From assembly GCF_003752365.1 (NCBI RefSeq), contig NZ_RJUO01000002.1, positions 434,001-498,000 on the forward strand: a DNA stretch of 64,000 bases. The letters are read 5' to 3'. The translations under genes were made by a program, and so were the position numbers. This DNA is from Frondihabitans sp. PhB188. Its GTDB lineage: Bacteria > Actinomycetota > Actinomycetes > Actinomycetales > Microbacteriaceae. The notes under the pieces were generated by a model, which saw only the letters and a list, made by a program, of their open reading frames with translations, did no database searches and had not been told where the DNA came from. This document shows positions 1 through 64,000 of this stretch, piece after piece (the stretch's first letter is position 1; each line of letters opens with the position of its first letter).

Positions 1-810
1 CGTGACGTCGGCCTCCGACGCGGCAACGGCGATGGCGAGCGGGATGGTGGGCTTGGCGCCGACGAAGTCGAACACCGCGTCGACTCCCTTGCCGTCGGTC
101 AGCTCGAGGATCTTCGCCGCGGCGTCGCCGTCGCTGATCATCGTGATGTCGGCGCCGACGTGCTTCGCGAGCTCGAGCTTCTCGTCGTTGACGTCGAGCA
201 CGATGACCGTCGCACCCGAGAGCGCCTTGAGGATCTGGATGCCCACGTGGCCGAGACCGCCCGAGCCGATGACGACGGCGTGGGTGCCGGCGCCGAGCTT
301 CGGCAGGGAGCGCTTGATCGCGTGGTAGGGCGTGAGGCCGGCGTCAGTGAGCGAGACGTTCTTGACCGGGTCGAGGTCGCCCAGCGGCACCAGGTGGCGC
401 GGGTCGTCGACGATCATGTACTCGGCCATCGAGCCGTCGGTGCCGAGACCGGGAGGCGTGATGCCGAGCTCTGCCGCGTTCGTGCAGTAGTTCTCGTGGC
501 CCATCGAGCAGTTGCGGCAGTAGCCGCAGCCCCAGGGGCCGTAGACGGCGACGGCGTCGCCGACCTTCACCGTCGACACGCCCTCGCCGAGCTCGTGGAC
601 GATTCCCGCGCCCTCGTGGCCGAGCGTCATCGGGAGCGGGTAGCCGGCGGCGGCGTACTCCTCCGCCGACAGCCCCATCACGTAGTCGTCGGAGTGGCAG
701 ACGCCGCCGGCGGTCACCTGGAGCAGAACCTGCCCTGGGCCCGGCTTCGGGATCGGGATCTCGACGACCTCGGGGGCCGCGCCGACCGTGACGTAGCGGA
801 GTGCCTTCAT
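1..810 (-). CDS. Zinc-dependent alcohol dehydrogenase, C-terminus outside window
   Basis: Medium-chain, zinc-dependent NAD(P) alcohol dehydrogenase; 270 residues are visible and the 3' end runs off the left edge. Catalytic-zinc ligands C38 and H65-E66 (LGHEG) are present. Structural-zinc cysteines C95, C98, C101 and C109 lie in the motif GCGYCRNC. A Rossmann motif (GSGGLGHVG) follows near residue 185. The ATG is preceded by GAGAGGAA. It lies 122 bp downstream of the acyl-CoA ligase on the same strand and may belong to the nitrilase-type operon. Which alcohol or aldehyde it uses cannot be read from the sequence. Confidence 0.9.
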   Translation of the reverse strand, partial: MKALRYVTVGAAPEVVEIPIPKPGPGQVLLQVTAGGVCHSDDYVMGLSAEEYAAAGYPLPMTLGHEGAGIVHELGEGVSTVKVGDAVAVYGPWGCGYCRNCSMGHENYCTNAAELGITPPGLGTDGSMAEYMIVDDPRHLVPLGDLDPVKNVSLTDAGLTPYHAIKRSLPKLGAGTHAVVIGSGGLGHVGIQILKALSGATVIVLDVNDEKLELAKHVGADITMISDGDAAAKILELTDGKGVDAVFDFVGAKPTIPLAIAVAASEADVT

Positions 811-932
811 TGCTGTTCCTCTCGTGCGGCAGCGCTGTCCGGGGAACTCGTTTCGACGACAGGTGTCGCGCTAGTGTCCCTTCATTATGCGCCCGAAGAC
901 TCAGAGCGCGTCGCAGAGACCGGTCCGACGGC

Positions 933-2381
933 TCAGCCGGCGGGGCCGAACCGACGCGCGTAGGCCCGGCGGCTCGTCTTGCCCGCGTCGTTGCGGACGG
1001 GGTCGTCCACCACGTGGATCCGCGCGGGGCGGCGAGCGCCATCGAGTCGACCGGCCGCCCAGGCGAGCACGTCGCCGGCCTCGACCGCGGCGCCCGCGAC
1101 GTCGACGACGGCCTCGATGCGCTGCCCGAGGTCGTCGTCCGGCACGCCGAAGGCCACGGCGCTCCGCACGGCGAGGTGAGCCTCGAGTACGCGCTCGATC
1201 TCGGCGGGGTGCACGTTGACCCCTCCTCGCAGGATCAGGTCGTCCGCACGGTCGACGACGTAGAGGTACCCGTCGTCGTCCACCCGCCCGAGGTCGCCGA
1301 TGGTGTCCCACCCGTCCGGGGTCCGCGACGAGGAGCCGCCGAGGTAGCGGTAGGTCGGCTCGCCCTCCCGGTGCAGCCAGATCCGGCCGACCTCGTTCGC
1401 CGGGAGCTCCGCGCCGTCGGCGGAGCGGATCGCGACCGTCGTGCCGCCGATCGCGCGGCCGACGCTGCCGGGGTGGGCCAGCCACTCGTCGCCGCGGATC
1501 ATGACGAGCCCGTTCGACTCGCTGCCCGCGTAGACCTCGACGACGCGCTCCGGACCGACCCAGTCCAGGAAGCGGCGCTTGAGGTCGGGCGGGCACGGCG
1601 CCCCCAGGTGCAGGACCGTGAGGAGGCTCGAGAGGTCCGCGGCCGCGCGCTCGGACTCCGGTAGGCGGAGGAGCCGGTGCATCATCGTCGGGACGAGCAG
1701 CGCCCACGTGACCCGGTGGGTCTCGATCGCGGCGAGCGCCCGCGTCTCGTCGAAGCGCGGAAGGATGACGAGGGCGTGGCCGGTCATCAGGCCGCGGAAC
1801 GCGTAGGTGAACGTGGCGGAGTGGGTCAGCGGCCCGGTGACGAGCTGAACCTGCTCGCGCGGCAGGTAGGGCGCCACGGCGAGGTCGGGATCCATGAGGG
1901 CCGGCCCGGCCGCCAGGACGACCTTGGGGCGCCCGGTCGAGCCCGACGACGTGGGCGCCTTCCAGCTCGCGGCCCAGGCGTCCGGCAGCGCGGCGTCCGA
2001 GACCGAGGCGCCGGGAGTCCAGCCGACGGGCACCCACGGCACGTCGCGTTCAGCCTCGAAGCCGACGACCAGGGCCGGCGACACCAGCTCGACGAGCTCG
2101 TCGCGCTCCGCCAGCGAGAGCCCCGTCGAGATCGGCTGGGGCGTGGCGCCGCACTTCCAGACCGCGACGCAGACGATCACGATCTCGACGGTGTTCGGCA
2201 GCGAGACCGTCACCAGCGAGTCTGTCGTGACACCGAGCGCGAGGTAGGCCCGCGCGAGGCGGTTGGAGGCCTGGTCGAGCTCGACGGCCGTCAGCGTCCC
2301 CGCGTCGTCGGTCGCGACGACGCGGTGGGGATCCTGCTCAGCGAGCGCCGTGAAGATCCGGGAGATCGACTGCCTGGCCAT
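933..2381 (-). CDS. AMP-forming acyl-CoA synthetase/ligase
   Basis: ANL-superfamily adenylating enzyme of 482 residues, slightly shorter than typical acyl-CoA ligases (500-550). The P-loop-like motif TSSGSTGRPK lies near residue 163, the hinge motif (GYLYVVDRADD) about 110 residues from the C-terminus, and the A10-type lysine in the terminal DAGKTSRR. It activates a carboxylic acid as acyl-AMP and then acyl-CoA; the acid is unknown. The start is supported by a strong AGGAGG site 7 nt upstream and overlaps the end of the glycosyltransferase by 44 nt, so the two are translationally linked. It is not one of the core genes of the cluster as I know it, so its inclusion extends the locus. Confidence 0.88.
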   Translation of the reverse strand: MARQSISRIFTALAEQDPHRVVATDDAGTLTAVELDQASNRLARAYLALGVTTDSLVTVSLPNTVEIVIVCVAVWKCGATPQPISTGLSLAERDELVELVSPALVVGFEAERDVPWVPVGWTPGASVSDAALPDAWAASWKAPTSSGSTGRPKVVLAAGPALMDPDLAVAPYLPREQVQLVTGPLTHSATFTYAFRGLMTGHALVILPRFDETRALAAIETHRVTWALLVPTMMHRLLRLPESERAAADLSSLLTVLHLGAPCPPDLKRRFLDWVGPERVVEVYAGSESNGLVMIRGDEWLAHPGSVGRAIGGTTVAIRSADGAELPANEVGRIWLHREGEPTYRYLGGSSSRTPDGWDTIGDLGRVDDDGYLYVVDRADDLILRGGVNVHPAEIERVLEAHLAVRSAVAFGVPDDDLGQRIEAVVDVAGAAVEAGDVLAWAAGRLDGARRPARIHVVDDPVRNDAGKTSRRAYARRFGPAG

Positions 2382-3480
2382 GGTCGCCCTCCTGACCGAC
2401 CGCTTCGTAGAACGACTCGTGGAGGCGTGCGACGTCGTCCCAGTCGTGGGCGGCCGCCAGCGCGCGACCGCCGTCGGCCGTCGGCCCGTCGCCGCCGATC
2501 GCCGACGAGAGCGCGGCGGCGATCGACGTCGCCTCGGTGGCGTACGACACGGTCGAGCCGAACACCTCGCGCAGGACAGGGAGGTCGCGCGCGACGACGG
2601 GGACTCCGGCGGCCAGGGCCTCCATCGCCGCCAGGCCGAAGCCCTCCTTGGTCGACACGAACGCCAGGGCCGCAGCGCCGGCGACCAGAGGGGCCAGCTC
2701 GGGCTCGTCGATCACGCCGAGGATCGTCGGCGCGATTCCGAGCACGGCGGCCCGCGCATCGAAGGCCTCGCGGTACGGGCGGTAGTCGAAGAGCGTCTCG
2801 CCGCCGCCGAATACCAGCCGCAGGTCGGGGCGCTGAGAGCGCAGGAGGGAGAACGCATCGAGGAGGTCGATGCTCCCCTTGCGCGGCTCGATCCCGCCTA
2901 ATGCGAGCACGTAGGGCCCGAGCTCCGTGCGCCAGCGATCGCGGCCCGCCTTCCCGGCCGGGCCGGCGGCGGCCACGAATCGCTCCGCGTCCACGCCGTT
3001 CGGGATCACCGTCGGCGCGAGCCCCCAGCCGTCCGCGACGTCGGAGGCGACCGCCGCCGACACGCACAGCCGGGCGATCGGCTCCCTGATGGCCGCGTCG
3101 TGGCAGGCGATCAGCTGCGGGGTCGTGAACTCGTCGAGGTGGTGGATCGTGCGGATGCAGGGGCCGACCGCGTTGGCCGAGATGCAGTCCTGCGCGTGGA
3201 CGGCGTCGAACTGGGACGACGACTCGGCGAACGCCCTCCGCATCGTCTCGATCGACCTCTGGATCCGGTGCCCCACGTCTTCTCCGTCGATCGGCTCGAA
3301 CGGGACCACCCGAATGGTCACCGCGGGGTCGACCGAGCGGAAGAAGGCCTGGTCGCCGCCGCGCCCGAGGGTCCAGACCGTGACGTCGTGGCCGCGACGG
3401 GCCAGCGCCTCCGAGAGGGCGAGCGTGTGGACCACGCCGCCGCGCGGCTTGGTCGAGTAAGTCACCTGGGCGATACGCAC
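2338..3480 (-). CDS. Glycosyltransferase, family 4 (MSMEG_0565-like)
   Basis: GT-B fold glycosyltransferase of 380 residues. The N-terminus (MRIAQVTYSTKPRGGVVHT) carries the glycine loop of GT4 enzymes. The C-terminal half has the nucleotide-sugar site with STKEGFGLAAMEALAAG. It starts at GTG with TTGGAGG 6 nt upstream, 27 bp after the nitrilase-like gene. Its position beside nitrilase, flavoprotein and MSMEG_0570 genes identifies it as the MSMEG_0565-type member of the cluster. It probably adds a sugar to the pathway product; donor and acceptor are unknown. Confidence 0.85.
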   Translation of the reverse strand: MRIAQVTYSTKPRGGVVHTLALSEALARRGHDVTVWTLGRGGDQAFFRSVDPAVTIRVVPFEPIDGEDVGHRIQRSIETMRRAFAESSSQFDAVHAQDCISANAVGPCIRTIHHLDEFTTPQLIACHDAAIREPIARLCVSAAVASDVADGWGLAPTVIPNGVDAERFVAAAGPAGKAGRDRWRTELGPYVLALGGIEPRKGSIDLLDAFSLLRSQRPDLRLVFGGGETLFDYRPYREAFDARAAVLGIAPTILGVIDEPELAPLVAGAAALAFVSTKEGFGLAAMEALAAGVPVVARDLPVLREVFGSTVSYATEATSIAAALSSAIGGDGPTADGGRALAAAHDWDDVARLHESFYEAVGQEGDHGQAVDLPDLHGAR

Positions 3481-3507
3481 GCGACCTCCAAGGTCAGCTG
3501 AGATCGG

Positions 3508-4368
3508 TCAGTCGCGGGCCGCGGCCACCGTGGGGCCGTAGGCCTTGGGGGCGCGGTCGCGGAGATGGAACATGGTGCGCCGAGCCCGGGCGACATCGGT
3601 GGCGACATCGGCCGTGGCGACGGCGAGGCCCCCCTTGGCCCAGGTCTTGGCGATGATCTCGCCGGCCGGGTCGACCACCTTGGCCTGCCCGAGGAAGCGC
3701 AGCCCGCCGAGGACGCCGGTCTGATTGGACGACACGAGGTAGACCTGGTTCTCGGCGGCGCGAGCGCAGTCGTAGAGGTCGAACAGGTGGGCCTGACGGT
3801 CGTTGCGGAGTCGGTCCGAGCGGTCGGTGACGCTGGCGGGCCAGGCGCTGAGGCAGGCGAGGATCTCGGCGCCGTCGAGAGCCAGCGTCCGCGACGACTC
3901 CGGGAAGGTCTTGTCGAAGTCGATCAGCATGCCCAGGCGCCCCACGGGGGTGTCGAACGAGCGGAAGCCGGATCCTGCGCGATAGGCCTCGGACTCGCCC
4001 AGCGGCAGGTGCACCTTGCGGTGCGTGCCGAGGACCCTGCCGCCCTGGACGCAGACGGCGCTGTTGTACCGGACGTCCTCGCCGCCCTCGAGCGCCCTCT
4101 CGGCCACGCCGAAGCACAGCGTGAGGTCGCCTGCCATGTCGGCGATGGCCTGGACCTCCGGTCCGTCGAGCTCGACGGCCGGCGGCAGCGCCTCCGGGCC
4201 GGGGTGCACCATGTCGAGCAGGTAGCCCCCGACAGTGGCGTCGGGCAGGACGAGCAGGTCGATGCCGCGCTCGCGCGCCTGGTCGATCATGCCCGGCAGC
4301 TTGGCGAGGGTCCGCTCGATGTCGCGCCCGAAGTGGGCGGCGACCGCGCCCATCGTGATCTCGGCCAT
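3508..4368 (-). CDS. Nitrilase-superfamily paralogue lacking the catalytic Cys and Glu
   Basis: A 286-residue carbon-nitrogen hydrolase fold, collinear with the nitrilase at 5943-6815. The lysine (RKVH, K118) and the following Glu of PLGE are kept. The catalytic Glu is Asp (LPDATVGGY, D43), and the catalytic Cys is Asp (LIDFDKTFPE, D150) where the paralogue has QICYDKAFPE. I checked both codons (GAC) on the DNA. With no nucleophile it should be inactive as nitrilase or amidase. It may be a structural or regulatory partner in a mixed oligomer, or may have acquired another chemistry. The frame is intact and coding composition normal, so it is not a decaying pseudogene. ATG 4368 is chosen because it aligns with the paralogue's start. 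Confidence 0.87.
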   Translation of the reverse strand: MAEITMGAVAAHFGRDIERTLAKLPGMIDQARERGIDLLVLPDATVGGYLLDMVHPGPEALPPAVELDGPEVQAIADMAGDLTLCFGVAERALEGGEDVRYNSAVCVQGGRVLGTHRKVHLPLGESEAYRAGSGFRSFDTPVGRLGMLIDFDKTFPESSRTLALDGAEILACLSAWPASVTDRSDRLRNDRQAHLFDLYDCARAAENQVYLVSSNQTGVLGGLRFLGQAKVVDPAGEIIAKTWAKGGLAVATADVATDVARARRTMFHLRDRAPKAYGPTVAAARD

Positions 4369-4388
4369 GTCGGACAGGCTAATGCCCG

Positions 4389-5663
4389 CTACCCCGGCAC
4401 AGCGGCCTCCGCGGGGTGTCGCGCGCGGTCGCCGATGGCCGACGAGAGGTGCTCCGAATCGCGGGCGATCGCCGCGAAGCGCCCCGACCCCCAGGTGTGG
4501 AGCCACGGCAGGCCCAGGAAGTACAGCCCCGGAGCGGCCGTGACACCGCGCTGGTGCGTGGGGTGCCCGGCGCCGTCGAAGACGCCGACCTGCACCCAGG
4601 AGTAGTCGGATCGGAACCCCGCCGACCAGATGATGCTGGTGATCCCGGCCTCGTCGAGGTCGAGGGACGTCACCTCCTCGTCGGGCCGCCACACGGGCAC
4701 GTAGCGGTCTTCGCGGGGCGCGTCGATCCCGGCACGGTCGATGTACCGGTCGATGTCTGTCTTGATCGACTCCATCACCGAGTCGGCGTGGTCGAGCGAC
4801 GCCTCGGCCGTCGGGCTGAAGGCGAGCGACGTGCCACCGCCGCCGATCAGACGGCCGTAGAGGCGCATGCCGCCGAGGGCGAACGACCGCAGGTCGATGT
4901 CACGGCCTCCGTCGCGTCCGGTCATGTAGTGGTTCGTCGACTCGCGCTTGGTGAGTCCGCCGACCTGGGCCTGGACGGGGATGTCGTAGACGCCCATGTC
5001 GTCGAGCCAGGCGATGCAGTCGCGGCCGCGGTAGAAGCGAGCGCAGCGAGGAGCCGACCCGAGAGCCAGGTGGACCTCGCGCCCGGCGAGGAACAGGTCT
5101 TCGGCGATCTGCGCGCCCGACTGGCCGGAGCCGACGACGAGCACTCCCCCCTGGGGCAGCACGTCGGCGGACCGGTAGTCGGCGGAGTGCACCTGCACGA
5201 TCGAGCCGCTGATCCGGCCGGCCGCTGCCGGCAGCACGGGCCGGTGGTAGCCGCCGGTCGCGACGACCACCTGGTCGGCCGTGATGGTGCCCTGGTCGGT
5301 GACGACCTCGAAGCCGCCCGCCGCCCCCTCACGCACTCGAGTGACGAGCACGCCCTCCACGACCGGCGCACCGAACGACTCGGCGTAGCGGCGGATCCAG
5401 GCGAGCACCTCGTCGCGCTTCATGAAGCCGTCCGGATCGGCGCCGTCGTACGGATACCCGGGTAGAGCGCACTGCCAGTTCGGCGTGACCAGGGTGAAGT
5501 TGTCCCAGCGGCGGTCGGCCCAGTCGTGGGCGACCGTGTCTCGCTCGAGCACGAGGTGGCCGATGCCCCGCTGCGTGAGCTGCCAGCTCATGGACAGCCC
5601 GGCCTGGCCGCCCCCGACGACGGCGACCTCGACGTGCGAGCCGTCGGTGATCCGCGCGCTCAC
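4389..5663 (-). CDS. MSMEG_0569-family flavin-dependent oxidoreductase
   Basis: Class-B flavin monooxygenase-like protein of 424 residues. An N-terminal FAD Rossmann motif (VVGGGQAGLSMSW) lies near residue 15, and a second dinucleotide motif (VVGSGQSGAQIAE) near residue 175 should bind NAD(P)H. It starts inside the end of the MSMEG_0570-family gene (ATGA overlap) and ends 20 bp before the second nitrilase, so it is co-transcribed with them. Members of this family occur almost only in nitrilase-type clusters. Probable role: oxidation of a small nitrogen-containing intermediate. Confidence 0.88.
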   Translation of the reverse strand: MSARITDGSHVEVAVVGGGQAGLSMSWQLTQRGIGHLVLERDTVAHDWADRRWDNFTLVTPNWQCALPGYPYDGADPDGFMKRDEVLAWIRRYAESFGAPVVEGVLVTRVREGAAGGFEVVTDQGTITADQVVVATGGYHRPVLPAAAGRISGSIVQVHSADYRSADVLPQGGVLVVGSGQSGAQIAEDLFLAGREVHLALGSAPRCARFYRGRDCIAWLDDMGVYDIPVQAQVGGLTKRESTNHYMTGRDGGRDIDLRSFALGGMRLYGRLIGGGGTSLAFSPTAEASLDHADSVMESIKTDIDRYIDRAGIDAPREDRYVPVWRPDEEVTSLDLDEAGITSIIWSAGFRSDYSWVQVGVFDGAGHPTHQRGVTAAPGLYFLGLPWLHTWGSGRFAAIARDSEHLSSAIGDRARHPAEAAVPG

Positions 5664-5950
5664 GAGGGCAGCCCCGGTTCCATGCGCAGGATCTCGACGG
5701 TGCCGGTATCGAAGCCGGCTGCGGTCGCGACGATCTCGCTCTTCTGCTGGATCGCCGACGTGCAGCTGAAGCCGTACGTGGCGAGCACCCGCTCGCTGGC
5801 GAGGTCGAGCGCCGCCGACGACCGCCTCACGAACTCGTCCACCGAGTACGTCGCTCCGCGGTCGAGGTAGTCGTGCATCACGAGGCTGGGCGAGTAGCAG
5901 GACACCTCGGAGCCGTCCGGCCAGCGCACCTCGAAGGTCATCTCAGGCAT
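5660..5950 (-). CDS. MSMEG_0570-family nitrogen-starvation-response protein
   Basis: Small 96-residue protein beginning MPEMTFEVRWPDGSE, without transmembrane segments. It matches the short MSMEG_0570-family component by size, N-terminal pattern (F-x-V-x-W-P-D-G) and position between nitrilase and flavoprotein. It overlaps the nitrilase end by 8 nt and the flavoprotein start by 4 nt. No catalytic function is established; a carrier or accessory role is a guess. Confidence 0.85.
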   Translation of the reverse strand: MPEMTFEVRWPDGSEVSCYSPSLVMHDYLDRGATYSVDEFVRRSSAALDLASERVLATYGFSCTSAIQQKSEIVATAAGFDTGTVEILRMEPGLPS

Positions 5951-6815
5951 CGATCAACGCCCCCTCGCCGGTCCGGTACACGTCGGGGCGACGGTCTCGC
6001 AGGTGGAACATGCCGCCGCGCATGGCTGCGAAGGTGCCCTCGACGTCGATCTCGGCGATCGCCATGCCCGAGTCGAGCAGAGTCGTCGCGAGGATGTTGC
6101 CACCCGGGTCGACGACCTTCGCGTTGCCCACGTAGCGGAGCGAGCCGAAGGTGCCGGCCTGGTTCGAGGCGATCCAGAACACCTGGTTGTCGAGGGCCCT
6201 CGACATGTCGAACAGGTTGAACCGGTAGGTCCAGCGGTCCTCCTGCAGGTTCTCGGCGGTCGCGGTGCGCGCAGCCGGCCAGGCGGACATGCTCACGATG
6301 ATCTCGGCGCCGTCCATCGCGAGCGAACGGGCCGCCTCCGGGAACGCCTTGTCGTAGCAGATCTGCATCCCGACGCGACCCACGGGGGTGTCGAACGCCT
6401 CGTAGACGTCTCCGGCCGAGTACGACATGTTCTCGCCGAGCGGCTGATGCACCTTGCGGTACGAGCCGTAGATCGTCGTCCCGTCGAGGCACACGGCCGC
6501 GTTGTACCGGGTCTCGCCGTCGTCGGCCAGCTCGCAGAAGCCGATGCAGACGACCAGGTCGCCCACGATGCTCTGGACCCGGCGGATCTCGGGGCCGTCG
6601 AGGGAGATCGCCGGCGGCAGGGAGCGCGTCGTGTTCTTCAGGGTGTCGCCGTGGTTGCCGAGCGACGAGAGGTACCCGCCGATCGCGGCCTCCGGCAGGA
6701 CGAGGAGCCGCACGTCGTTCTCCCGTGCCTCGGCGACCAGGGATTCGATGAGCGCGTAGTTCTGCTCGAGGTCTCGTGTGAAATTCGCCGAGACGGCTGC
6801 GACGGTGGTGGCCAT
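5943..6815 (-). CDS. Nitrilase (Nit6803 / Nit1C type)
   Basis: A 290-residue nitrilase with the complete catalytic triad: E42 (LPEAAIGGYL), K121 (YRKVH) and C153 (QICYDKAFPE). It hydrolyses a C-N bond of a nitrile or amide through a cysteine thioester; this branch includes Synechocystis Nit6803. It is first in the leftward operon, with AAGGAG 6 nt before the ATG, and faces the MSMEG_0572-family gene across a 221-bp divergent promoter region. The substrate in this organism is unknown. The operon also encodes a paralogue without the catalytic residues. Confidence 0.92.
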   Translation of the reverse strand: MATTVAAVSANFTRDLEQNYALIESLVAEARENDVRLLVLPEAAIGGYLSSLGNHGDTLKNTTRSLPPAISLDGPEIRRVQSIVGDLVVCIGFCELADDGETRYNAAVCLDGTTIYGSYRKVHQPLGENMSYSAGDVYEAFDTPVGRVGMQICYDKAFPEAARSLAMDGAEIIVSMSAWPAARTATAENLQEDRWTYRFNLFDMSRALDNQVFWIASNQAGTFGSLRYVGNAKVVDPGGNILATTLLDSGMAIAEIDVEGTFAAMRGGMFHLRDRRPDVYRTGEGALIDA

Positions 6816-7036
6816 CGGGTCTCCTTGCGGTGAGTGGAGCGGGACGCGCAGGATCCTGCGGTGCACCTAGTCAACGACGGCACGTGTTTCTGAATGGTTA
6901 CGGCAGGAATAAGAGCTCGTTTCGGCGGAAACATGCAATCTCGCCGAAACCAGTCCGCAACAAACACGGCAAAGACTCGATCTCGTACGGCTCCCGATCC
7001 AGACACGCATGCATCTCGACCCGCTAGGAGACACAC
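6816..7036. promoter_or_regulatory. Divergent promoter region of the nitrilase cluster with a 9-bp inverted repeat
   Basis: The 221-bp gap between the two operons is clearly richer in A/T than its surroundings. It contains a perfect inverted repeat, GTTTCGGCG at 6919-6927 and CGCCGAAAC at 6942-6950, with a 14-bp spacer. The left arm also forms GTTTC-GGCG-GAAAC. GAAAC half-sites recall GlnR boxes, but the spacing does not fit the GlnR consensus. The ribosome site of the rightward operon (TAGGAG) is at 7025-7030. A common operator for both operons is plausible, not shown. Confidence 0.5.
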
Positions 7037-7567
7037 ATGAGCGACATCGACTACGACCAGCAGATCCTCGACAACATCGAGACCTCTCGCACCGAGATCC
7101 CTCACCCCTCGATCCCCAAGGGCTCGAACATCTACGGATCGACGAAGATCTTCCCCGACTACACGGCCACGAAAGACGAGTACTACTTCCAGCTCGTCCA
7201 CGGCATCGCCCACGAGTCCTCCGTCAGCTTCGTCGCGACGCTGCAGGCGATCCGCGCCCTCCGCAAGGGATTCACGAGCGTCCTGTACTTCTACGGCCCG
7301 GGCTCGATGAACTGCATCGCCAACCGCGGCTTCCCGACGACCGGGGCCGACGGGTTCCCGGGCGAGAACAACATCAACAACGCCCTGGAGACCTTCATCA
7401 AGGAGGGCGGCACCGTGTTCTGCTGCCGCTTCGGCCTGGCGCTCCACGGCAACCGCGAGGAGGACCTCATCGAGGGCGTCATCCCCTGCCACCCGCTCGA
7501 CGTCCAGGACGCCGTCATCCACTACGCCCGCAAGGGCGCGATCATCAACAGCACCTACATGGTCTGA
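7037..7567 (+). CDS. MSMEG_0572/Sll0783-family nitrogen-starvation-response protein
   Basis: A 176-residue soluble protein of the family typified by Synechocystis Sll0783 and MSMEG_0572, the first gene of most such clusters. It is rich in acidic and aromatic residues, with a glycine-rich segment (FYGPGSMNCIANRGFP). TAGGAG lies 6 nt before the ATG. The stop is 2 nt from the start of the radical SAM gene, so the two are coupled. In Synechocystis the homologue is induced by nitrogen starvation and needed for normal polyhydroxybutyrate accumulation; its biochemical role is unknown. Confidence 0.88.
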   Translation: MSDIDYDQQILDNIETSRTEIPHPSIPKGSNIYGSTKIFPDYTATKDEYYFQLVHGIAHESSVSFVATLQAIRALRKGFTSVLYFYGPGSMNCIANRGFPTTGADGFPGENNINNALETFIKEGGTVFCCRFGLALHGNREEDLIEGVIPCHPLDVQDAVIHYARKGAIINSTYMV

Positions 7568-7569
7568 CC

Positions 7570-8643
7570 GTGACCATCACCAACGGCGGGGCGCTGTCGA
7601 CCCGGGTCGACGTCGCGATCCGCGGCATCCGCGTCGCGGCACCCGTGCATCGCGAGGGCGGCGCCGGGCCGAGCGACGACGGGCACGTGCTGTTCCAGGG
7701 GATGCAGTCGGCCATCCCGGTCAACCAGGACAGCCCCTACCTCGTCGACGACGGCCGGCTCCTGCTCGACGGGGAGGACACCGGAATCGAGGTGTCCCCC
7801 GTCGATCGGCCGAGGTTCTACGACCTCGCCACCGCCGACGGCGTCCCGTACGAGCAGATCGCGCGCCTGCACGGCGCGAAGGTGCTCGCCACGACGGTCG
7901 TGCAGACCTGCATCCGCTACGACCCGGCGGAGCGCTGCCGCTTCTGCTCCATCGAGGAGTCGCTGAAGTCGGGGAGCACCGTGGCCGTCAAGACGCCGGC
8001 GATGATCGCCGAGGTGGCGGAGGCGGCCTGGCGACTCGACGGGGTCGAGCAGATGGTCATGACGACCGGCACCTCGAACGGGCGCGACCGCGGGGCCACT
8101 CACCTGGCCCGCTGCGTCCGCGCGATCAAGAAGGCCGTCCCCGACCTGATGATCCAGGTCCAGTGCGAGCCGCCCGCCGACCTGAAGACGATCACCGACC
8201 TGTACGAAGCCGGCGCCCGCTCGATCGGCATCCACGTCGAGTCGATGGACGACGCGGTCCGGCGCCGGTGGATGCCGGGCAAGTCGCGCGTCTCGCTCGA
8301 CGAGTACCGGGCCGCCTGGCGGGAGGCCGTGCGGGTCTTCGGCCGCAACCAGGTCTCGACCTACCTCCTCGTCGGAATGGGCGAGGACCCCGACGAGATG
8401 GTCGCCGGAGCGCAGGAGCTGATCGACATGGGCGTCTACCCGTTCGTCGTCCCGTTCCGCCCGCTCCGCGGCACCCTCGCGACCGACGTCGACAAGGTGC
8501 CTGCACCCCACCGCGGCGTCCTCCACGACATCACGTCCCGGGTGTCGCAGGCGCTGATCGCTGCCGGGATGCGCGGCTCCGACCAGAAGGCGGGCTGCGC
8601 GGCGTGCGGCGCGTGCTCGGCTTTGCAGACGGCGGGGGGCTAG
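7570..8643 (+). CDS. MSMEG_0568-family radical SAM protein
   Basis: A 357-residue radical SAM enzyme starting at GTG 2 nt after the preceding stop. The [4Fe-4S]-SAM cysteines appear to be C114, C123 and C126 (CIRYDPAERCRFC), a C-x8-C-x2-C spacing rather than the canonical C-x3-C-x2-C. A C-terminal CAACGAC (C343, C346, C349) could hold an auxiliary cluster. The barrel has MTTGTSN and IGIHVES as SAM- and substrate-binding strands. It is the central enzyme of the locus and should catalyse a radical rearrangement or C-C/C-N bond step; substrate unknown. Confidence 0.88.
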   Translation: MTITNGGALSTRVDVAIRGIRVAAPVHREGGAGPSDDGHVLFQGMQSAIPVNQDSPYLVDDGRLLLDGEDTGIEVSPVDRPRFYDLATADGVPYEQIARLHGAKVLATTVVQTCIRYDPAERCRFCSIEESLKSGSTVAVKTPAMIAEVAEAAWRLDGVEQMVMTTGTSNGRDRGATHLARCVRAIKKAVPDLMIQVQCEPPADLKTITDLYEAGARSIGIHVESMDDAVRRRWMPGKSRVSLDEYRAAWREAVRVFGRNQVSTYLLVGMGEDPDEMVAGAQELIDMGVYPFVVPFRPLRGTLATDVDKVPAPHRGVLHDITSRVSQALIAAGMRGSDQKAGCAACGACSALQTAGG

Positions 8644-8645
8644 CG

Positions 8646-10067
8646 GTGGCCCTGCTGGATGTGCCGGCCCTCATGGGGCCGAGTGTCGTCGCGCGTCCCG
8701 CCGAGTTCCTGGTCGCCATCGCCGAAGGCACGGAGGTCGACGCCTACCGCAGGCTCCGGCAGGCGGCCTTCGTCGATGAGCAGGGGCTCTTCGCGGGCAC
8801 GGACCGCGACGACCTGGACGACGACCCGCGCACCGTCGTGCTCGTGGCGCGGGCCGGCACGACGGTCGTCGGCGGCGTGCGGATCTCACCCGTCGGCGCC
8901 CGCGACATCGGCTGGTGGACGGGCTCGCGCCTGGTCGTGGCCCCCGAGGCCCGCAGTGCGCTCGGAATCGGCTCCGCGCTCGTGCGGGCGGCGAGCGCCC
9001 TGGCGGAGCAGCTCGGGGTGATCCGCTTCGACGCGACCGTGCAGACCCGGAGCTCGGTCCTCTTCCGTCGCCTCGGCTGGCAGACGACGGGCAGCACTGT
9101 CATCGGCGGCGTCGACCATCTCGCCATGCGCTGGCCGATCGACCGGTACCAGCGACTCGTCGACGCCACGAAGTCGCACCTCGCCGCCCTGCTCGAGCCC
9201 CACTCGGCGTGGGCCGACGCCCCGGCGACCTCGCTCGGCGGCCCCGGCTGGGTCGGGGACGACGGCGCTCCCGTCCCCGGAAGCGACGTGATCGCCGCGT
9301 GCGACGCGATCCTGCCCTCCATGGTCGAGCGCGATCCGGAGTGGGCCGGCTGGTGCGGCGTGCTCGTCAACGTCAACGACTTGAGCGCGATGGGCGCCGC
9401 GCCGGTCGGGCTTCTCGACGCCGTGGCCGGGCGCGACACGGAGTTCGTACGCCGCGTGATGACAGGCATCCGTCGCGGCGCTGCGGCCTGGGGCATCCCC
9501 ATCTTGGGCGGGCACACGCAGGTCGGCGTGCCGGCAGCGCTCTCCGTCACGGCTCTCGGACGCACGGGCCATCCGGTTCCGGGCGGGGGCGGCCGCTACG
9601 GCGACGCGCTCAGCCTCACCATCGACGTCAGCGGCTCCTGGCGCGAAGGACACCGCGGAGCGCAGTGGAACTCGACCGAGGGACGCCGCTCCGACGAGCT
9701 GCGCGACCTCGCCGCCGCCGTGGCCCGCGCGCGGCCGGCCGCCGCGAAGGACGTCAGCATGGCCGGGATCGTCGGCACGGCGGGCATGCTCGCCGAGGCC
9801 AGCGGCTACGGCGCGGTGCTCGACGTCGAGGCGGTCCCGACGCCGCACGCCTCGGCAGACGTCGCGCTGGGCGACTGGCTCGGGTGCTTCCCGGGCTTCG
9901 GGATGATCACGGCCGACCGCCCGGGCGAGTCGCGCATGGACTCTCCGTTCGCATCGACGGCCGAGGTCGGCTCGCTGACGCTGGAGCGCGGCATCGTCCT
10001 GCGGTGGCCCGACGGCGAGACCACGCGAGCGGTCACCGGAGGGGTGACCGGCCTCGGCCCCGCCTGA
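8646..10067 (+). CDS. Fused GNAT acetyltransferase / AIR-synthase-like protein (MSMEG_0567 type)
   Basis: A 473-residue two-domain protein. Residues about 15-160 form a GNAT-type domain (RQAAFVDEQGLF; acetyl-CoA loop in ARSALGIGSALVRAA). Residues about 165-470 resemble the PurM/AIR-synthase ATP-binding fold (VNVNDLSAMGAAPVG, IPILGGHTQVG). In cyanobacteria these are two genes (sll0786, sll0787); here, as in MSMEG_0567, they are one polypeptide. GTG at 8646 is chosen: it follows the previous stop by 2 nt, with a G-rich ribosome site at 8634-8639. ATG at 8673 is an alternative. The product probably acylates and phosphorylates a pathway intermediate. Confidence 0.85.
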   Translation: MALLDVPALMGPSVVARPAEFLVAIAEGTEVDAYRRLRQAAFVDEQGLFAGTDRDDLDDDPRTVVLVARAGTTVVGGVRISPVGARDIGWWTGSRLVVAPEARSALGIGSALVRAASALAEQLGVIRFDATVQTRSSVLFRRLGWQTTGSTVIGGVDHLAMRWPIDRYQRLVDATKSHLAALLEPHSAWADAPATSLGGPGWVGDDGAPVPGSDVIAACDAILPSMVERDPEWAGWCGVLVNVNDLSAMGAAPVGLLDAVAGRDTEFVRRVMTGIRRGAAAWGIPILGGHTQVGVPAALSVTALGRTGHPVPGGGGRYGDALSLTIDVSGSWREGHRGAQWNSTEGRRSDELRDLAAAVARARPAAAKDVSMAGIVGTAGMLAEASGYGAVLDVEAVPTPHASADVALGDWLGCFPGFGMITADRPGESRMDSPFASTAEVGSLTLERGIVLRWPDGETTRAVTGGVTGLGPA

Positions 10068-10160
10068 GCACGGCCGCGTTCGCGCGCTCCGACCGCGTCA
10101 GCGCGCCGTCTCGGCCGGCGGTCTCGGCGTTCATCCCGGCAGGCTACCCGCGAGCAGACC

Positions 10161-10190
10161 GAGGCCCCGCACCTCTCGGCGCGGGGCCTC
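10161..10190. terminator. Bidirectional hairpin terminator
   Basis: Perfect 10-bp stem (GAGGCCCCGC / GCGGGGCCTC) with a 10-nt loop, between the convergent ends of the nitrilase-cluster operon and the glycosidase gene. The 15 nt GCGGGGCCTCGCCTT recurs in the hairpin at 18279-18309. Confidence 0.75.
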
Positions 10191-10207
10191 GCCTTCAGCG
10201 GGCGCTC

Positions 10208-11929
10208 CTAGCGAGGAGTGACCGTGATGGAGTCGAGCTCCGCATAGCCCGAGCCCCCGGCGTAGTTCGGCGATCCCTTCGCCAGCCGGATGACATTCGA
10301 CCCGGCCTTGAGCGTGACCGGCGTCGTGACGGAGTTCGCGAACGAACCCCAGCTGCCCGTCACCGGGTAGGAGACCGTCGAGAACGCGCCTCCGTTGTAG
10401 GCCAGGCCCTGGGTCGATGTGGCGGTGCCCCCGTTGGCGTAGCGGACAGCGAGGTTGTAGCTGCCGGCCGTGGGAACGGTGACGAGGAAGTCCACGAAGC
10501 TGTCGCTGCGCATGTCGGACGACCCGTCGATGCGACCGACGTAGCCGCCGTTGGAGGCGGTCGACGAACTGAGCCTCGACGCATTGACGACCGTGGCGTT
10601 CTCAGCCTCGTAGGTCTGCTGGTATGCCGTGGTCGGTCCGGCGACCGGAGTGACGGTGAGCTGGTAGGCGCCGTTGTAGTCGGCGTTGGCCGAGACGGGG
10701 ACGCTGACCGAGCCGTTGGTGACGGGGAGCGTCTGCGAGCCGAGGGACGTCGGCGCGGCGACGTTGGTCTGCCGTCCCGATCCCGGCGTGTACGACAGCG
10801 TCGCCTTCACCTGCGTGCCGAAACCGGAGAGCCCGTCGACGCGCACCGTGGTGGTGCCGGCCTGGCCGCCGAAGACGACGTCGACCTTCTTGCGCGTCGA
10901 GTCGAGGGAGGCGATGCCGTCGAGGTAGTTGGACGCGGTGACGGGCAGCATGCTTCCTGCCATGTCGCCGTACCACTTGTACATCCAGTAGCTCGCGGTC
11001 GGAGCCCCGTTGTAGAGGAGTCCGTTGACGGTCCCGGACTCGAACCAGTACGCGCGCTCTGCGTCGCGGACGCCGGCCCGCTCGAACTGGGCGACGTAGT
11101 GGAGGGCTGCACTGGGCACATCGACCTGGTCGGGCGCCGCGTACTCGTTGATCGAGATGGGGCGGGGCGAGATGCCCAGGGAGGTCTCGACGGCGCGGTA
11201 GTCGGCGACGTCGGAGGTGATCCGCGCCCAGCCGTTCTGACCGCTGTCGAGTTCGTGCCAGCTGGTCACGTCGGGGATGGTGCCGGTGTTCTTGGCGTTG
11301 GTCAGGAACGCGACCATGGTGGCGTGGTTGTACTGGCTGTAGCTGGGCCCGACGATGGGGGTGACCGTGTCGAGCGAGCGGACCTCGCGGTAGATCTGGA
11401 CCCAGGCGTCGTTGAACGGGCCGGCCTTGGCGGTGTCCCAGTTGCCGTCGGGCTCGTTCCAGAGCTCCCAGCCGTTGATGTTCGTGGTCGACGTCGCGGC
11501 GAGGCGGGCCTTGACCATGGTGTCGACCTTGCTCAGGTAGTCCGACATCGAGACCCACTTGTACGGGAAGTCCGGGTAGATGTCGGGCATGCGGACCGTC
11601 GTCTGGGCGCCGGCGCCGATCGCGCTGGGCGCGACCTTGAGCGCGTCGCCGGTCGGCGTCGTCGCGCCGTTGCCGAGCTGAGTGACACCGGGCGCCGGCT
11701 GCGTGAGCTGGCTCAGGTGGAGGGGAGGCAGGAGCGCAGGATCCGGGGTGGTCGTCGTCGCCAGCGCGTAGAGGCCCCCCGAGGCGGCGTGGGTGACCGG
11801 CCGCAGCGTCGCGCCGGCATTGACGACGAGGGTGTTCGTCTCCGCCTGCGCGGCGCCGGCGAAGGCGAAGACGCTGGTGGCCACCAGGGCCGACGCCGCT
11901 ATCGCTGACGTGATGGTTCTCTTCTTCAT
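10208..11929 (-). CDS. Secreted GH-A-type glycoside hydrolase with C-terminal CBM6/35-like module
   Basis: A 573-residue exported enzyme. Residues 1-29 are a Sec signal peptide ending AGAAQA. The catalytic domain has the acid/base motif WELWNEPDGNW near residue 155 and a candidate nucleophile in SINEYAAP near residue 265, as in clan GH-A barrels and closest in style to GH39. After a short beta domain, residues about 440-573 start with YEAENA and form a CBM6/35-type beta-sandwich. AGGAG lies 7 nt before the ATG. The next gene is a GH127 arabinofuranosidase, so release of arabinose-containing oligosaccharides from plant glycans is likely. The exact GH family and linkage are uncertain. Confidence 0.78.
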   Translation of the reverse strand: MKKRTITSAIAASALVATSVFAFAGAAQAETNTLVVNAGATLRPVTHAASGGLYALATTTTPDPALLPPLHLSQLTQPAPGVTQLGNGATTPTGDALKVAPSAIGAGAQTTVRMPDIYPDFPYKWVSMSDYLSKVDTMVKARLAATSTTNINGWELWNEPDGNWDTAKAGPFNDAWVQIYREVRSLDTVTPIVGPSYSQYNHATMVAFLTNAKNTGTIPDVTSWHELDSGQNGWARITSDVADYRAVETSLGISPRPISINEYAAPDQVDVPSAALHYVAQFERAGVRDAERAYWFESGTVNGLLYNGAPTASYWMYKWYGDMAGSMLPVTASNYLDGIASLDSTRKKVDVVFGGQAGTTTVRVDGLSGFGTQVKATLSYTPGSGRQTNVAAPTSLGSQTLPVTNGSVSVPVSANADYNGAYQLTVTPVAGPTTAYQQTYEAENATVVNASRLSSSTASNGGYVGRIDGSSDMRSDSFVDFLVTVPTAGSYNLAVRYANGGTATSTQGLAYNGGAFSTVSYPVTGSWGSFANSVTTPVTLKAGSNVIRLAKGSPNYAGGSGYAELDSITVTPR

Positions 11930-12008
11930 TCCATGCTCCTTTGCGTGGTCTGCTGATGTTTCTTTCCGTCCGCCCGGACAGGCTGCCCCGGCGAAGCCTG
12001 TCGGCGCG

Positions 12009-13934
12009 CTACCCCCTCGGGAGCCACACCCGCATCGTCGAGGGCCCGTCGTTCGCCCAGGTGGCGTAGGGGACGAGCATCGCGTGGCGCCCTGGCCCTT
12101 CGGCCGGGACGGCGTCGCCGTAGGGCCACGCCGGATCGACAGTGGAGATGTCGCGGACGGTCACCCCGGCGCCGCGGTCTGTCGTCCACAGTGGCTCGTC
12201 CGTGTCCACGACGACGTCGTTGACCGAGCCCCCGGTCTCTTCGAGGCAGAGGACGAGGGGACCTCGCTCGACGGCCACGGTGCCGCGGATCGCGTCGATC
12301 CGAGGGTCCGGGGTGGTCCACCGCGCCTCCATGGGCAGGTCGAGCTGGACGGTGTCGCCCGCTTCGAAAGCCCGCGAGACGATGGCGTGGTCGGCGTCGA
12401 CGCTGCGTGGCTGCTCGCCGACGAGGCTCAGGACGGCGCCGGCACCCCAGGCCGGGATTCGGAGTCGCAGGTCGACCGAGCGGCCGGTGCTCCGGCGCCA
12501 GGTGACCGTGACGCGGCCGTCGAACGGGTAGCCGCTCGCGACGGAGAACTCGATCGGCGTACCGTCGGCGAGTGTCGTGTGCACGTCGTAGTCGCCGTAC
12601 TGGTGCAGCTGGATGCCGTCGTCGGTCTTGGTGGCGAAGTACAGCTCGACGCTGGCGAGCGTGCGCGCGACGTTGGTCGGGCAGCACGACACCTCGAACC
12701 ACGGCGCTCGGAGGCTCGACAGAGCCCGGGCGTTGATGTCGACCTCGGACGGCACCGTGCCGGGAACACGCTGGTGGAGAGTGTTGGTGTAGAAGAAGGC
12801 TCGGCCGTCTTCCCGCGGGGACGCCATGACGTTGTTCAACAGCGTGCGCTCGATGAGGTCTGCATACGCCGAGTCGCCGTTCTGCAGGAGCAGGCGCCAC
12901 GACAGCATCGTGGAGGCGATGCCGGCGCAGGTCTCCGAGTAGGCGCGGTCCGGCGGGAGCTCGTGGTCGACGCCGAACGCCTCGTCCTGGTGGTGCGATC
13001 CCATGCCGCCGGTGACGTAGGTGCGGGTGGCCACCGTGTGCCGCCACTGCTGCTCGACGGCGTGGGCGAGTTCCTGATCCCCTGTCTCCACTGCGACGTC
13101 GAGCGCGCCTGAGGCCAGGTACAGGGCGCGTACCGCGTGGCCTCGGAGGGTCGTCGCCTCGCGGACGGCCACGTCGTCCTGGAAGTACTCCTGGCCGTAC
13201 TCGATCGGCTTCAGGAGCCCGTGCCCGCGGCGCTCGACGAACAGGCCGGCGAGCTCGATGTAGCGGGGCTCGTCGAGGGCTCGTCCGAGCTCGACCAGTG
13301 CGGGCTCTATCTCGGGGTGGCCGCAGACGGCGACCCGCCCGTCGGGCCCGAAGGTCTCGTAGAGGTGGTCGGCGAGGCGGACGGCGACATCGACGAGCTC
13401 GCCGTGGCCGACAGTGCGGATGCGGGCGACGGCGGCCTGGATCAGGTGGCCGAACGAGTACAGCTCGTGACCCCACTCGAGGTCCGAGTAGCGCGGGCGC
13501 TGCCAGGAACGGCCGAAGGACGTGTGGAGATAGCCGTCGGGGTCCTGCGCCGCTGCCACGCGCGAGACCAGCGAGTCGTAGCGGGCGTTCAGCTCGGGGT
13601 CGCCACCGCGGCCGAGCTCCCAGGCCATGCCCTCGAGGAGCTTGTAGATCTCGGAGTCGACGAACTCGATGCCCGAGTGCTGCCAGCCGGTCTCGCCGGA
13701 TGCGGCACGGTCGAAGTTCGAGGTCCAGCCGATGCGCTCCATCCAGGTCTCGCAGTGAAGCAGGACGACCTCGGCGTTGGTCCGCTGCCAATCGCGCCAG
13801 TAGCCCTTGGTCAGATGGATCTCGCTGGAGTCGAGCGGGGTGAGGAGCGAGGTCGACGGCGACACGGGACCGCCGCGTCGATTGGTCGAGCGACCTTCTG
13901 TGCCGGGGGCCGCGAGGGAGATGGTGTCGGTCAT
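12009..13934 (-). CDS. GH127 beta-L-arabinofuranosidase
   Basis: A 641-residue cytoplasmic (no signal peptide) glycosidase of family GH127, the HypBA1 type. The zinc-thiolate active site is visible: E318 (HHQDEAFG), E334 and C336 (SETCAG), and the C417-C418 pair (VSCCPTN). In HypBA1 the equivalent cysteine is the nucleophile. It cleaves terminal beta-L-arabinofuranose from short oligosaccharides after import. The ATG at 13934 lies just after the permease stop (13937), so the gene is coupled to the importer. Confidence 0.92.
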   Translation of the reverse strand: MTDTISLAAPGTEGRSTNRRGGPVSPSTSLLTPLDSSEIHLTKGYWRDWQRTNAEVVLLHCETWMERIGWTSNFDRAASGETGWQHSGIEFVDSEIYKLLEGMAWELGRGGDPELNARYDSLVSRVAAAQDPDGYLHTSFGRSWQRPRYSDLEWGHELYSFGHLIQAAVARIRTVGHGELVDVAVRLADHLYETFGPDGRVAVCGHPEIEPALVELGRALDEPRYIELAGLFVERRGHGLLKPIEYGQEYFQDDVAVREATTLRGHAVRALYLASGALDVAVETGDQELAHAVEQQWRHTVATRTYVTGGMGSHHQDEAFGVDHELPPDRAYSETCAGIASTMLSWRLLLQNGDSAYADLIERTLLNNVMASPREDGRAFFYTNTLHQRVPGTVPSEVDINARALSSLRAPWFEVSCCPTNVARTLASVELYFATKTDDGIQLHQYGDYDVHTTLADGTPIEFSVASGYPFDGRVTVTWRRSTGRSVDLRLRIPAWGAGAVLSLVGEQPRSVDADHAIVSRAFEAGDTVQLDLPMEARWTTPDPRIDAIRGTVAVERGPLVLCLEETGGSVNDVVVDTDEPLWTTDRGAGVTVRDISTVDPAWPYGDAVPAEGPGRHAMLVPYATWANDGPSTMRVWLPRG

Positions 13935-13936
13935 GG

Positions 13937-14803
13937 TCAGTCCTTCACGGCGCCCGCGGTGACACCGGCGGCGACGTAGCGCTGGGCGACGATCAGCAGG
14001 ATGGTCGCGGGGATGGAGGCGACGACGGCGGTCGCCATGATGGAGTTCCAGTCCTGGTTGTTGTTGCCGATGTAGCGGTAGATGCCGAGGGTGATCGTCT
14101 GGGCGTCCCCGCCGGAGTTGAGAGTCGAGGAGAAGACGAAGTCGGACCACGCCCACAGGAACGCGAAGAGGCTCACGGTCACGATCGAGTTGCGGCTCAC
14201 GGGCAGGACGACGCTCAGGAACGTGCGCATGGTGCCTGCGCCGTCGAGTTTCGCGGCGGACATCAGCTCGTCGGGGATCCCGCTCATGAAGGCGGTGAAG
14301 ATCAGCACGCCGAAGGGCACGGCGAGGGTGGAGTCGGCGATGATCAGGCCGGCGGGCTGGTTGAGGATGCCGAGGTTGAGGTAGATGGCGTAGAAGCCCA
14401 TGGCCACGATCACCTGCGGGATCATCTGAGCGACCAGCAGGACGAACGAGAGTGCGCCCCCGCCCTTCGGCCGCAGCTTGGCCAGCGAGTAGGCCGCGGG
14501 AGCGGCGACGACGACCGTGAGCAGGACGGTGCCGAGGCCGATCACGAGGCTTGTGCCGAGGTAGGGGAGCTGCTGCTGGATCACGGCGATGTAGCCGTCG
14601 AAGGTCGGTGCGAACGGGAACCAGGATGGCGGCGAGCTCCGCATCCGGTCGGCCGGCGTCAGCGAGACGTTCACCATCCAGTAGATGGGGAACAGCATGA
14701 TCGCCGTGAAGACCAGGCCGAGGAGGGTCTTGTGCCAGGTGCGGCGGCCGCGCCGCCTGCTTCCGGGAGCGACGTTCGAGAGTCGAGTGGTGATGCTGGA
14801 CAT
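13937..14803 (-). CDS. ABC sugar transporter permease (MalG/AraQ type)
   Basis: A 288-residue inner-membrane protein with six predicted membrane helices and the EAA loop (ELMSAAKLDGAGTMRTF) that docks the ATPase. Its start overlaps the stop of the other permease by one base (TGATG). It is the second permease of an importer for arabinose-containing oligosaccharides, inferred from the glycosidases downstream. No ATPase gene is present, so a shared MsiK-type ATPase encoded elsewhere is probable. Confidence 0.92.
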   Translation of the reverse strand: MSSITTRLSNVAPGSRRRGRRTWHKTLLGLVFTAIMLFPIYWMVNVSLTPADRMRSSPPSWFPFAPTFDGYIAVIQQQLPYLGTSLVIGLGTVLLTVVVAAPAAYSLAKLRPKGGGALSFVLLVAQMIPQVIVAMGFYAIYLNLGILNQPAGLIIADSTLAVPFGVLIFTAFMSGIPDELMSAAKLDGAGTMRTFLSVVLPVSRNSIVTVSLFAFLWAWSDFVFSSTLNSGGDAQTITLGIYRYIGNNNQDWNSIMATAVVASIPATILLIVAQRYVAAGVTAGAVKD

Positions 14804-15780
14804 CAGGCGTCCTGCCTTTTCTGCACGCGGAGGTAGAGGAACCCGAAGATGAGGGCGATGACGATGAGGAGGTTGCCGACGGCGGCGGCCGGGCTGAAGT
14901 CCGGCAGAGTGCTGCCGAAGCCGAGCTGATACGACCAGATGGCGAAGGTGGTGGACGAATCGCCCGGGCCGCCCTTGGTCATGATCCAGATGATGTCGAA
15001 GACCTTGAGCGTGTAGACGAGGCCGAGAAGGATCGTGATCGCCGACACCGGCTTGAGCAGAGGGAACGTGATCCGCCAGAACTTCTGCGACGCGTTGGCG
15101 CCGTCGAGCGAAGCCGCCTCGTAGATGTCCGTCGAGATGTTCTGCAGGCCGCTGTAGAGGATCACCAGGTTGAACGGGATGCCGATCCAGATGTTCGCGA
15201 TGATCACTGCGACGAGTGCCCAGTGCGGGGAGGTCAGCCAGTTGATGCCGGTGCCGCCGAAGCTCTGGATAACGGAGTTGATGACGCCGGAGTCGCTGTT
15301 CATCATCCACGACCAGGTCGAGGCGCTGACGATGAGCGGCAGGAGCCAGGGCACCAGGAACAGGGCCCGCAGGGTCGAGGAGAGCCGGAAGTTCTGGAAG
15401 AAGAACACGGCCAGGGCCATGCCGATCGTGAACTGGAAAGCGATCGAGATGCCGGTGAACAGCAGCGTGTGAACGAGTGCCGGTCCGAACGTCGGGTTCT
15501 GGAAGATCGCGGTGAAGTTGGCGAATCCGACGAACGGGGCGTTGCCGTCGATGAACGACCGGACCGTGTAGTCGCGCACGGAGAGGTCGACGTTCTTGAA
15601 GAGCGGGTACGCGTAGAAGATGACGAGGTAGGCGACGACCGGGGCGATGAACCCCCAGGCGGTGAGCTGGTCGGCGCGGAATCGCTTCTTCAGAGAGGGT
15701 CGGGGCGGGAGGCCGGCGTTCGTCGCCGGCCTCCCGTCGGGCACGGCGGCCTCAGGGCGTTCGATGATGGTGCTGCTCAT
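14803..15780 (-). CDS. ABC sugar transporter permease (MalF/AraP type)
   Basis: A 325-residue membrane protein. A cytoplasmic N-terminus of about 40 residues precedes six helices, the first being WGFIAPVVAYLVIFYAYPLF. The EAA loop reads YEAASLDGANASQKFW. It lies between the substrate-binding lipoprotein and the MalG-type permease and pairs with the latter as the translocation channel. Confidence 0.92.
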   Translation of the reverse strand: MSSTIIERPEAAVPDGRPATNAGLPPRPSLKKRFRADQLTAWGFIAPVVAYLVIFYAYPLFKNVDLSVRDYTVRSFIDGNAPFVGFANFTAIFQNPTFGPALVHTLLFTGISIAFQFTIGMALAVFFFQNFRLSSTLRALFLVPWLLPLIVSASTWSWMMNSDSGVINSVIQSFGGTGINWLTSPHWALVAVIIANIWIGIPFNLVILYSGLQNISTDIYEAASLDGANASQKFWRITFPLLKPVSAITILLGLVYTLKVFDIIWIMTKGGPGDSSTTFAIWSYQLGFGSTLPDFSPAAAVGNLLIVIALIFGFLYLRVQKRQDA

Positions 15781-15819
15781 GGGGATGCTCCTGCGGGCTG
15801 CCGTGTCGGGGGTGGGGGA

Positions 15820-17073
15820 TTACTTGATTGCCGCGGCGGCGGCGGTCTGCGCCTGCTTCAGGGCGGCGTCGGGCGTCTGCGAGCCGCTGAGGCTGTTCTG
15901 CACGGCCTTCCAGAGCTGCTCGGAGATCTTGGGGTACTTCGTGCCGAGGTTGTCGCTGGTGCGACCCTTGGCGTCGCCGACCGCGGTGACCCAGGGCTCG
16001 AGGTCCGGGTCGGCCGCGACCTGCTTCTCCTGCGCGGCCTTGGTGGGGGCGACGTACGAGAGGGTGGTGTCGGTCGAGACGTAGTTGGCCGTCGAGGTCA
16101 GGCACGACTGGATCTTCTTCGAGACTGCGTAGCGAGCAGAGTCCTTCTGGACCGGGATGGTCAGGAACTCGCCGCCCGTCGGCGCGGGAGCCGCTCCGCC
16201 GGCTTTCGCCGGGATCGAGATGATGCCGTAGTCGATCTTCGACGCCTTGACGCCGGCGAGCTGCCAGGTGCCGTTCTCACTGAAGGCGAAGTCGCCGGTG
16301 AGGAACTCCTGCCAGGAGGTCGTCTGCGTGTTGTTGATGACCGAGTTGGGGGCGTAGCCCTTGTCTACCCAGTCGGTCCAGAGCGAGAGAGCCGATGCCG
16401 CGTCCGACGAGTCGAGCTTCGTCAGGTCGGCTCCCGACCCCCAGTACCAGGGCAGGAACTGGAAGCTGCCCTCTTCGGTGCCGATGGCCGAGAAGGTGAT
16501 GCCCTTCTTCCCGTCCGCCTTCACCTTTGCGAGCGCCGCGGTCAGGGAGTCCCACGTCGTGATCTTCGAGGCGTCGACGCCGGCCGCGCTCAGGATCTTC
16601 TTGTTGTAGTAGAGCGCGAGCGTGTTCGCGCCGATCGGAACCCCGTACGTCTTGCCGTCGACCTGGCCGGCCGCGAGGATGTTCGCCTCGATGTCGGAGG
16701 TGCTGGTCTTGGTCTCCGAGGTGTCCGTCAGCAGGCCCGCATCGGCGAGAGTGGAGACGACGGGGTTGTCGACGAGCAGGAGATCGGGCGAGTTGCCCTG
16801 CTGGCCGGCGAGAAGCGCCTTGCTGGTGAGATCCGACGTGTCGTAGCCGGTGCGCTTGATCGTGACGCCGGCTTCCGTGCCGCACTTCTCAACCAGTTTC
16901 GTCCAGGCGGACGACGCGTCGAACTGCGGATACGGGTCCCAGAACGTGTAGGTGCCCTTGGCGGCGGAGCTGCCGCCACCGGATCCGGTGGAGCAGCCGG
17001 TGAGCGCGACGGTGGCGACGGCGAGACCGGCGAGCGCGGTCAATGCGCGCTTGCGGCGGAAGAACGAGATCAC
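15820..17073 (-). CDS. ABC sugar transporter substrate-binding lipoprotein
   Basis: A 417-residue extracellular solute-binding protein of the family-1 (MalE-like) type. Start GTG 17073 is favoured over longer in-frame versions because it has GAGAGG 8 nt upstream and gives a compact lipoprotein signal: FFRRKRALT, a hydrophobic stretch, then the lipobox LTGC followed by a Gly/Ser linker. It is first in the arabinoside operon, about 100 nt downstream of the promoter and LacI-type operator at 17162-17211. Confidence 0.92.
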   Translation of the reverse strand: MISFFRRKRALTALAGLAVATVALTGCSTGSGGGSSAAKGTYTFWDPYPQFDASSAWTKLVEKCGTEAGVTIKRTGYDTSDLTSKALLAGQQGNSPDLLLVDNPVVSTLADAGLLTDTSETKTSTSDIEANILAAGQVDGKTYGVPIGANTLALYYNKKILSAAGVDASKITTWDSLTAALAKVKADGKKGITFSAIGTEEGSFQFLPWYWGSGADLTKLDSSDAASALSLWTDWVDKGYAPNSVINNTQTTSWQEFLTGDFAFSENGTWQLAGVKASKIDYGIISIPAKAGGAAPAPTGGEFLTIPVQKDSARYAVSKKIQSCLTSTANYVSTDTTLSYVAPTKAAQEKQVAADPDLEPWVTAVGDAKGRTSDNLGTKYPKISEQLWKAVQNSLSGSQTPDAALKQAQTAAAAAIK

Positions 17074-17161
17074 AGTGATTCCTCTCTGAATGCAGCGTGT
17101 CTGCAGGATGCGGGACGGAGAGGTCCGCTGTGGGGACTCGATCTCTCCGTTGAAACCAAAA

Positions 17162-17211
17162 CCGAAACCGGTTTCGGAAGGACCATATTTTGTGGACCGC
17201 TTGCTTGTCAA
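17162..17211 (-). promoter_or_regulatory. Transporter-operon promoter with LacI-type operator
   Basis: On the minus strand a consensus promoter is visible: -35 TTGACA at 17206-17211, an 18-bp spacer and -10 TATGGT at 17182-17187. Just downstream, at the expected transcription start, is a perfect 16-bp palindrome CCGAAACCGGTTTCGG (17162-17177), typical of LacI/GalR operators with a central CG. The divergent lacI-type gene starts 60 bp away at 17237. A bound repressor would block initiation of the importer/glycosidase operon. Confidence 0.85.
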
Positions 17212-17236
17212 CCCAGTCCTGAACTAATTTCGGATC

Positions 17237-18262
17237 ATGTCCATCACCGGCGGCCCGCCCCGCGAAGCCTCCGGCAAGGTCACCCTGACGGATGTCGCAC
17301 GCGCCGCGGGCGTCTCTGTCGCGACAGCCTCGAAGGCGCTCAACAAGCGCACCCACGTCAAGGAGGCCACCCGGCTCCGGGTTGAGGCCGCCGCCGCATC
17401 GCTGGACTTCACGCCGAACTACTTCGCCCAAGCCCTTAATTCGTCGCGCACGAACACCATCGGCATGATCACGAGCGACCTCGACAACCGCTTCGTCCTG
17501 CCGATCCTGCTCGGCGCGGAGGACGCGTTCGGGTCGGGCTCCCTCTCGGTCCTGCTGGCCGACGCCCGCGACGATGTCCTGCGAGAGCAGCTGCACATCC
17601 AGACCCTCATGGCACGGAAGGTCGACGGCCTGCTGATCGTGGGACGCACGACGAACCCGCGACCGCCCGCGACCTTCGCCTCGGACATCCCTGTGGTCTA
17701 CGTCTACGCGCCGTCGACCGATGACGCCGACTCGTCGGTCACGCCGGACAACCATCTGGCTGGTCGACTGGCCGTCCGCCACCTCGTCGAGTCGGGCCGG
17801 CGCGGCATCGCTCTCGTGAACGGCGAGGCCTCGTATGCGGCCGCCCAGGATCGCGCGGCGGGCGTGATCGCCGAGCTCGCCGACCACGGACTAGAGCTGG
17901 CCGGCGGGCGGGCGCTGTTCGGCCAGTGGGGAGAAGCCTGGGGGCGTGACTGCGCTCGACTGCTCGTGAACGGCGATCCGAGCATCGATGCGATCATCGC
18001 CGGCAGCGACCACATCGCTCGCGGGGTGCTCGACACCCTCCATGACCTCGGCAGGCGAGTGCCGCACGACATCGCAGTCGTCGGGTTCGACAACTGGGAT
18101 CTGCTCGTCACGGAGTCACGACCGCCCCTGACGAGCGTCGACATGAACCTGCAGCATCTCGGCCGTGTCGCGGCCCAGCGGCTCGTCGACGCCATAGCCG
18201 GCGTCGGCCATCCCGGCCGGTCGTATGAAGCCGTGCACGTCGTCGGACGCGAGTCGGCCTGA
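17237..18262 (+). CDS. LacI-family transcriptional repressor of the arabinoside operon
   Basis: A 341-residue regulator. The N-terminal helix-turn-helix (VTLTDVARAAGVSVATASKA) is followed by the hinge helix with its leucine-less variant (YFAQALNSS), then a periplasmic-binding-like effector domain ending in the usual VVGFDNWD and PPLTSVD motifs. A -10 element TAATTT at 17225-17230, 6 nt from the ATG, suggests leaderless transcription. It is divergent from the importer operon and probably represses it through the palindrome at 17162-17177 until an arabinoside inducer binds. Confidence 0.92.
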   Translation: MSITGGPPREASGKVTLTDVARAAGVSVATASKALNKRTHVKEATRLRVEAAAASLDFTPNYFAQALNSSRTNTIGMITSDLDNRFVLPILLGAEDAFGSGSLSVLLADARDDVLREQLHIQTLMARKVDGLLIVGRTTNPRPPATFASDIPVVYVYAPSTDDADSSVTPDNHLAGRLAVRHLVESGRRGIALVNGEASYAAAQDRAAGVIAELADHGLELAGGRALFGQWGEAWGRDCARLLVNGDPSIDAIIAGSDHIARGVLDTLHDLGRRVPHDIAVVGFDNWDLLVTESRPPLTSVDMNLQHLGRVAAQRLVDAIAGVGHPGRSYEAVHVVGRESA

Positions 18263-18278
18263 CGCAGGGCAAAGCAAA

Positions 18279-18304
18279 GCCCCGCACTCCTTGAAGTGCG
18301 GGGC
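18279..18304. terminator. Hairpin terminator after the LacI gene
   Basis: Perfect 10-bp stem GCCCCGCACT / AGTGCGGGGC with a 6-nt loop, 16 nt after the stop. The right arm and trailing CTCGCCTT repeat the hairpin at 10161-10190. Confidence 0.8.
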
Positions 18305-18351
18305 CTCGCCTTACTGCTGTCTCAACTCAGTTCTCTTGCTCTGCTCCACGA

Positions 18352-18408
18352 CTTCTTTGCTGTCGTGTGACATCTTCGCTGTCGTGTGACTTCTTCAGTG
18401 TCGTGTAG
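18352..18408. repeat. Three tandem 19-bp repeats beside tRNA-Arg
   Basis: Units 18352-18370, 18371-18389 and 18390-18408 share the core TGTCGTGT with a few substitutions. They lie 8 bp beyond the 3' end of the tRNA-Arg gene, in its transcript direction. Function unknown. Confidence 0.7.
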
Positions 18409-18416
18409 CAAGCACG

Positions 18417-18489
18417 TGCGCTCGAAGGGACTCGAACCCCCAACCTTCTGATCCGTAGTCAGATGCTCTATCCGTTGAGCTACGAGCGC
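18417..18489 (-). tRNA. tRNA-Arg (anticodon ACG)
   Basis: A 73-nt cloverleaf on the minus strand. The acceptor stem is GCGCTCG paired with CGAGCGC, with discriminator A. The anticodon stem TCTGA/TCAGA encloses loop CTACGGA, giving anticodon ACG (read as ICG, decoding CGU/CGC/CGA). The T-arm GGTTCGAGTC is normal. CCA is not encoded. Its 3' end faces the accessory region to the left. Confidence 0.95.
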
Positions 18490-18670
18490 GCAGGTTGTTT
18501 CTGGCCGAATGGCCAGAGGAAACATTACACGAGGGCGGGGGTGGGCGCGAATCGAGGTCTCCATCTCGAGTTCCTGCGCCCTGATCCGAGGGCGGGGTGT
18601 GCGCCTCCTCACCGCTCTTTGGCGGTCGGGACAGAGGCTCCTGTCAGGCGCCGTGCGGTTGGATTACGGG

Positions 18671-19522
18671 GTGAACGCCACCACTCTCCCGACCCGGACG
18701 GCCGTGCGTCGTCATGTGCCGGCCCGGTGGATGCTGACGAGCGTCGGCTCGGTGATCACTCTGGGCGGCGTGTACACGGCGGCGGTGCTGACCAAGCAGG
18801 GCCAGATGATCGAGGACTCGATCCTGCGGTCAGTCGACGGCGAGACCCTGCTGAAGTCGGGGCGGGCCCTCGACGCGATCACGATCCCGGCGGTGCTGGC
18901 CGCGGTCGGCGTGGTCGTGGTGATCGCGTTCGTGCGGCGGCGGCCGGGTGCGGCACTGCAGGGAGCGGCCCTGATCGTGGGCGCGATCGCGACGGCGCAG
19001 GTCGTGAAGGCGATCGCTCCGCGACCTGAGCTCACCTCGCTGACCCTCAGCAACAGCTTCCCGAGCGGGCACGTGACCATCGCGGTCGCCGGCGTGCTGG
19101 CGCTCGGCACCGCGTTCGGGCGCCACCTCCGGCCGCTCATCATGATCGTCGGCACGCTCTTCGCCGCCTGGGTCGCCGAGCAGACGGTGGCCTTCGGCTG
19201 GCACCGCGTCAGCGACGTCGTCGGGGCCTGCGCGGTCAGCATGCTGTGGCTCGCGATCGTGCGGAGCGCCGCGGCCGTCTGGTCGAACGACGCCCGCGAC
19301 ACGGTGGGACGCAAGGCGCACGGCTTCACGTCGGGGCTGCTGGGCCTCGCGATGGTGGCGACGCTCGCGGCCGCCGGGGCGATCTTCGCGATCGGCGTCG
19401 GCGAGGACATGACTCTGACCATGTCGACAGGTCCGGGTGTGCTGGTCGGCGCGCGGCTGCTGTCGTCGGGCGTGGTCATCGCGACGGCGTGGCTGGCGTG
19501 GAAGCTCGACCGCTCGATCTGA
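18671..19522 (+). CDS. PAP2-family membrane phosphatase
   Basis: A 283-residue integral membrane protein with about six helices and the three phosphatase motifs: KAIAPRP, SFPSGH and WHRVSD. Members dephosphorylate lipid phosphates such as phosphatidate or undecaprenyl diphosphate on the membrane face. GTG 18671 is taken as the start because a TTGGAT box lies 6 nt upstream and the following residues look like a normal N-terminus. Earlier in-frame starts would give an arginine-rich extension that I do not believe. Confidence 0.85.
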   Translation: MNATTLPTRTAVRRHVPARWMLTSVGSVITLGGVYTAAVLTKQGQMIEDSILRSVDGETLLKSGRALDAITIPAVLAAVGVVVVIAFVRRRPGAALQGAALIVGAIATAQVVKAIAPRPELTSLTLSNSFPSGHVTIAVAGVLALGTAFGRHLRPLIMIVGTLFAAWVAEQTVAFGWHRVSDVVGACAVSMLWLAIVRSAAAVWSNDARDTVGRKAHGFTSGLLGLAMVATLAAAGAIFAIGVGEDMTLTMSTGPGVLVGARLLSSGVVIATAWLAWKLDRSI

Positions 19523-19599
19523 CCGGCACCGCTCCCGTCTTCTCCCCGCCGCCTGCCCCTGCCCCTGCCCCGCCCTGCCCTGCCCCCGCTCGTCGCCGA

Positions 19600-19677
19600 A
19601 AATTCAAGGAAATTTTTGCCGCGACGACCGCCTATCGGCATGAGGTCGGCTGCGTCCGCGCTTTTCTCCTTGAATTT
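19600..19677. repeat. AT-rich inverted repeat in the PAP2-VIT intergenic region
   Basis: Perfect 11-bp arms AAATTCAAGGA (19600-19610) and TCCTTGAATTT (19667-19677), 56 bp apart, follow a CCCCTG-type simple repeat at about 19550-19590. The arms stand out as A/T-rich in otherwise very GC-rich DNA. They lie between convergent gene ends. No gene is seen in 19523-19743. Confidence 0.6.
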
Positions 19678-19743
19678 CGAAAAGACCGGGACGCCCGAGG
19701 CAGGAGCGGGGCGCGGCGCGGCGAGCGGACCCAGACGGCCGGG

Positions 19744-20829
19744 TCACGCCCCGAAAGCCAGCCCCAGTGCGTAGGTGACGGCGGCGGCCCCGTACCCGAT
19801 GGCGAGCTGGCGCAGGGCCCGGCGCAGAGGCGAGGTACCCGACAGGAGGCCGACGACGGCCCCCGTGCCGAGCAGGGCGAGCCCGACGAGCACGGCGGCG
19901 ACCACGACGGCCGTCAGCCCGGTGGCTCCGAAGAACAGCGGGATCAGGGGGATGACGGCGCCCGACGCGAAGAACAGGAAGCTCGAGACGGCGGCACCGA
20001 GGCCCGACCCGATGGCCTCGTGCGCGTCGGCGGAGGCCGAGTCGGCACCCCCGGCGGGGAAGGCGGGCGCGGGGAGCGCGGCGAGGGCGTCGCGGGCGCG
20101 GGTGTCCGCGAGTTCCTGCGACATGCCCCGGGCGCGGTACACGAGCGACAGCTCGTTGGCGTCGACGTCGAGGTGGCGGAGCGCGTTCTGCGCGTCGGGA
20201 TCGGGCGTCGACGCCGCGAGGAGCTCGCGCTGCGACGAGACGGAGACGTACTCCCCGGCGCCCATCGAGAGCGCACCGGCGAGCAGCCCCGAGAGGCCCG
20301 TCACGAGCACCACCGCGTGCGAGGCCCCTGTCGCACTCACGCCCAGGATCAGCGCGAGGTTCGACACCAGACCGTCGTTCGCGCCGAACACCGCCGCCCG
20401 GAACGTCCCCGACAGCCGCGACCGCCCGCGTTCGGCGAGCCCGCGCACGACCTCGCCGTGGATCCGCTCATCGGCCGCCATGGCGTCCGTCGCGTCGGCG
20501 TCGGCGTCGTACGGCGAGCGGCCCTCGGCGCTCTGCACGAGGGCCAGCACGAAGATCGAGCCGAAGCGGCGGGCGAGCAGGCCGAGGATCCGGGTGCGGA
20601 GGTCGGTGCCGGCGGGCTTGCCCACGCGGTCGCCCAGCAGATCGAGCCAGTGCTGCGCGTGGCGCCCCTCGGCGTCGGCGAGGGCGAGCAGGATGTCGCG
20701 CTCCTCCCCCGCGCGCCGCGCGGCCAGGTCGCGGTAGACGGCCGCCTCCGCTCGCTCGTCGGCGAGGTAGCGGCGCCACCGTCGCAGGTCGGCCGGGGTG
20801 GGCGTGCGGGTGGGCGCCAGGTCGCTCAT
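19744..20829 (-). CDS. VIT1/CCC1-family Fe/Mn transporter with N-terminal ferritin-like domain
   Basis: A 361-residue membrane protein. Residues about 10-135 form a rubrerythrin-like four-helix domain with E-x-x-H pairs (DERAEAAVYRDL, DAEGRHAQHW, ADERIHGEVV). Residues 140-361 are a VIT1/CCC1 transporter domain (FGANDGLVSNLALILGVSAT, SMGAGEYVSVSSQ). The same domain order is found in MbfA-type membrane-bound ferritins that export iron. A TACCCT box 6 nt before the ATG predicts a leaderless transcript. Probable role: iron or manganese efflux. Confidence 0.87.
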   Translation of the reverse strand: MSDLAPTRTPTPADLRRWRRYLADERAEAAVYRDLAARRAGEERDILLALADAEGRHAQHWLDLLGDRVGKPAGTDLRTRILGLLARRFGSIFVLALVQSAEGRSPYDADADATDAMAADERIHGEVVRGLAERGRSRLSGTFRAAVFGANDGLVSNLALILGVSATGASHAVVLVTGLSGLLAGALSMGAGEYVSVSSQRELLAASTPDPDAQNALRHLDVDANELSLVYRARGMSQELADTRARDALAALPAPAFPAGGADSASADAHEAIGSGLGAAVSSFLFFASGAVIPLIPLFFGATGLTAVVVAAVLVGLALLGTGAVVGLLSGTSPLRRALRQLAIGYGAAAVTYALGLAFGA

Positions 20830-20884
20830 GCCGCAAGGGTAGTCCGCGCGCCGGACTCGGAGCCGCCGCGACTACCGTGGGCTC

Positions 20885-21736
20885 GTGCTCCTGATCGGCG
20901 TCGACCTCGCGTGGGGCGAGGGGTCTCCCGCCAGGCCGGCGTCGACGACCGGGCCGGCGACCCGGGCGAGGCTGGCGAACGAGACCGGCGTCTGCGCGAT
21001 GCAGCCCGACGGCACGATCGTCGACGCGGGCTGGACCCGCGGGGTCGACGCGACCGCCGAGTGGATCCTGCGCCACACCGGCGCGGGGGCGGTCATCGCC
21101 GTCGACGCGCCCCTCGTCGTGCCGAACGCGACGGGCATGCGCGAGTCCGAGAAGCAGGTCGGGCGCGCCTACGGCCGCTGGAAGGTCTCGTGCAATGCGA
21201 CCAATCAGGCCCTCCCCTGGCTCGCCGGCCTCCGTCTGCGCGATCTCCTCGACGAGCACGGCGTGACCGTGGTCGCAGGAACATCGCCACCCGCCGACGG
21301 AGCCCGAGTCGCCTTCGAGTGCTACCCGTTCACCACCCTCGTCGGGATGTCCGAGCTGGGCTACGACGTCGAGCGGCCGCGGTACAAGCGGCTCGACCGG
21401 GCGCTCCCACCCGCTGAGGCTCGGCTGGCCCGGCGCGCGGCGACCGACGACCTGATCGGGCGGCTGGCCCGGCTCGACGCCGCCGACCCTCCTGTCGACC
21501 TCCGGTCGCACCCGCTCACAGCCGACCTGCTGGAGTCGCCCACGCCGCTCGACGGCCCGGGGCACAAGCATCGCGAAGACCTGATCGATGCCGTGCTCTG
21601 CGCCTGGACGGCGTCGGTGTGGCTGCGGCACGGGCTCGACCGCACGCAGGTGCTGGGGCGCGACGAGCCGCTCGACGAGGCGGGGCGCCCTGCGACGATC
21701 GTCACGCCGTGCCGGCCGACGCAGCGCCTGCTCTGA
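20885..21736 (+). CDS. DUF429 domain protein (predicted RNase H-like fold)
   Basis: A 283-residue soluble protein opening with GVDLAWGEG and continuing with VIAVDAPLVVPN, acidic-tipped strands typical of the DUF429 RNase H-like fold. C-terminal HREDLIDAVLCAWTA supplies further acidic residues. It starts at GTG with TACCGT 6 nt upstream (leaderless) and is divergent from the VIT transporter. Enzymatic activity is predicted only from fold. Confidence 0.8.
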   Translation: MLLIGVDLAWGEGSPARPASTTGPATRARLANETGVCAMQPDGTIVDAGWTRGVDATAEWILRHTGAGAVIAVDAPLVVPNATGMRESEKQVGRAYGRWKVSCNATNQALPWLAGLRLRDLLDEHGVTVVAGTSPPADGARVAFECYPFTTLVGMSELGYDVERPRYKRLDRALPPAEARLARRAATDDLIGRLARLDAADPPVDLRSHPLTADLLESPTPLDGPGHKHREDLIDAVLCAWTASVWLRHGLDRTQVLGRDEPLDEAGRPATIVTPCRPTQRLL

Positions 21737-21740
21737 CCCG

Positions 21741-22247
21741 CTAGAGCTGCTTGCGCATCTCAACCTCGCGCCCGCCGGGCTCGAGCTCGTAGGCGAGGCG
21801 GCGGCCGGTGTCGACGAACCCGCGCTTCTCGTAGAACCGGACGGCACGCCGGTTGTCCTCGTGGACGTGCAGGAACAGCTCCTCGCCGTACCCGTCCGCC
21901 CAGGCCTCGACGGCGTCGAGCAGGAGGTCGGCGACGCCCGCCGCCGCCCCGCGGAAGTCGGGCGCCACGTAGACGCCGACGAGCAGCGGTTCGCCGCCCG
22001 TCGGAAGGTAGCCGCCCATCGTGCCGATCCAGCGCCCGGAGGCGACCTCGATGGCGGCGAACGAGGCGGAGCTGCGGTCGGTGCCGCGGCGGCCGCGCAG
22101 GCGCCACTCGGGCTCCTGGTGGCGCAGAGCCGTCTCGAGCGTCTCGCCGTACGCGATGGGGGTGTCGGCCAGCATCTCGAGGCGGAGCGACCGCACCTGG
22201 CGCCAGTCGTCCTCGCTGACGGAGCGGACGGCGAAGCTGGAGTGCAT
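21741..22247 (-). CDS. GNAT-family N-acetyltransferase
   Basis: A 168-residue single-domain GNAT enzyme. The acetyl-CoA loop is APDFRGAAAGVADLLLDAV, preceded by strand beta4 (LLVGVYV) and followed by the C-terminal NRRAVRFYEKRGF signature. TAGGGT lies 6 nt before the ATG, indicating a leaderless start. It converges on the DUF429 gene with 4 bp between stops. Substrate unknown. Confidence 0.87.
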   Translation of the reverse strand: MHSSFAVRSVSEDDWRQVRSLRLEMLADTPIAYGETLETALRHQEPEWRLRGRRGTDRSSASFAAIEVASGRWIGTMGGYLPTGGEPLLVGVYVAPDFRGAAAGVADLLLDAVEAWADGYGEELFLHVHEDNRRAVRFYEKRGFVDTGRRLAYELEPGGREVEMRKQL

Positions 22248-22268
22248 GGAGAGACCCTATCCGTCCCG

Positions 22269-22327
22269 GTGAGGGGGCGCTGGTTGCTCAGGTGAGCCTG
22301 CCCGCCGAGCAACCACCGACCCCTCAC
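22269..22327. repeat. Long palindromic intergenic element, copy A
   Basis: Inverted arms of 21 bp (22269-22289 and 22307-22327, two mismatches) with a 17-bp spacer between glgX and the acetyltransferase gene. The arm core CGCTGGTTGCTC also occurs in the element at 29544-29616, so the two are copies of one family. Confidence 0.8.
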
Positions 22328-22345
22328 GCCGGGGCATGTGAACAA

Positions 22346-24370
<2,025 letters not shown>

Positions 24371-24444
24371 GGCTCAGTGATACCGGTCGGCGGCTGAGAT
24401 CGTCCGGCCGCGACGTACCCCGGCCGGGCCGATACGCTGGGACG

Positions 24445-25629
24445 ATGCCCTCGACCCCTCTCCGGATCGCCCTGGTGTGCCTGCACACGTCACCCGCGTC
24501 CGATCCCGGGATCGGCGACGCGGGCGGCATGAACGTCGTCGTCCGGAACCAGGCGGTGGCCCTCGGGGCGCTCGGCCACGAGGTCGAGGTGCTCACCCGC
24601 CGATCGTCGCCCGACCAGCCGGAGTCGACGTCGCTGGGTGACGGCGTCGTGCTGAGGTTCCTCGACGCGGGCCCCGCCGAGCCCCTGGCGAAGGGCATGC
24701 ACGAGCTCTACATGGCCGACTTCGGCGCCGCCCTGGAGGCCTTCGGGCCGTACGACATCGTGCACTCCCACCACTGGTTCTCGGGCATCGCGGCGATGCC
24801 CTACGCCCGCGAGCGCGGGCTGCCGCACCTGCAGAGCTTCCACTCGATCGCCGCCGATCCGGCGAGCCCGCTGTCAGACGGTGAGAGGCCCGAGTCGCCC
24901 GGGCGCCTCGCCGGCGAGGCCCGGCTGGCCGTCGAGTCCGACGGCGTGGTCGCCATCTCGGCCGCCGAGGCGGAGACCGTCGTGCACCGCCTCGGCGGCG
25001 ACCCCGACCGCGTGCACGTCGTGCCGCCGGGGGTCGACTCGGTGATGTTCCGGCCGGGTGCGCGCTCGGAGACGCGTTTCGTCGTCGCGGCCGGCCGCCT
25101 GGACCCGCTCAAGGGGTTCGACCTGGCGATCGAGGCCGTCGCCGCGATCCCCGCCGACGTGCGCCCCGACCTCGTCATCGCCGGCGAGGAGTCGGTCGAC
25201 TACCGCAGCTACCCCGGCGAGCTCCGCGCCCTGGCCGACGGGCTCGGCATCGGCGACCGGGTGCGGTTCGTCGGTCCGCAGCCGCGCGCCGACCTCGCCG
25301 CGCTGCTCCGCGAGGCCGCCGTGGCCGTCGTCCCGTCGCACTCCGAGACCTACGGCCTGGTGGCCCTCGAGGCTGCTGCCAGCGGCACGCCCGTCGTCGC
25401 TGCGGCCGCGGGCGGCCTCCGCGAAGCCGTCGTGGACGGCGTGACGGGCGTCGTGCTGCGGTCGCGCGCCCCCGAGGTCTGGGGATCGACGATCGAGCGC
25501 ATCCTCCGCGACGGGGGCTTCGCTGCGTCGCTCGCGACCGCGGCGCGCGTCCGTGCCGCCGGGTTGAGCTGGGCCCACTCCGCCGACGGGCTCGTCGCCG
25601 CCTACCGGCAGGTCACCTCGGTGCGCTAG
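24445..25629 (+). CDS. Glycosyltransferase family 4, MshA-like N-terminus
   Basis: A 394-residue GT-B enzyme. The N-terminal loop GGMNVVVRNQAVALG resembles MshA and related retaining transferases. The donor site has PPGVDSVMFRPG, AAGRLDPLKGFD and the E-x7-E motif HSETYGLVALEAA. TACGCT 6 nt before the ATG marks a leaderless start. Its neighbour glgX hints at glucan metabolism, but a mycothiol-type or other glycoside is equally possible. I would not call it mshA without phylogeny. Confidence 0.82.
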   Translation: MPSTPLRIALVCLHTSPASDPGIGDAGGMNVVVRNQAVALGALGHEVEVLTRRSSPDQPESTSLGDGVVLRFLDAGPAEPLAKGMHELYMADFGAALEAFGPYDIVHSHHWFSGIAAMPYARERGLPHLQSFHSIAADPASPLSDGERPESPGRLAGEARLAVESDGVVAISAAEAETVVHRLGGDPDRVHVVPPGVDSVMFRPGARSETRFVVAAGRLDPLKGFDLAIEAVAAIPADVRPDLVIAGEESVDYRSYPGELRALADGLGIGDRVRFVGPQPRADLAALLREAAVAVVPSHSETYGLVALEAAASGTPVVAAAAGGLREAVVDGVTGVVLRSRAPEVWGSTIERILRDGGFAASLATAARVRAAGLSWAHSADGLVAAYRQVTSVR

Positions 25630-25639
25630 CTTCTGCCCT

Positions 25640-26194
25640 ATGAGTCGCATCGTCGCAGTCGAGTACGTCACCCTCGACGGGGTCTTCGAAGAGCCGGGCT
25701 GGTCGGCGCCCTACTTCGCCGAAGAGCTCCAGGCGTTCCAGTACAACAACCTCATCGAGGCCGACGCCCTGCTGCTCGGCCGCGTCACCTACGAGGGCTT
25801 CTCGCAGGCGTGGCCTCAGATGGAGGCCGAGACCGGCGAGTTCGGCGTGAAGATGAACTCGATGCCGAAGTTCGTCGCGACGTCTACGCCCGACGCGCTG
25901 ACGTGGAACGCGTCTCCGCTGGCGACCGACGTCGTCGAGGCCGTGCGCGCCCTCAAAGACGACGCGTCGACCGGCACGCTCCTGATCAACGGCAGCGCGC
26001 AGCTGCTGGGCGCCCTGGTCGCCGCGGGCCTGGTCGACGAGATCCGCCTCATGGTGTTTCCCGTCGTCGTCGGCACCGGCCGCCCGCTCTGGGCGCCGGG
26101 CGCGGGCCCCGTGCCGCTCACGCTCGCCGAGGCGCGCACGACGGCCACCGGCGTCGCGATCCTGACGTACACCCCCGGTGCGCTGGCGCCCTGA
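25640..26194 (+). CDS. Dihydrofolate reductase / RibD C-terminal-family protein
   Basis: A 184-residue protein of the RibD_C/DHFR-like fold (VEYVTLDGVFEEPGW, LLGRVTYEGF, LLINGSAQLLGALVAAGLVDE). Such proteins bind NADPH and are common unassigned reductases. The -10 box TAGCTT at 25627-25632 includes the stop codon of the preceding glycosyltransferase, and the ATG follows after 7 nt: a separate leaderless promoter embedded in the upstream gene end. Confidence 0.85.
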   Translation: MSRIVAVEYVTLDGVFEEPGWSAPYFAEELQAFQYNNLIEADALLLGRVTYEGFSQAWPQMEAETGEFGVKMNSMPKFVATSTPDALTWNASPLATDVVEAVRALKDDASTGTLLINGSAQLLGALVAAGLVDEIRLMVFPVVVGTGRPLWAPGAGPVPLTLAEARTTATGVAILTYTPGALAP

Positions 26195-26210
26195 CGCCCC
26201 GCCGGCGTCC

Positions 26211-26278
26211 CTTCGCTAACCGTTTCACGCACCGCTGACCGTCGCGTCGGCGAGTCGTGCGTCAGACGGTTAGCGAAG
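26211..26278. repeat. Long palindromic intergenic element between convergent genes
   Basis: Arms of 22 bp (26211-26232, 26257-26278, two mismatches) containing CTTCGCTAACCG, with a 24-bp spacer. It lies between the ends of the RibD-like gene and the cardiolipin synthase gene and could act as a bidirectional terminator. Same architecture as, but a different sequence from, the elements at 22269 and 29544. Confidence 0.75.
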
Positions 26279-26297
26279 CGGCCCGGGGGGGACCGCT

Positions 26298-27761
26298 CTA
26301 CTGCACCGCCGCCGTCAGCCGGCATACGTTGTCGAGGATCCGCGACAGCAGCGGCCGGTCGAGCCACTCGGTCAGCGACAGCTCGCGCGACTCGGCCCGG
26401 TAGTCGTCTTGCACCTTCGCGAGCTCGGAGACGAACCTGCGGCCGCGGATCATGACCGAGACCTCGAAGTCCAGGCTGAACGACCGCATGTCCATGTTGC
26501 TCGACCCGACGACGGCGACGTCGGAGTCGACCGTGAAGTGCTTCGCGTGCAGCACGATCGGCTTGCGGTACAGGAAGATGCGCACGCCGGCGCGCAGAAG
26601 CGTCTCGTAGTACGAGCGCTGAGCGTGATAGACCATGAACTGGTCGCCGACCTCGCAGGCGAACAGCTGCACCTCGACGCCGCGCTGGGCCGCGGTCGTG
26701 ATCGCGTAGAGCATGGAGTCGTCGGGAACGAAGTAGGGGCTGACGATGATCAGCTTCTCCTGGGCGCCGTAGACGAGCGCGTTGAAGAGGCGGAGGTTGT
26801 TCTCGCCCTCGAACCCCGGCCCCGAGGGCACGATCTGGCAGTCGAGCGTGTCGGGCTCGACGACGTCGTGGATGGGGTCGGCCTCGCGCTGCAGGAGCTC
26901 TTCGGTCTCGGCGAACCAGTCGGTGATGAAGATGGCGTTCACACCGGCGACGACCGGACCCTCGAGCTGGAGCATCAGGTCTTTCCAGCGCAGGTGCCGA
27001 CGCCGGTTGGAGGCCTTGTTGTAATCGGGATCGACGAGGTTCTGCGAGCCCATGAAGCCGATGGTGCCGTCGATCACGACGACCTTGCGGTGATTGCGCA
27101 GGTCGGGGCGGCGCCGCAGCAGCGTTCGCGCGTTCACGGGCAGCATGGCGCGGTTCGGGATCCCGGTGCGCTCGAGCCACGCCAGAGTGTCTCTGGAGGC
27201 GGGGTTCCGCATGGTCGTCCAGTGGTCGTAGAGCACCCGGACGGTGACGCCCCTCCGGTGCGCGTCTTCGAGGGCCCGGCAGAACTCGACCGTCGCCCTG
27301 TCGTAGGCGAAGAGGTAGAACTCGACGTGCACGTAGCGCTCGGCCTTGGCGATCGCGTCGGTCATGGCGCGCATCGTGCCCGCGAAGTCGGCGAGGATGT
27401 GCGCGTCGTTGCCACCCACGAGCGGCATTGCGCCGAGCTTGCGGTTCAGGTCGACGACCGAGCCGAACCAGCGCGGCCAGCTCTCCTCTTTCGTGACGAG
27501 GTCGAGGCCCGACGTCGTCTCGAGGATGAACCCGTTGATCTCGGCCTGCTTCTCACGGCGCCCCTTGGGGAGAAGGGTCGAGCCGAACAGGTTCAACGCC
27601 ATCACGCCGGGGATCGGCGCGGCGAAGATCGCGAGGAGCCACGCCAGGGCGGTGGTCGGGCGCCGGTTGCGGGGCACCGCCATGACCGATGTCACCCGGA
27701 GGAAGAAGTTGATGCCGACGACGATCTTGGCCACGGTCGCCGTGATGGACTTCCAGCTCAT
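26298..27761 (-). CDS. cls: Cardiolipin synthase (phospholipase D family)
   Basis: A 487-residue membrane enzyme with two N-terminal hydrophobic segments (residues about 10-60) and two PLD catalytic motifs: NHRKVVVIDGTIGFMGSQN and LHAKHFTVDSDVAVVGSSN. It joins phosphatidyl groups to make cardiolipin. TAGCCT lies 6 nt before the ATG (leaderless). Full length for the family. Confidence 0.9.
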   Translation of the reverse strand: MSWKSITATVAKIVVGINFFLRVTSVMAVPRNRRPTTALAWLLAIFAAPIPGVMALNLFGSTLLPKGRREKQAEINGFILETTSGLDLVTKEESWPRWFGSVVDLNRKLGAMPLVGGNDAHILADFAGTMRAMTDAIAKAERYVHVEFYLFAYDRATVEFCRALEDAHRRGVTVRVLYDHWTTMRNPASRDTLAWLERTGIPNRAMLPVNARTLLRRRPDLRNHRKVVVIDGTIGFMGSQNLVDPDYNKASNRRRHLRWKDLMLQLEGPVVAGVNAIFITDWFAETEELLQREADPIHDVVEPDTLDCQIVPSGPGFEGENNLRLFNALVYGAQEKLIIVSPYFVPDDSMLYAITTAAQRGVEVQLFACEVGDQFMVYHAQRSYYETLLRAGVRIFLYRKPIVLHAKHFTVDSDVAVVGSSNMDMRSFSLDFEVSVMIRGRRFVSELAKVQDDYRAESRELSLTEWLDRPLLSRILDNVCRLTAAVQ

Positions 27762-27811
27762 GGTCTGAGGCTAGCGCCTGCCTGCGGCCCTCGTGAACGC
27801 CGCCACACGGG

Positions 27812-29461
27812 TCAGAGCTCGGTCACCCGCCCCGCCTCGACGCGCCACTGCCGGTCGAGCCGCACGGTCTCGAGCATGCGCCGGTCATGGGTGACGAGCA
27901 GCAGGGTCCCGTCGTACGAGTCGAGGGCCTGCTCGAGCTGCTCGATGGCGGCGAGGTCGAGGTGGTTGGTGGGCTCGTCGAGCACGAGCACGTTCACGCC
28001 GCGGGCCTGAAGCAGCGCGAGCCCGGCACGGGTGCGCTCACCCGGCGACAGCTCGTCGACGGCGCGGCCGGTGTGGTCGGCCTTGAGCGCGAACTTCGCG
28101 AGGAGCGTGCGGACCTCGGCCTGCGTCAGCTCGGGCACGAGGGCCTCGAAGACGTCGGCGAGCGCGCGGCGGCCGGTGAAGACGCTGCGGGCCTGGTCGA
28201 CCTCGCCGACGGCCACCGTGGCGCCGAGCGAGGCGGAGCCGGCGGCGAGTTCCTGCCGCCCGAGAAGAGCGCGGAGCAGCGTCGACTTGCCAGCGCCGTT
28301 CGGGCCGGTGATGCCGATGCGGTCGCCGCCGTTCACCTGCAGCGACACGGGCCCGAGGGCGAAGTCGCCCTGCTCGACGACGGCTTCCGAGAGGGTCGCC
28401 ACGACGGACGACGAGCGCGGCGCCTGGCCGATGGTGAACTCGAGCTGCCACTCCTTGCGCGGCTCGTCGACCTCGTCGAGGCGGCTGATCCGCGACTCCA
28501 TCTGCCGGACCTTCTGCGCCTGCTTCTCGCTCGACTCGGCGGCGGCCTTGCGGCGGATCTTGTCGTTGTCGGGCGACTTCTTCATCGCGTTGCGGACGCC
28601 CTGGCTCGACCACTCGCGCTGCGTGCGGGCCCGCCCGACGAGGTCGGCCTTGGTCGCGGCGAACTCGTCGTAGGCGTCGCGCTTCTGCTGGCGGGCGATC
28701 TGGCGCTCGTCGAGGTACGAGTCGTACCCGCCGCCGAAGAGCCGGTGCGTCGCCTGGGGCAGGTCGAGCTCGAGCACGGCGGTGACCGATCGGCGCAGGA
28801 ACTCGCGGTCGTGACTGACGAGCACCGCGCCGCCGCGCAGGCCGCCCACGAACTCCTCCAGCCGCGCGAGCCCGTCGAGGTCGAGGTCGTTCGTGGGCTC
28901 GTCGAGCAGCACGATGTCGAAGCGGCTGAGGAGCAGCGCGGCCAGCCCGACCCGGGCGGCCTGCCCGCCCGAGAGCGCCGTCATCTCGCTGTCGATCCCG
29001 ACGGCGTCGTCGAGCCCGAGGTCGGCCAGCACGACGGGCACCCGCTCGTCGAGGTCGGCCGCGCCCGAGGCGAGCCATCGGTCGAGCGCCGTCGAGTAGG
29101 CGTCGGCCGCCGCGTCGCCCCCGTCGGGGTCGGCGAGAGCAGCTGCGGCGGCGTCCATCTCGAGCGTCGCCGTCGCGCAGCCCGTCCGGCGGCCGATGTA
29201 CGCGCCGACGGTCTCGCCGGCGATCCTCTCGTGCTCCTGCGGCAGCCACCCGACGAACGCGTCTCTCGGCGAGAGCGACACCGTCCCGGCGAGCGGCTGG
29301 TCGACGCCGGCGAGGAGGCGCAGCAGCGTCGACTTGCCCGCGCCGTTGACGCCGACGAGGCCGATGACGTCGCCGGGGGCGACGGTCAGGTCGAGAGAGT
29401 CGAACAGCGTGCGAGCGGCGTATCCGCCGGCGAGCCCCTTGGCGACGAGCGTGGCGGTCAT
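27812..29461 (-). CDS. ABC-F family ATP-binding protein
   Basis: A 549-residue protein with two ABC domains and no membrane segments. The Walker A motifs are GVNGAGKST and GPNGAGKST, the signature motifs LSGGQAAR and LSPGERTR, both with downstream LDEPTN. The inter-domain linker (about residues 230-320) is rich in Lys/Arg/Gln and likely coiled. ABC-F proteins act on ribosomes; antibiotic protection and general translation factors look alike at this level. Confidence 0.9.
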   Translation of the reverse strand: MTATLVAKGLAGGYAARTLFDSLDLTVAPGDVIGLVGVNGAGKSTLLRLLAGVDQPLAGTVSLSPRDAFVGWLPQEHERIAGETVGAYIGRRTGCATATLEMDAAAAALADPDGGDAAADAYSTALDRWLASGAADLDERVPVVLADLGLDDAVGIDSEMTALSGGQAARVGLAALLLSRFDIVLLDEPTNDLDLDGLARLEEFVGGLRGGAVLVSHDREFLRRSVTAVLELDLPQATHRLFGGGYDSYLDERQIARQQKRDAYDEFAATKADLVGRARTQREWSSQGVRNAMKKSPDNDKIRRKAAAESSEKQAQKVRQMESRISRLDEVDEPRKEWQLEFTIGQAPRSSSVVATLSEAVVEQGDFALGPVSLQVNGGDRIGITGPNGAGKSTLLRALLGRQELAAGSASLGATVAVGEVDQARSVFTGRRALADVFEALVPELTQAEVRTLLAKFALKADHTGRAVDELSPGERTRAGLALLQARGVNVLVLDEPTNHLDLAAIEQLEQALDSYDGTLLLVTHDRRMLETVRLDRQWRVEAGRVTEL

Positions 29462-29543
29462 GCCCCCATCGTCCCATCCCCGCGCGCCCCGCGCCCCGCG
29501 CCCGCGCCCCGCGCCCCGCCCCGCGCCCCGCCCAGCCCCGCCC

Positions 29544-29616
29544 CAGGCCGGTGAGGAGTCGCTGGTTGCTCGCCGCCAGGGCGGTTTAGAGCAACGAGCG
29601 ACTCCTCACCGGCCTG
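29544..29616. repeat. Long palindromic intergenic element, copy B
   Basis: Arms of 28 bp (29544-29571 and 29589-29616) with a single mismatch and a 17-bp spacer, between the ABC-F and TetR genes, which run in the same direction. The arm core is nearly identical to the element at 22269-22327. Flanked by (GCCCC)n-type simple sequence at 29480-29545. Confidence 0.85.
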
Positions 29617-29644
29617 CCGGCGGGGGCGGCGGGGCGGCGGCGCT

Positions 29645-29684
29645 GGGGCGCCGGGGCGCCGGGGCGCCGGGGCGCCGGGGCGCC
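29645..29684. repeat. Tandem octamer GGGGCGCC x5
   Basis: Five exact copies of the 8-mer GGGGCGCC, each with a palindromic GGCGCC, just after the stop codon of the TetR gene in its direction of transcription. Likely length-variable. Confidence 0.9.
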
Positions 29685-29690
29685 GGCGCG

Positions 29691-30341
29691 CTAGCGCCGC
29701 ACGTGCAGGGGGATGCCAGCGGCCACGTCGCGCGCGTCGGCCTCGGGGTCGCGCCCGACGCCCAGGATCGGCTCGACGATGCTCTCGATGGCGCGGGCCA
29801 CGAAGGCCTCGTCGAGCGGCAGCTCGCGCTGGGCGGCGTGCTCGACGGCGAGCGAGTGCACGGCGCGGGTGACGAATGCGGCGTCGTACCGCAGGGGCTC
29901 TGCCTCGCCGCGCGACACGGCGCGCTTCACGATGACGGTCAGCGAGCGGGTGCGCTCGGCGTGGGTGGCGGCGTCGAAGGCGCGCCAGATGTCGGGGTCT
30001 CGAGAGATCGCCGCGATGACGTGTCGGAACTCCGCGGGCGGATAGCCGATCGGGCTCACCCAGGTGCGGATCAGGGCCTCCAGGTCGGTGCGGAGCGCCC
30101 CCGTGTTCGGGATCGTGGTGTCGACGTCGAAGGCGGCGACCGCGTCGCGCACGAGCGACCGCTTGTCGTCCCAGCGCCGGAAGAGCGTCGCCTTGCTCGC
30201 CCCGGCCCGCTCGGCGACGCGGTTCATCGTCAGCGAGTCGAGCCCGATCTCGGCGATCAGCTCCTGCGTGACGCGCAGGAGGCGCTCCTCGACCAGCGGA
30301 TCGCGGGGTCGGCCGACCTTGCGCGTTCCGGGGCTGTCCAC
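29691..30341 (-). CDS. TetR-family transcriptional regulator
   Basis: A 216-residue regulator. The N-terminal helix-turn-helix is LTMNRVAERAGASKATLFRR, preceded by a basic arm (RKVGRPRDP); the C-terminal ligand domain ends GIPLHVRR. GTG 30341 is chosen because TAGGCT stands exactly 7 nt upstream, the usual leaderless spacing. It is divergent from a methyltransferase gene 216 bp away, a possible target. Confidence 0.87.
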   Translation of the reverse strand: MDSPGTRKVGRPRDPLVEERLLRVTQELIAEIGLDSLTMNRVAERAGASKATLFRRWDDKRSLVRDAVAAFDVDTTIPNTGALRTDLEALIRTWVSPIGYPPAEFRHVIAAISRDPDIWRAFDAATHAERTRSLTVIVKRAVSRGEAEPLRYDAAFVTRAVHSLAVEHAAQRELPLDEAFVARAIESIVEPILGVGRDPEADARDVAAGIPLHVRR

Positions 30342-30557
30342 GCCCGAAAGCCTAGACCGCAGGAACTCGGCCGCCTCCCCGATGGTTCCTGAGCGCGTGA
30401 ACGCCCAGACAACGCCAAGCGGCCTCGGACGCAATGGTCGCGCCGGGGGCCGGGGCGGCAGTTCCTGCGCCCGCATCGCCTCGGGGGTGGCGCCACGCCG
30501 CCGCACCTGGCATCCTGGTCGGCTGCCCTCCCGGGCGGCACCGACCGAGGGGGAGCC

Positions 30558-31400
30558 ATGCCTGCCGAGCACACCGACACCAACCGCGCGAACTGGGACG
30601 ACCGCGTCGAACCGCACCTGGAGGGGTACCGCGTCGACCGGTTCGCGGCGTCGCCCGACTACCTCTCCGACGTCGTGCGGGAGGACGTGCCGCTGATGGC
30701 CCCGTTCCTGCCCGGCGGCACCGTCGACGGCCTCGCGCTCGCGCACCTGCAGTGCCACATCGGCACCGACACGCTCAGCTGGGCGCGGCTCGGCGCCACG
30801 GTCACCGGCATCGACTTCTCGCCTGCGTCGATCGCGGCCGCGCGCGACCTGGCCGCCGCGTCGGGCCTCGACGACCGCGCGACGTTCGTCGAGTCGACCG
30901 TCGACGACGCTCCCGGGCACGTCCACGAGACCTTCGACGTCGTCTACACCAGCATCGGCGTGCTCTGCTGGCTCGAAGACCTGGGCGCCTGGGCACGCAC
31001 GATCGACGCCCTGCTGAAGCCCGGCGGCCTCTTCTACGTGCGCGACGCCCATCCGATCCTGAACGCGATGGATGACGAGCGCGACGACGGGCTGCTGGTC
31101 GTCGGGCGCCGCTACTTCCCGGGGCCTGAGCCGCTGCGGTACGACGACGAGCAGACCTACATCGGCGATCCTGCCGCCACGATCGCGCACCGCACGACGT
31201 ACGAGTGGCCCCATTCGCTCGCCGAGATCGTCGGCGCGCTGCTCGGCGCGGGCCTCCAGCTGATCGACCTGCAGGAGCACCGCACTCTCCCCTGGGCCGC
31301 CCTGCCGCACATGGTCGAGGAGGGCGGCGACTACGTGCTCCCCGAGCACGCCGACCGGCTGCCGCTCGCGTTCTCGATCGCCGCGCGCAAACGCTCCTAG
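30558..31400 (+). CDS. Class I SAM-dependent methyltransferase
   Basis: A 280-residue methyltransferase with a modified motif I (LHLQ-type LAHLQCHIGTDTLSWARLG), motif II VTGIDFSPASI and the post-motif LLKPGGLFYVRDAHP. GGGGGAG lies about 6 nt before the ATG. The acceptor substrate is unknown. It is divergent from the TetR gene and upstream of a secreted esterase-like gene. Confidence 0.85.
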   Translation: MPAEHTDTNRANWDDRVEPHLEGYRVDRFAASPDYLSDVVREDVPLMAPFLPGGTVDGLALAHLQCHIGTDTLSWARLGATVTGIDFSPASIAAARDLAAASGLDDRATFVESTVDDAPGHVHETFDVVYTSIGVLCWLEDLGAWARTIDALLKPGGLFYVRDAHPILNAMDDERDDGLLVVGRRYFPGPEPLRYDDEQTYIGDPAATIAHRTTYEWPHSLAEIVGALLGAGLQLIDLQEHRTLPWAALPHMVEEGGDYVLPEHADRLPLAFSIAARKRS

Positions 31401-31464
31401 CGACCCAGGTGTCTCGTCCTCGCGGCGGACCCCGCGGGCGGGTGCCGCTCAGTAGCCTCGCGAC

Positions 31465-32397
31465 GTGACCACCTCCCGACGAGCACTGCTCTCCCGACGA
31501 TCACTGCTCTCCCGACGATCACTGCTCTGGGGCGCAGGAACTGCCGCCACCGCAGCCGCCCTCACCGCCGCAGGCGGCGCCGCCGTCGAGCAGGGGCTCC
31601 TGCCGGGCCGCACTACCCTCCACCGCCTGCTGCACCTCGACGGCGCACCCGGCGTCGTGCCCTCCGCCGGCGGGGGCAGCCTCGTGAGCGGCTCGTTCGC
31701 CTCGAAGGCCCGCCTCGGGGCCGACGTGGGCTGGTCGATCGCGTACCCGCCCGGCTCAGCGCCCGGCGATCCCCTCCCCGTGGCCGTCGTGCTCCACGGC
31801 TACGGCGGCACCCACGCCTCCGCCTTCGGCGGCGCGCACCTGGGCCTCGACCGGTACCTCGCCGCGCACGCCCAGGCCGGCGGGCCGCCGTTCGCGCTCG
31901 CCTCGATCGACGGAGGCAACACCTACTGGCACCGGCGGGTGACCGGTGAGGACGCCGGTGCGATGGTGGTGGGCGAGTTCCTGCCGCTGCTTCGGAAGAG
32001 GGGGCTCGACGTCGCGCGGATCGGCTTTCTGGGCTGGTCGATGGGCGCCTTCGGCGCGCTGGCGCTCGCCTCGCAGCTCGGCTCGCCGCGCGTGGCCGCG
32101 GTCGCTGCGGAGAGCCCGGCCATCTGGCACACGGCCGCCGAGGCTGCGTCGATCGCGTTCGACTCGCCCGCCGACTTCGCCGCGCACACGGTGTTCGGGC
32201 GGCAGTCGACCCTCGACGGGATCGCCGTGAGGGTCGACTGCGGGACGGGTGACGGGTTCTACCCGGCCGCGCGCGACTACGTGGCGGGTTTTGCCACGGC
32301 GCCCGCGGGCGGGTTCGAGCCGGGTGCGCACGACGTCGGCTACTGGCGGCGGATGGTGCCGGCCCAGCTCGCGCATCTGGGCCGGCACCTCACCTGA
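31465..32397 (+). CDS. Secreted alpha/beta-hydrolase (esterase-like), Tat-type signal
   Basis: A 310-residue exported hydrolase. The N-terminus holds three copies of L-S-R-R-S-L ending in SRRSLLW and then a hydrophobic Ala-rich segment, consistent with a Tat signal. The nucleophile elbow is GWSMGAFGA, the oxyanion strand AVVLHGYGG, and the probable catalytic His lies in GAHDVGYW. GTG start with TAGCCT 6 nt upstream (leaderless). The fold resembles the D-like esterase family; substrate unknown. Confidence 0.83.
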   Translation: MTTSRRALLSRRSLLSRRSLLWGAGTAATAAALTAAGGAAVEQGLLPGRTTLHRLLHLDGAPGVVPSAGGGSLVSGSFASKARLGADVGWSIAYPPGSAPGDPLPVAVVLHGYGGTHASAFGGAHLGLDRYLAAHAQAGGPPFALASIDGGNTYWHRRVTGEDAGAMVVGEFLPLLRKRGLDVARIGFLGWSMGAFGALALASQLGSPRVAAVAAESPAIWHTAAEAASIAFDSPADFAAHTVFGRQSTLDGIAVRVDCGTGDGFYPAARDYVAGFATAPAGGFEPGAHDVGYWRRMVPAQLAHLGRHLT

Positions 32398-32406
32398 TCG
32401 GACGGA

Positions 32407-35313
32407 CTACCGGGGCAGCTTCAGCTCGATGTTCACGACGCGCGTGACCTGCTTGGCTCCGAAGTTGTCGTCGGAGATCAGGCTGACGCCGACCTTCCTG
32501 CCGGCGCCATGGCCCCGCAGCCCGGAGCTGCCGCTGGTGAGCGCCATCCCCTCGAAGTTGTCCAGCAGCGGGTTCGCCTGAGACTCGAGCGCTGTGGCGC
32601 CGAGCGTCGGGCCCTTCACGAGATCGGCGACCAGTGTCTTCGACAGGATCGATCGGGCCGGCGCCGCCGACAGGTTCGCGACCTTCGAGACGTCGGCCGC
32701 CTTCGACAGCCCGCTGACCTCGTAGAGCGTCACGGCGTTGCCGGTATCGGCGGCGAACGATGCCTCTTCGACGAGGAGGCGGTCGTCGTCGACAGCCGCG
32801 ACCTCGGGTACCCGCATGCCGGTCTCGGTGCGGTACCCGACCTGCTTCGTGAGCGAGTACGTGCCCCTCTTGCCAGCCGTGTAGACGAGGAACCGGTGCG
32901 ACGTGGCGTCGCCGCTCGACGAGACGTCGCCCGAGAGCGCCCCCTCCATCGCCGCCACGATGGTGCGGCCGGACGGCGAGATGGTCAGCCCTTCGAGAGT
33001 GGCGTTCGAGGTGGCCTCACCGACCTCCGACGAGCCGGCCAGGGTCGTACCGGTGACCGCGAAGCGACCGGGGACGGCGAGCTGCGACTTCTCGACGCCG
33101 TCGCGCCCGAAGACGCGGATCGACGGCTCGGTCTCGCTCGAGATCAGGTAGTCGCCGTTCGGCAGGACCGCGAGGCCCTCGTTGTCGGCCGTGAGCCCGG
33201 TGTAGGGCGTGCCGTCGGACTTCTTCAGCACCAGCGGCGACCGGGTCACGGTCGGGTTCTGCAGCGAGCGGCCGATGAACCAGAGGCGCGACGGGTCGTC
33301 GGCGTGGTTGTCGACGGCCGAGATCCACGATCGGGCGCGCTTGTCGTACGCGAGCGACGACAGGCCGCCGACCTCCGCTCCCTTGTAGTCGAGCTTGTTC
33401 AGCGCGTCGCTGTAGCCGACGGCTGTGCCGAACGGGGCGATCGACAGGTCGGGCTTCTCCGCCTTGCCGAACAGCCGGACGACCTGCGGGTCGTGGTCGC
33501 TGATCTGGTTCGCGTACTCGGCGTTGGTGTGGACGACCTCGTACTCGGGAGTGCCGACGCCCTTCGTGACCAGGATGTGGTCGAGCACCTCGCTCACGCC
33601 CTGATAGTCGTAGGTGTACTGCTGGTTCGCCGGCAGCGTTGTGATCAGGTCGGTCAGGATCGGCTTCCCCTTGGCCTGGCCCGTGAGCACCTTCATCGCC
33701 GGGCTGAACTGGTAGTCGTTCAGGTCGCCCGCGACGACGACAGCCGCCCTGGAGTCGTGCTTCAGGATGCTGCCCACGAACTGGTTGACCTCGGTCGCCT
33801 GCTTCGCGCGCTGGACGGCGCTCGACTGCGCGGGGTACTGGAAGCGGCCGTCCTGGCTCTGGTCGCCGCCCTTCGAGGCGAAGTGGTTGCCGACGACGAA
33901 CACCGTCTTGCCGCGGAACGTGAACTGGCCCACCAGCGGCTTACGGCTTGACGCCCAAGCGTCGCTGGTCGGGTCGATGCGGCCGGGCGAGAGAGTCAGC
34001 GACGAGGCGCCCCTGCGCGAGATCGCTGCGGTGGCGGTCGTTGCGCGGTCGACGCCGGCATCGCCCGTGTCGACGAAGCTGACGCGCTGGGCGTTGTAGA
34101 GGAACACGATGCGGATGTTGCCGCCGGGCTGGCCGCCGTCCTGGTCGTTGACCGGGTCGATCGAGCGCGACGAGTACGTCGGGCCGCCGGCGGCTCTGAT
34201 CGCTGACGTCAGCTTGGCGAGCGTCTGGCCGGAGGCGACGGTCCCGTCGTCGGCGGCGCCGCTGTCGTCTTGCACCTCCTCGACGGTGAGGATGTCGGGC
34301 GACGACAGGTTCGTCACGATGCCGTTGGCGAGCGCGGCGTACTTCGCGGCCGAGTCCGTGGGCTGCAGGTTCTCGACGTTGTAGGTCGCGACCGAGAGCT
34401 GCTTGCGGTCGGCCTTCTCGGCGACGGTCGGCGCGAGGTTCTTCGAGGCGACGGAGCCGAGCGTGGTCGCCGTGATCAGGTAGCCGCCGAACTGCGAGTA
34501 GTCGATCGGGCCGACCGTCGCGCCGCTGAGGACGTCGCCGACGCTGACGCCGGGGTTGCTGCCGTCGGCGGGGACGACCTCGAGGCGACCGGACGGCGTC
34601 GCGTTCTCGGCGGTGAGCAGGGCGCCGCCGCGGGCGCTGGCGAGCTGGTCGGGCTTCGTCGTGATGTACTGCTCGCCGTACTGGTCGCTCGGGCCGATGA
34701 CCCGTGCGTCGTCGACCTGCACGCGCATGCCTTCGACCGACTCGTAGTAGTCGAGCGCCGAGCGCGTCGGCGCGAGAGCCGTCGACTCGATGTTCGCGCC
34801 AGCGAGGTCGGGGGCGTAGACCGCGGGCACGGTCGTCGGGCTGATGACGACCGGGGCGGGCAGGGCGTTGTCGTGCGAGAGCACCGACACCGTCGGCGAG
34901 GTCAGCTCGGTGACCGAGAGGTACGAGGTCGTCGCGAGAGTGGTGCCCGACGCGATCGCGCGATAGTCCTTGACGCTCGCGGACACCAGCACGGAGTCGC
35001 CGACGGCCACGGTCGGCGCAGCGCCCGTGTAGACGAACACGCCCTCGCTGGTCGCGGGGTCGGAATCGGCCTGCGCGTCCTGGATCCAGTAGCCGCGGCT
35101 CGACCCGCTGGCGCGGACCGCGGTGACGATGCCGGGCACGTTCGCGACCTTCTGGCCGTCGAGCGGCGAGACCCACGCGGCGCCCTGGATGTCGTGGATG
35201 CGCACGGTGCCGGACGACGGAGCGGCCGAAGCCGGAACCGCCACCAGGACGCCGCCGAGAATGGCCGCGGCCCCGACTGCTGCGCCGACGGCGCGCACGT
35301 GTGATCGTTGCAT
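32407..35313 (-). CDS. Extracellular ExeM/NucH-type nuclease with phytase/esterase-like C-terminal domain
   Basis: A 968-residue secreted protein. A Sec signal (residues 1-30, ending ASA) is followed by an OB-fold domain (VRIHDIQGAAWVSPLDG), an endonuclease/exonuclease/phosphatase domain at about 290-600 (VATYNVENL, VVGNHFASKGGD, VVAGDLNDYQFSP, SDHDPQVVRL), and a C-terminal beta-propeller-like esterase/phytase domain (PF13449 type). The nuclease residues needed for metal and phosphate binding are all visible. Ribosome site AGGGGAG precedes the ATG. Likely scavenges extracellular DNA and phosphate. Confidence 0.88.
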   Translation of the reverse strand: MQRSHVRAVGAAVGAAAILGGVLVAVPASAAPSSGTVRIHDIQGAAWVSPLDGQKVANVPGIVTAVRASGSSRGYWIQDAQADSDPATSEGVFVYTGAAPTVAVGDSVLVSASVKDYRAIASGTTLATTSYLSVTELTSPTVSVLSHDNALPAPVVISPTTVPAVYAPDLAGANIESTALAPTRSALDYYESVEGMRVQVDDARVIGPSDQYGEQYITTKPDQLASARGGALLTAENATPSGRLEVVPADGSNPGVSVGDVLSGATVGPIDYSQFGGYLITATTLGSVASKNLAPTVAEKADRKQLSVATYNVENLQPTDSAAKYAALANGIVTNLSSPDILTVEEVQDDSGAADDGTVASGQTLAKLTSAIRAAGGPTYSSRSIDPVNDQDGGQPGGNIRIVFLYNAQRVSFVDTGDAGVDRATTATAAISRRGASSLTLSPGRIDPTSDAWASSRKPLVGQFTFRGKTVFVVGNHFASKGGDQSQDGRFQYPAQSSAVQRAKQATEVNQFVGSILKHDSRAAVVVAGDLNDYQFSPAMKVLTGQAKGKPILTDLITTLPANQQYTYDYQGVSEVLDHILVTKGVGTPEYEVVHTNAEYANQISDHDPQVVRLFGKAEKPDLSIAPFGTAVGYSDALNKLDYKGAEVGGLSSLAYDKRARSWISAVDNHADDPSRLWFIGRSLQNPTVTRSPLVLKKSDGTPYTGLTADNEGLAVLPNGDYLISSETEPSIRVFGRDGVEKSQLAVPGRFAVTGTTLAGSSEVGEATSNATLEGLTISPSGRTIVAAMEGALSGDVSSSGDATSHRFLVYTAGKRGTYSLTKQVGYRTETGMRVPEVAAVDDDRLLVEEASFAADTGNAVTLYEVSGLSKAADVSKVANLSAAPARSILSKTLVADLVKGPTLGATALESQANPLLDNFEGMALTSGSSGLRGHGAGRKVGVSLISDDNFGAKQVTRVVNIELKLPR

Positions 35314-35463
35314 GGCTTGTCTCCCCTGAGCTGGAACCCGCGAGCGGTGTGACCCGCGACCTCTGCCATGTAAGCCGAGTTCTCGAGTTCCTGCGACAGT
35401 TCTCCACAGGGTTCGCGCGATCGTCGCCGAACGGTCACCCTGTGGAGAGGAAGACGCGGGTCG

Positions 35464-35835
35464 CTACTCGCCGGCCTTGTCGTCGAGCTCGGACTGCAGC
35501 CTTTTGAGCTTCGCCTGCTTCTCGTAGAACTCGATCTCGCGGTCGAGCTCGGCGAGCTGCTGCTCCGTCGTCGAGACGCGTTGCGCCCGCACGTCGACCG
35601 TCTCGGCGGCCGCCGAGTGCCGGCGCGGATCGCCGTAGCGGACGAACTCCGGCTGCGGCCGGTAGTCGCGGCCGACCGCGAACCAGAGGATGCTGCCGAT
35701 CACCGGGATGATGATCACGAGAAAGACCCACATCAGCTTCGGCAGGTGCTGCACCTGCGACTCGTCGCGCGTGATGATGTCGACGAGCGCCGCGATGACC
35801 AGCAGGAAGTAGAACGCCGACAGCACCAGATACAT
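35464..35835 (-). CDS. PLDc_N-type small membrane protein
   Basis: A 123-residue protein with two N-terminal membrane helices (residues 1-20 and 35-52), the second carrying the PLDc_N signature (WVFLVIIIPVIGSILWF), and a charged coiled-coil C-terminus (about 85-118). TAGAAT 7 nt before the ATG indicates a leaderless start. No enzyme domain follows, so it is a stand-alone membrane anchor of unknown role. Confidence 0.83.
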   Translation of the reverse strand: MYLVLSAFYFLLVIAALVDIITRDESQVQHLPKLMWVFLVIIIPVIGSILWFAVGRDYRPQPEFVRYGDPRRHSAAAETVDVRAQRVSTTEQQLAELDREIEFYEKQAKLKRLQSELDDKAGE

Positions 35836-35888
35836 GCGGTCGATTCTATTGATCGCCTGAGAAACGGCTATCCCCCGACAGGGTGAGA

Positions 35889-36590
35889 TCAGTCTCCTGG
35901 CGCAGGAACGTGCAGCGGTCGAAGCAGCCCGAGCAGTTCGCGCAACTCATGGATCGCCTCACCCGACCAGCCGGGGTCGGCGGCTCCCCCGTCGTTGCCG
36001 GGGTGGTCGAGCCAGATCGCCCGCATTCCGAGCGCCGCGGCGCCGGGAAGCTCGGTGCTGCCGCCGTCGCCGACGTAGACGCACTCCTCGGGCTCGACCC
36101 CGAGCACGTCGGTCGCAGCCCGGTACAGCCGGGCGTCGGGCTTCTTGACCCCGTGGACCGACGAGAAGGCTGCCGTCTGGAAGCGCTCCGCGAGCGCCGT
36201 GGTGGGCCAGACGACGGCCGTCTCGACGGAGCAGTCGCTGACCAGCGCGAGCGCGTAACCGCGGTCGCGGAGCTCGTCGAGCACCTCGAGGGCCCAGGTC
36301 TGCTCGAGCAGCGACGCGGTCATCCCCAGACGTCGACCGACGGCGCGCTCGACGGCGGCGTCGTCGGGTGAGCCGCCGAGGCGGCCGGCGAGGGTGCGGA
36401 GGGTCTCCTCGAGCGAGCCGAGGCGGCCGAGCGTGCGGTCCAGGAACGTGTCGCGGACGAGGTCGCAGAACGCGGTCGGGTCGACGCCGAGGTCGTCAGC
36501 GACCTGGAGCGACACCGCGTCGCGCGTCGCCCTCGTGCCACCCGGCGCGAGGGTGCCGTAGAGGTCGAAGAGGACGGCGCTGTATCCCAT
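35889..36590 (-). CDS. HAD-superfamily hydrolase
   Basis: A 233-residue HAD phosphatase. The nucleophile motif is LFDLYGTLAPGG; motif II Ser is in ALVSDCS, motif III Lys in VKKPDARLY, and motif IV in EECVYVGDGGSTEL. An alpha-helical cap lies between motifs I and II. Substrate unknown. It carries GGCGCAGGAACG, a near copy of the repeated 11-mer, at its 3' end. Confidence 0.87.
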   Translation of the reverse strand: MGYSAVLFDLYGTLAPGGTRATRDAVSLQVADDLGVDPTAFCDLVRDTFLDRTLGRLGSLEETLRTLAGRLGGSPDDAAVERAVGRRLGMTASLLEQTWALEVLDELRDRGYALALVSDCSVETAVVWPTTALAERFQTAAFSSVHGVKKPDARLYRAATDVLGVEPEECVYVGDGGSTELPGAAALGMRAIWLDHPGNDGGAADPGWSGEAIHELRELLGLLRPLHVPAPGD

Positions 36591-37087
36591 GCCCCCATGA
36601 TGCCCGATGACCCTGACGGCCGGGTCACGAAGGGGCTGCTCGGCATCACTTCGCCGGTGCCACCCCGTCCCGGTCGAGAGAGGCCTCCGTGAGATCGCCC
36701 TTCATCGGCGTGGTGCTCCTCAGCATCGGGGCGCAGGAACTGCCGTGGTACAGAACGCTGAGGGCAGCGGCCCTCGATCCGGGTTCGGTCGCCAACGAGA
36801 TGGTGCACACCGTCGGCCCCGCCTTCGCCGTGGCGGACTGGCTCCCGGCTGGTACGTGCACGCGTTCCTGATCCCCGGCCCCGCGACCCTCGCCACCGCC
36901 GGCCACCGAGCGAAGCGAGGTAGGCCCTGTCGTGGTCCCGCGCCACCGCCGGCCACCGAGCGAAGCGAGGTAGGCCACAGCGTCGAGCGAGCGCCAGCGA
37001 GCAAGACGCGTGCGAGCGAGAGCGAGCCGAAGGCGCTAGCACTGGCGTTGGTGAGCCGCGCCAGCGGCGAACAGGCAGAATCCAGTG
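36591..37087. other. 497-bp gene-free stretch with a duplicated 35-bp segment
   Basis: No convincing gene. Short open frames on both strands lack ribosome sites and family features. A 60-codon plus-strand frame at 36689-36871 that loses its frame near 36855 might be an eroded gene, but I cannot name it. Two identical 35-bp segments (36891-36925 and 36941-36975, period 50) contain GAGCGAAGCGAGG. One copy of the repeated 11-mer is at 36731. Confidence 0.6.
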
Positions 37088-37177
37088 CGGAGCCGGTGGG
37101 ATTTGAACCCACGGTGCCCAAAAAGGGCACTCCACCTTAGCAGGGTGGTGCACTAGGCCGAACTATGCGACAGCTCC
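37088..37177 (-). tRNA. tRNA-Ser (anticodon GCT)
   Basis: A 90-nt class II tRNA on the minus strand. Acceptor GGAGCTG/CGGCTCC, anticodon stem CCACC/GGTGG with loop CTGCTAA (anticodon GCT), and the long variable arm TGCCC-TTTTT-GGGCA typical of serine. CCA is not encoded. A TATAGT box at 37209-37214 on the minus strand, 32 nt upstream, may be its -10 element. Confidence 0.95.
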
Positions 37178-37311
37178 TCGGCGCCCGACTTGCGAGCGCA
37201 CGGCCTCCACTATAGCGGAGGCCGGGCGAGTTCCTGCGCCATGAGGTCGCTGACCCCGTGTCCGCATTAACGCGGACGTTTTTGCCCCCCGATCTGGGTG
37301 GGAATGTCCCC

Positions 37312-37340
37312 TTGTCCTCATTTGTGCGGACACCTAGAGT
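37312..37340 (+). promoter_or_regulatory. Consensus-like sigma-70 promoter in front of a structured RNA
   Basis: TTGTCC at 37312-37317, a 17-bp spacer and TAGAGT at 37335-37340 on the plus strand. No plus-strand protein gene follows for 1.8 kb, so the promoter should drive a non-coding transcript. An inverted GTGTCCGC (37258-37265) / GCGGACAC (37326-37333) pair brackets the -35 region. Confidence 0.55.
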
Positions 37341-37346
37341 TCTACT

Positions 37347-37494
37347 CACCAGCCCGTTCCACCCCGAGGCGCTCCCCAGTCTCGACGGCCCGAATCCGTC
37401 GAGTCGCGCCTGGAACGGATGTTCCGCCGTGCAGAGATGCCCGGACACGCAGCGCCCTGCGAGGCCGAACACCCCTGATCCCGGCCTCGCAGGG
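37347..37494 (+). ncRNA. Candidate structured small RNA ending in a terminator hairpin
   Basis: About 150 nt downstream of the promoter at 37312-37340. It can fold into a long hairpin: CCGTTCCA (37354-37361) with TGGAACGG (37411-37418), then GGCGC (37368-37372) with GCGCC (37406-37410), capped by CTCGACGG/CCGTCGAG (37381-37388, 37396-37403). GGAAC at 37412-37416 could alternatively pair with GTTCC at 37421-37425. A 13-bp hairpin (37455-37467/37482-37494) ends the unit. No open frame with a ribosome site lies inside. It does not match SRP RNA, tmRNA or 6S RNA motifs that I know. The 5' end is inferred. Confidence 0.5.
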
Positions 37495-37535
37495 TCTCAC
37501 TCCCGCTCATCCCCTGAGCGGTCGAGTGACTGAGG

Positions 37536-37566
37536 CCGCCCCGCGAGATGGTTACTCGCGGGGCGG
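37536..37566. terminator. Hairpin terminator of the LCP gene
   Basis: Perfect 12-bp stem CCGCCCCGCGAG / CTCGCGGGGCGG with a 7-nt loop, 19 bp past the LCP stop codon on the minus strand and facing the candidate sRNA. Confidence 0.75.
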
Positions 37567-37585
37567 ACCTCCCCTCAGGGAGCAC

Positions 37586-38935
37586 CTAGAACTTGTAGGC
37601 CACCGAGCAGGTCTTGTCGGCGGCCGTCTGACCGGTGAGGCCGCTGATCTGCGTCGTCTGAGACGGCGACGTCGTCGACGACGTCGCAGGAGCGGTCGGC
37701 GTCCCGGCGGCCCCGGACGACGGCGCCGCGGGCGTGGTGGCGGGAGACGTGGCGGTCGATCCGGAGGTGTCCTCCGAGCCGATGCCGGTCGAGCCCTCCG
37801 GGATAGTGAACTGCTTGTCGGCCTTGATCGCGTCGAACAGGAGCCCTGCTGTGTCCGTGTCGGGCTGGACCTTGCCCGAGTAGACGCCGGTGCCGGCGGT
37901 CGAGCCGGGGTACTGCACGAAGTTCACGTTGGCGAGCGGCAGGTCTTTGAGGGCGACGCCGATCTCGATCATGCGGCTGACGTTGTTGAGGCTGTTCGAG
38001 AGCGTCATGTTCTCGGTCGCCGCCTGCGCCAGCTTCAGGAGCTTGGCCGGGTTGCCCAGCACGCCCTTCGACTTGATCGTGCGGAGCATCGACGAGAGAT
38101 ACACCTGCTGGCTCGAGATGCGGCCGAGATCGGATCCGTCGCCGATGCTGTGGCGCGAGCGCAGGAAGGCGAGGGCGTCCTGCCCCTGCAGCGTGGTCGT
38201 GCCCGCCGGGATGTCGAGGCCCGTGTAGGTGTCGTGGATCGGCTTGTTGGCGCAGACCGGGACTCCGCCGATCGCGTTGGTCATCTCGATGACGCCGTTG
38301 AACGAGATCAGGCCGGCGAACGGGATGTCGAGGCCGGTGAGGCCCTTCACCGTCTGGACAACGCAGTTGAGGCCCCCGTACGAGTACGCGGTGTTGATCG
38401 GCTGCGCCGACATCGCGCTGGACGAGCCGGAGCCGTCCTCCTTCTTGCAGGACGGGATCGGAACGACGAGGTCGCGCGGGATGCTGACGGCCGTGGCATT
38501 GGTGTGGTCGGCCGACACGTGGAGCAGGATGTTGACGTCGTTGAGCGTCGCGTCCCGCTCGCCGAACTCGGTCGTGCTCTGCTTCGCGTCGTTGTCGGTG
38601 CCGACGATGAGGATGTTGAAGCCGCCCTGGTAGGCGCCGATGCCGGTGCCCTGGAGCGCCTTCTCGGTCTCCTCGCCCTGCAGGGCGACTCCGCTACCCA
38701 GATTGTCCTTCAGCTGCTTGATGGCGATCGCTCCCACGGAGACGCCGCTGACCAGCACGACGGCCGCGGCGATGGCGACGGACTTCAGCACGAACGCGCC
38801 GGATCCGCGGTGGCCGAGACGGCCGTGCCGGGCGAGGCCGGAGTCGGCGGGCGACGGGGTCGCAGGGGCCTCGGCGGCCTCCCGGGCTCGGCGTGCGGCA
38901 CGGCGGGGGCTCTCGGAGCGGTGGTTGTCGCTCAC
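37586..38935 (-). CDS. LCP (LytR-CpsA-Psr) family cell-wall ligase
   Basis: A 449-residue membrane protein. A basic cytoplasmic segment (1-45), one transmembrane helix (about 48-72) and the extracellular LCP domain with SIPRDLVVPIP, TNAIGGVPVC and the arginine motif RSRHSIGDGSDLGRISSQQ. A Ser/Thr/Pro/Ala-rich tail of about 70 residues ends in CSVAYKF. LCP proteins attach polymers such as teichoic acid or arabinogalactan to peptidoglycan. GTG start with GGAAAGGA upstream. Confidence 0.9.
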   Translation of the reverse strand: MSDNHRSESPRRAARRAREAAEAPATPSPADSGLARHGRLGHRGSGAFVLKSVAIAAAVVLVSGVSVGAIAIKQLKDNLGSGVALQGEETEKALQGTGIGAYQGGFNILIVGTDNDAKQSTTEFGERDATLNDVNILLHVSADHTNATAVSIPRDLVVPIPSCKKEDGSGSSSAMSAQPINTAYSYGGLNCVVQTVKGLTGLDIPFAGLISFNGVIEMTNAIGGVPVCANKPIHDTYTGLDIPAGTTTLQGQDALAFLRSRHSIGDGSDLGRISSQQVYLSSMLRTIKSKGVLGNPAKLLKLAQAATENMTLSNSLNNVSRMIEIGVALKDLPLANVNFVQYPGSTAGTGVYSGKVQPDTDTAGLLFDAIKADKQFTIPEGSTGIGSEDTSGSTATSPATTPAAPSSGAAGTPTAPATSSTTSPSQTTQISGLTGQTAADKTCSVAYKF

Positions 38936-39145
38936 GCGGGTCCTTTCCTCAGGCGGCGGCGCACACGTCGAAAGGCACCCGGGCCCGAATCGCCCGGTAC
39001 GACGCCGCGCCGCGCGGGGGCGGCAAGGCTCACGATTCTAGCCAGCAGCCATTGACCGCCGACGGGATTCGGAGGCGATCTGCAGAATGCCGCGGACTGC
39101 GGATTGGAGCTGTCCGCCGCGTGGAATCCCCGCCAGGATGGGGCG

Positions 39146-40057
39146 ATGACGCCGACCGACCGCCTCCGCGCCGCCCTCGTCGCGATCGTCTGGGGCGTCA
39201 ACTTCCCCGCCACGGCGCTGGCGCTCGAGCACTTCCCGCCGTTTTTGACCGTGGCCCTCCGCTTCGGGATCCTCGCGATACCGACCGTCCTGTTCGTGCC
39301 GAGGCCGGCGATCCCGGTGCGGTGGCTCCTCGCCGTCGGCACCTGTCTCGGCATCCTGCAGTTCGGCTTCCTCTACCTCGCCATGGACGCCGGCCTCGAC
39401 AGCGGTCTCGCATCCATCGTGGTCCAGGCGTCGGCACCCTTCACCGTGCTGATCGCCGGCGTGCTGCTCCGGGAGCGGATCACCCGCCGCCAGGCCATCG
39501 GGATCGGGGTGGCGGTGGTGGGGCTCGCCTCGATCGCGGTGCACCGGGCGCAGGTGGCGGAGTTCCTGCCCCTGGCCCTGGGTCTGTGCGGTGCTCTCGG
39601 CTGGGCGCTCGGCAACGTGGCGTCGCGCAGGGCGGCGGCCCCGAACGCCCTGCACCTGACGCTGTGGATGTCGGTCGTTCCGCCTCTGCCGATGCTGGCG
39701 CTGTCGCTGCTGTTCGAGGGGCCGGGCAGGATCGGGCGGTCGCTGTCGACGGCCTTGACGCTCGACGCGCTCCCGGCGGTGCTCGGGCTGCTGTACGTGA
39801 TCCTGTTCGCGACGGTGCTCGGCTACGGGCTCTGGAACGGCCTGCTCGCGAAGTACCCGTCGTCGCAGGTCGCGCCGTTCTCGATGCTGGTGCCGGTGAT
39901 CGGCGTGCTGGCGTCGTGGCTCGCCTTCGGGCAGGTGCCCGACCTCGCCGAGCTGATCGGCGGCGCCTTCGTGGTGGGCGGGGTGCTGTTCGCCTCGCTC
40001 TCGCGCGCCCGGCGAAAGTCCATACGGGGGAATGGAAAACCGGCGACTACGGTTTGA
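39146..40057 (+). CDS. EamA-family (DMT) transporter
   Basis: A 303-residue membrane protein with ten hydrophobic segments in two EamA repeats (ALVAIVWGVNFPATALALE; GLCGALGWALGNVASRRAA). Such carriers export or import small metabolites such as amino acids. ATG 39146 is preceded by GGATGGGG. It ends 25 bp before pnuC. Substrate unknown. Confidence 0.88.
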   Translation: MTPTDRLRAALVAIVWGVNFPATALALEHFPPFLTVALRFGILAIPTVLFVPRPAIPVRWLLAVGTCLGILQFGFLYLAMDAGLDSGLASIVVQASAPFTVLIAGVLLRERITRRQAIGIGVAVVGLASIAVHRAQVAEFLPLALGLCGALGWALGNVASRRAAAPNALHLTLWMSVVPPLPMLALSLLFEGPGRIGRSLSTALTLDALPAVLGLLYVILFATVLGYGLWNGLLAKYPSSQVAPFSMLVPVIGVLASWLAFGQVPDLAELIGGAFVVGGVLFASLSRARRKSIRGNGKPATTV

Positions 40058-40082
40058 CCCTGGCGACCCTCCGGGAGGAATC

Positions 40083-40763
40083 ATGAGCGCCATCCACTGG
40101 CTCTTCGACGCGCAGTTCACGGTCGGCAACCAGGCCGTGCTCTGGCGCGAGGTGATCGGCAACCTCTTCGGCCTGATCAGCGCGCTCGGCGGCATGCGCC
40201 GCAAGGTGTGGGCCTGGCCCATCGGCATCCTGGGCAACGCCCTGCTCTTCACGGTGTTCATGGGCGCCGTGTTCGACACGCCCCACCCGGTGAACCTGCT
40301 GGGGCAGGCCGGCCGCCAGATCATGTTCATCATCGTCTCCGTCTACGGCTGGTACCGCTGGCAGGGGCGCAGGAACTCCGGCGCCACCGCCGTCGAGCCC
40401 CGCTGGGCCGGGGCCCGCTCCCGCGTCCTCCTCCTCGTCGCGCTCGTCGGGGGCACCGCCGTGCTCACGCCGATCTTCACCGCCCTCGGCTCGTACGCTC
40501 CCGTCTGGGCCGACGCGTGGATCTTCACGGGGTCTCTGCTCGCCACCTACGGCATGGCCAAGGGGTGGGTCGAGTTCTGGCTGATCTGGGTCGCCGTCGA
40601 CATCGTCGGCGTCCCGCTGCTGCTGAGCGCGGGGCTCTGGGCGTCGGGGCTCATGTACATCGTCTACGGCGTCTTCACCCTGACCGGCTTCTTCGTCTGG
40701 CGGCGCACCCGCCGGCTGGCCGACCTGCCGGTCATGCCCGACCCGGCGCCCGTCGCGCGCTGA
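40083..40763 (+). CDS. pnuC: Nicotinamide riboside transporter PnuC
   Basis: A 226-residue membrane protein with about seven helices and PnuC motifs (VLWREVIGNLFGLISALGG, WPIGILGNALLF, WVEFWLIWVAVDIVGVPLL). It imports nicotinamide riboside or a related vitamin. ATG 40083 follows GGGAGGAA at 5-6 nt, better than upstream in-frame starts inside the EamA gene. One copy of the repeated 11-mer (40367-40377) is inside the coding sequence. Confidence 0.88.
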   Translation: MSAIHWLFDAQFTVGNQAVLWREVIGNLFGLISALGGMRRKVWAWPIGILGNALLFTVFMGAVFDTPHPVNLLGQAGRQIMFIIVSVYGWYRWQGRRNSGATAVEPRWAGARSRVLLLVALVGGTAVLTPIFTALGSYAPVWADAWIFTGSLLATYGMAKGWVEFWLIWVAVDIVGVPLLLSAGLWASGLMYIVYGVFTLTGFFVWRRTRRLADLPVMPDPAPVAR

Positions 40764-40876
40764 CAGGTCGGCCCGCAGCGCGAGGGCGGGTCTACTGTTG
40801 GGATCGACCAAGAATCATGTCCGTGGGGGGCGAGATGCTTCGCGAGCCCCGGCAGCCGTCCCGTGAAGGCACTCCC

Positions 40877-41677
40877 GTGAAGATCAGCCGTACCGCCCGC
40901 CTCTTCGTCCTCGTCGCCTCGGCCGCCATCGCCGCGGCCGGGCTCACCTCGTGCTCGTCGCCGTCGACGCCGAGTGCGGGCGACTCCTCAGCCCCGGCAA
41001 GCACGCCGACCCCGACCGCCGACGCGAAGACCTACACGTCCGACGACCTGACTGCGCTGATGACGGCCGTCAAGCCGAAAGTCGGCTCCAGCGCCAAGCT
41101 CTACGACAACGCCGCTCTCAAGGCGGCCAACACCTCGGCCGCCGGCAGCTCGCCGCTCTCGACCCTCCTCGACCAGAGCGGCGTCACGATCGCGCCCGAG
41201 TCGTGCAAGACCAAGCTCAAGGCCGGCCTCGGCATCACGGCCCCGGCCGACAGCGTGGGAGCCGCCCTCGTCGACGGCACCAGCACCGTCTCCGTCGCCA
41301 CGGTCGCGGGCAAGGCGCTGCCCAGCGCGATCACGAGCGGCGACACCGAGTCGAAGGTCGACGACCTGATCTCGGCGTGCGGCAAGATCACCCTCACCGT
41401 CCAGGGGCAGTCGATCACCATCGCGCTGAAGAAGGGCACGGCCTCGACCGACGCCGACCGCACGATCGACCTCGAGGAGACCATCACGCTCCCGTCGTCG
41501 GCCGGCGCCGCGGCGGGTGACGCGACCTTCAGCGCCATCACGGCGGTCCAGGGCAACCTGCTCATCTCGTCGACGGGAATCACGAAGTCGACGATCTCGA
41601 GCTTCCCGAAGCCGGCCGCCGACGCGCTGACCCCGGCCGACGCCGTCGACGCCGTCGTCGCCGAGGCCGCGAAGTAG
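40877..41677 (+). CDS. Secreted lipoprotein of unknown function
   Basis: A 266-residue lipoprotein. GTG 40877 gives a clean signal (VKISRTARLFVLV, then an Ala-rich core and lipobox LTSC) and has GAAGG upstream; starts at 40817 or 40835 would place an odd segment before it. The mature part starts with a Ser/Thr/Pro linker, followed by two repeated beta-rich segments with one conserved Cys each (APESCKTKL, ISACGKITL). I recognise no family. Confidence 0.75.
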   Translation: MKISRTARLFVLVASAAIAAAGLTSCSSPSTPSAGDSSAPASTPTPTADAKTYTSDDLTALMTAVKPKVGSSAKLYDNAALKAANTSAAGSSPLSTLLDQSGVTIAPESCKTKLKAGLGITAPADSVGAALVDGTSTVSVATVAGKALPSAITSGDTESKVDDLISACGKITLTVQGQSITIALKKGTASTDADRTIDLEETITLPSSAGAAAGDATFSAITAVQGNLLISSTGITKSTISSFPKPAADALTPADAVDAVVAEAAK

Positions 41678-41745
41678 GGCTCGATGCGGAGGGCGCACAG
41701 CATCGTGTGACGCCGACGACACACAGCGGGCGTACCGTTGCGCGA

Positions 41746-43131
41746 GTGACCCGTCCAACTGAGGCAACGGTCGGCGAGCTCCGCGCAGCGGGGCACGTCC
41801 AGAAGACCCTTCGTGCCGAAATCCGTGACAACCTGCTCGCCGCTCTCCGTGAAGGCCGTGACCCCTGGCCCGGCCTCCACGGCTTCGAATCCACCGTCAT
41901 CCCGCAGCTCGAGCGTGCTCTGATCGCCGGGCACGACATCGTGCTCCTCGGCGAGCGCGGCCAGGGCAAGACGCGGATCCTCCGCACCATGGCCGGCCTG
42001 CTCGACGAGTGGTCGCCGGTGATTGCCGGCTCCGAGCTCGGCGAGCACCCGTACGAGCCGATCACGTCCGAGAGCATCCGACGCGCCGCCGAGCTCGCCG
42101 ACCTGCTGCCGGTCGAGTGGCGGAGCCGCTCGGAGCGGTACGTCGAGAAGCTCGCGACCCCCGACACGAGCGTCGCTGACCTCATCGGCGATGTCGATCC
42201 CATGAAGGTGGCCGAGGGCCGCAGCCTCGGCGACCCCGAGACGATCCACTTCGGGCTCATCCCCCGCAGTCACCGCGGCATCGTCGCCATCAACGAGCTG
42301 CCCGACCTGGCCGAGCGCATCCAGGTCGCCATGCTCAACGTCATGGAGGAGCGCGACATCCAGATCCGCGGCTACGTCCTGCGGCTCCCGCTCGACGTGC
42401 TGGTGATGGCGAGCGCGAACCCCGAGGACTACACGAACCGCGGCCGCATCATCACGCCGCTGAAAGACCGGTTCGGCGCCGAGATCCGCACGCACTACCC
42501 GACCGAGCTCGACGACGAGATCGCGGTGATCCTGCAGGAGGCCGATCTGGTGGCCGAAGTTCCTGCTTACCTGATCGAGATCCTGGCCCGGTTCACCCGG
42601 GCCCTGCGGGAGTCGAGCGCCGTCGACCAGCGCAGCGGCGTCAGCGCCCGATTCGCGATCGCCGGGGCCGAGACCATCGCGGCGGCGGCGCTGCACCGCG
42701 CCAGCCGCCAGGGCGAGCCCGAGGCGGTGGCCAGGCCGATCGACCTCGAGACGGCGGTCGACGTGCTCGGCGGCAAGATCGAGTTCGAGTCGGGCGAGGA
42801 GGGGCGTGAAGACGAGATCCTCGACCACCTCCTGCGGACGGCCACGGCCGAGGCAGTGCGCGCGCACTTCCGCGGCATCGATTTCGGGATGCTCGTCGAC
42901 GCGCTCGAGGCCGGGACGATGGTGACCACCGGCGAGCAGGTGACGGCGCGCGACTTCCTGGCGGGCCTGCCGTCGCTGGGCGAGTCCGAGATCTACGACG
43001 ACGTCTGCGAACGGCTCGACGCGAAGACCGACGGCGAGAAGGCCGGCGCGATCGAGCTGGCCCTCGAGGGGCTCTACCTCGCGCGCCGAGTGAGCAAGGA
43101 GACCGGCGGAGGCGAGGCCATCTATGGCTAG
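41746..43131 (+). CDS. AAA+ ATPase (MoxR / magnesium-chelatase I-like)
   Basis: A 461-residue AAA+ protein. Walker A is GERGQGKT (near residue 70), the Walker B region GIVAINELPDL (Asn where most AAA+ proteins have Asp), sensor 1 VMASANPED and an arginine-finger region DRFGAEIRTHYP. GTG 41746 is favoured over GTG 41707 because TACCGT stands exactly 7 nt upstream (leaderless). The stop overlaps the start of the VWA gene. Mycobacterial counterparts are annotated as putative magnesium chelatase; the pair more likely acts as a MoxR-type chaperone. Confidence 0.87.
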   Translation: MTRPTEATVGELRAAGHVQKTLRAEIRDNLLAALREGRDPWPGLHGFESTVIPQLERALIAGHDIVLLGERGQGKTRILRTMAGLLDEWSPVIAGSELGEHPYEPITSESIRRAAELADLLPVEWRSRSERYVEKLATPDTSVADLIGDVDPMKVAEGRSLGDPETIHFGLIPRSHRGIVAINELPDLAERIQVAMLNVMEERDIQIRGYVLRLPLDVLVMASANPEDYTNRGRIITPLKDRFGAEIRTHYPTELDDEIAVILQEADLVAEVPAYLIEILARFTRALRESSAVDQRSGVSARFAIAGAETIAAAALHRASRQGEPEAVARPIDLETAVDVLGGKIEFESGEEGREDEILDHLLRTATAEAVRAHFRGIDFGMLVDALEAGTMVTTGEQVTARDFLAGLPSLGESEIYDDVCERLDAKTDGEKAGAIELALEGLYLARRVSKETGGGEAIYG

Positions 43132-45184
43132 GGGCAACCGCCGCCTGTCGCGCGACTCGCGCTACGGCAAGTACGCGGGCGGCCCCGACCCGCTGGCCCC
43201 GCCGGTCGACCTCACCGAGGCGCTCGACGCCATCGGGCAGGAGGTCATGGCGGGCTACTCGCCCGAGCACGCGATGCGCGAGTTCCTGCGACGCGGCGGA
43301 CGCGACCAGGCCGGGCTCGACGACCTGGCACGCCGGGTCGCCGAGCGCCGCCGCGAGCTCGCCCAGAAGCACAACCTCGACGGCACTATCCGCGAGATCA
43401 AGGAGCTGCTCGACAAGGCCGTCCTCGCCGAGCGCGGCCAGCTCGCGCGCGACACCGAGATGGACGACGGCGACCGCGCCCTCTCGGAGCTCCAGCTCGA
43501 CAGCCTCCCGGCCTCGCCCGCGGCCGCCGTCACCGAGCTGAACGACTACCGGTGGAAGAGCCGCGAAGCCCGCCAGGACTTCGAGAAGATCAAGGACCTC
43601 CTCGGCCGCGAGATGCTCGACCAGCGCTTCGCCGGCATGAAGCAGGCGCTCGAGAGCGCCACCGACGCCGACCGGGCGGCCATCCAGGACATGCTCGGCG
43701 ACCTGAACGAGCTGCTGGCCGCGCACGCCCGCGGCGAGGACACCCCCGAGCAGTTCGACGACTTCATGGCCAAGCACGGCGAGTTCTTCCCCGAGAACCC
43801 GCAGAACGTCGACGACCTGATCGACGCGATGGCGGCCCGCGCCGCCGCCGCCCAGCGCATGCGCAACTCGATGACGCAGGAGCAGCGCGACGAGCTCGAC
43901 GCCCTGGCCCAGCAGGCCTTCGGCTCACCCGATCTGATGGACTCCCTGGCTCAGCTCGACGAGAACCTCCAGGCGCTCCGCCCCGGCGAGAACTGGGGCG
44001 GCTCCGAGCAGATGGACGGCGAGCAGGGCCTCGGCCTGGGCGACGGCACCGGCGTCTTCCAAGACCTCGCCGACCTCGACCAGCTGGCCGAGCAGCTCGC
44101 GCAGTCGCACAACGGCTCCCAGCTCGACGACCTCGACCTCGACACGCTCGCCAAGCAGCTCGGCAACGAGGCCGCGGTCGACGCCCGGGCCCTGCAGCAG
44201 CTCGAGAAGGCCCTGCACGACTCCGCCGCCGTCAAGCGCGGCACCGACGGCTCGCTCAAGCTGACCCCCAAGGCCATGCGACAGCTCGGCAAGGCGCTGC
44301 TGCGCGACATCGCCGACCGCATGTCGGGCCGTCAGGGAGCCCGCGACATGCGCAAGGCCGGCGCCGCGGGCGAACGCTCCGGAGCCACCCGCGAATGGGA
44401 GTTCGGCGACACCGAGCCCTGGGACGTCACGCGCACCATCACGAACGCGATCACCCGCCAGGCAGGCGAGGGCGCAGGAACTCCCCTCCGAATCGAGATC
44501 GGCGACGTCGAGGTGCAGGAGACCGAGGCTCGCACCCAGGCCTGCGTCGCCCTGCTCGTCGACACCTCGTTCTCGATGGCGATGGACAACCGCTGGGTGC
44601 CGATGAAACGCACCGCGCTCGCCCTCCACACGCTGATCACCTCGCGCTTCCGCGGAGACGAGCTCCAGCTCATCGCGTTCGGCCGCCAGGCCGAGGTGAT
44701 GGACATCGAGCAGCTCGTGGGCCTGGAAGCGATGTGGGACAAGGGCACGAACCTCCACCACGCGCTCCTCCTGGCCAACCGGCACTTCCGCAAGCACCCC
44801 AACGCGCAGCCGGTGCTGCTGATCGTCACCGACGGCGAGCCGACATCGCACCTCGAGCCGAACGGCGAGGTCTACTTCAGCTACCCGCCCGACCCGCTGA
44901 CCATCGCGTACGCCGTGCGCGAGCTCGACAACTCGATGCGGCTGGGCGCCCACACCACGTTCTTCCGTCTCGGGGACGACCCCGGCCTCGCCCGCTTCAT
45001 CGACTCGATGGCCAAGCGCGTCGGCGGGAGCGTCACGGCGCCGGAGGCAGACGACCTCGGTGCCGCGGTGGTGGGCTCGTACCTCGGGTCGCGGGGGGCC
45101 GGCGGCTTCGGCGGCGGCGGGCTCGGCGGTCCGGCCGGGTTCGACGACATGTTCGGGCGCGGCTGGGGGTCGTGGTCGGCGTAG
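43124..45184 (+). CDS. VWA-domain protein, partner of the AAA+ ATPase
   Basis: A 686-residue protein, start overlapping the ATPase gene by 8 nt. Residues about 1-440 are acidic, Gln/Leu-rich and largely helical. The C-terminal VWA domain has the MIDAS motif LLVDTSFSMAMDNRW (near residue 485) and later VTDGEPTSH. It ends with a Gly-rich tail. By analogy with ChlD or MoxR-associated VWA proteins it should bind a target through Mg2+ and hand it to the ATPase. Target unknown. Confidence 0.87.
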   Translation: MARGNRRLSRDSRYGKYAGGPDPLAPPVDLTEALDAIGQEVMAGYSPEHAMREFLRRGGRDQAGLDDLARRVAERRRELAQKHNLDGTIREIKELLDKAVLAERGQLARDTEMDDGDRALSELQLDSLPASPAAAVTELNDYRWKSREARQDFEKIKDLLGREMLDQRFAGMKQALESATDADRAAIQDMLGDLNELLAAHARGEDTPEQFDDFMAKHGEFFPENPQNVDDLIDAMAARAAAAQRMRNSMTQEQRDELDALAQQAFGSPDLMDSLAQLDENLQALRPGENWGGSEQMDGEQGLGLGDGTGVFQDLADLDQLAEQLAQSHNGSQLDDLDLDTLAKQLGNEAAVDARALQQLEKALHDSAAVKRGTDGSLKLTPKAMRQLGKALLRDIADRMSGRQGARDMRKAGAAGERSGATREWEFGDTEPWDVTRTITNAITRQAGEGAGTPLRIEIGDVEVQETEARTQACVALLVDTSFSMAMDNRWVPMKRTALALHTLITSRFRGDELQLIAFGRQAEVMDIEQLVGLEAMWDKGTNLHHALLLANRHFRKHPNAQPVLLIVTDGEPTSHLEPNGEVYFSYPPDPLTIAYAVRELDNSMRLGAHTTFFRLGDDPGLARFIDSMAKRVGGSVTAPEADDLGAAVVGSYLGSRGAGGFGGGGLGGPAGFDDMFGRGWGSWSA

Positions 45185-45226
45185 GCCGAGTTCCTGCGCC
45201 CTTGCGGCTCGGGTCCGCACGCCCCC

Positions 45227-45341
45227 GGGGTTTCGTTCTGGAGGGCTTTCCCTGGGCGTGAATTCACCGCCAGTGAAAGCCACTCCGGCTTTCCCTGGGC
45301 GTGAATTCACCGCCAGGGAAAGCCACTCCAGACGAAACCCC
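45227..45341. repeat. Nested palindromic element with a duplicated 43-bp unit
   Basis: Two tandem 43-bp units (45244-45286, 45287-45329; one mismatch). Each contains a 38-bp near-palindrome: GGCTTTCCCTGG, the central GTGAATTCAC and CCAGGGAAAGCC. Outer inverted arms close the element: GGGGTTTCGT(T)CTGGAG at 45227-45243 and CTCCAGACGAAACCCC at 45326-45341. It lies between the convergent VWA and SCO1664-family genes. Confidence 0.85.
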
Positions 45342-45429
45342 TCGGCGCGCATCCACGCACGGGGGAAGCCCGGCAGCGTCGCTTCAGGACGGCGTGAGTT
45401 CTCGCCGACCTGGCACGAGCCCCGAACCG

Positions 45430-46203
45430 TCAGAAGAGGGGCCAGGGCACCGCGGGCATGTGGCCGCGCGGCGCGGGGAAGATCGGGTTGGCCCGCAGGC
45501 GCTCGACGCGGGCGGTGAACGCGGCGATCTCCCGCTGCTGCAGGAGGTCGCCGAGCGTGTCGGCCAGGCCGCCGGACGTGAGGCCTGCCAGCACCCGATC
45601 GAGGCCGGCGACCTCGTCGTCGCGGAGCCCCTCGCCGAGCCAGCCCCAGAGGACGGTGCGGAGCTTGTGCTCCTCGTGGAAGGTGAGGCCGTGGTCGACC
45701 CCATGCCGGTGGCCGCCCGGCATCTCGAGGATGTGCGCGCCCTTGCGGTCGGCGTTGTTGACGACGACGTCGAAGACGGCCATGCGGCGCAGCGCGGTCG
45801 AATCCTCGTGGATCAGAGCGACCGACCTGTCGAACTCGTCGCTTCCGTCGAAGACGTGGCGCCACCCCTCGTCGGGCACGAGCGCGGAGTCGACGAGGTC
45901 GACGGCGTCCTGGTCGGGGTCGATGTCTTGCCACAGCTGCACCATGCCGAGGCCGAGCGGGCCCTCGCGCAGCCAGGTGCGGGGCACGATGTTCCAGCCG
46001 AAGGCCTCCGAGACGACGTACGCGGCCACCTCGCGGTGGGCGAGGTCGCCGTCGGGGAAGTCCCAGAGCGGCTTCTCGCCGGCGATCGGCTTGTAGACGA
46101 CCTCGATCCCGCCGATCGTGCCGAGGAACGTGGCGTTCGACGCGGTGGGGATGCGACCGGTGATCTCGAGCGCGCCGTGGTCGAGCTCGGCCGCCGGCTG
46201 CAT
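45430..46203 (-). CDS. SCO1664-family protein (kinase-like fold)
   Basis: A 257-residue cytosolic protein with distant phosphoinositide-kinase-like motifs: VYKPIAGEKPLW for nucleotide binding and VNNADRKGAHIL as a catalytic-loop equivalent. Starts at ATG 46203, overlapping the DUF3090 stop by one base (TGATG). In many actinobacteria this protein, DUF3090 and an MSMEG_4193-type phosphomutase are encoded together, as here. Biochemical role unknown. Confidence 0.88.
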   Translation of the reverse strand: MQPAAELDHGALEITGRIPTASNATFLGTIGGIEVVYKPIAGEKPLWDFPDGDLAHREVAAYVVSEAFGWNIVPRTWLREGPLGLGMVQLWQDIDPDQDAVDLVDSALVPDEGWRHVFDGSDEFDRSVALIHEDSTALRRMAVFDVVVNNADRKGAHILEMPGGHRHGVDHGLTFHEEHKLRTVLWGWLGEGLRDDEVAGLDRVLAGLTSGGLADTLGDLLQQREIAAFTARVERLRANPIFPAPRGHMPAVPWPLF

Positions 46204-46754
46204 CAGAAGTCGCCGGGCTCGACGCAGACGTGCCCCTCGGGGTCCATGGGCTGGCCGCACAGCGGACACAGCGGACGGCCTGCGCCCACGATCTCGAGGG
46301 TCCGCTTGGCGAACGCCCGGGCCGTGCCGACGGGGATCCGCACCTGCATCATCTCGGCCGGCTCGGTCTCGGCGTCGATCTCATCGACATCGTCGTCGCT
46401 GTCGTCGACCGGGTAGGCCTCGATGACGACCTGCGACGTCGTGACGTCCCAGCCCAGGGTCATCGCCCCGGTGCGGAACTGCGAGTCGACGGGCTGCTCG
46501 AGCGGTTCGTTGTCGACGAGCTCGACGGGGGTGCCGGACGGGACGCTGAACGGGTTGCCCTCATGGGCCATCAGGTCGTCGAGGATCTCGTCGATCTTCT
46601 CGGCGAGGACCGCGGACTGCTCCTTCTCGAGAGCGACGCTGACGACGCGGCGGCCGTCCTTCGCCTGGAGGTAGAAGGAGCGCGAACCGGGGTGGCCCAC
46701 CGTCCCGACGATCAGTCGGTCTGGCCAGTCGAACCCGTGGACGATGGTAGGCAT
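46203..46754 (-). CDS. DUF3090 family protein
   Basis: A 183-residue protein with a C-terminal zinc-ribbon-like CPLCGQPMDPEGHVC and an acidic stretch (DDSDDDVDE) before it. TAGAAT exactly 6 nt from the ATG makes this a leaderless gene with its own promoter. Overlaps the SCO1664-family gene. Function unknown. Confidence 0.9.
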   Translation of the reverse strand: MPTIVHGFDWPDRLIVGTVGHPGSRSFYLQAKDGRRVVSVALEKEQSAVLAEKIDEILDDLMAHEGNPFSVPSGTPVELVDNEPLEQPVDSQFRTGAMTLGWDVTTSQVVIEAYPVDDSDDDVDEIDAETEPAEMMQVRIPVGTARAFAKRTLEIVGAGRPLCPLCGQPMDPEGHVCVEPGDF

Positions 46755-46845
46755 GCGCTTATTCTACGAGCGTCGGGCGGGGTCTTCCCGGGTGTTTGCG
46801 AGGCTGGCGCTGCGTGCATCGGACGCCGCCGTCGCCGGGTGCGGG

Positions 46846-46984
46846 CCCGCCGTTTCGGCACGGCCCCGCCGTCGCGCGGTACGGCCCCCGCCGGATCGGC
46901 ACGGCACCGCCGGTCTGCGGCGCGGCCCCGCCGAATCGGCACGGCCCCGCCGTCGCGTCAGAGGGACTTTGCCGAAACGGCGGG
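46846..46984. repeat. MITE-like element: 15-bp terminal inverted repeats around three 40-bp repeats
   Basis: Perfect 15-bp inverted ends CCCGCCGTTTCGGCA (46846-46860) and TGCCGAAACGGCGGG (46970-46984). Between them are three approximate copies of a 40-bp unit with the exact core TCGGCACGGC (46855, 46896, 46936). No target-site duplication is obvious. It occupies most of the 274-bp gap between the phosphomutase and DUF3090 genes. Confidence 0.75.
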
Positions 46985-47028
46985 GATGCCGCGTCTCGCA
47001 ACTCGGCGCAGAAGCCGAACGCGAGGGT

Positions 47029-47709
47029 TCAGGCGCCGCCGCCGACCGCCGCATCGGCCGCAGGCGCCGCCGTCTTCGCCAGCCACGACAGGTCGCCCGA
47101 ATCGGTGTTCGTCGCGATGACGTCGGGCCGGTTCGCGCCGTAGCGGATGATCGACACCGACGCCGGGCCGACGTTGATGCGCTGGAAGAGGTCGAGGTGC
47201 ATGCCCAGCGCATCGGCCAGGATCGACTTGATGATGTCGCCGTGACTGATCGCCGCCCACGCCGCACCCGGCCCGAACTCGGCCTCGAACGCGGCGTCGT
47301 GCTTCCGGATCGCCGCTACCGCACGCGCCTGCATCGTCGGCAGCGACTCGCCGCCCGGGAAGACCGCGGCCGACGGCTGCGACTGGACGACCTTCCAGAG
47401 GTCCTCCTTGGCGAGCTCCGCGAGCGTGCGCCCCTGCCAGTCGCCGTAGTCGCACTCCGTGATCGCGCGTTCGATGAGCGCGGGAGGGCTGCCCTCCTGG
47501 GCATCGCGCAGGAACTTGGTCGTCTGGCGGCACCGCTCCAGCGGACTCGACACCGTCGCCACCAGCGGAACCGCCGCCAGCCTCTCGGCTGTGCGCGCGG
47601 CCTGACGCCGCCCGGTGTCGTCGAGCCGGACGCCGGCGGTGCGCCCGGCCAGCACCCCCGACGCGTTCGCGGACGTGCGTCCATGCCGGACGAGTATCAC
47701 TGTGGCCAT
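47029..47709 (-). CDS. MSMEG_4193-family histidine phosphatase/phosphomutase
   Basis: A 226-residue phosphoglycerate-mutase-like protein with the phosphohistidine motif LVRHGRTSAN (His 9), an active-site Arg in SSPLERCRQT, and the second His in ISHGD. The ATG lies 2 nt beyond the 3' end of tRNA-Ser(TGA), with no ribosome site or -10 box in between. Expression therefore probably depends on the tRNA transcript and its 3' processing. It is first of the conserved trio with DUF3090 and SCO1664-family genes. Confidence 0.9.
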   Translation of the reverse strand: MATVILVRHGRTSANASGVLAGRTAGVRLDDTGRRQAARTAERLAAVPLVATVSSPLERCRQTTKFLRDAQEGSPPALIERAITECDYGDWQGRTLAELAKEDLWKVVQSQPSAAVFPGGESLPTMQARAVAAIRKHDAAFEAEFGPGAAWAAISHGDIIKSILADALGMHLDLFQRINVGPASVSIIRYGANRPDVIATNTDSGDLSWLAKTAAPAADAAVGGGA

Positions 47710-47710
47710 G

Positions 47711-47795
47711 CGGAGGGCGTGGGATTCGAACCCACGAGACATTTCTGCCCACTTGTTTTCAAGACAAGCTCCATCGGCCGCTCGGACAGCCCTCC
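47711..47795 (-). tRNA. tRNA-Ser (anticodon TGA)
   Basis: An 85-nt class II tRNA. Acceptor GGAGGGC/GCCCTCC with discriminator G, anticodon stem CTTGT/ACAAG with loop CTTGAAA (anticodon TGA), a long variable arm and T-arm GGTTCGAATC. CCA is not encoded. The base after the discriminator is followed directly by the ATG of the phosphomutase gene. Confidence 0.95.
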
Positions 47796-48039
47796 CGGCG
47801 TGCGAACACGCGGGTTCGCAGCCTCTGCGAGTGTATCGGACGCGTGATGTGGCGCGTCCTCTGGCAAGGACGACGTGTGCGTGACGAAGGATTCGACGGC
47901 GAATCTGCGACGCCCACTAGGAGAACGCCGCCGGGGTGCGACGCTGACGAGGACGTCTACCCCAGGCGTCCTTATGAAGCGGCGCGACGAGCACGCTCGC
48001 GACGCGACGCGAGGCGCACGCTCGCGCGGCGTACAAGCG

Positions 48040-48885
48040 CTACAGCGTCGCCAGCACCGCGGCGAGCCCGTCCTCCACGTCCGAGCCGGTCCGCTCGGAC
48101 GCCGCCTCGAGCACGTCGTCGGGCGCCTGCCCCATCGCGACACCGCGGCCGCCGCGCGCGGCCCACGCGAGCATGTCGATGTCGTTGCGCCCGTCGCCCA
48201 CGGCCATGACGCGCTCGGCCGGGATGTCGAGCCACGTGCGGACGCGCTCCAGCGCCGTGGCCTTGGTCACGCCGAAGGGCGCGATGTCGAGCCAGGCCGT
48301 CCAGCCGACGTTGTAGCTGACCTTGTGCAGGCCCATGCTCTCGACGATCTCGAGGAACTCGTCGAGGCTGTGCGACGGCGACATGACGACGACGCGGGTC
48401 GCCTGGACACCGCAGAGCTCGTCGAAGCTCGCCTCGCGGCTCGTCGGAGTGAGGGCGATCTCGGGGAACGCCCCGAGGTAGAGCATGTTGCCGTGGGCAT
48501 CCTCGACGGCGTAGCCGGCGCCCTCGAGGCGGCCGTTGATCGTCGTGAGGACATCGGTGGGGTCGAACTCCTCGACGAAGACCGTCGAGTAACCACTGGC
48601 GGCAGTGTCATCGCGCCCGAGCGTCATCGCACCGTTCGACGAGACCACGTAGTCGGACTCCAGGCCGAGCCGCTCCATGACGGGCAGCGTCATCGCGACC
48701 GAGCGGCCCGTGGCGATCATGACCTCGTGGCCCTCGCCGCGCAGGCGGCGGATCTCGCCGGCGACCGCATCGCTGATCTGGCCACCCTCGGTCATGATCG
48801 TGCCGTCGACGTCGAGCGCGACGAGCCAGGCGTCGTCTCGGCGCGGAGCAGGGGACCGCGTCACGGCGGGGGTGGAGGAGGTCAC
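48040..48885 (-). CDS. Cof-type HAD hydrolase
   Basis: A 281-residue HAD-IIB phosphatase: motif [14 protein letters not shown], motif II IATGRS, a C2 cap of about 100 residues, motif III Lys in GVTKATALE and motif [14 protein letters not shown]. The GTG start overlaps the serS stop (GTGA), so it is translated with serS. Likely acts on sugar phosphates. Confidence 0.87.
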
Positions 48886-50147
48886 GCGACGGGCTCCATC
48901 ACTTCGAGGCCGCCGAGGTAGGGGCGGAGGGCTGCGGGCACGACGACCGAGCCGTCGGCCTGCTGGTGCGTCTCGAGGATCGCGACGAGCCAGCGCGTGG
49001 TGGCCAGCGTGCCGTTCAGCGTGGCGACCGGCGCCGTCTTGCCCGACTCGGTGCGGTAGCGGGTGTCGAGGCGGCGGGCCTGGAACGTCGTGCAGTTCGA
49101 GGTCGACGACAGCTCGCGGTAGGTACCCTGCGTCGGAACCCAGGCCTCGATGTCGAACTTGCGGGCCGCGCTCGAGCCGAGGTCGCCGGCAGCCACGTCG
49201 ATGACGCGGTAGCTGAGCTCGCACGCCTGGATCATGGCCTCCTGGTACGACACGAGCTTGTCGTGCTCGGCCTCGGCCTGATCGGGGTGCACGTACGTGA
49301 ACATCTCGAGCTTGTTGAACTGGTGCACGCGCAGGATGCCGCGGTTGTCCTTGCCGGCGGCACCGGCCTCGCGGCGGTAGCAGGTCGACCAGCCGGCGTA
49401 GCGGATCGGGCCCTCCGACACGTCGACGATCTCGTCGGCGTGGTAGCCGGCGAGCGCGACCTCGCTCGTGCCGGTGAGGTAGAGGTCGTCAGCCGGGAGG
49501 TAGTAGATCTCGTCGGAGTGGGCGCCGAGAAATCCGGTGCCGGCCATGATCTCGGGGCGGACCAGCGTCGGCGTGATGAGCGGCGTGAAGTCTTCGGCCA
49601 TGGCCTTGTCGAGCGCCATGTTCATGAGCCCGAGCTCGAGGCGGGCGCCCACGCCTCGCAGGAAGTAGAAGCGCGAGCCCGACACCTTCGTGCCGCGCTT
49701 GATGTCGATGGCGCGGAGCTTCTCGCCGAGGTCGGCGTGGTCGAGCGGCTCGAAGTCGAACTCGCGGGGCTCGCCGTGCGTGCGCAAAGTGACGAAGTTC
49801 TCCTCGCCGCCGGCCGGCACCCCGTCGATGATCGGGTTGGCGATGGCGCGGATCGCCGCGTCGAAGGCCTCGTCGGCGGCGGTCGACGCGGCCTGCGCCT
49901 CTTTCACCCTGGCGGCGAGCAGCTGGGCCTGGGCGACGAGCTGCTTCTTCTCGTCTTTAGGCGCCTTGGCCACGGTCTTGCCGAAGGCGTTCTGCTCGGC
50001 GCGGAGGTCTTCGTAGGACGCGATCGCGGCCCGGCGGCTGACGTCGGCCGCGACTGCGACGTCGACGACCTCGGTGGAGTCGCCGCGCGCCGCCTGGCTC
50101 GTCTTGATGAGGTCGGGGGCGTCGCGGAGCAGCTGGGGATCGATCAC
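48882..50147 (-). CDS. serS: Seryl-tRNA synthetase
   Basis: A 421-residue class II synthetase. The N-terminal coiled-coil tRNA-binding arm spans about 30-105. Motif 2 is [20 protein letters not shown] and motif 3 lies in [13 protein letters not shown]. It charges tRNA-Ser, two genes of which are in this window. GTG start with TAGACT 6 nt upstream (leaderless). Confidence 0.96.
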
Positions 50148-50273
50148 CCCGCCAGTCTAAGGAATACCGGCCGCGAGTCGCCTCCGCCCGTCAGGCCTGT
50201 GGAGAACGCCGCTCGACGACTGCGTTAACACGCCCGCCACACACGCGCGGTCCGCGTCGAATACGGTTGGCCC

Positions 50274-51290
50274 ATGAGCACCCCGTCCTCCCCGCCCGCC
50301 GAGAGGGATGCCCCCGAGGCCGCCGCCGCCGCTCCCAAGACCGCGGCCGTCGTCTACAACCCGATCAAGGTGTCGCTCGCCGACATCAAGAAGTCGGTCC
50401 GCCGTCACCAGAACAAGGCGGGCTGGAACGAGACGCTCTACTACGCCACCAGCATCGAAGACCCGGGCGGCGGCGTCACCCGCCAGGCCGTCGAGGCCGG
50501 GGCCGACGTGGTCATCGCCGCCGGCGGCGACGGCACCGTGCGCAACGTCGCCGAGGCGCTGCGGGGTTCCACGACGGCGCTCGGCCTCCTGCCGTCGGGC
50601 ACCGGCAACCTGCTCGCCCGCAACCTCAAGCTCAGCCTCGACCACCTCGACAACGCGATCTCGACCGTCTTCCACGGCGTCGAGCGCAAGATCGACCTCG
50701 GCGTCGTCGACATCGAGAACCCCGACGGCACGCGCGACCGCAGCGTCTTCGTGGTGATGGCCGGGCTCGGGCTCGACGCCCAGATGCTCGCCAACACGAA
50801 CGACACCCTCAAGAAGCGCATCGGCTGGCTCGCCTACGTCGACGCCATCGCCCGGAGCCTCCGCGACAACAACAGCATGAACATCCGCTACGACCTCGAC
50901 CACTCGGGCCGCAAGTCGATGAAGACCCACACGATCATCCTGGGCAACTGCGGGCTGCTCCCCGGCAACCTGATGCTGCTGCCCGACGCGGCAATCGACG
51001 ACGGGGTGTTCGACATCGTCGCCCTCCGCCCCGAACGCAAGATCGACTGGGTCGGCATCTGGCTCAAGATCGTGTGGGAGAACGGCATCCTCCGCCGCAG
51101 CCGAGCGGGCCGCCAGGTCATGAGGCTCGCGCCCGACCTCAAGACCGTCCGCTACATGAAGGGCTCCGAGATCGTCGTCCGCCTCGAATCCCCCCAGGAC
51201 TTCGAGCTCGACGGCGACTCGCACGGCATGGCGGTCGCCATCCGAGCCTGGGTCGACCCGCTGGCCCTCCGAGTGCGCGTCCCCGCCTAG
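50274..51290 (+). CDS. Diacylglycerol kinase-family lipid kinase
   Basis: A 338-residue protein with a DAGK catalytic domain: VVYNPIKVSLADI, the nucleotide loop AAGGDGTVRNVAEAL and PSGTGNLLARNLKL. The C-terminal domain is the usual beta-sandwich of YegS/DgkB-like kinases. It phosphorylates diacylglycerol or a related lipid. TACGGT 6 nt before the ATG indicates a leaderless start. It is divergent from serS. Confidence 0.9.
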   Translation: MSTPSSPPAERDAPEAAAAAPKTAAVVYNPIKVSLADIKKSVRRHQNKAGWNETLYYATSIEDPGGGVTRQAVEAGADVVIAAGGDGTVRNVAEALRGSTTALGLLPSGTGNLLARNLKLSLDHLDNAISTVFHGVERKIDLGVVDIENPDGTRDRSVFVVMAGLGLDAQMLANTNDTLKKRIGWLAYVDAIARSLRDNNSMNIRYDLDHSGRKSMKTHTIILGNCGLLPGNLMLLPDAAIDDGVFDIVALRPERKIDWVGIWLKIVWENGILRRSRAGRQVMRLAPDLKTVRYMKGSEIVVRLESPQDFELDGDSHGMAVAIRAWVDPLALRVRVPA

Positions 51291-51314
51291 AACCCCGCGG
51301 GCGCAGGAACTGCC

Positions 51315-51397
51315 GCCGGGCTCGCCCGCCGCCCGCCTGCATCCACCCGCCGCCGGGCTCGCCCGCCCCGCGCCTACCCGTCGCCGGGCTCGCCCGC
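51315..51397. repeat. Three copies of GCCGGGCTCGCCCGC spanning the pheA 3' end
   Basis: The 15-mer GCCGGGCTCGCCCGC occurs at 51315-51329, 51352-51366 and 51383-51397. The last copy encodes the C-terminal AGEPG of the prephenate dehydratase, so the repeat has spread into or out of the coding end. It sits between convergent genes. Confidence 0.85.
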
Positions 51398-52357
51398 GAC
51401 CAACCCGCGAAGCCAGTCGCGCGCCTCGACGAAAGCGGCGTTGTCGTAGCGCGGCGTCACCGTGACCGCCTTGTGGTCGGCCCGCGGGTACGACCCGAGG
51501 AACATCACGCTCGGGCTGAACCGCTTGAGGCCGAGCAGGGCGTCGGCGACCCGCTCGTCGAGGATGTGGCCGTCGAGGTCGATCACGAAGCGGTACCGGC
51601 CGAGCGCGTCGCCGATGGGTCGCGACTGGAGCAGGCTCATGTTGATGCCGCGCGTCGCGAACTGCTCCAGCATGTCGAGCAGCCCTCCAGCGCGGTTGTC
51701 GGGCAGCTCGGCGATGATCGTCGTCTTGTCGGACCCGGTCGCCGCTGGCACCGCCGAGGCCCGGCCGACGAGCACGAAGCGCGTGACGGCGTTGGAGTTG
51801 TCGCCGATGTTCCGCGCGAGCACCTCGAGCGGGTAGTGCTCGGTGATGCCGAGGGGCGCGACGGCCGCGTCGGCGAGAACCCCGACGATCGCCTCACCCG
51901 GCGCCGGCGGGAGGAGGGCAGCGGCCGCAGCCACGTTGGAGGTGGCCGGGAGGTGACCGTGCTCGGGCAGCGTGCTGTCGAGCCACCGGCGCGACTGGGC
52001 GTACGCGACCGGGTGGGCGTTGACGACCTTGACCTCCGCGAGGGACGTACCCGGCCGCGCGACGAGCTCGAAGTCGACCTTGACGAGGTACTCGCCGAGG
52101 ATCCGCAGGCCGGGCACGTTCGCCAGGGCGTCCTGCGTCGCGCTCACGCCGCCGTCGACGGAGTTCTCGATCGCGATCATCGCGGCGACGCTGCGCCCGG
52201 CGACGACGTCGGCCAGGGCCTCGCCCACGTTGTTGACGCTGCGCCAGGTCTTCCCGGCGGCCTCCGGCACCTGCTTGAGGGCCGCCTCGGTGAAGGTGCC
52301 CGCCGGGCCGAGATAGCTGTACGTGGTCTCGGGGCGGGCGCCGGCGTGCTCTGACAT
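51374..52357 (-). CDS. pheA: Prephenate dehydratase
   Basis: A 327-residue enzyme converting prephenate to phenylpyruvate in phenylalanine synthesis. N-terminal YLGPAGTFTEAAL, the catalytic TRF in NAVTRFVLVG, and a C-terminal ACT regulatory domain beginning LLDMLEQFATRGINMSLLQ (allosteric phenylalanine site). TAGGCT 7 nt from the ATG marks a leaderless start. The last codons form part of a 15-bp repeat. Confidence 0.95.
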   Translation of the reverse strand: MSEHAGARPETTYSYLGPAGTFTEAALKQVPEAAGKTWRSVNNVGEALADVVAGRSVAAMIAIENSVDGGVSATQDALANVPGLRILGEYLVKVDFELVARPGTSLAEVKVVNAHPVAYAQSRRWLDSTLPEHGHLPATSNVAAAAALLPPAPGEAIVGVLADAAVAPLGITEHYPLEVLARNIGDNSNAVTRFVLVGRASAVPAATGSDKTTIIAELPDNRAGGLLDMLEQFATRGINMSLLQSRPIGDALGRYRFVIDLDGHILDERVADALLGLKRFSPSVMFLGSYPRADHKAVTVTPRYDNAAFVEARDWLRGLVAGEPGDG

Positions 52358-52447
52358 GGCTCAGAGCCTAGGGCAGGCGCACCCTCCTCCTCGCTGGCCC
52401 GCCTCGCCTGTGGACAACTTCGACGCGGTTCTCCGCCAGGTGCCACT

Positions 52448-54076
52448 ATGAGTCTCATGACCGATCGCGCCGGCACCTACGCCACCCCCGCTGACCTCAT
52501 CGACCCCGAGGCAGTCACATCCGCCTACTACTCGCTGACCCCCGACGTCACCGACCCGTCGCAGAAGGTCGTGTTCGGCACGTCCGGCCACCGCGGCTCG
52601 TCGCTCGACTCGGCCTTCAACGAGGCGCACATCGCGGCGATCACGCAGGCCATCGTCGAGTACCGCACCGGTCAGGGCATCACAGGCCCGCTGTTCATCG
52701 GCCGCGACACCCACATCCTCTCGGGCCCTGCCGAGCGCACCGCCCTCGAGGTCCTCGCGGGCAACGGCGTGAAGGTCCTCGCCGACGCCGAGAACGGCTA
52801 CGTGCCCACCCCCGTGGTGAGCCACGCGATCCTCGTCTACAACAACGATCCCGCCCACACCGAGCAGGCCGACGGCATCGTGGTGACGCCCAGCCACAAT
52901 CCCCCTCGTGACGGCGGCTTCAAGTACAACCCCCCGCACGGCGGTCCGGCTGACAGCGACGCCACGTCGTGGATCGCCAACCGCGCCAACGAGATCATCG
53001 CCGGCGGCAACGTCGAGGTGAAGACGAGCGACGTCAGCCCCGGCCGCTACGACTTCCTGCGCCGCTACGTGCTCGACCTCGCCAACGTGATCGACTTCGA
53101 CGCCATCAAGAAGGCCGGCATCAAGATCGGTGCCGACCCGCTGGGCGGCGCGAGCGTCGAGTACTGGGCCGCCATCCGCGACGCCTACGGCCTCGACCTC
53201 ACGGTCATGAACCCCGGCGTCGACCCGACCTGGCGCTTCATGACGCTCGACTGGGACGAGAAGATCCGGATGGACCCTTCGAGCGCCTCCGTCATGGCGA
53301 GCGTCGTCGAGCGCAAGGGCGAGTTCGACATCGTCACGGGCAACGACGCCGACGCCGACCGCCACGGCATCGTGACCCCCGACGGCGGCCTCATGAACCC
53401 CAACCACTATCTTGCCGTCGCCATCGACTACCTCTACAGCCACCGCCCCGAGTGGCGCTCCGACGCCGCCATCGGCAAGACGCTGGTGTCGTCGTCGATC
53501 ATCGACAAGGTCGCCGACTCGCTGGGCCGTCGCCTCTGGGAGGTCCCGGTCGGGTTCAAGTGGTTCGTACCCGGGCTGGTCGACGGCAGCGTCGCCTTCG
53601 GCGGTGAGGAGTCGGCCGGCGCGTCGTTCCTGCGTCGCGACGGTTCCGTCTGGACCACCGACAAAGACGGCATCATCCTCGCCCTCCTCGCCAGCGAGAT
53701 CCTCGCCGTCACAGGCAAGTCTCCGTCGGTGCTGTACGCCGACCTGACCGAGAGGTTCGGCGCTCCGGTCTACCAGCGCATCGACGCCGCCGCCTCCAAA
53801 GAGCAGAAGGCACGACTCGGCAAGCTCAGCGGCGACGACATCACGGCCACCGAGCTCGCCGGCGACCCGATCGTCGCGAAGCTCAGCGAGGCCCCCGGCA
53901 ACGGCGCCGCGGTCGGCGGCGTGAAAGTCGTCACCGAGAAGGCGTGGTTCGCCGCCCGCCCGTCGGGCACCGAAGACGTCTACAAGATCTACGCCGAGTC
54001 GTTCGAGGGCCCGGAGCACCTGAAGCGCGTCCAGGAGGAGGCGAAGACGATCGTCGACGCCGCGCTCGGCGCCTAG
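52448..54076 (+). CDS. pgm: Phosphoglucomutase (alpha-D-glucose-specific)
   Basis: A 542-residue phosphohexomutase interconverting glucose-1-phosphate and glucose-6-phosphate. Early loop FGTSGHRGSS; the phosphoserine S149 in VVTPSHNPPRDGG; metal-binding GNDADADRHG; sugar loop GGEESAGAS; phosphate loop ARPSGTEDVYK. Length fits the bacterial Pgm type. ATG 52457, nine bases on, is an alternative start with a weak -10 box (CACTAT) 7 nt upstream. Confidence 0.95.
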   Translation: MSLMTDRAGTYATPADLIDPEAVTSAYYSLTPDVTDPSQKVVFGTSGHRGSSLDSAFNEAHIAAITQAIVEYRTGQGITGPLFIGRDTHILSGPAERTALEVLAGNGVKVLADAENGYVPTPVVSHAILVYNNDPAHTEQADGIVVTPSHNPPRDGGFKYNPPHGGPADSDATSWIANRANEIIAGGNVEVKTSDVSPGRYDFLRRYVLDLANVIDFDAIKKAGIKIGADPLGGASVEYWAAIRDAYGLDLTVMNPGVDPTWRFMTLDWDEKIRMDPSSASVMASVVERKGEFDIVTGNDADADRHGIVTPDGGLMNPNHYLAVAIDYLYSHRPEWRSDAAIGKTLVSSSIIDKVADSLGRRLWEVPVGFKWFVPGLVDGSVAFGGEESAGASFLRRDGSVWTTDKDGIILALLASEILAVTGKSPSVLYADLTERFGAPVYQRIDAAASKEQKARLGKLSGDDITATELAGDPIVAKLSEAPGNGAAVGGVKVVTEKAWFAARPSGTEDVYKIYAESFEGPEHLKRVQEEAKTIVDAALGA

Positions 54077-54101
54077 CTGTTCGAGCACCGCACGATTCAG
54101 T

Positions 54102-54141
54102 GCAGACGGCCCCACTCGCCGCGGCCTGTGGGGCCGTCTGC
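54102..54141. terminator. Strong hairpin terminator after pgm
   Basis: Perfect 14-bp stem GCAGACGGCCCCAC / GTGGGGCCGTCTGC with a 12-nt loop, 25 nt beyond the pgm stop, between convergent genes. Confidence 0.85.
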
Positions 54142-54176
54142 GTGCGGGGCCGTCGGCATGCGGCGCGAGCGGCGGG

Positions 54177-54476
54177 TCAGGGCTGCGCCGCCCACCACTC
54201 CGTGATCGTGGCGGCGACGCCGCGGGCCTGCTGCTCGCGCATGGCCAGGCCGTAGTCGGTGCTCATCGCGCCGGCGATCTTCACGGCGAGGGCGGTGTCG
54301 CGGACGCCGTGGCCGAGCTCGATGAGGATCGGCCGCACCAGGTCGTCGTACTCGCCGTCGTCGGTGCGGCCGGGGGCGACCCCGACAGGGTCCCAGGCCC
54401 ACAGGATGGCAGCCAGCTCGAGCTCGAGGGCGGTGAAGCGGCTGCGGTCGGAGTTGGACGGGCTGGCGGTGCGCAT
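54177..54476 (-). CDS. Small conserved-looking protein of unknown function
   Basis: A 99-residue acidic, mostly helical protein (ALELELAAILWAWDPVGVAP, ALAVKIAGAMSTDYG, ATITEWWAAQP). ATG 54476 is chosen because it leaves normal coding sequence and a near -10 box (CAGACT) 6 nt upstream. I do not recognise the family. Codon use looks genuine. Confidence 0.65.
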   Translation of the reverse strand: MRTASPSNSDRSRFTALELELAAILWAWDPVGVAPGRTDDGEYDDLVRPILIELGHGVRDTALAVKIAGAMSTDYGLAMREQQARGVAATITEWWAAQP

Positions 54477-54529
54477 CCGGACAGTCTGCCGTACGGGGTG
54501 GCGCAGTTCCTGCGCCCGGAGACACGGCG

Positions 54530-54593
54530 AGCCCCTCCGAATCGGCTCACCCCCGCCGTTCACACGGAGGGAGCGAGCCGATCTGGCGGGGCT
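54530..54593. repeat. Imperfect palindrome upstream of the small protein gene
   Basis: Arms 54530-54553 and 54570-54593 (24 bp, about 5 mismatches) share AGCCCC and ATCGGCTC, with a 16-bp spacer. The element lies between two leftward genes, after the FAD-enzyme stop at 54660. Confidence 0.55.
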
Positions 54594-54659
54594 GGCGCGG
54601 CGGGCACGCCGATACGACGGGGCTGGCCCGCCGGCCCGGGGCCAGCACGCGCCCCGCCC

Positions 54660-56369
54660 CTACTTGCCGGTGATCTTGCCCGGGTTGAAGTTGCGCTTCG
54701 GGTCGGCGGTGTCGAGCATTCCCTGCATCAGCGCGAGGCCGGGTGCCGAGACGTCGGCGGCCATCCACGGGGCGTGCTCGAGGCCGACTCCGTGGTGGTG
54801 CGAGACGGTGCCGCCCTCGGCGATGAACGCGTCTTGGATCGCCTTCTTGACGACGTCGTACTGCTCGAGCGGCTGGTCGCCGTGCTCGAACGCGAACGTG
54901 AAGTACAGGCAGGCGCCCGAGTGGTACGAGTGCGACAGGTGCGCCATGATCAGGCCCTGCACGCCGATCTTCTCGAAGGCGCGGTTCGCCGACGCGTACA
55001 CGCCGTTGTAGAGCGGAAGCAGCTTCGACCAGGGGGCGCTCGTCTCCGAGACGTCGGCTGCGCCGCCGTGGTCGAGGAAGAAGTCGCGCAGGTAGGGAGT
55101 GTCGAACTTCTTCTGGTCGTAGAGGACGCCTGGGCCCTTGCCGACGCCGAAGCCGCCGTGCTTCCGGACGATCTTCGAGACGAGCTTCTCGTTGATGGCG
55201 ACGTGCTCCTCGGAGCCCTCATAGCCGATGAACGACAGGCAGATCTTCGAGAGGTCCCAGCCCTTAAGCTTCATGAACCGCTGCACGCCCTGGTTGAGGA
55301 GGGAGGAGATGCCCTTGCTCGCCTTCGACGTGGCCAGCGACATCTCGGTCTCGAACTCGTTCGAGACGCGGGTGATCGACGGGTTGGCGTCGCTCTCCGA
55401 GATCGCCTGCATGGCCGCGAGGCCGGCCTCCCAGGTCGGGAAGAAGTAGGCGAGGATCTCGCGCTTCTCGGGGAGGCGGTGCACCTGGACGGTGACCTCG
55501 GTGATGACGCCGAGACGGCCCTCGGAGCCGATGATCATCTCGCGGAGCGACGGGCCGGTCGAGGCCGACGGCACGGCGCGGATGACGACGACGCCGTCGG
55601 GGCGAACCAGGCGGAGGCCCTTGGTCAGGTCGGCGATGTCGCCGAACTTGTCGGACTGCATGCCCGATGAGCGAGTCGCGACCCAGCCGCCGAGGGTGGA
55701 GTGCGTGAAGCTGTCGGGGAAGTGCCCCATCGTCCAGCCCTTGGCGTTGAGCTGCTCCTCGATGTCGGGCCCCTGGGCACCGGCCTGGATGCGAGCCAGG
55801 CGGCCGTCCTCGTCGATGTCGAGCACACGGTCGAGGCGCCCCATGTCGAGCGAGAGCACGATGCGGTCCTCGCCGGGCATCGGCTCCAGCGCGCCGACGA
55901 TGTTGCTGCCGCCGCCGAAGGGGATGAGCACGAGGTCGTGCTCGACGCAGAGCTGGACGATCTTGGCGATCTCGGACTCGGTGGCCGGGTAGACGACCGC
56001 GTCGGGCACGCGCGGGAAGATGCCGTTGCGGATCTTGATCAGGTCGCGGATGCTCTTGCCGTACGTGTGGACGACGCGCTCCATGTCGCCGAGCACGACG
56101 TGGCCTTCGCCGACGATGAGCGACAGGGCCGACGAGACCTCGGCGGTGATCCTCGAGCCGGGGATGTCGAGCTCGTCGAACGACGGGGCGGCGGTGACGG
56201 CGGCCGAGTTGAGGTCGACGCCGACCATCTTCTTCACGAACGGCGCGAACGCGGGCTTGTCTTCGTGGTGGAAGGCGACGCCGTCGACGCCCCAGCCCCA
56301 CCACTTCATGTGCTTGACGTCGGGACCGTCTTCGGCGGCCGAGGCCTGTCGGGGCTTGAGGTCGGTCAC
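54660..56369 (-). CDS. Alkyldihydroxyacetonephosphate synthase-like FAD enzyme
   Basis: A 569-residue flavoprotein of the VAO/PCMH family resembling alkylglycerone-phosphate synthase (AGPS). The FAD domain has PFGGGSNIVGAL and STLGGWVATRSSGMQSDKFG, matching the AGPS pattern around its R-x-SGM segment. The catalytic histidine cluster SHHHGVG is at H524-H526. AGPS swaps the acyl chain of acyl-DHAP for a fatty alcohol to form an ether bond. GTG start overlaps the PlsC stop (GTGA) with AAAGGAG upstream. Generic FAD-oxidase annotation is the alternative. Confidence 0.82.
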   Translation of the reverse strand: MTDLKPRQASAAEDGPDVKHMKWWGWGVDGVAFHHEDKPAFAPFVKKMVGVDLNSAAVTAAPSFDELDIPGSRITAEVSSALSLIVGEGHVVLGDMERVVHTYGKSIRDLIKIRNGIFPRVPDAVVYPATESEIAKIVQLCVEHDLVLIPFGGGSNIVGALEPMPGEDRIVLSLDMGRLDRVLDIDEDGRLARIQAGAQGPDIEEQLNAKGWTMGHFPDSFTHSTLGGWVATRSSGMQSDKFGDIADLTKGLRLVRPDGVVVIRAVPSASTGPSLREMIIGSEGRLGVITEVTVQVHRLPEKREILAYFFPTWEAGLAAMQAISESDANPSITRVSNEFETEMSLATSKASKGISSLLNQGVQRFMKLKGWDLSKICLSFIGYEGSEEHVAINEKLVSKIVRKHGGFGVGKGPGVLYDQKKFDTPYLRDFFLDHGGAADVSETSAPWSKLLPLYNGVYASANRAFEKIGVQGLIMAHLSHSYHSGACLYFTFAFEHGDQPLEQYDVVKKAIQDAFIAEGGTVSHHHGVGLEHAPWMAADVSAPGLALMQGMLDTADPKRNFNPGKITGK

Positions 56370-57274
56370 GGGCGGGCTCCTTTGGACGGCGAGAGGGTGC
56401 GGCCCAGGATATCGGCCGAGTACTGGTTTCTGATGCGCAGGATCTCCTCGCGGAGCCGATTCGAGAACGCGATCGCGGTCTCGTCGGGCTCCGGCCGCAT
56501 CGGGTCGCCGAACGCGACGCCGACGGGAAGCCGGCCCGGGCGGGGCCAGTGGGCCCCACGCGGATGCGCGATGTTGGCGCCGATCAGGGCGAGCGGGACG
56601 ATCGGGACGTCGCAGGCCGCTGCGAGGCGGGCGGCTCCGGGCTTGAACGGGCCCATCTCGCCGTCTTTCGACCGCGTGCCCTCGGGGAACACCAGGACGG
56701 GGAACCCGCGGCTGAGCAGCGAGGCGGCGCTGACGGCCGCGTCGGCGTGCTTCGACGGCTTCGCACCGGCTCGGCGTCCGCGCTGGATCGGGAACGCGTT
56801 GAAGAACAGGGAGGTGAGGCCGCGACGCCACCAGACGTCGAAGAAGTAGTCGGCCGCGGCTCCGGTCGCGAGGTAGCGCGACAGCTTGCGCGGGAGAGCG
56901 CCGACGATGAGCGGCGCGTCCAGGTGGCTGGAGTGGTTGGCGATGAGCACGAAGCCGCCCTCGAGGCCCTTAAGCCGCTCGCGCCCGATCACGGTCACGT
57001 CGGTGATCGACCAGATGGTCGGCTTCATGAGCCAGCGCTGGGCCACGTAGCGCGCGGACGCGTGCCGCCGGCTGTTGAAGCGGTCGCGGACGTCGGCCGC
57101 GCCCTCGCCCAGGCGCACCTTCACATCGGCGGCGCCCTCGCTGACCCGGACCTTGACGTCGGCGGCGCTCTCGCTCACTCGGCCGGCGACGTCAGCCGCG
57201 ACGGCGCCCAGCTTCGACGCGGCGTCGTCGTGCTTGTCGGCCTTCTCGACCTTGTCGCTCTTCGGTTCGTCCAC
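56366..57274 (-). CDS. 1-acyl-glycerol-3-phosphate acyltransferase (PlsC family) with 11-residue repeats
   Basis: A 302-residue acyltransferase. The catalytic motif is NHSSHLD (H-x4-D); the phosphate-binding motif is FPEGTRS. Residues about 26-69 consist of four 11-residue repeats beginning A-A-D-V, an amphipathic helix type seen in apolipoproteins, synucleins and lipid-droplet proteins. GTG 57274 is favoured: GGAGG lies 7 nt upstream and the gene then begins just after the SDR stop. It would acylate sn-2 of acyl- or alkyl-glycerol phosphate. Confidence 0.87.
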   Translation of the reverse strand: MDEPKSDKVEKADKHDDAASKLGAVAADVAGRVSESAADVKVRVSEGAADVKVRLGEGAADVRDRFNSRRHASARYVAQRWLMKPTIWSITDVTVIGRERLKGLEGGFVLIANHSSHLDAPLIVGALPRKLSRYLATGAAADYFFDVWWRRGLTSLFFNAFPIQRGRRAGAKPSKHADAAVSAASLLSRGFPVLVFPEGTRSKDGEMGPFKPGAARLAAACDVPIVPLALIGANIAHPRGAHWPRPGRLPVGVAFGDPMRPEPDETAIAFSNRLREEILRIRNQYSADILGRTLSPSKGARP

Positions 57275-57276
57275 GA

Positions 57277-58056
57277 TCACGCCTCCACGGATTTCTTCCT
57301 GCTGGACGAGATGGCTCCCGACACCTTGCGGACTGCGCTCTTGGGTGCGTGACGCAGCAACCCGACCAGCACTCGGTACCGAACGGTGGGTATGGAGATC
57401 ACTCTGCCCCTGTCGACGTCGCGCAAGCACGCGGTGACCAGTTGTTCGGCGTCGAGCCAGAGGGAGTTTGGAATGCTGGTCGTCCGGATAGCGGCTCGCT
57501 GATGGAACTCCGTGCGAACCCAGCCGGGCAGGACGGCCGTGACGGTCACGCCGGTTCCGTCCAGCTCGACGGCGAGGCCCTCGGAGAACGACGTCACCCA
57601 CGCCTTGATCGCGGAGTAGGCGCCCATCGCGAGCAGGCCGGCCGTCGACGACACGTTGATGATGCGGCCCGTTCCGCGACCGCGCATGGACCGTGCCGCA
57701 GCACCCGAGAGCACCAGCACCGCACGGCACATCACCTCGAAGCCGAGGTCGAGTCCGGCGACGTCGCGCGACGTCAACGGGATGTGCATGCCGAAGCCGG
57801 CATTGTTCACGAGCACGTCAACGGGACGGTCGTCGTCTTCGAGTCGCGAAGCCACCCGGTCGACGTCGTCGCGGTTCGCGAGGTCGGCGGGGAAGACCTC
57901 GACGGAGCGGCCGATGCCGCGGATTTCCGTCGCCATGGAGGCGAGCCTCACCTCGTCTCGAGCGACGAGAACGAGGTCGTATCCCTTGTGTGCGAGCTGG
58001 CGGGCGAATTCGGCTCCGATGCCGGACGTGCCCCCGGTCACGAGCGCTACAGCCAT
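57277..58056 (-). CDS. Short-chain dehydrogenase/reductase, candidate acyl/alkyl-DHAP reductase
   Basis: A 259-residue classical SDR. Cofactor loop TGGTSGIG, NNAG strand, catalytic Ser in NVSSTAG and YSAIK (Tyr-x3-Lys). ATG 58056 has TATCGT exactly 7 nt upstream (leaderless). First gene of the leftward SDR-PlsC-AGPS operon. In ether-lipid synthesis an NADPH reductase acts between AGPS and PlsC; assignment to that step rests on context. Confidence 0.85.
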   Translation of the reverse strand: MAVALVTGGTSGIGAEFARQLAHKGYDLVLVARDEVRLASMATEIRGIGRSVEVFPADLANRDDVDRVASRLEDDDRPVDVLVNNAGFGMHIPLTSRDVAGLDLGFEVMCRAVLVLSGAAARSMRGRGTGRIINVSSTAGLLAMGAYSAIKAWVTSFSEGLAVELDGTGVTVTAVLPGWVRTEFHQRAAIRTTSIPNSLWLDAEQLVTACLRDVDRGRVISIPTVRYRVLVGLLRHAPKSAVRKVSGAISSSRKKSVEA

Positions 58057-58132
58057 GCCGCTTACGATACGGTGCCTACGGGCAACTTCGTGCATCGACC
58101 ATTGCTCAGTACCGCTCCGGAGGCAAACGCTC
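58057..58132. promoter_or_regulatory. Divergent promoter of the lipid locus
   Basis: A 76-bp gap between SDR and ferritin-like genes. The leftward -10 box TATCGT is at 58064-58069. The rightward gene has a ribosome site GGAGG at 58119-58123. The two operons share this short control region, which argues that they work together. Confidence 0.7.
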
Positions 58133-58954
58133 ATGACCACGAGTCCTGACCCGCAGGTCGCACGGCCGTTCGACATCCGCGAGTTCACGCGCACGGCTCA
58201 GGGCAACTTCCGGTCCGAGCTCGACCTGGCCTCGTACGAGTCCGAGCCCCTCTCAGCGCAGGAACTCGAGTTCCTGCGCTACGCCGCCAGGCTCGAAGCC
58301 GCCACGATGGAGCACCTCCGCAACCTCCTCGTGACAGCGACCCACAAGGACGCCCGGGTCACCGCGTTCCTCGTCACCTGGGCCTTCGAGAAGTTCTGGA
58401 TGGCCGACGCCCTGGACGCCGTCCTGGAGGCTCACGGCCTCCCCCGCACCCGGACCGTCCCCGAGGGGGCACCCCGCAGGAGCGCCGACGAGGCGATCCA
58501 GCGTTCCGGCCCCATCCGCCGAGCCCTCGCGGCCGTCGGGCTCGGGACTCCGATCGTGGCCGTCCACATGACGGTCGGCCTGATCGACGAGTGGATACTC
58601 CGAGCGGCATACGACCACCTGCGCGAGACGACGACGTCGTCCGCGCTGCGCGACACGATCGGCAGGATCCAGATCATCAAGACCAGGCACGAGGCGTTCT
58701 TCGCCGACGAGACCGACTGGCGGCTCCGCGACTCCAAGGCGGCCGTCCGGCGCGCCAGGGCCGCCCTCCTCACGGCCGCCTGGCCGATCGGCGGCGTCGA
58801 GCGAGCCGCCGTCGACCGCGACATGTTCGAGACGTTCGTCTTCGGCGGGACCGGGGGCGCCGCCCGCGCGGAGTCGATCGGCACGCGCGTCGCCGCCCTG
58901 CCCGGCATGGACGCCCGCATGGGCTCCGTCACGGCGAAGAAGCTCCTGCCGTGA
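58133..58954 (+). CDS. Ferritin-like paralogue with degenerate di-iron site
   Basis: A 273-residue helical protein collinear with the di-iron ferritin-like protein at 61312-62106. Helix 1 Glu (RLEAAT) and helix 3 Glu (IDEW) are kept. The helix 2 E-x-x-H is replaced (EKFWMADA against EEFWHGEA) and the helix 4 E-x-x-H is K-T-R-H. Three of six expected metal ligands are therefore lost, and a normal di-iron centre is unlikely. GGAGG lies 9 nt before the ATG. The stop overlaps the reductase start (GTGA). Contains a back-to-back pair of the repeated 11-mer at 58256-58279. Confidence 0.8.
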   Translation: MTTSPDPQVARPFDIREFTRTAQGNFRSELDLASYESEPLSAQELEFLRYAARLEAATMEHLRNLLVTATHKDARVTAFLVTWAFEKFWMADALDAVLEAHGLPRTRTVPEGAPRRSADEAIQRSGPIRRALAAVGLGTPIVAVHMTVGLIDEWILRAAYDHLRETTTSSALRDTIGRIQIIKTRHEAFFADETDWRLRDSKAAVRRARAALLTAAWPIGGVERAAVDRDMFETFVFGGTGGAARAESIGTRVAALPGMDARMGSVTAKKLLP

Positions 58955-61239
58955 GCGCCGCCGTCACCGCCTTCCCCGAGCTTCAGACCGACCTCGGCGA
59001 CGCCCACGTCTTCCTGACGGGCGGGACGGGCTTCGTCGGCCAGGCCATCCTCGAGCGGCTCCTCGCCTCGCACCCGGAGACGACCGTCTCGCTGCTGATC
59101 CGGACCAAGGGCAGCACGTCCGGCGTCGACCGTCTGCGGCACATGCTCCGGAAGCCCGTCTTCAAGTCGTGGCGCGACTCGGTCGGCGAGGCCGAGGTCG
59201 AGCGTGCCGTCACCGAGCGGCTCCGCGTGCTCGAGGGCGGGCTCGACTCCGTCCCGGCTCTGCCGAAGGACATCGACCTCGTCATCCACAGCGCGTCGAG
59301 CGTGTCGTTCGACCCGCCCATCGATCAGGCGTTCGAGACCAACGTCGGCGGCGCGGTCGGCCTCTACGAGGCACTGCTCGCGGCCGAGATCGACCCGCAC
59401 GTCGTGCACGTCTCCACCGCGTACGTCGGCGGCCTCCGCAAGGGCATCTTCCCCGAGGCGTCGCTGACGCACGACGTCGACTGGCGCGCCGAGTTCGACG
59501 CCGCACGCGGCGCCCGCTCGCGCGTCGAGCTCGCCTCGCGCCAGCCCGAGGTGCTCCGCCGGTTCATGGCGGAGGCCCGGGCCAAGCACGGCAAGGAAGG
59601 CCCTCTGGCCGTCTCCCGTGAGGCGGAGTCGCGCCGCGTCGACTGGGTGAAGGCGAAGCTGGTCGACCACGGCCGCACACGTGCCGAGAGCCTGGGCTGG
59701 ACCGACGTCTACACGCTGACGAAGGCCTTCGCCGAGCGCGCCGCCGAGCAGATGTGGGCGGCTGCGGGCCACCGGCTCTCGTTCGTGCGCCCCGCCATCG
59801 TCGAGAGCGCTCTCCGCCACCCGTACCCGGGCTGGATCGACGGCTTCAAGGTCGCCGACCCGCTGATCATGGCCTACGGCCGAGGCATGCTCCCCGAGTT
59901 CCCGGGCGTCCCCGACTCCGTCCTCGACGTCGTGCCCGTCGACTTCGTCGTCAACGTGATCGTCCTGGTGGCCGCGAACCCGGCCCCGGCGGGCGAACCG
60001 CAGTTCTTCCATGTGTCGTCGGGGGCCAGCAACCCGCTACCGATCCACCGCATGTTCACCAACCTCAGCATGTTCTTCACGGCGCATCCGGTGCCGACGC
60101 CCGACAGCGGCGACATCGCGGCGGCCACCTGGCGCTTCCCCGGCGGCCGCAAGGTCGAGCGGGCCGTGCGCCTTCGGGCCCGGATCAACGACGCGCGCGA
60201 GTCGCTCTTCATCCGGATGCCCTCGACGACGCGCACCCGAGAAGCGCTGGCCTCGGTCGACCGCCGTCGCAGCGACCTCGAGTCGCTGCAGAGCCTGACG
60301 GACCTCTACCGCCACTACATCCAGTCCGAGATCATCTTCGACGACACCCGCACCAAGGCCCTCCAGGCCGCGATCGTAGCGACCCAGACGCCCGAGAAGG
60401 CTCTCGACATCGGCTTCGACATGACCGACATCCAGTGGGAGGACTACTTCCAGGGCGTCCACTTCCCCGCCGTCACCACGATGACGCGCGCGTTCAGCGT
60501 GCGACCTGCCACGTCGGCGCCGGCAGCCGAGCCGGTGCTGCCGCAGCGGAGCGACGTCGTCGCCGTGTTCGACCTCGAGGGCACGGTCGTCGACTCGAAC
60601 CTCGTCGAGCAGTACCTCTGGGTGCGCGGCAGCGGGTTCGGCAAGGCGGCCTGGCCGGGCGAGGTGGCGAGCCTGCTGGCGGCGCTGCCGGGGTACCTGC
60701 GGGCAGAGCAGCGGGATCGCGCCGAGTTCATCCGCGCGTTCCTGCGCCGCTATGAGGGCATGCCCGTCAGCCGCCTCGAGGAGGTCGTCGCCAAGAGCTT
60801 CGGTCAGACGCTCCTCAAGAGCACGATGCCCGCCGCGATTGAGCGGATCGCCGCCCACCGCGCTGCCGGCCACCGCACGGTGCTCGTCACCGGATCGATC
60901 GGGACTCTCGTCGAGCCCCTCGCGAACCTGTTCGACGAGGTCGTCGCAGGCACCATGCATGCCCGCGACGGCATATTCACCGGGTACCTCGCGAAGCCTC
61001 CGGTGGTGGGTGAGGCCAGGGCCGCCTGGCTGCGCCAGTACGCCGCTCTGAACGGCCTCGACCTGAGTGCCTCCTATGGATACGGTGACAGCCATTCCGA
61101 CCTCGTCTGGCTCGAGATGGTCGGAAATCCCAGTGCCGTGAACCCCGATGCCAATCTCTCGCGGGAGGCGCTCCGAAGAAGGTGGAGAATCCGCGATTGG
61201 AAGCGCGGGCCGATCGAGCTAATCTCTAAGGACGCGTAG
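58951..61239 (+). CDS. Fatty acyl reductase fused to HAD-IB phosphatase
   Basis: A 762-residue fusion. Residues about 1-390 are an extended SDR of the fatty acyl-CoA reductase type (LTGGTGFVG, VHVSTAYVGG, YTLTKAFAE). A FAR C-terminal region follows (about 390-520). Residues about 535-762 are a HAD-IB domain with AVFDLEGTVVDSN (Glu in place of the usual second Asp), VLVTGSIG and GYGDSHSDL. The reductase would supply fatty alcohols for the AGPS homologue encoded next door. The HAD may remove a phosphate from a lipid intermediate. GTG start overlaps the preceding stop. Confidence 0.87.
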   Translation: MSAAVTAFPELQTDLGDAHVFLTGGTGFVGQAILERLLASHPETTVSLLIRTKGSTSGVDRLRHMLRKPVFKSWRDSVGEAEVERAVTERLRVLEGGLDSVPALPKDIDLVIHSASSVSFDPPIDQAFETNVGGAVGLYEALLAAEIDPHVVHVSTAYVGGLRKGIFPEASLTHDVDWRAEFDAARGARSRVELASRQPEVLRRFMAEARAKHGKEGPLAVSREAESRRVDWVKAKLVDHGRTRAESLGWTDVYTLTKAFAERAAEQMWAAAGHRLSFVRPAIVESALRHPYPGWIDGFKVADPLIMAYGRGMLPEFPGVPDSVLDVVPVDFVVNVIVLVAANPAPAGEPQFFHVSSGASNPLPIHRMFTNLSMFFTAHPVPTPDSGDIAAATWRFPGGRKVERAVRLRARINDARESLFIRMPSTTRTREALASVDRRRSDLESLQSLTDLYRHYIQSEIIFDDTRTKALQAAIVATQTPEKALDIGFDMTDIQWEDYFQGVHFPAVTTMTRAFSVRPATSAPAAEPVLPQRSDVVAVFDLEGTVVDSNLVEQYLWVRGSGFGKAAWPGEVASLLAALPGYLRAEQRDRAEFIRAFLRRYEGMPVSRLEEVVAKSFGQTLLKSTMPAAIERIAAHRAAGHRTVLVTGSIGTLVEPLANLFDEVVAGTMHARDGIFTGYLAKPPVVGEARAAWLRQYAALNGLDLSASYGYGDSHSDLVWLEMVGNPSAVNPDANLSREALRRRWRIRDWKRGPIELISKDA

Positions 61240-61311
61240 AAGTCTGCGCGCGCCGTCGAGGCGGCAGACCCGAAGGGAGTGGGAGAGGCTATATGCCTCT
61301 TCCGACATGTA

Positions 61312-62106
61312 ATGGCATTCGATATCGACAAGTACGCTGCCGGCTCTGAGCGCCTGGGCTGGGACGACCTCGATCTCGAGCACTTCCGCCAGAACCCCCT
61401 CTCTCCCGAGACGCTCCGCACTCTGCGCTACATGGCCGACGTCGAGTACCACACCGTCTGCTACACCCGAGACCTCCTCACCACGCCGTCGCACAAGGAC
61501 GGCGACATCTCGACGTTCATGACGATGTGGAACCGCGAGGAGTTCTGGCATGGCGAGGCCCTGGGCGCTGTCCTCGAGGTCCACGGCATCACGGTCGACT
61601 ACGACGCTCTCCGCGCCTCCCGCCTCAAGCTGGGCTGGCGCGACCGCCTCGACCCGATCAAGCAGTCCATGCTCGGCAAGATCGTCGGCAGCGACTTCGT
61701 GGCCGTCCACATGTCGTGGGGCGCCGCCAACGAGTGGTCCGCCGTCAGCGCGTACAAGCGAATGGCCGACCTCGAGACCGATCCCGTGCTCGGCGAGCTG
61801 CTGCGCCGCATCGCCAAGCAGGAGACCCGCCACGTCGCGTTCTACGTGTCGCAGGCCCGCGAGCGCCTGCAGAAGAGCAAGCGCGCCCAGAAGCTCACGC
61901 GCCTCCTCCTCTCGAAGTTCTGGGCCCCCGTCGGCTCGAGCATCATGGAGCGCGACGACGTGCAGTTCGTGTTCGGCCAGATCATGAGCGGCGTCGAAGG
62001 CCGCAAAGAGATGAAGAAGCTCGACAACAACATCGCCAGCCTCCCCGGCATGCAGGGGCTCACCATCTTCGAGAAGGCGCTCGACGGGCTCGGCGTCGCC
62101 GCGTAG
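61312..62106 (+). CDS. Ferritin-like di-iron protein
   Basis: A 264-residue four-helix-bundle protein with a full di-iron ligand set: Glu in DVEYH, E-x-x-H in REEFWHGEA, Glu in ANEWSA, and E-x-x-H in KQETRHVAF. Such sites activate O2 in desaturases, oxygenases and aldehyde-oxidising enzymes. ATG 61312 is taken; GTG 61279 would add 11 residues. Its location after the reductase fusion suggests oxidation or desaturation of a fatty or ether lipid, by inference only. Confidence 0.8.
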   Translation: MAFDIDKYAAGSERLGWDDLDLEHFRQNPLSPETLRTLRYMADVEYHTVCYTRDLLTTPSHKDGDISTFMTMWNREEFWHGEALGAVLEVHGITVDYDALRASRLKLGWRDRLDPIKQSMLGKIVGSDFVAVHMSWGAANEWSAVSAYKRMADLETDPVLGELLRRIAKQETRHVAFYVSQARERLQKSKRAQKLTRLLLSKFWAPVGSSIMERDDVQFVFGQIMSGVEGRKEMKKLDNNIASLPGMQGLTIFEKALDGLGVAA

Positions 62107-62169
62107 CGAGTTATCCCCAGGCGCGCACCGTCGCGGTTCCGGCCGCGATGCGTCCGGTAGCGTCGAGGC

Positions 62170-62937
62170 ATGAGCGAGGGCGATTCGCGGCAGGAACCAG
62201 ACGTGGCTGAGCCACGCCGCCGCTTCCGCCCGCCCGTCGCAGGCCTCGTCGCCGGCGGCCTCGCGCTGCTCATCGCACTCGGGAGCGCCCTCGGCAGCGC
62301 CCTCGTCTTCACCGGCCCGCGCCGCACGTTCGGCGTGCTGCCCAGCCCGAAGCCGCTCGTCCAGACCCCGCCGCCGGCCGCCGTGGCGACGGGCACTCCG
62401 CCGCCGATCGCGACGGGCAGCCGCCCCGACCTCGGCTGGATCGTCATCCTCGTGCTGTGCCTGGTGGGCGCGTTCCTGGTATTCGTGGTCGTCCGCTACG
62501 TGCTGCGACGACTGCGCGACCGCCAGCGCGGCGGCCCGGGCGGTCTCGGCGATGAGGCGCTCGACCTCCTCGGCGACGACCCGTCGGTCGAGACGAGCGC
62601 CCCGTACCTCCGGCGGGGGCTCCGACGCGCACTCGACGTGCTCGACGGAGACCGGGAGCCCGGCGACGCGATCGTGCAGGCCTGGCTCGGCCTGCAGGAG
62701 GCCGCGGAGGACGCCGGGTACCGCCGGCTGGAGTCCGAGACCCCGACCGAGTTCACGAGCCGCATCCTGGAACGGACGGGAGTCGACGGGTCCGCCCTCG
62801 CCACCCTCCGACGCCTGTACCTGGCCGTCCGGTTCGGCGACGCCGTCTCGACGGCGCGGGACGTGGCCGCCGCGCGCGCGGCCCTGCAGACCCTCGACGC
62901 CCAGTGGGCCGCCGCCGACGCGGAGGCCGCGCCGTGA
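62170..62937 (+). CDS. DUF4129 domain membrane protein
   Basis: A 255-residue protein. Two membrane helices (about 23-46 and 88-110) flank a Pro-rich extracytoplasmic loop, and the C-terminal helical domain (about 135-235) has the DUF4129 pattern ETPTEFTSRILERTG. TAGCGT 6 nt before the ATG makes it leaderless and first of an operon with a small membrane protein and MoxR. Typical of MoxR-DUF58-transglutaminase clusters; role unknown. Confidence 0.85.
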   Translation: MSEGDSRQEPDVAEPRRRFRPPVAGLVAGGLALLIALGSALGSALVFTGPRRTFGVLPSPKPLVQTPPPAAVATGTPPPIATGSRPDLGWIVILVLCLVGAFLVFVVVRYVLRRLRDRQRGGPGGLGDEALDLLGDDPSVETSAPYLRRGLRRALDVLDGDREPGDAIVQAWLGLQEAAEDAGYRRLESETPTEFTSRILERTGVDGSALATLRRLYLAVRFGDAVSTARDVAAARAALQTLDAQWAAADAEAAP

Positions 62938-63509
62938 GGGCGCTGCTCCGTCCGCCGCTGCGGGTGCCGGCGATCCTGGTCGCCGTCGCCGCGCTCGTCG
63001 TCGGCGGGATCGTCTGGTTCTTCGGCGTCGAACCGCTGCCGGCGTCGCTGGTGAGCCTGGCCGTGTTCGCCGTCGGCGTGACCTGGATCTCGGTCCAGGA
63101 GGGCGACAGGGCCGAGTGGCCGCGCCCGGTCGTCCGGCGCACGCCCGGTGCCCGGCGCGACCTCGAGCGCCTCGGCTGGGCGATGAAATCGCACGGCGGC
63201 ATCCACGAGAAGACGCTGTCCCGAGTCCGCGAGGCGGCCCGGCATCGCCTGCTGTTCCTCTACGGGCTCGACCTGTACGACCCCGACGACCGGGCTCAGA
63301 TCGAGGCGATCCTCGCACCGCCCGTCGTCCGCACGCTGATGACGCCGCGGAGGTCGCACCTCGACCTCGTGTCGTTCACCCGGCTGATGAATGCCGTCGA
63401 GGCGCTCGGCAGGGAACCCGCTTCGGGCCCGGCAGCCGCTCCCAGCAGCGCACCCGATCCAGGCGGCGCACCCGCTTCCGACCCCGCACCCACCGAGAGG
63501 CACCCGTGA
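62934..63509 (+). CDS. Small membrane protein of the MoxR operon
   Basis: A 191-residue protein with two hydrophobic segments (about 10-28 and 34-52), a soluble helical domain and a Pro/Ala-rich tail. It overlaps both neighbours by GTGA. No named family recognised; it occupies the slot between DUF4129 and MoxR genes and is probably part of that system. Confidence 0.82.
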   Translation: MRALLRPPLRVPAILVAVAALVVGGIVWFFGVEPLPASLVSLAVFAVGVTWISVQEGDRAEWPRPVVRRTPGARRDLERLGWAMKSHGGIHEKTLSRVREAARHRLLFLYGLDLYDPDDRAQIEAILAPPVVRTLMTPRRSHLDLVSFTRLMNAVEALGREPASGPAAAPSSAPDPGGAPASDPAPTERHP

Positions 63510-64000
63510 CCACGACTTCCCCCGACGCGCAGCTCTCCATCGCCGAGGTCGCCGACCTCAGCCGACGAATCCTCGACGAGGTCGGCCGCCTCGTCGTCGG
63601 CATGCGCGACCCGCTCGAGCTCGCCCTCGCGAGCATCCTGGCCGGCGGTCACGTCCTGTTCGAAGACGTCCCAGGCCTCGGCAAGACGCTCGCGGCGCGC
63701 AGCATCGCGCAGGCCACCGGGCTCGACTTCCGGCGCCTCCAGTGCACGCCCGACCTGCTGCCCGCCGACATCACCGGCTCGTTCCTCTACGCGCCCAAGA
63801 CCTCGGAGTTCGTCTTCCGCCCCGGGCCGGTCTTCACGGGCCTCTTCCTGGCCGACGAGATCAACCGCACCTCGCCCAAGACCCAGTCGGCGCTTCTCGA
63901 GGCGATGGCCGAGGGCCAGGTGACCGTCGAGGGCCAGAGCTTCCCGCTGCCGAAGCCGTTCCACGTCATCGCGACCTCGAACCCCATCGAGTACGAGGGC
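63506..64000 (+). CDS. MoxR-family AAA+ ATPase, C-terminus outside window
   Basis: First 165 residues of a MoxR ATPase: Walker A EDVPGLGKT, the MoxR loop RLQCTPDLLPADITG, Walker B LFLADEINR, and sensor 1 ATSNP. GTG start overlaps the preceding stop. Unlike the AAA+ protein at 41746, it has the normal Asp-Glu Walker B. The gene runs off the right edge; DUF58 and transglutaminase-like genes would be expected next. Confidence 0.93.
   Translation, partial: MTTTSPDAQLSIAEVADLSRRILDEVGRLVVGMRDPLELALASILAGGHVLFEDVPGLGKTLAARSIAQATGLDFRRLQCTPDLLPADITGSFLYAPKTSEFVFRPGPVFTGLFLADEINRTSPKTQSALLEAMAEGQVTVEGQSFPLPKPFHVIATSNPIEYEG

Follow-up and report, generated by a model that had tools for sequence, protein, structure and literature searches.

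The Nit1C gene cluster, to the extent that the accessible text of Podar et al. (2005, PMC1199592) describes it, has in common with the locus reported here an MSMEG_0572 protein, a radical SAM protein, a GNAT protein, an AIR-synthase-like (AIRS-like) protein, an MSMEG_0570-like protein and a flavoprotein. Nit1C has one nitrilase of the Nit6803/NitC type, whereas the actinobacterial form has two proteins with the carbon-nitrogen (CN) hydrolase fold and carries its GNAT fused to the AIRS-like domain. The gpr cluster of M. smegmatis, MSMEG_0565-0572, has the same gene set as our locus, as judged from the available portions of two reports on it (PMC6039565, PMC4222082). According to those portions, the cluster is induced by nitrogen starvation through GlnR, and the available part of one of them (PMC6039565) reports that MSMEG_0572, the gene measured, rose more than 500-fold once nitrogen was removed and that cells from which the cluster was deleted were sensitive to peroxide; no product of the cluster is named there. 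In the accessible text of both (PMC6039565, PMC4222082), MSMEG_0566 is a putative aliphatic amidase with a possible part in nitrogen assimilation, and within that text the loss of a catalytic cysteine is not mentioned. The available part of PMC6039565 also puts forward selenocysteine decoding of a UGA in MSMEG_0571, which would fuse it to later genes; the Cys-bearing proteins are ordinary separate genes in the loci that we mapped, and these loci therefore give no support to the fusion idea.

The window, by which we mean the whole 64,000-nucleotide stretch of Frondihabitans sp. PhB188 DNA that was analysed, contains two runs of cluster genes in opposite orientation. The minus-strand run, from 6815 to 933, consists of six genes with short gaps or overlaps: a Cys-bearing CN-hydrolase-fold protein with an intact E42-K121-E128-C153 set (5943-6815), a small MSMEG_0570-like protein of 96 aa (5660-5950), an MSMEG_0569 family flavin-dependent oxidoreductase (4389-5663; TIGR04046, 638.8 bits), an Asp-bearing CN-hydrolase-fold protein (3508-4368), an MSMEG_0565 family glycosyltransferase (2338-3480; TIGR04047, 440.7 bits) and, as the last gene, an AMP-binding acyl-CoA ligase-like protein (933-2381). 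On the plus strand, from 7037, lie genes encoding an MSMEG_0572/Sll0783 family nitrogen-starvation protein (7037-7567; TIGR04044), an MSMEG_0568 family radical SAM protein (7570-8643; TIGR04043) and a fused MSMEG_0567 GNAT and AIR-synthase-like protein (8661-10067, with the start codon uncertain between 8646, 8661 and 8673). A perfect short inverted repeat, GTTTCggcgGAAAC, is present at 6919-6932 in the divergent region between the runs and is a possible regulator site. No clear ribosome-binding site is visible by eye before the ATG of the Asp gene (4368-4391, minus strand), which differs in this respect from the Cys, glycosyltransferase and ligase genes; translation of the Asp gene may be coupled to that of the flavoprotein gene, the end of which is 20 bases upstream.

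Membership of the Nit1C/gpr group was judged on the conserved neighbours MSMEG_0565, 0567-0570 and 0572. TIGR04043, 04044, 04045, 04046, 04047 and 04050 all scored above their cut-offs, and the MSMEG_0570-like protein was assigned from where it lies and from homologues at the other clusters rather than from a family search. The window's cluster is the actinobacterial form of Nit1C and corresponds to gpr of M. smegmatis. The order at the locus of Mycolicibacterium sp. P9-64 (L070) is 0572, CN-hydrolase, 0570, flavoprotein, radical SAM, GNAT-AIRS, CN-hydrolase, glycosyltransferase, which is the MSMEG_0572-to-0565 order, and its second CN-hydrolase has the residues D-K-E-D. We assign the Asp protein of the window, by synteny, as the counterpart of MSMEG_0566 and the Cys protein, likewise, as that of MSMEG_0571.

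A preliminary description of this DNA had reported a nitrilase paralogue in which both catalytic residues are replaced by Asp, in an intact frame inside the operon. Both genes are where that description placed them, on the minus strand, a detail that it did not give; the Asp gene is the fourth of the six in its run and encodes 286 aa with no internal stop, and the Cys protein is 290 aa long. The two proteins align at 48-49% identity, with D43, K118, E125 and D150 of the Asp protein opposite E42, K121, E128 and C153 of the Cys protein. The window's protein does have Asp at both the catalytic Glu position (codon 4240-4242, minus strand) and the nucleophile position (codon 3919-3921, minus strand; both computed from the gene start at 4368), and the Lys is kept, as had been noted, as is the second active-site Glu.

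The term nitrilase fits these proteins loosely. Both have the carbon-nitrogen hydrolase fold: the Asp protein matches PF00795 over residues 15-262 of 286 (127.2 bits, cut-off 23.2) and has the alpha-beta-beta-alpha fold, its AF2 model has a pLDDT of 95.6 and a pTM of 0.93 (93.0 and 0.92 for the Cys protein), and in Foldseek the model's best match to a solved member had an E value of 3.2e-23, the best solved matches including D-carbamoylase, N-carbamoylputrescine amidase and a Pyrococcus amidase. Neither is a member of the Nit6803/NitC family, as the Asp and Cys proteins reached 24.7 and 40.6 bits with TIGR04048 against a cut-off of 502.6, while two proteobacterial cluster nitrilases scanned with the same model scored 580 bits each. 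A classical Nit1C nitrilase pair is ruled out by these scores, and that of the Cys protein indicates that a different CN-hydrolase branch takes the nitrilase's place in the actinobacterial cluster.

The Asp protein shares its fold, the Lys, the second Glu and a D-x-x-F-P-E stretch after the nucleophile elbow with the N-carbamoylputrescine amidase/D-carbamoylase branch (PF00795; 5h8i-l, 6lei, 6ypa, 3ivz). Unlike that branch, the clade to which it belongs has a fixed Asp for Cys and D, H, G or Q for the first Glu, and in place of the Glu-Lys-Cys triad that marks the superfamily as an enzyme class the window's protein has D43-K118-D150. In the plant N-carbamoylputrescine amidase, according to the available part of PMC4812014, the Lys amine and the backbone nitrogen after the Cys form the oxyanion hole, the second Glu probably has a part in substrate orientation, and the dimer mate forms a wall of the active-site entrance. 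When the Cys protein is aligned to this enzyme, C153, and hence D150, falls at the nucleophile elbow, where the carboxylate of D150 would be within reach of the Lys and the oxyanion hole, blocking thioester chemistry and leaving a polar pocket. With no thiol there, the Asp protein lacks the means to form the thioester through which amides or nitriles are hydrolysed; on the known Cys mechanism, classical hydrolysis by this protein would be impossible.

The Asp proteins group into a single clade in trees from which the catalytic columns had been removed, with support of 100/91 for 36 thinned rows, 91 for 48 rows and SH-aLRT 93 for 76 distinct rows, a result consistent with one origin; for the last tree, rows shorter than 215 aa, rows identical to or contained in others, and a few named distant outgroups were left out. 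All 76 have Asp at the nucleophile position and keep the Lys, and 75 keep the second Glu, the exception (from genome G759) having Asp. Because 76 distinct proteins of one clade share Asp at the Cys position, chance is excluded, as are a sequencing error and a quirk of this strain, the last two being outcomes that the preliminary description had allowed for. The first Glu position behaves differently, with D in 62 members, G in seven, H in six and Q in one, a distribution that needs at least four changes; among Cys-type rows, 124 of 125 read E-K-E-C and the remaining row is gapped at this position. The two Asp residues are unequal, D150 being fixed and position 43 drifting. Replacement of both residues by Asp is therefore true of the window's protein and not family-wide, and of the conserved two-paralogue branch with Asp at both positions that had been envisaged, the branch holds up and conservation of Asp at position 43 is rejected.

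In the careful tree, the Asp clade is joined first by four stand-alone Cys-type actinobacterial CN-hydrolases (L143, L146, L147 and L148, from genomes G492, G513, G534 and G766; support 94/91) and then by the Cys proteins encoded in the clusters of G492 and G513 (94/90), not by the window's own Cys protein. The Asp gene may derive from the stand-alone lineage that those four represent. Its origin may have been an in-cluster duplication or the recruitment of a separate CN-hydrolase, the relevant branches of the tree being unstarred and the outgroup very distant.

Using a simple method on the 71 pairs (47 loci) that passed an identity filter, we obtained nearly equal medians of pairwise dN/dS for the Asp protein (0.177) and the Cys protein (0.176), which show that the intact frame is kept under strong constraint. 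Mean column entropy was 0.98 bits in the Asp clade versus 1.05 in the Cys clade, and 87 of 272 columns were at least 97% conserved in the former versus 76 of 272 in the latter. D150, T154, Q192, L195, Y199, A205 and L226 are invariant specifically in the Asp clade (each in 36/36 thinned rows) and R183, R186 and Q228 nearly so; the Cys clade counterparts are mostly A157, W195, R198, F202 (32/44), L208 and V229. The first Glu has been released from constraint, and overall constraint is like that on the Cys protein and falls on a different residue set; the Asp clade represents divergence under selection, not decay. In family f15, which has His at the first position, the Asp protein had a higher dN/dS than the Cys protein, reaching 0.43, in 10 of the 13 f15 pairs among 40 listed of the 71, and constraint therefore looks looser in that family.

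The reading that we consider most likely, at about even odds, is that the Asp protein is a neofunctionalised, non-Cys CN-hydrolase-fold protein responsible for a separate step of the Nit1C/gpr pathway in actinobacteria. A pathway intermediate would be bound by the carboxylate of the elbow Asp, next to Lys118, and the pocket would either hold this intermediate or carry out acid-base, non-hydrolytic chemistry on it, at a step that would most likely lie near the glycosyltransferase/radical-SAM part of the pathway rather than consist in tuning of the Cys protein. We suggest tentatively, and regard as somewhat doubtful, that the invariant Asp, Lys and Glu perform a non-hydrolytic reaction on the intermediate, which would be new chemistry for the carbon-nitrogen hydrolase superfamily.

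Gene neighbourhoods and co-evolution bear on where such a step would lie. Counting recognised cluster genes within 400 bases of 51 Asp gene copies, we found the glycosyltransferase to be the next recognised gene downstream in 38 and to adjoin the Asp gene on either side in 40, versus 16 for the Cys gene. Plain distance-matrix correlations with the Asp protein across 33 thinned complete clusters were 0.64 for the radical SAM protein, 0.62 for the glycosyltransferase, 0.55 for the flavoprotein, 0.50 for GNAT-AIRS, 0.47 for the Cys protein and 0.41 for 0572. Partial correlations in the same 33 clusters, which control for the other cluster proteins, were 0.33 for the glycosyltransferase, 0.26 for the radical SAM protein, 0.22 for 0572, 0.07 for GNAT-AIRS, 0.03 for the Cys protein (95% bootstrap interval -0.15 to 0.27) and 0.01 for the flavoprotein; the glycosyltransferase value exceeded that of the Cys protein in 94% of bootstraps, with wide intervals and with adjacency as a confounder.

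The Asp gene also occurs away from its Cys partner. The two are on different contigs in the draft genome G782, and genome G811 (98% complete) has an Asp protein alone (L196; D-K-E-D, 9342-10205, plus strand), the sole examined locus with an Asp gene and no Cys gene. A search of the G811 genome matched only the Asp protein itself and no Cys protein, and found no MSMEG_0565-type glycosyltransferase above the family cut-off and no MSMEG_0568-family radical SAM protein; the remaining cluster genes were sought within the 19.5 kb around the Asp gene. On ORF reading, the flanking genes of this orphan are chromate-transporter-like and aldose-epimerase-like.

The preliminary description had suggested that a dead paralogue could tune or scaffold its active partner, an idea that the near-zero partial correlation with the Cys protein (against those with the glycosyltransferase and radical SAM protein), the adjacency counts, the separate contigs in G782 and the G811 orphan all speak against; an obligate partnership with the Cys protein is weakened by the same adjacency counts, orphan and correlation. 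In the form in which a non-catalytic Asp subunit hetero-oligomerises with the Cys protein and completes or allosterically sets the active site, as a prozyme does, the idea is possible but on balance unlikely. The two proteins share an operon and a fold, a dimer mate contributes to the active-site entrance in the related plant enzyme, eight near-invariant positions in or next to the 191-207 helix are common to both proteins, and in all 48 loci that have the Asp gene together with the radical SAM or 0572 gene the Cys gene is also present. Activation by a dead paralogue is known, as the available parts of PMC5201418 and PMC3663545 describe for the trypanosomatid AdoMetDC prozyme and deoxyhypusine synthase; in those systems, as here, an altered relative accompanies an intact one, and the loss of catalytic residues, purifying selection and a nearby intact relative are all found in our case. 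It differs from them in having one invariant altered residue and in co-evolution that does not point to the partner. Against a prozyme-like role, beyond the residual correlation of 0.03 and the loci in G782 and G811, the Asp, Lys and second Glu are conserved as strictly as in a working pocket, and three tail residues (270, 273 and 274) that are conserved in the Cys clade vary in the Asp clade; in the related enzyme this part of the chain adjoins the active site of the mate.

The reading in which the Asp protein has its own step must itself be weighed against several points: the Asp and Lys could merely form a stabilising salt bridge in a scaffold protein, adjacency itself can be a cause of partial correlations (here from 33 clusters, with wide intervals), the G811 orphan is one genome, 98% complete, family f15 shows looser constraint, and some clusters do without the gene. 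A ligand sensor or carrier, which would bind an intermediate without converting it and deliver it, for example, to the glycosyltransferase or the acyl ligase, would account for a conserved pocket without a nucleophile and for a gene directly before that of the glycosyltransferase in 38 of 51 copies, but strict conservation of Asp, Lys and Glu exceeds, in our judgement, the usual demand of binding, and the single PF00795 match leaves no second domain; we consider this role improbable. A functionless, decaying duplicate is very improbable, for although the nucleophile is missing, the gene is absent from some clusters and family f15 shows some relaxation, the median dN/dS (0.18) equals that of the Cys protein and 76 distinct copies of at least 215 aa carry one fixed substitution, and a decaying pseudogene is rejected on the dN/dS values.

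Many actinobacteria carry, among their nitrogen-starvation cluster genes, an Asp-for-Cys twin of a nitrilase-like protein; the twin probably has a new job and is not a dead spare. We found no report of the loss of the catalytic Cys in an MSMEG_0566-type protein among the titles and abstracts listed, and none of a nitrilase-superfamily pseudoenzyme in the literature searched, the coverage in both cases being mostly of journals open without subscription. A protein of the actinobacterial gpr cluster that is annotated as an amidase and lacks the amidase nucleophile changes how the pathway should be drawn, and D150 offers a clean single-residue handle on an unexplained cluster.

To survey the distribution of the Asp protein we used the flavoprotein alignment as bait, because the catalytic residues then cannot bias the draw, and collected 80 loci, the best of at least 504 confirmed candidates, a choice that favours near relatives of the flavoprotein in the window. 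Of these best 80, 27 are, by record title, from Actinomycetota, and all 27 genomes carry the Asp protein, 24 of them inside the baited locus. In the remaining three (L062, L066 and L120) it is elsewhere in the genome (G781, G782 and G787), with Asp-type residues read in L150, L151 and L149, respectively. At the 53 other loci of the best 80 (Pseudomonadota, Cyanobacteriota), no CN-hydrolase had Asp at the Cys position; a CN-hydrolase was visible in the covered stretch at 45 of the 53 and absent from it at eight, and two loci had only a cut (L075) or broken one (L128), the L128 fragment having Ala at the nucleophile position. Four whole genomes (L068, L093, L106 and L108) gave no match to the Asp protein at 1e-20, and in seven further non-actinobacterial genomes the best match had an E value of 8.4e-23, one of the seven giving none at 1e-10.

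The Asp protein is sparse within the window's own order, being present in 17 of 396 sampled genomes. Further genome loci came from searches that used the Asp protein as query, a choice that over-samples its presence; the class-wide search gave matches at E <= 1e-70, part of which were taken (30 loci and 20 regions). Clusters with the Cys protein and without the Asp protein were found in G011, G014 (whose contig breaks off immediately upstream of the cluster), G819, G492, G513 and 13 genomes of family f106. The Asp gene is thus absent from otherwise functional-looking clusters, and its step would therefore be dispensable, replaceable or a later addition. In the 13 f106 loci (L182-L194) neither the MSMEG_0569 flavoprotein nor the Asp protein was detected, and ORF reading of L183, the one f106 locus read, and of L142 in G759 found another FAD-type protein in the flavoprotein's place. 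Lack of the Asp gene and lack of MSMEG_0569 do not generally go together: the Asp gene is kept in G759, which has the other FAD protein, and is missing from G011, G014 and G819, in which the MSMEG_0569 flavoprotein is present. Finally, four large Rhodococcus plasmid records (H1-H4) match the Asp protein at 60-61% identity in two places each, and the cluster may travel on plasmids.
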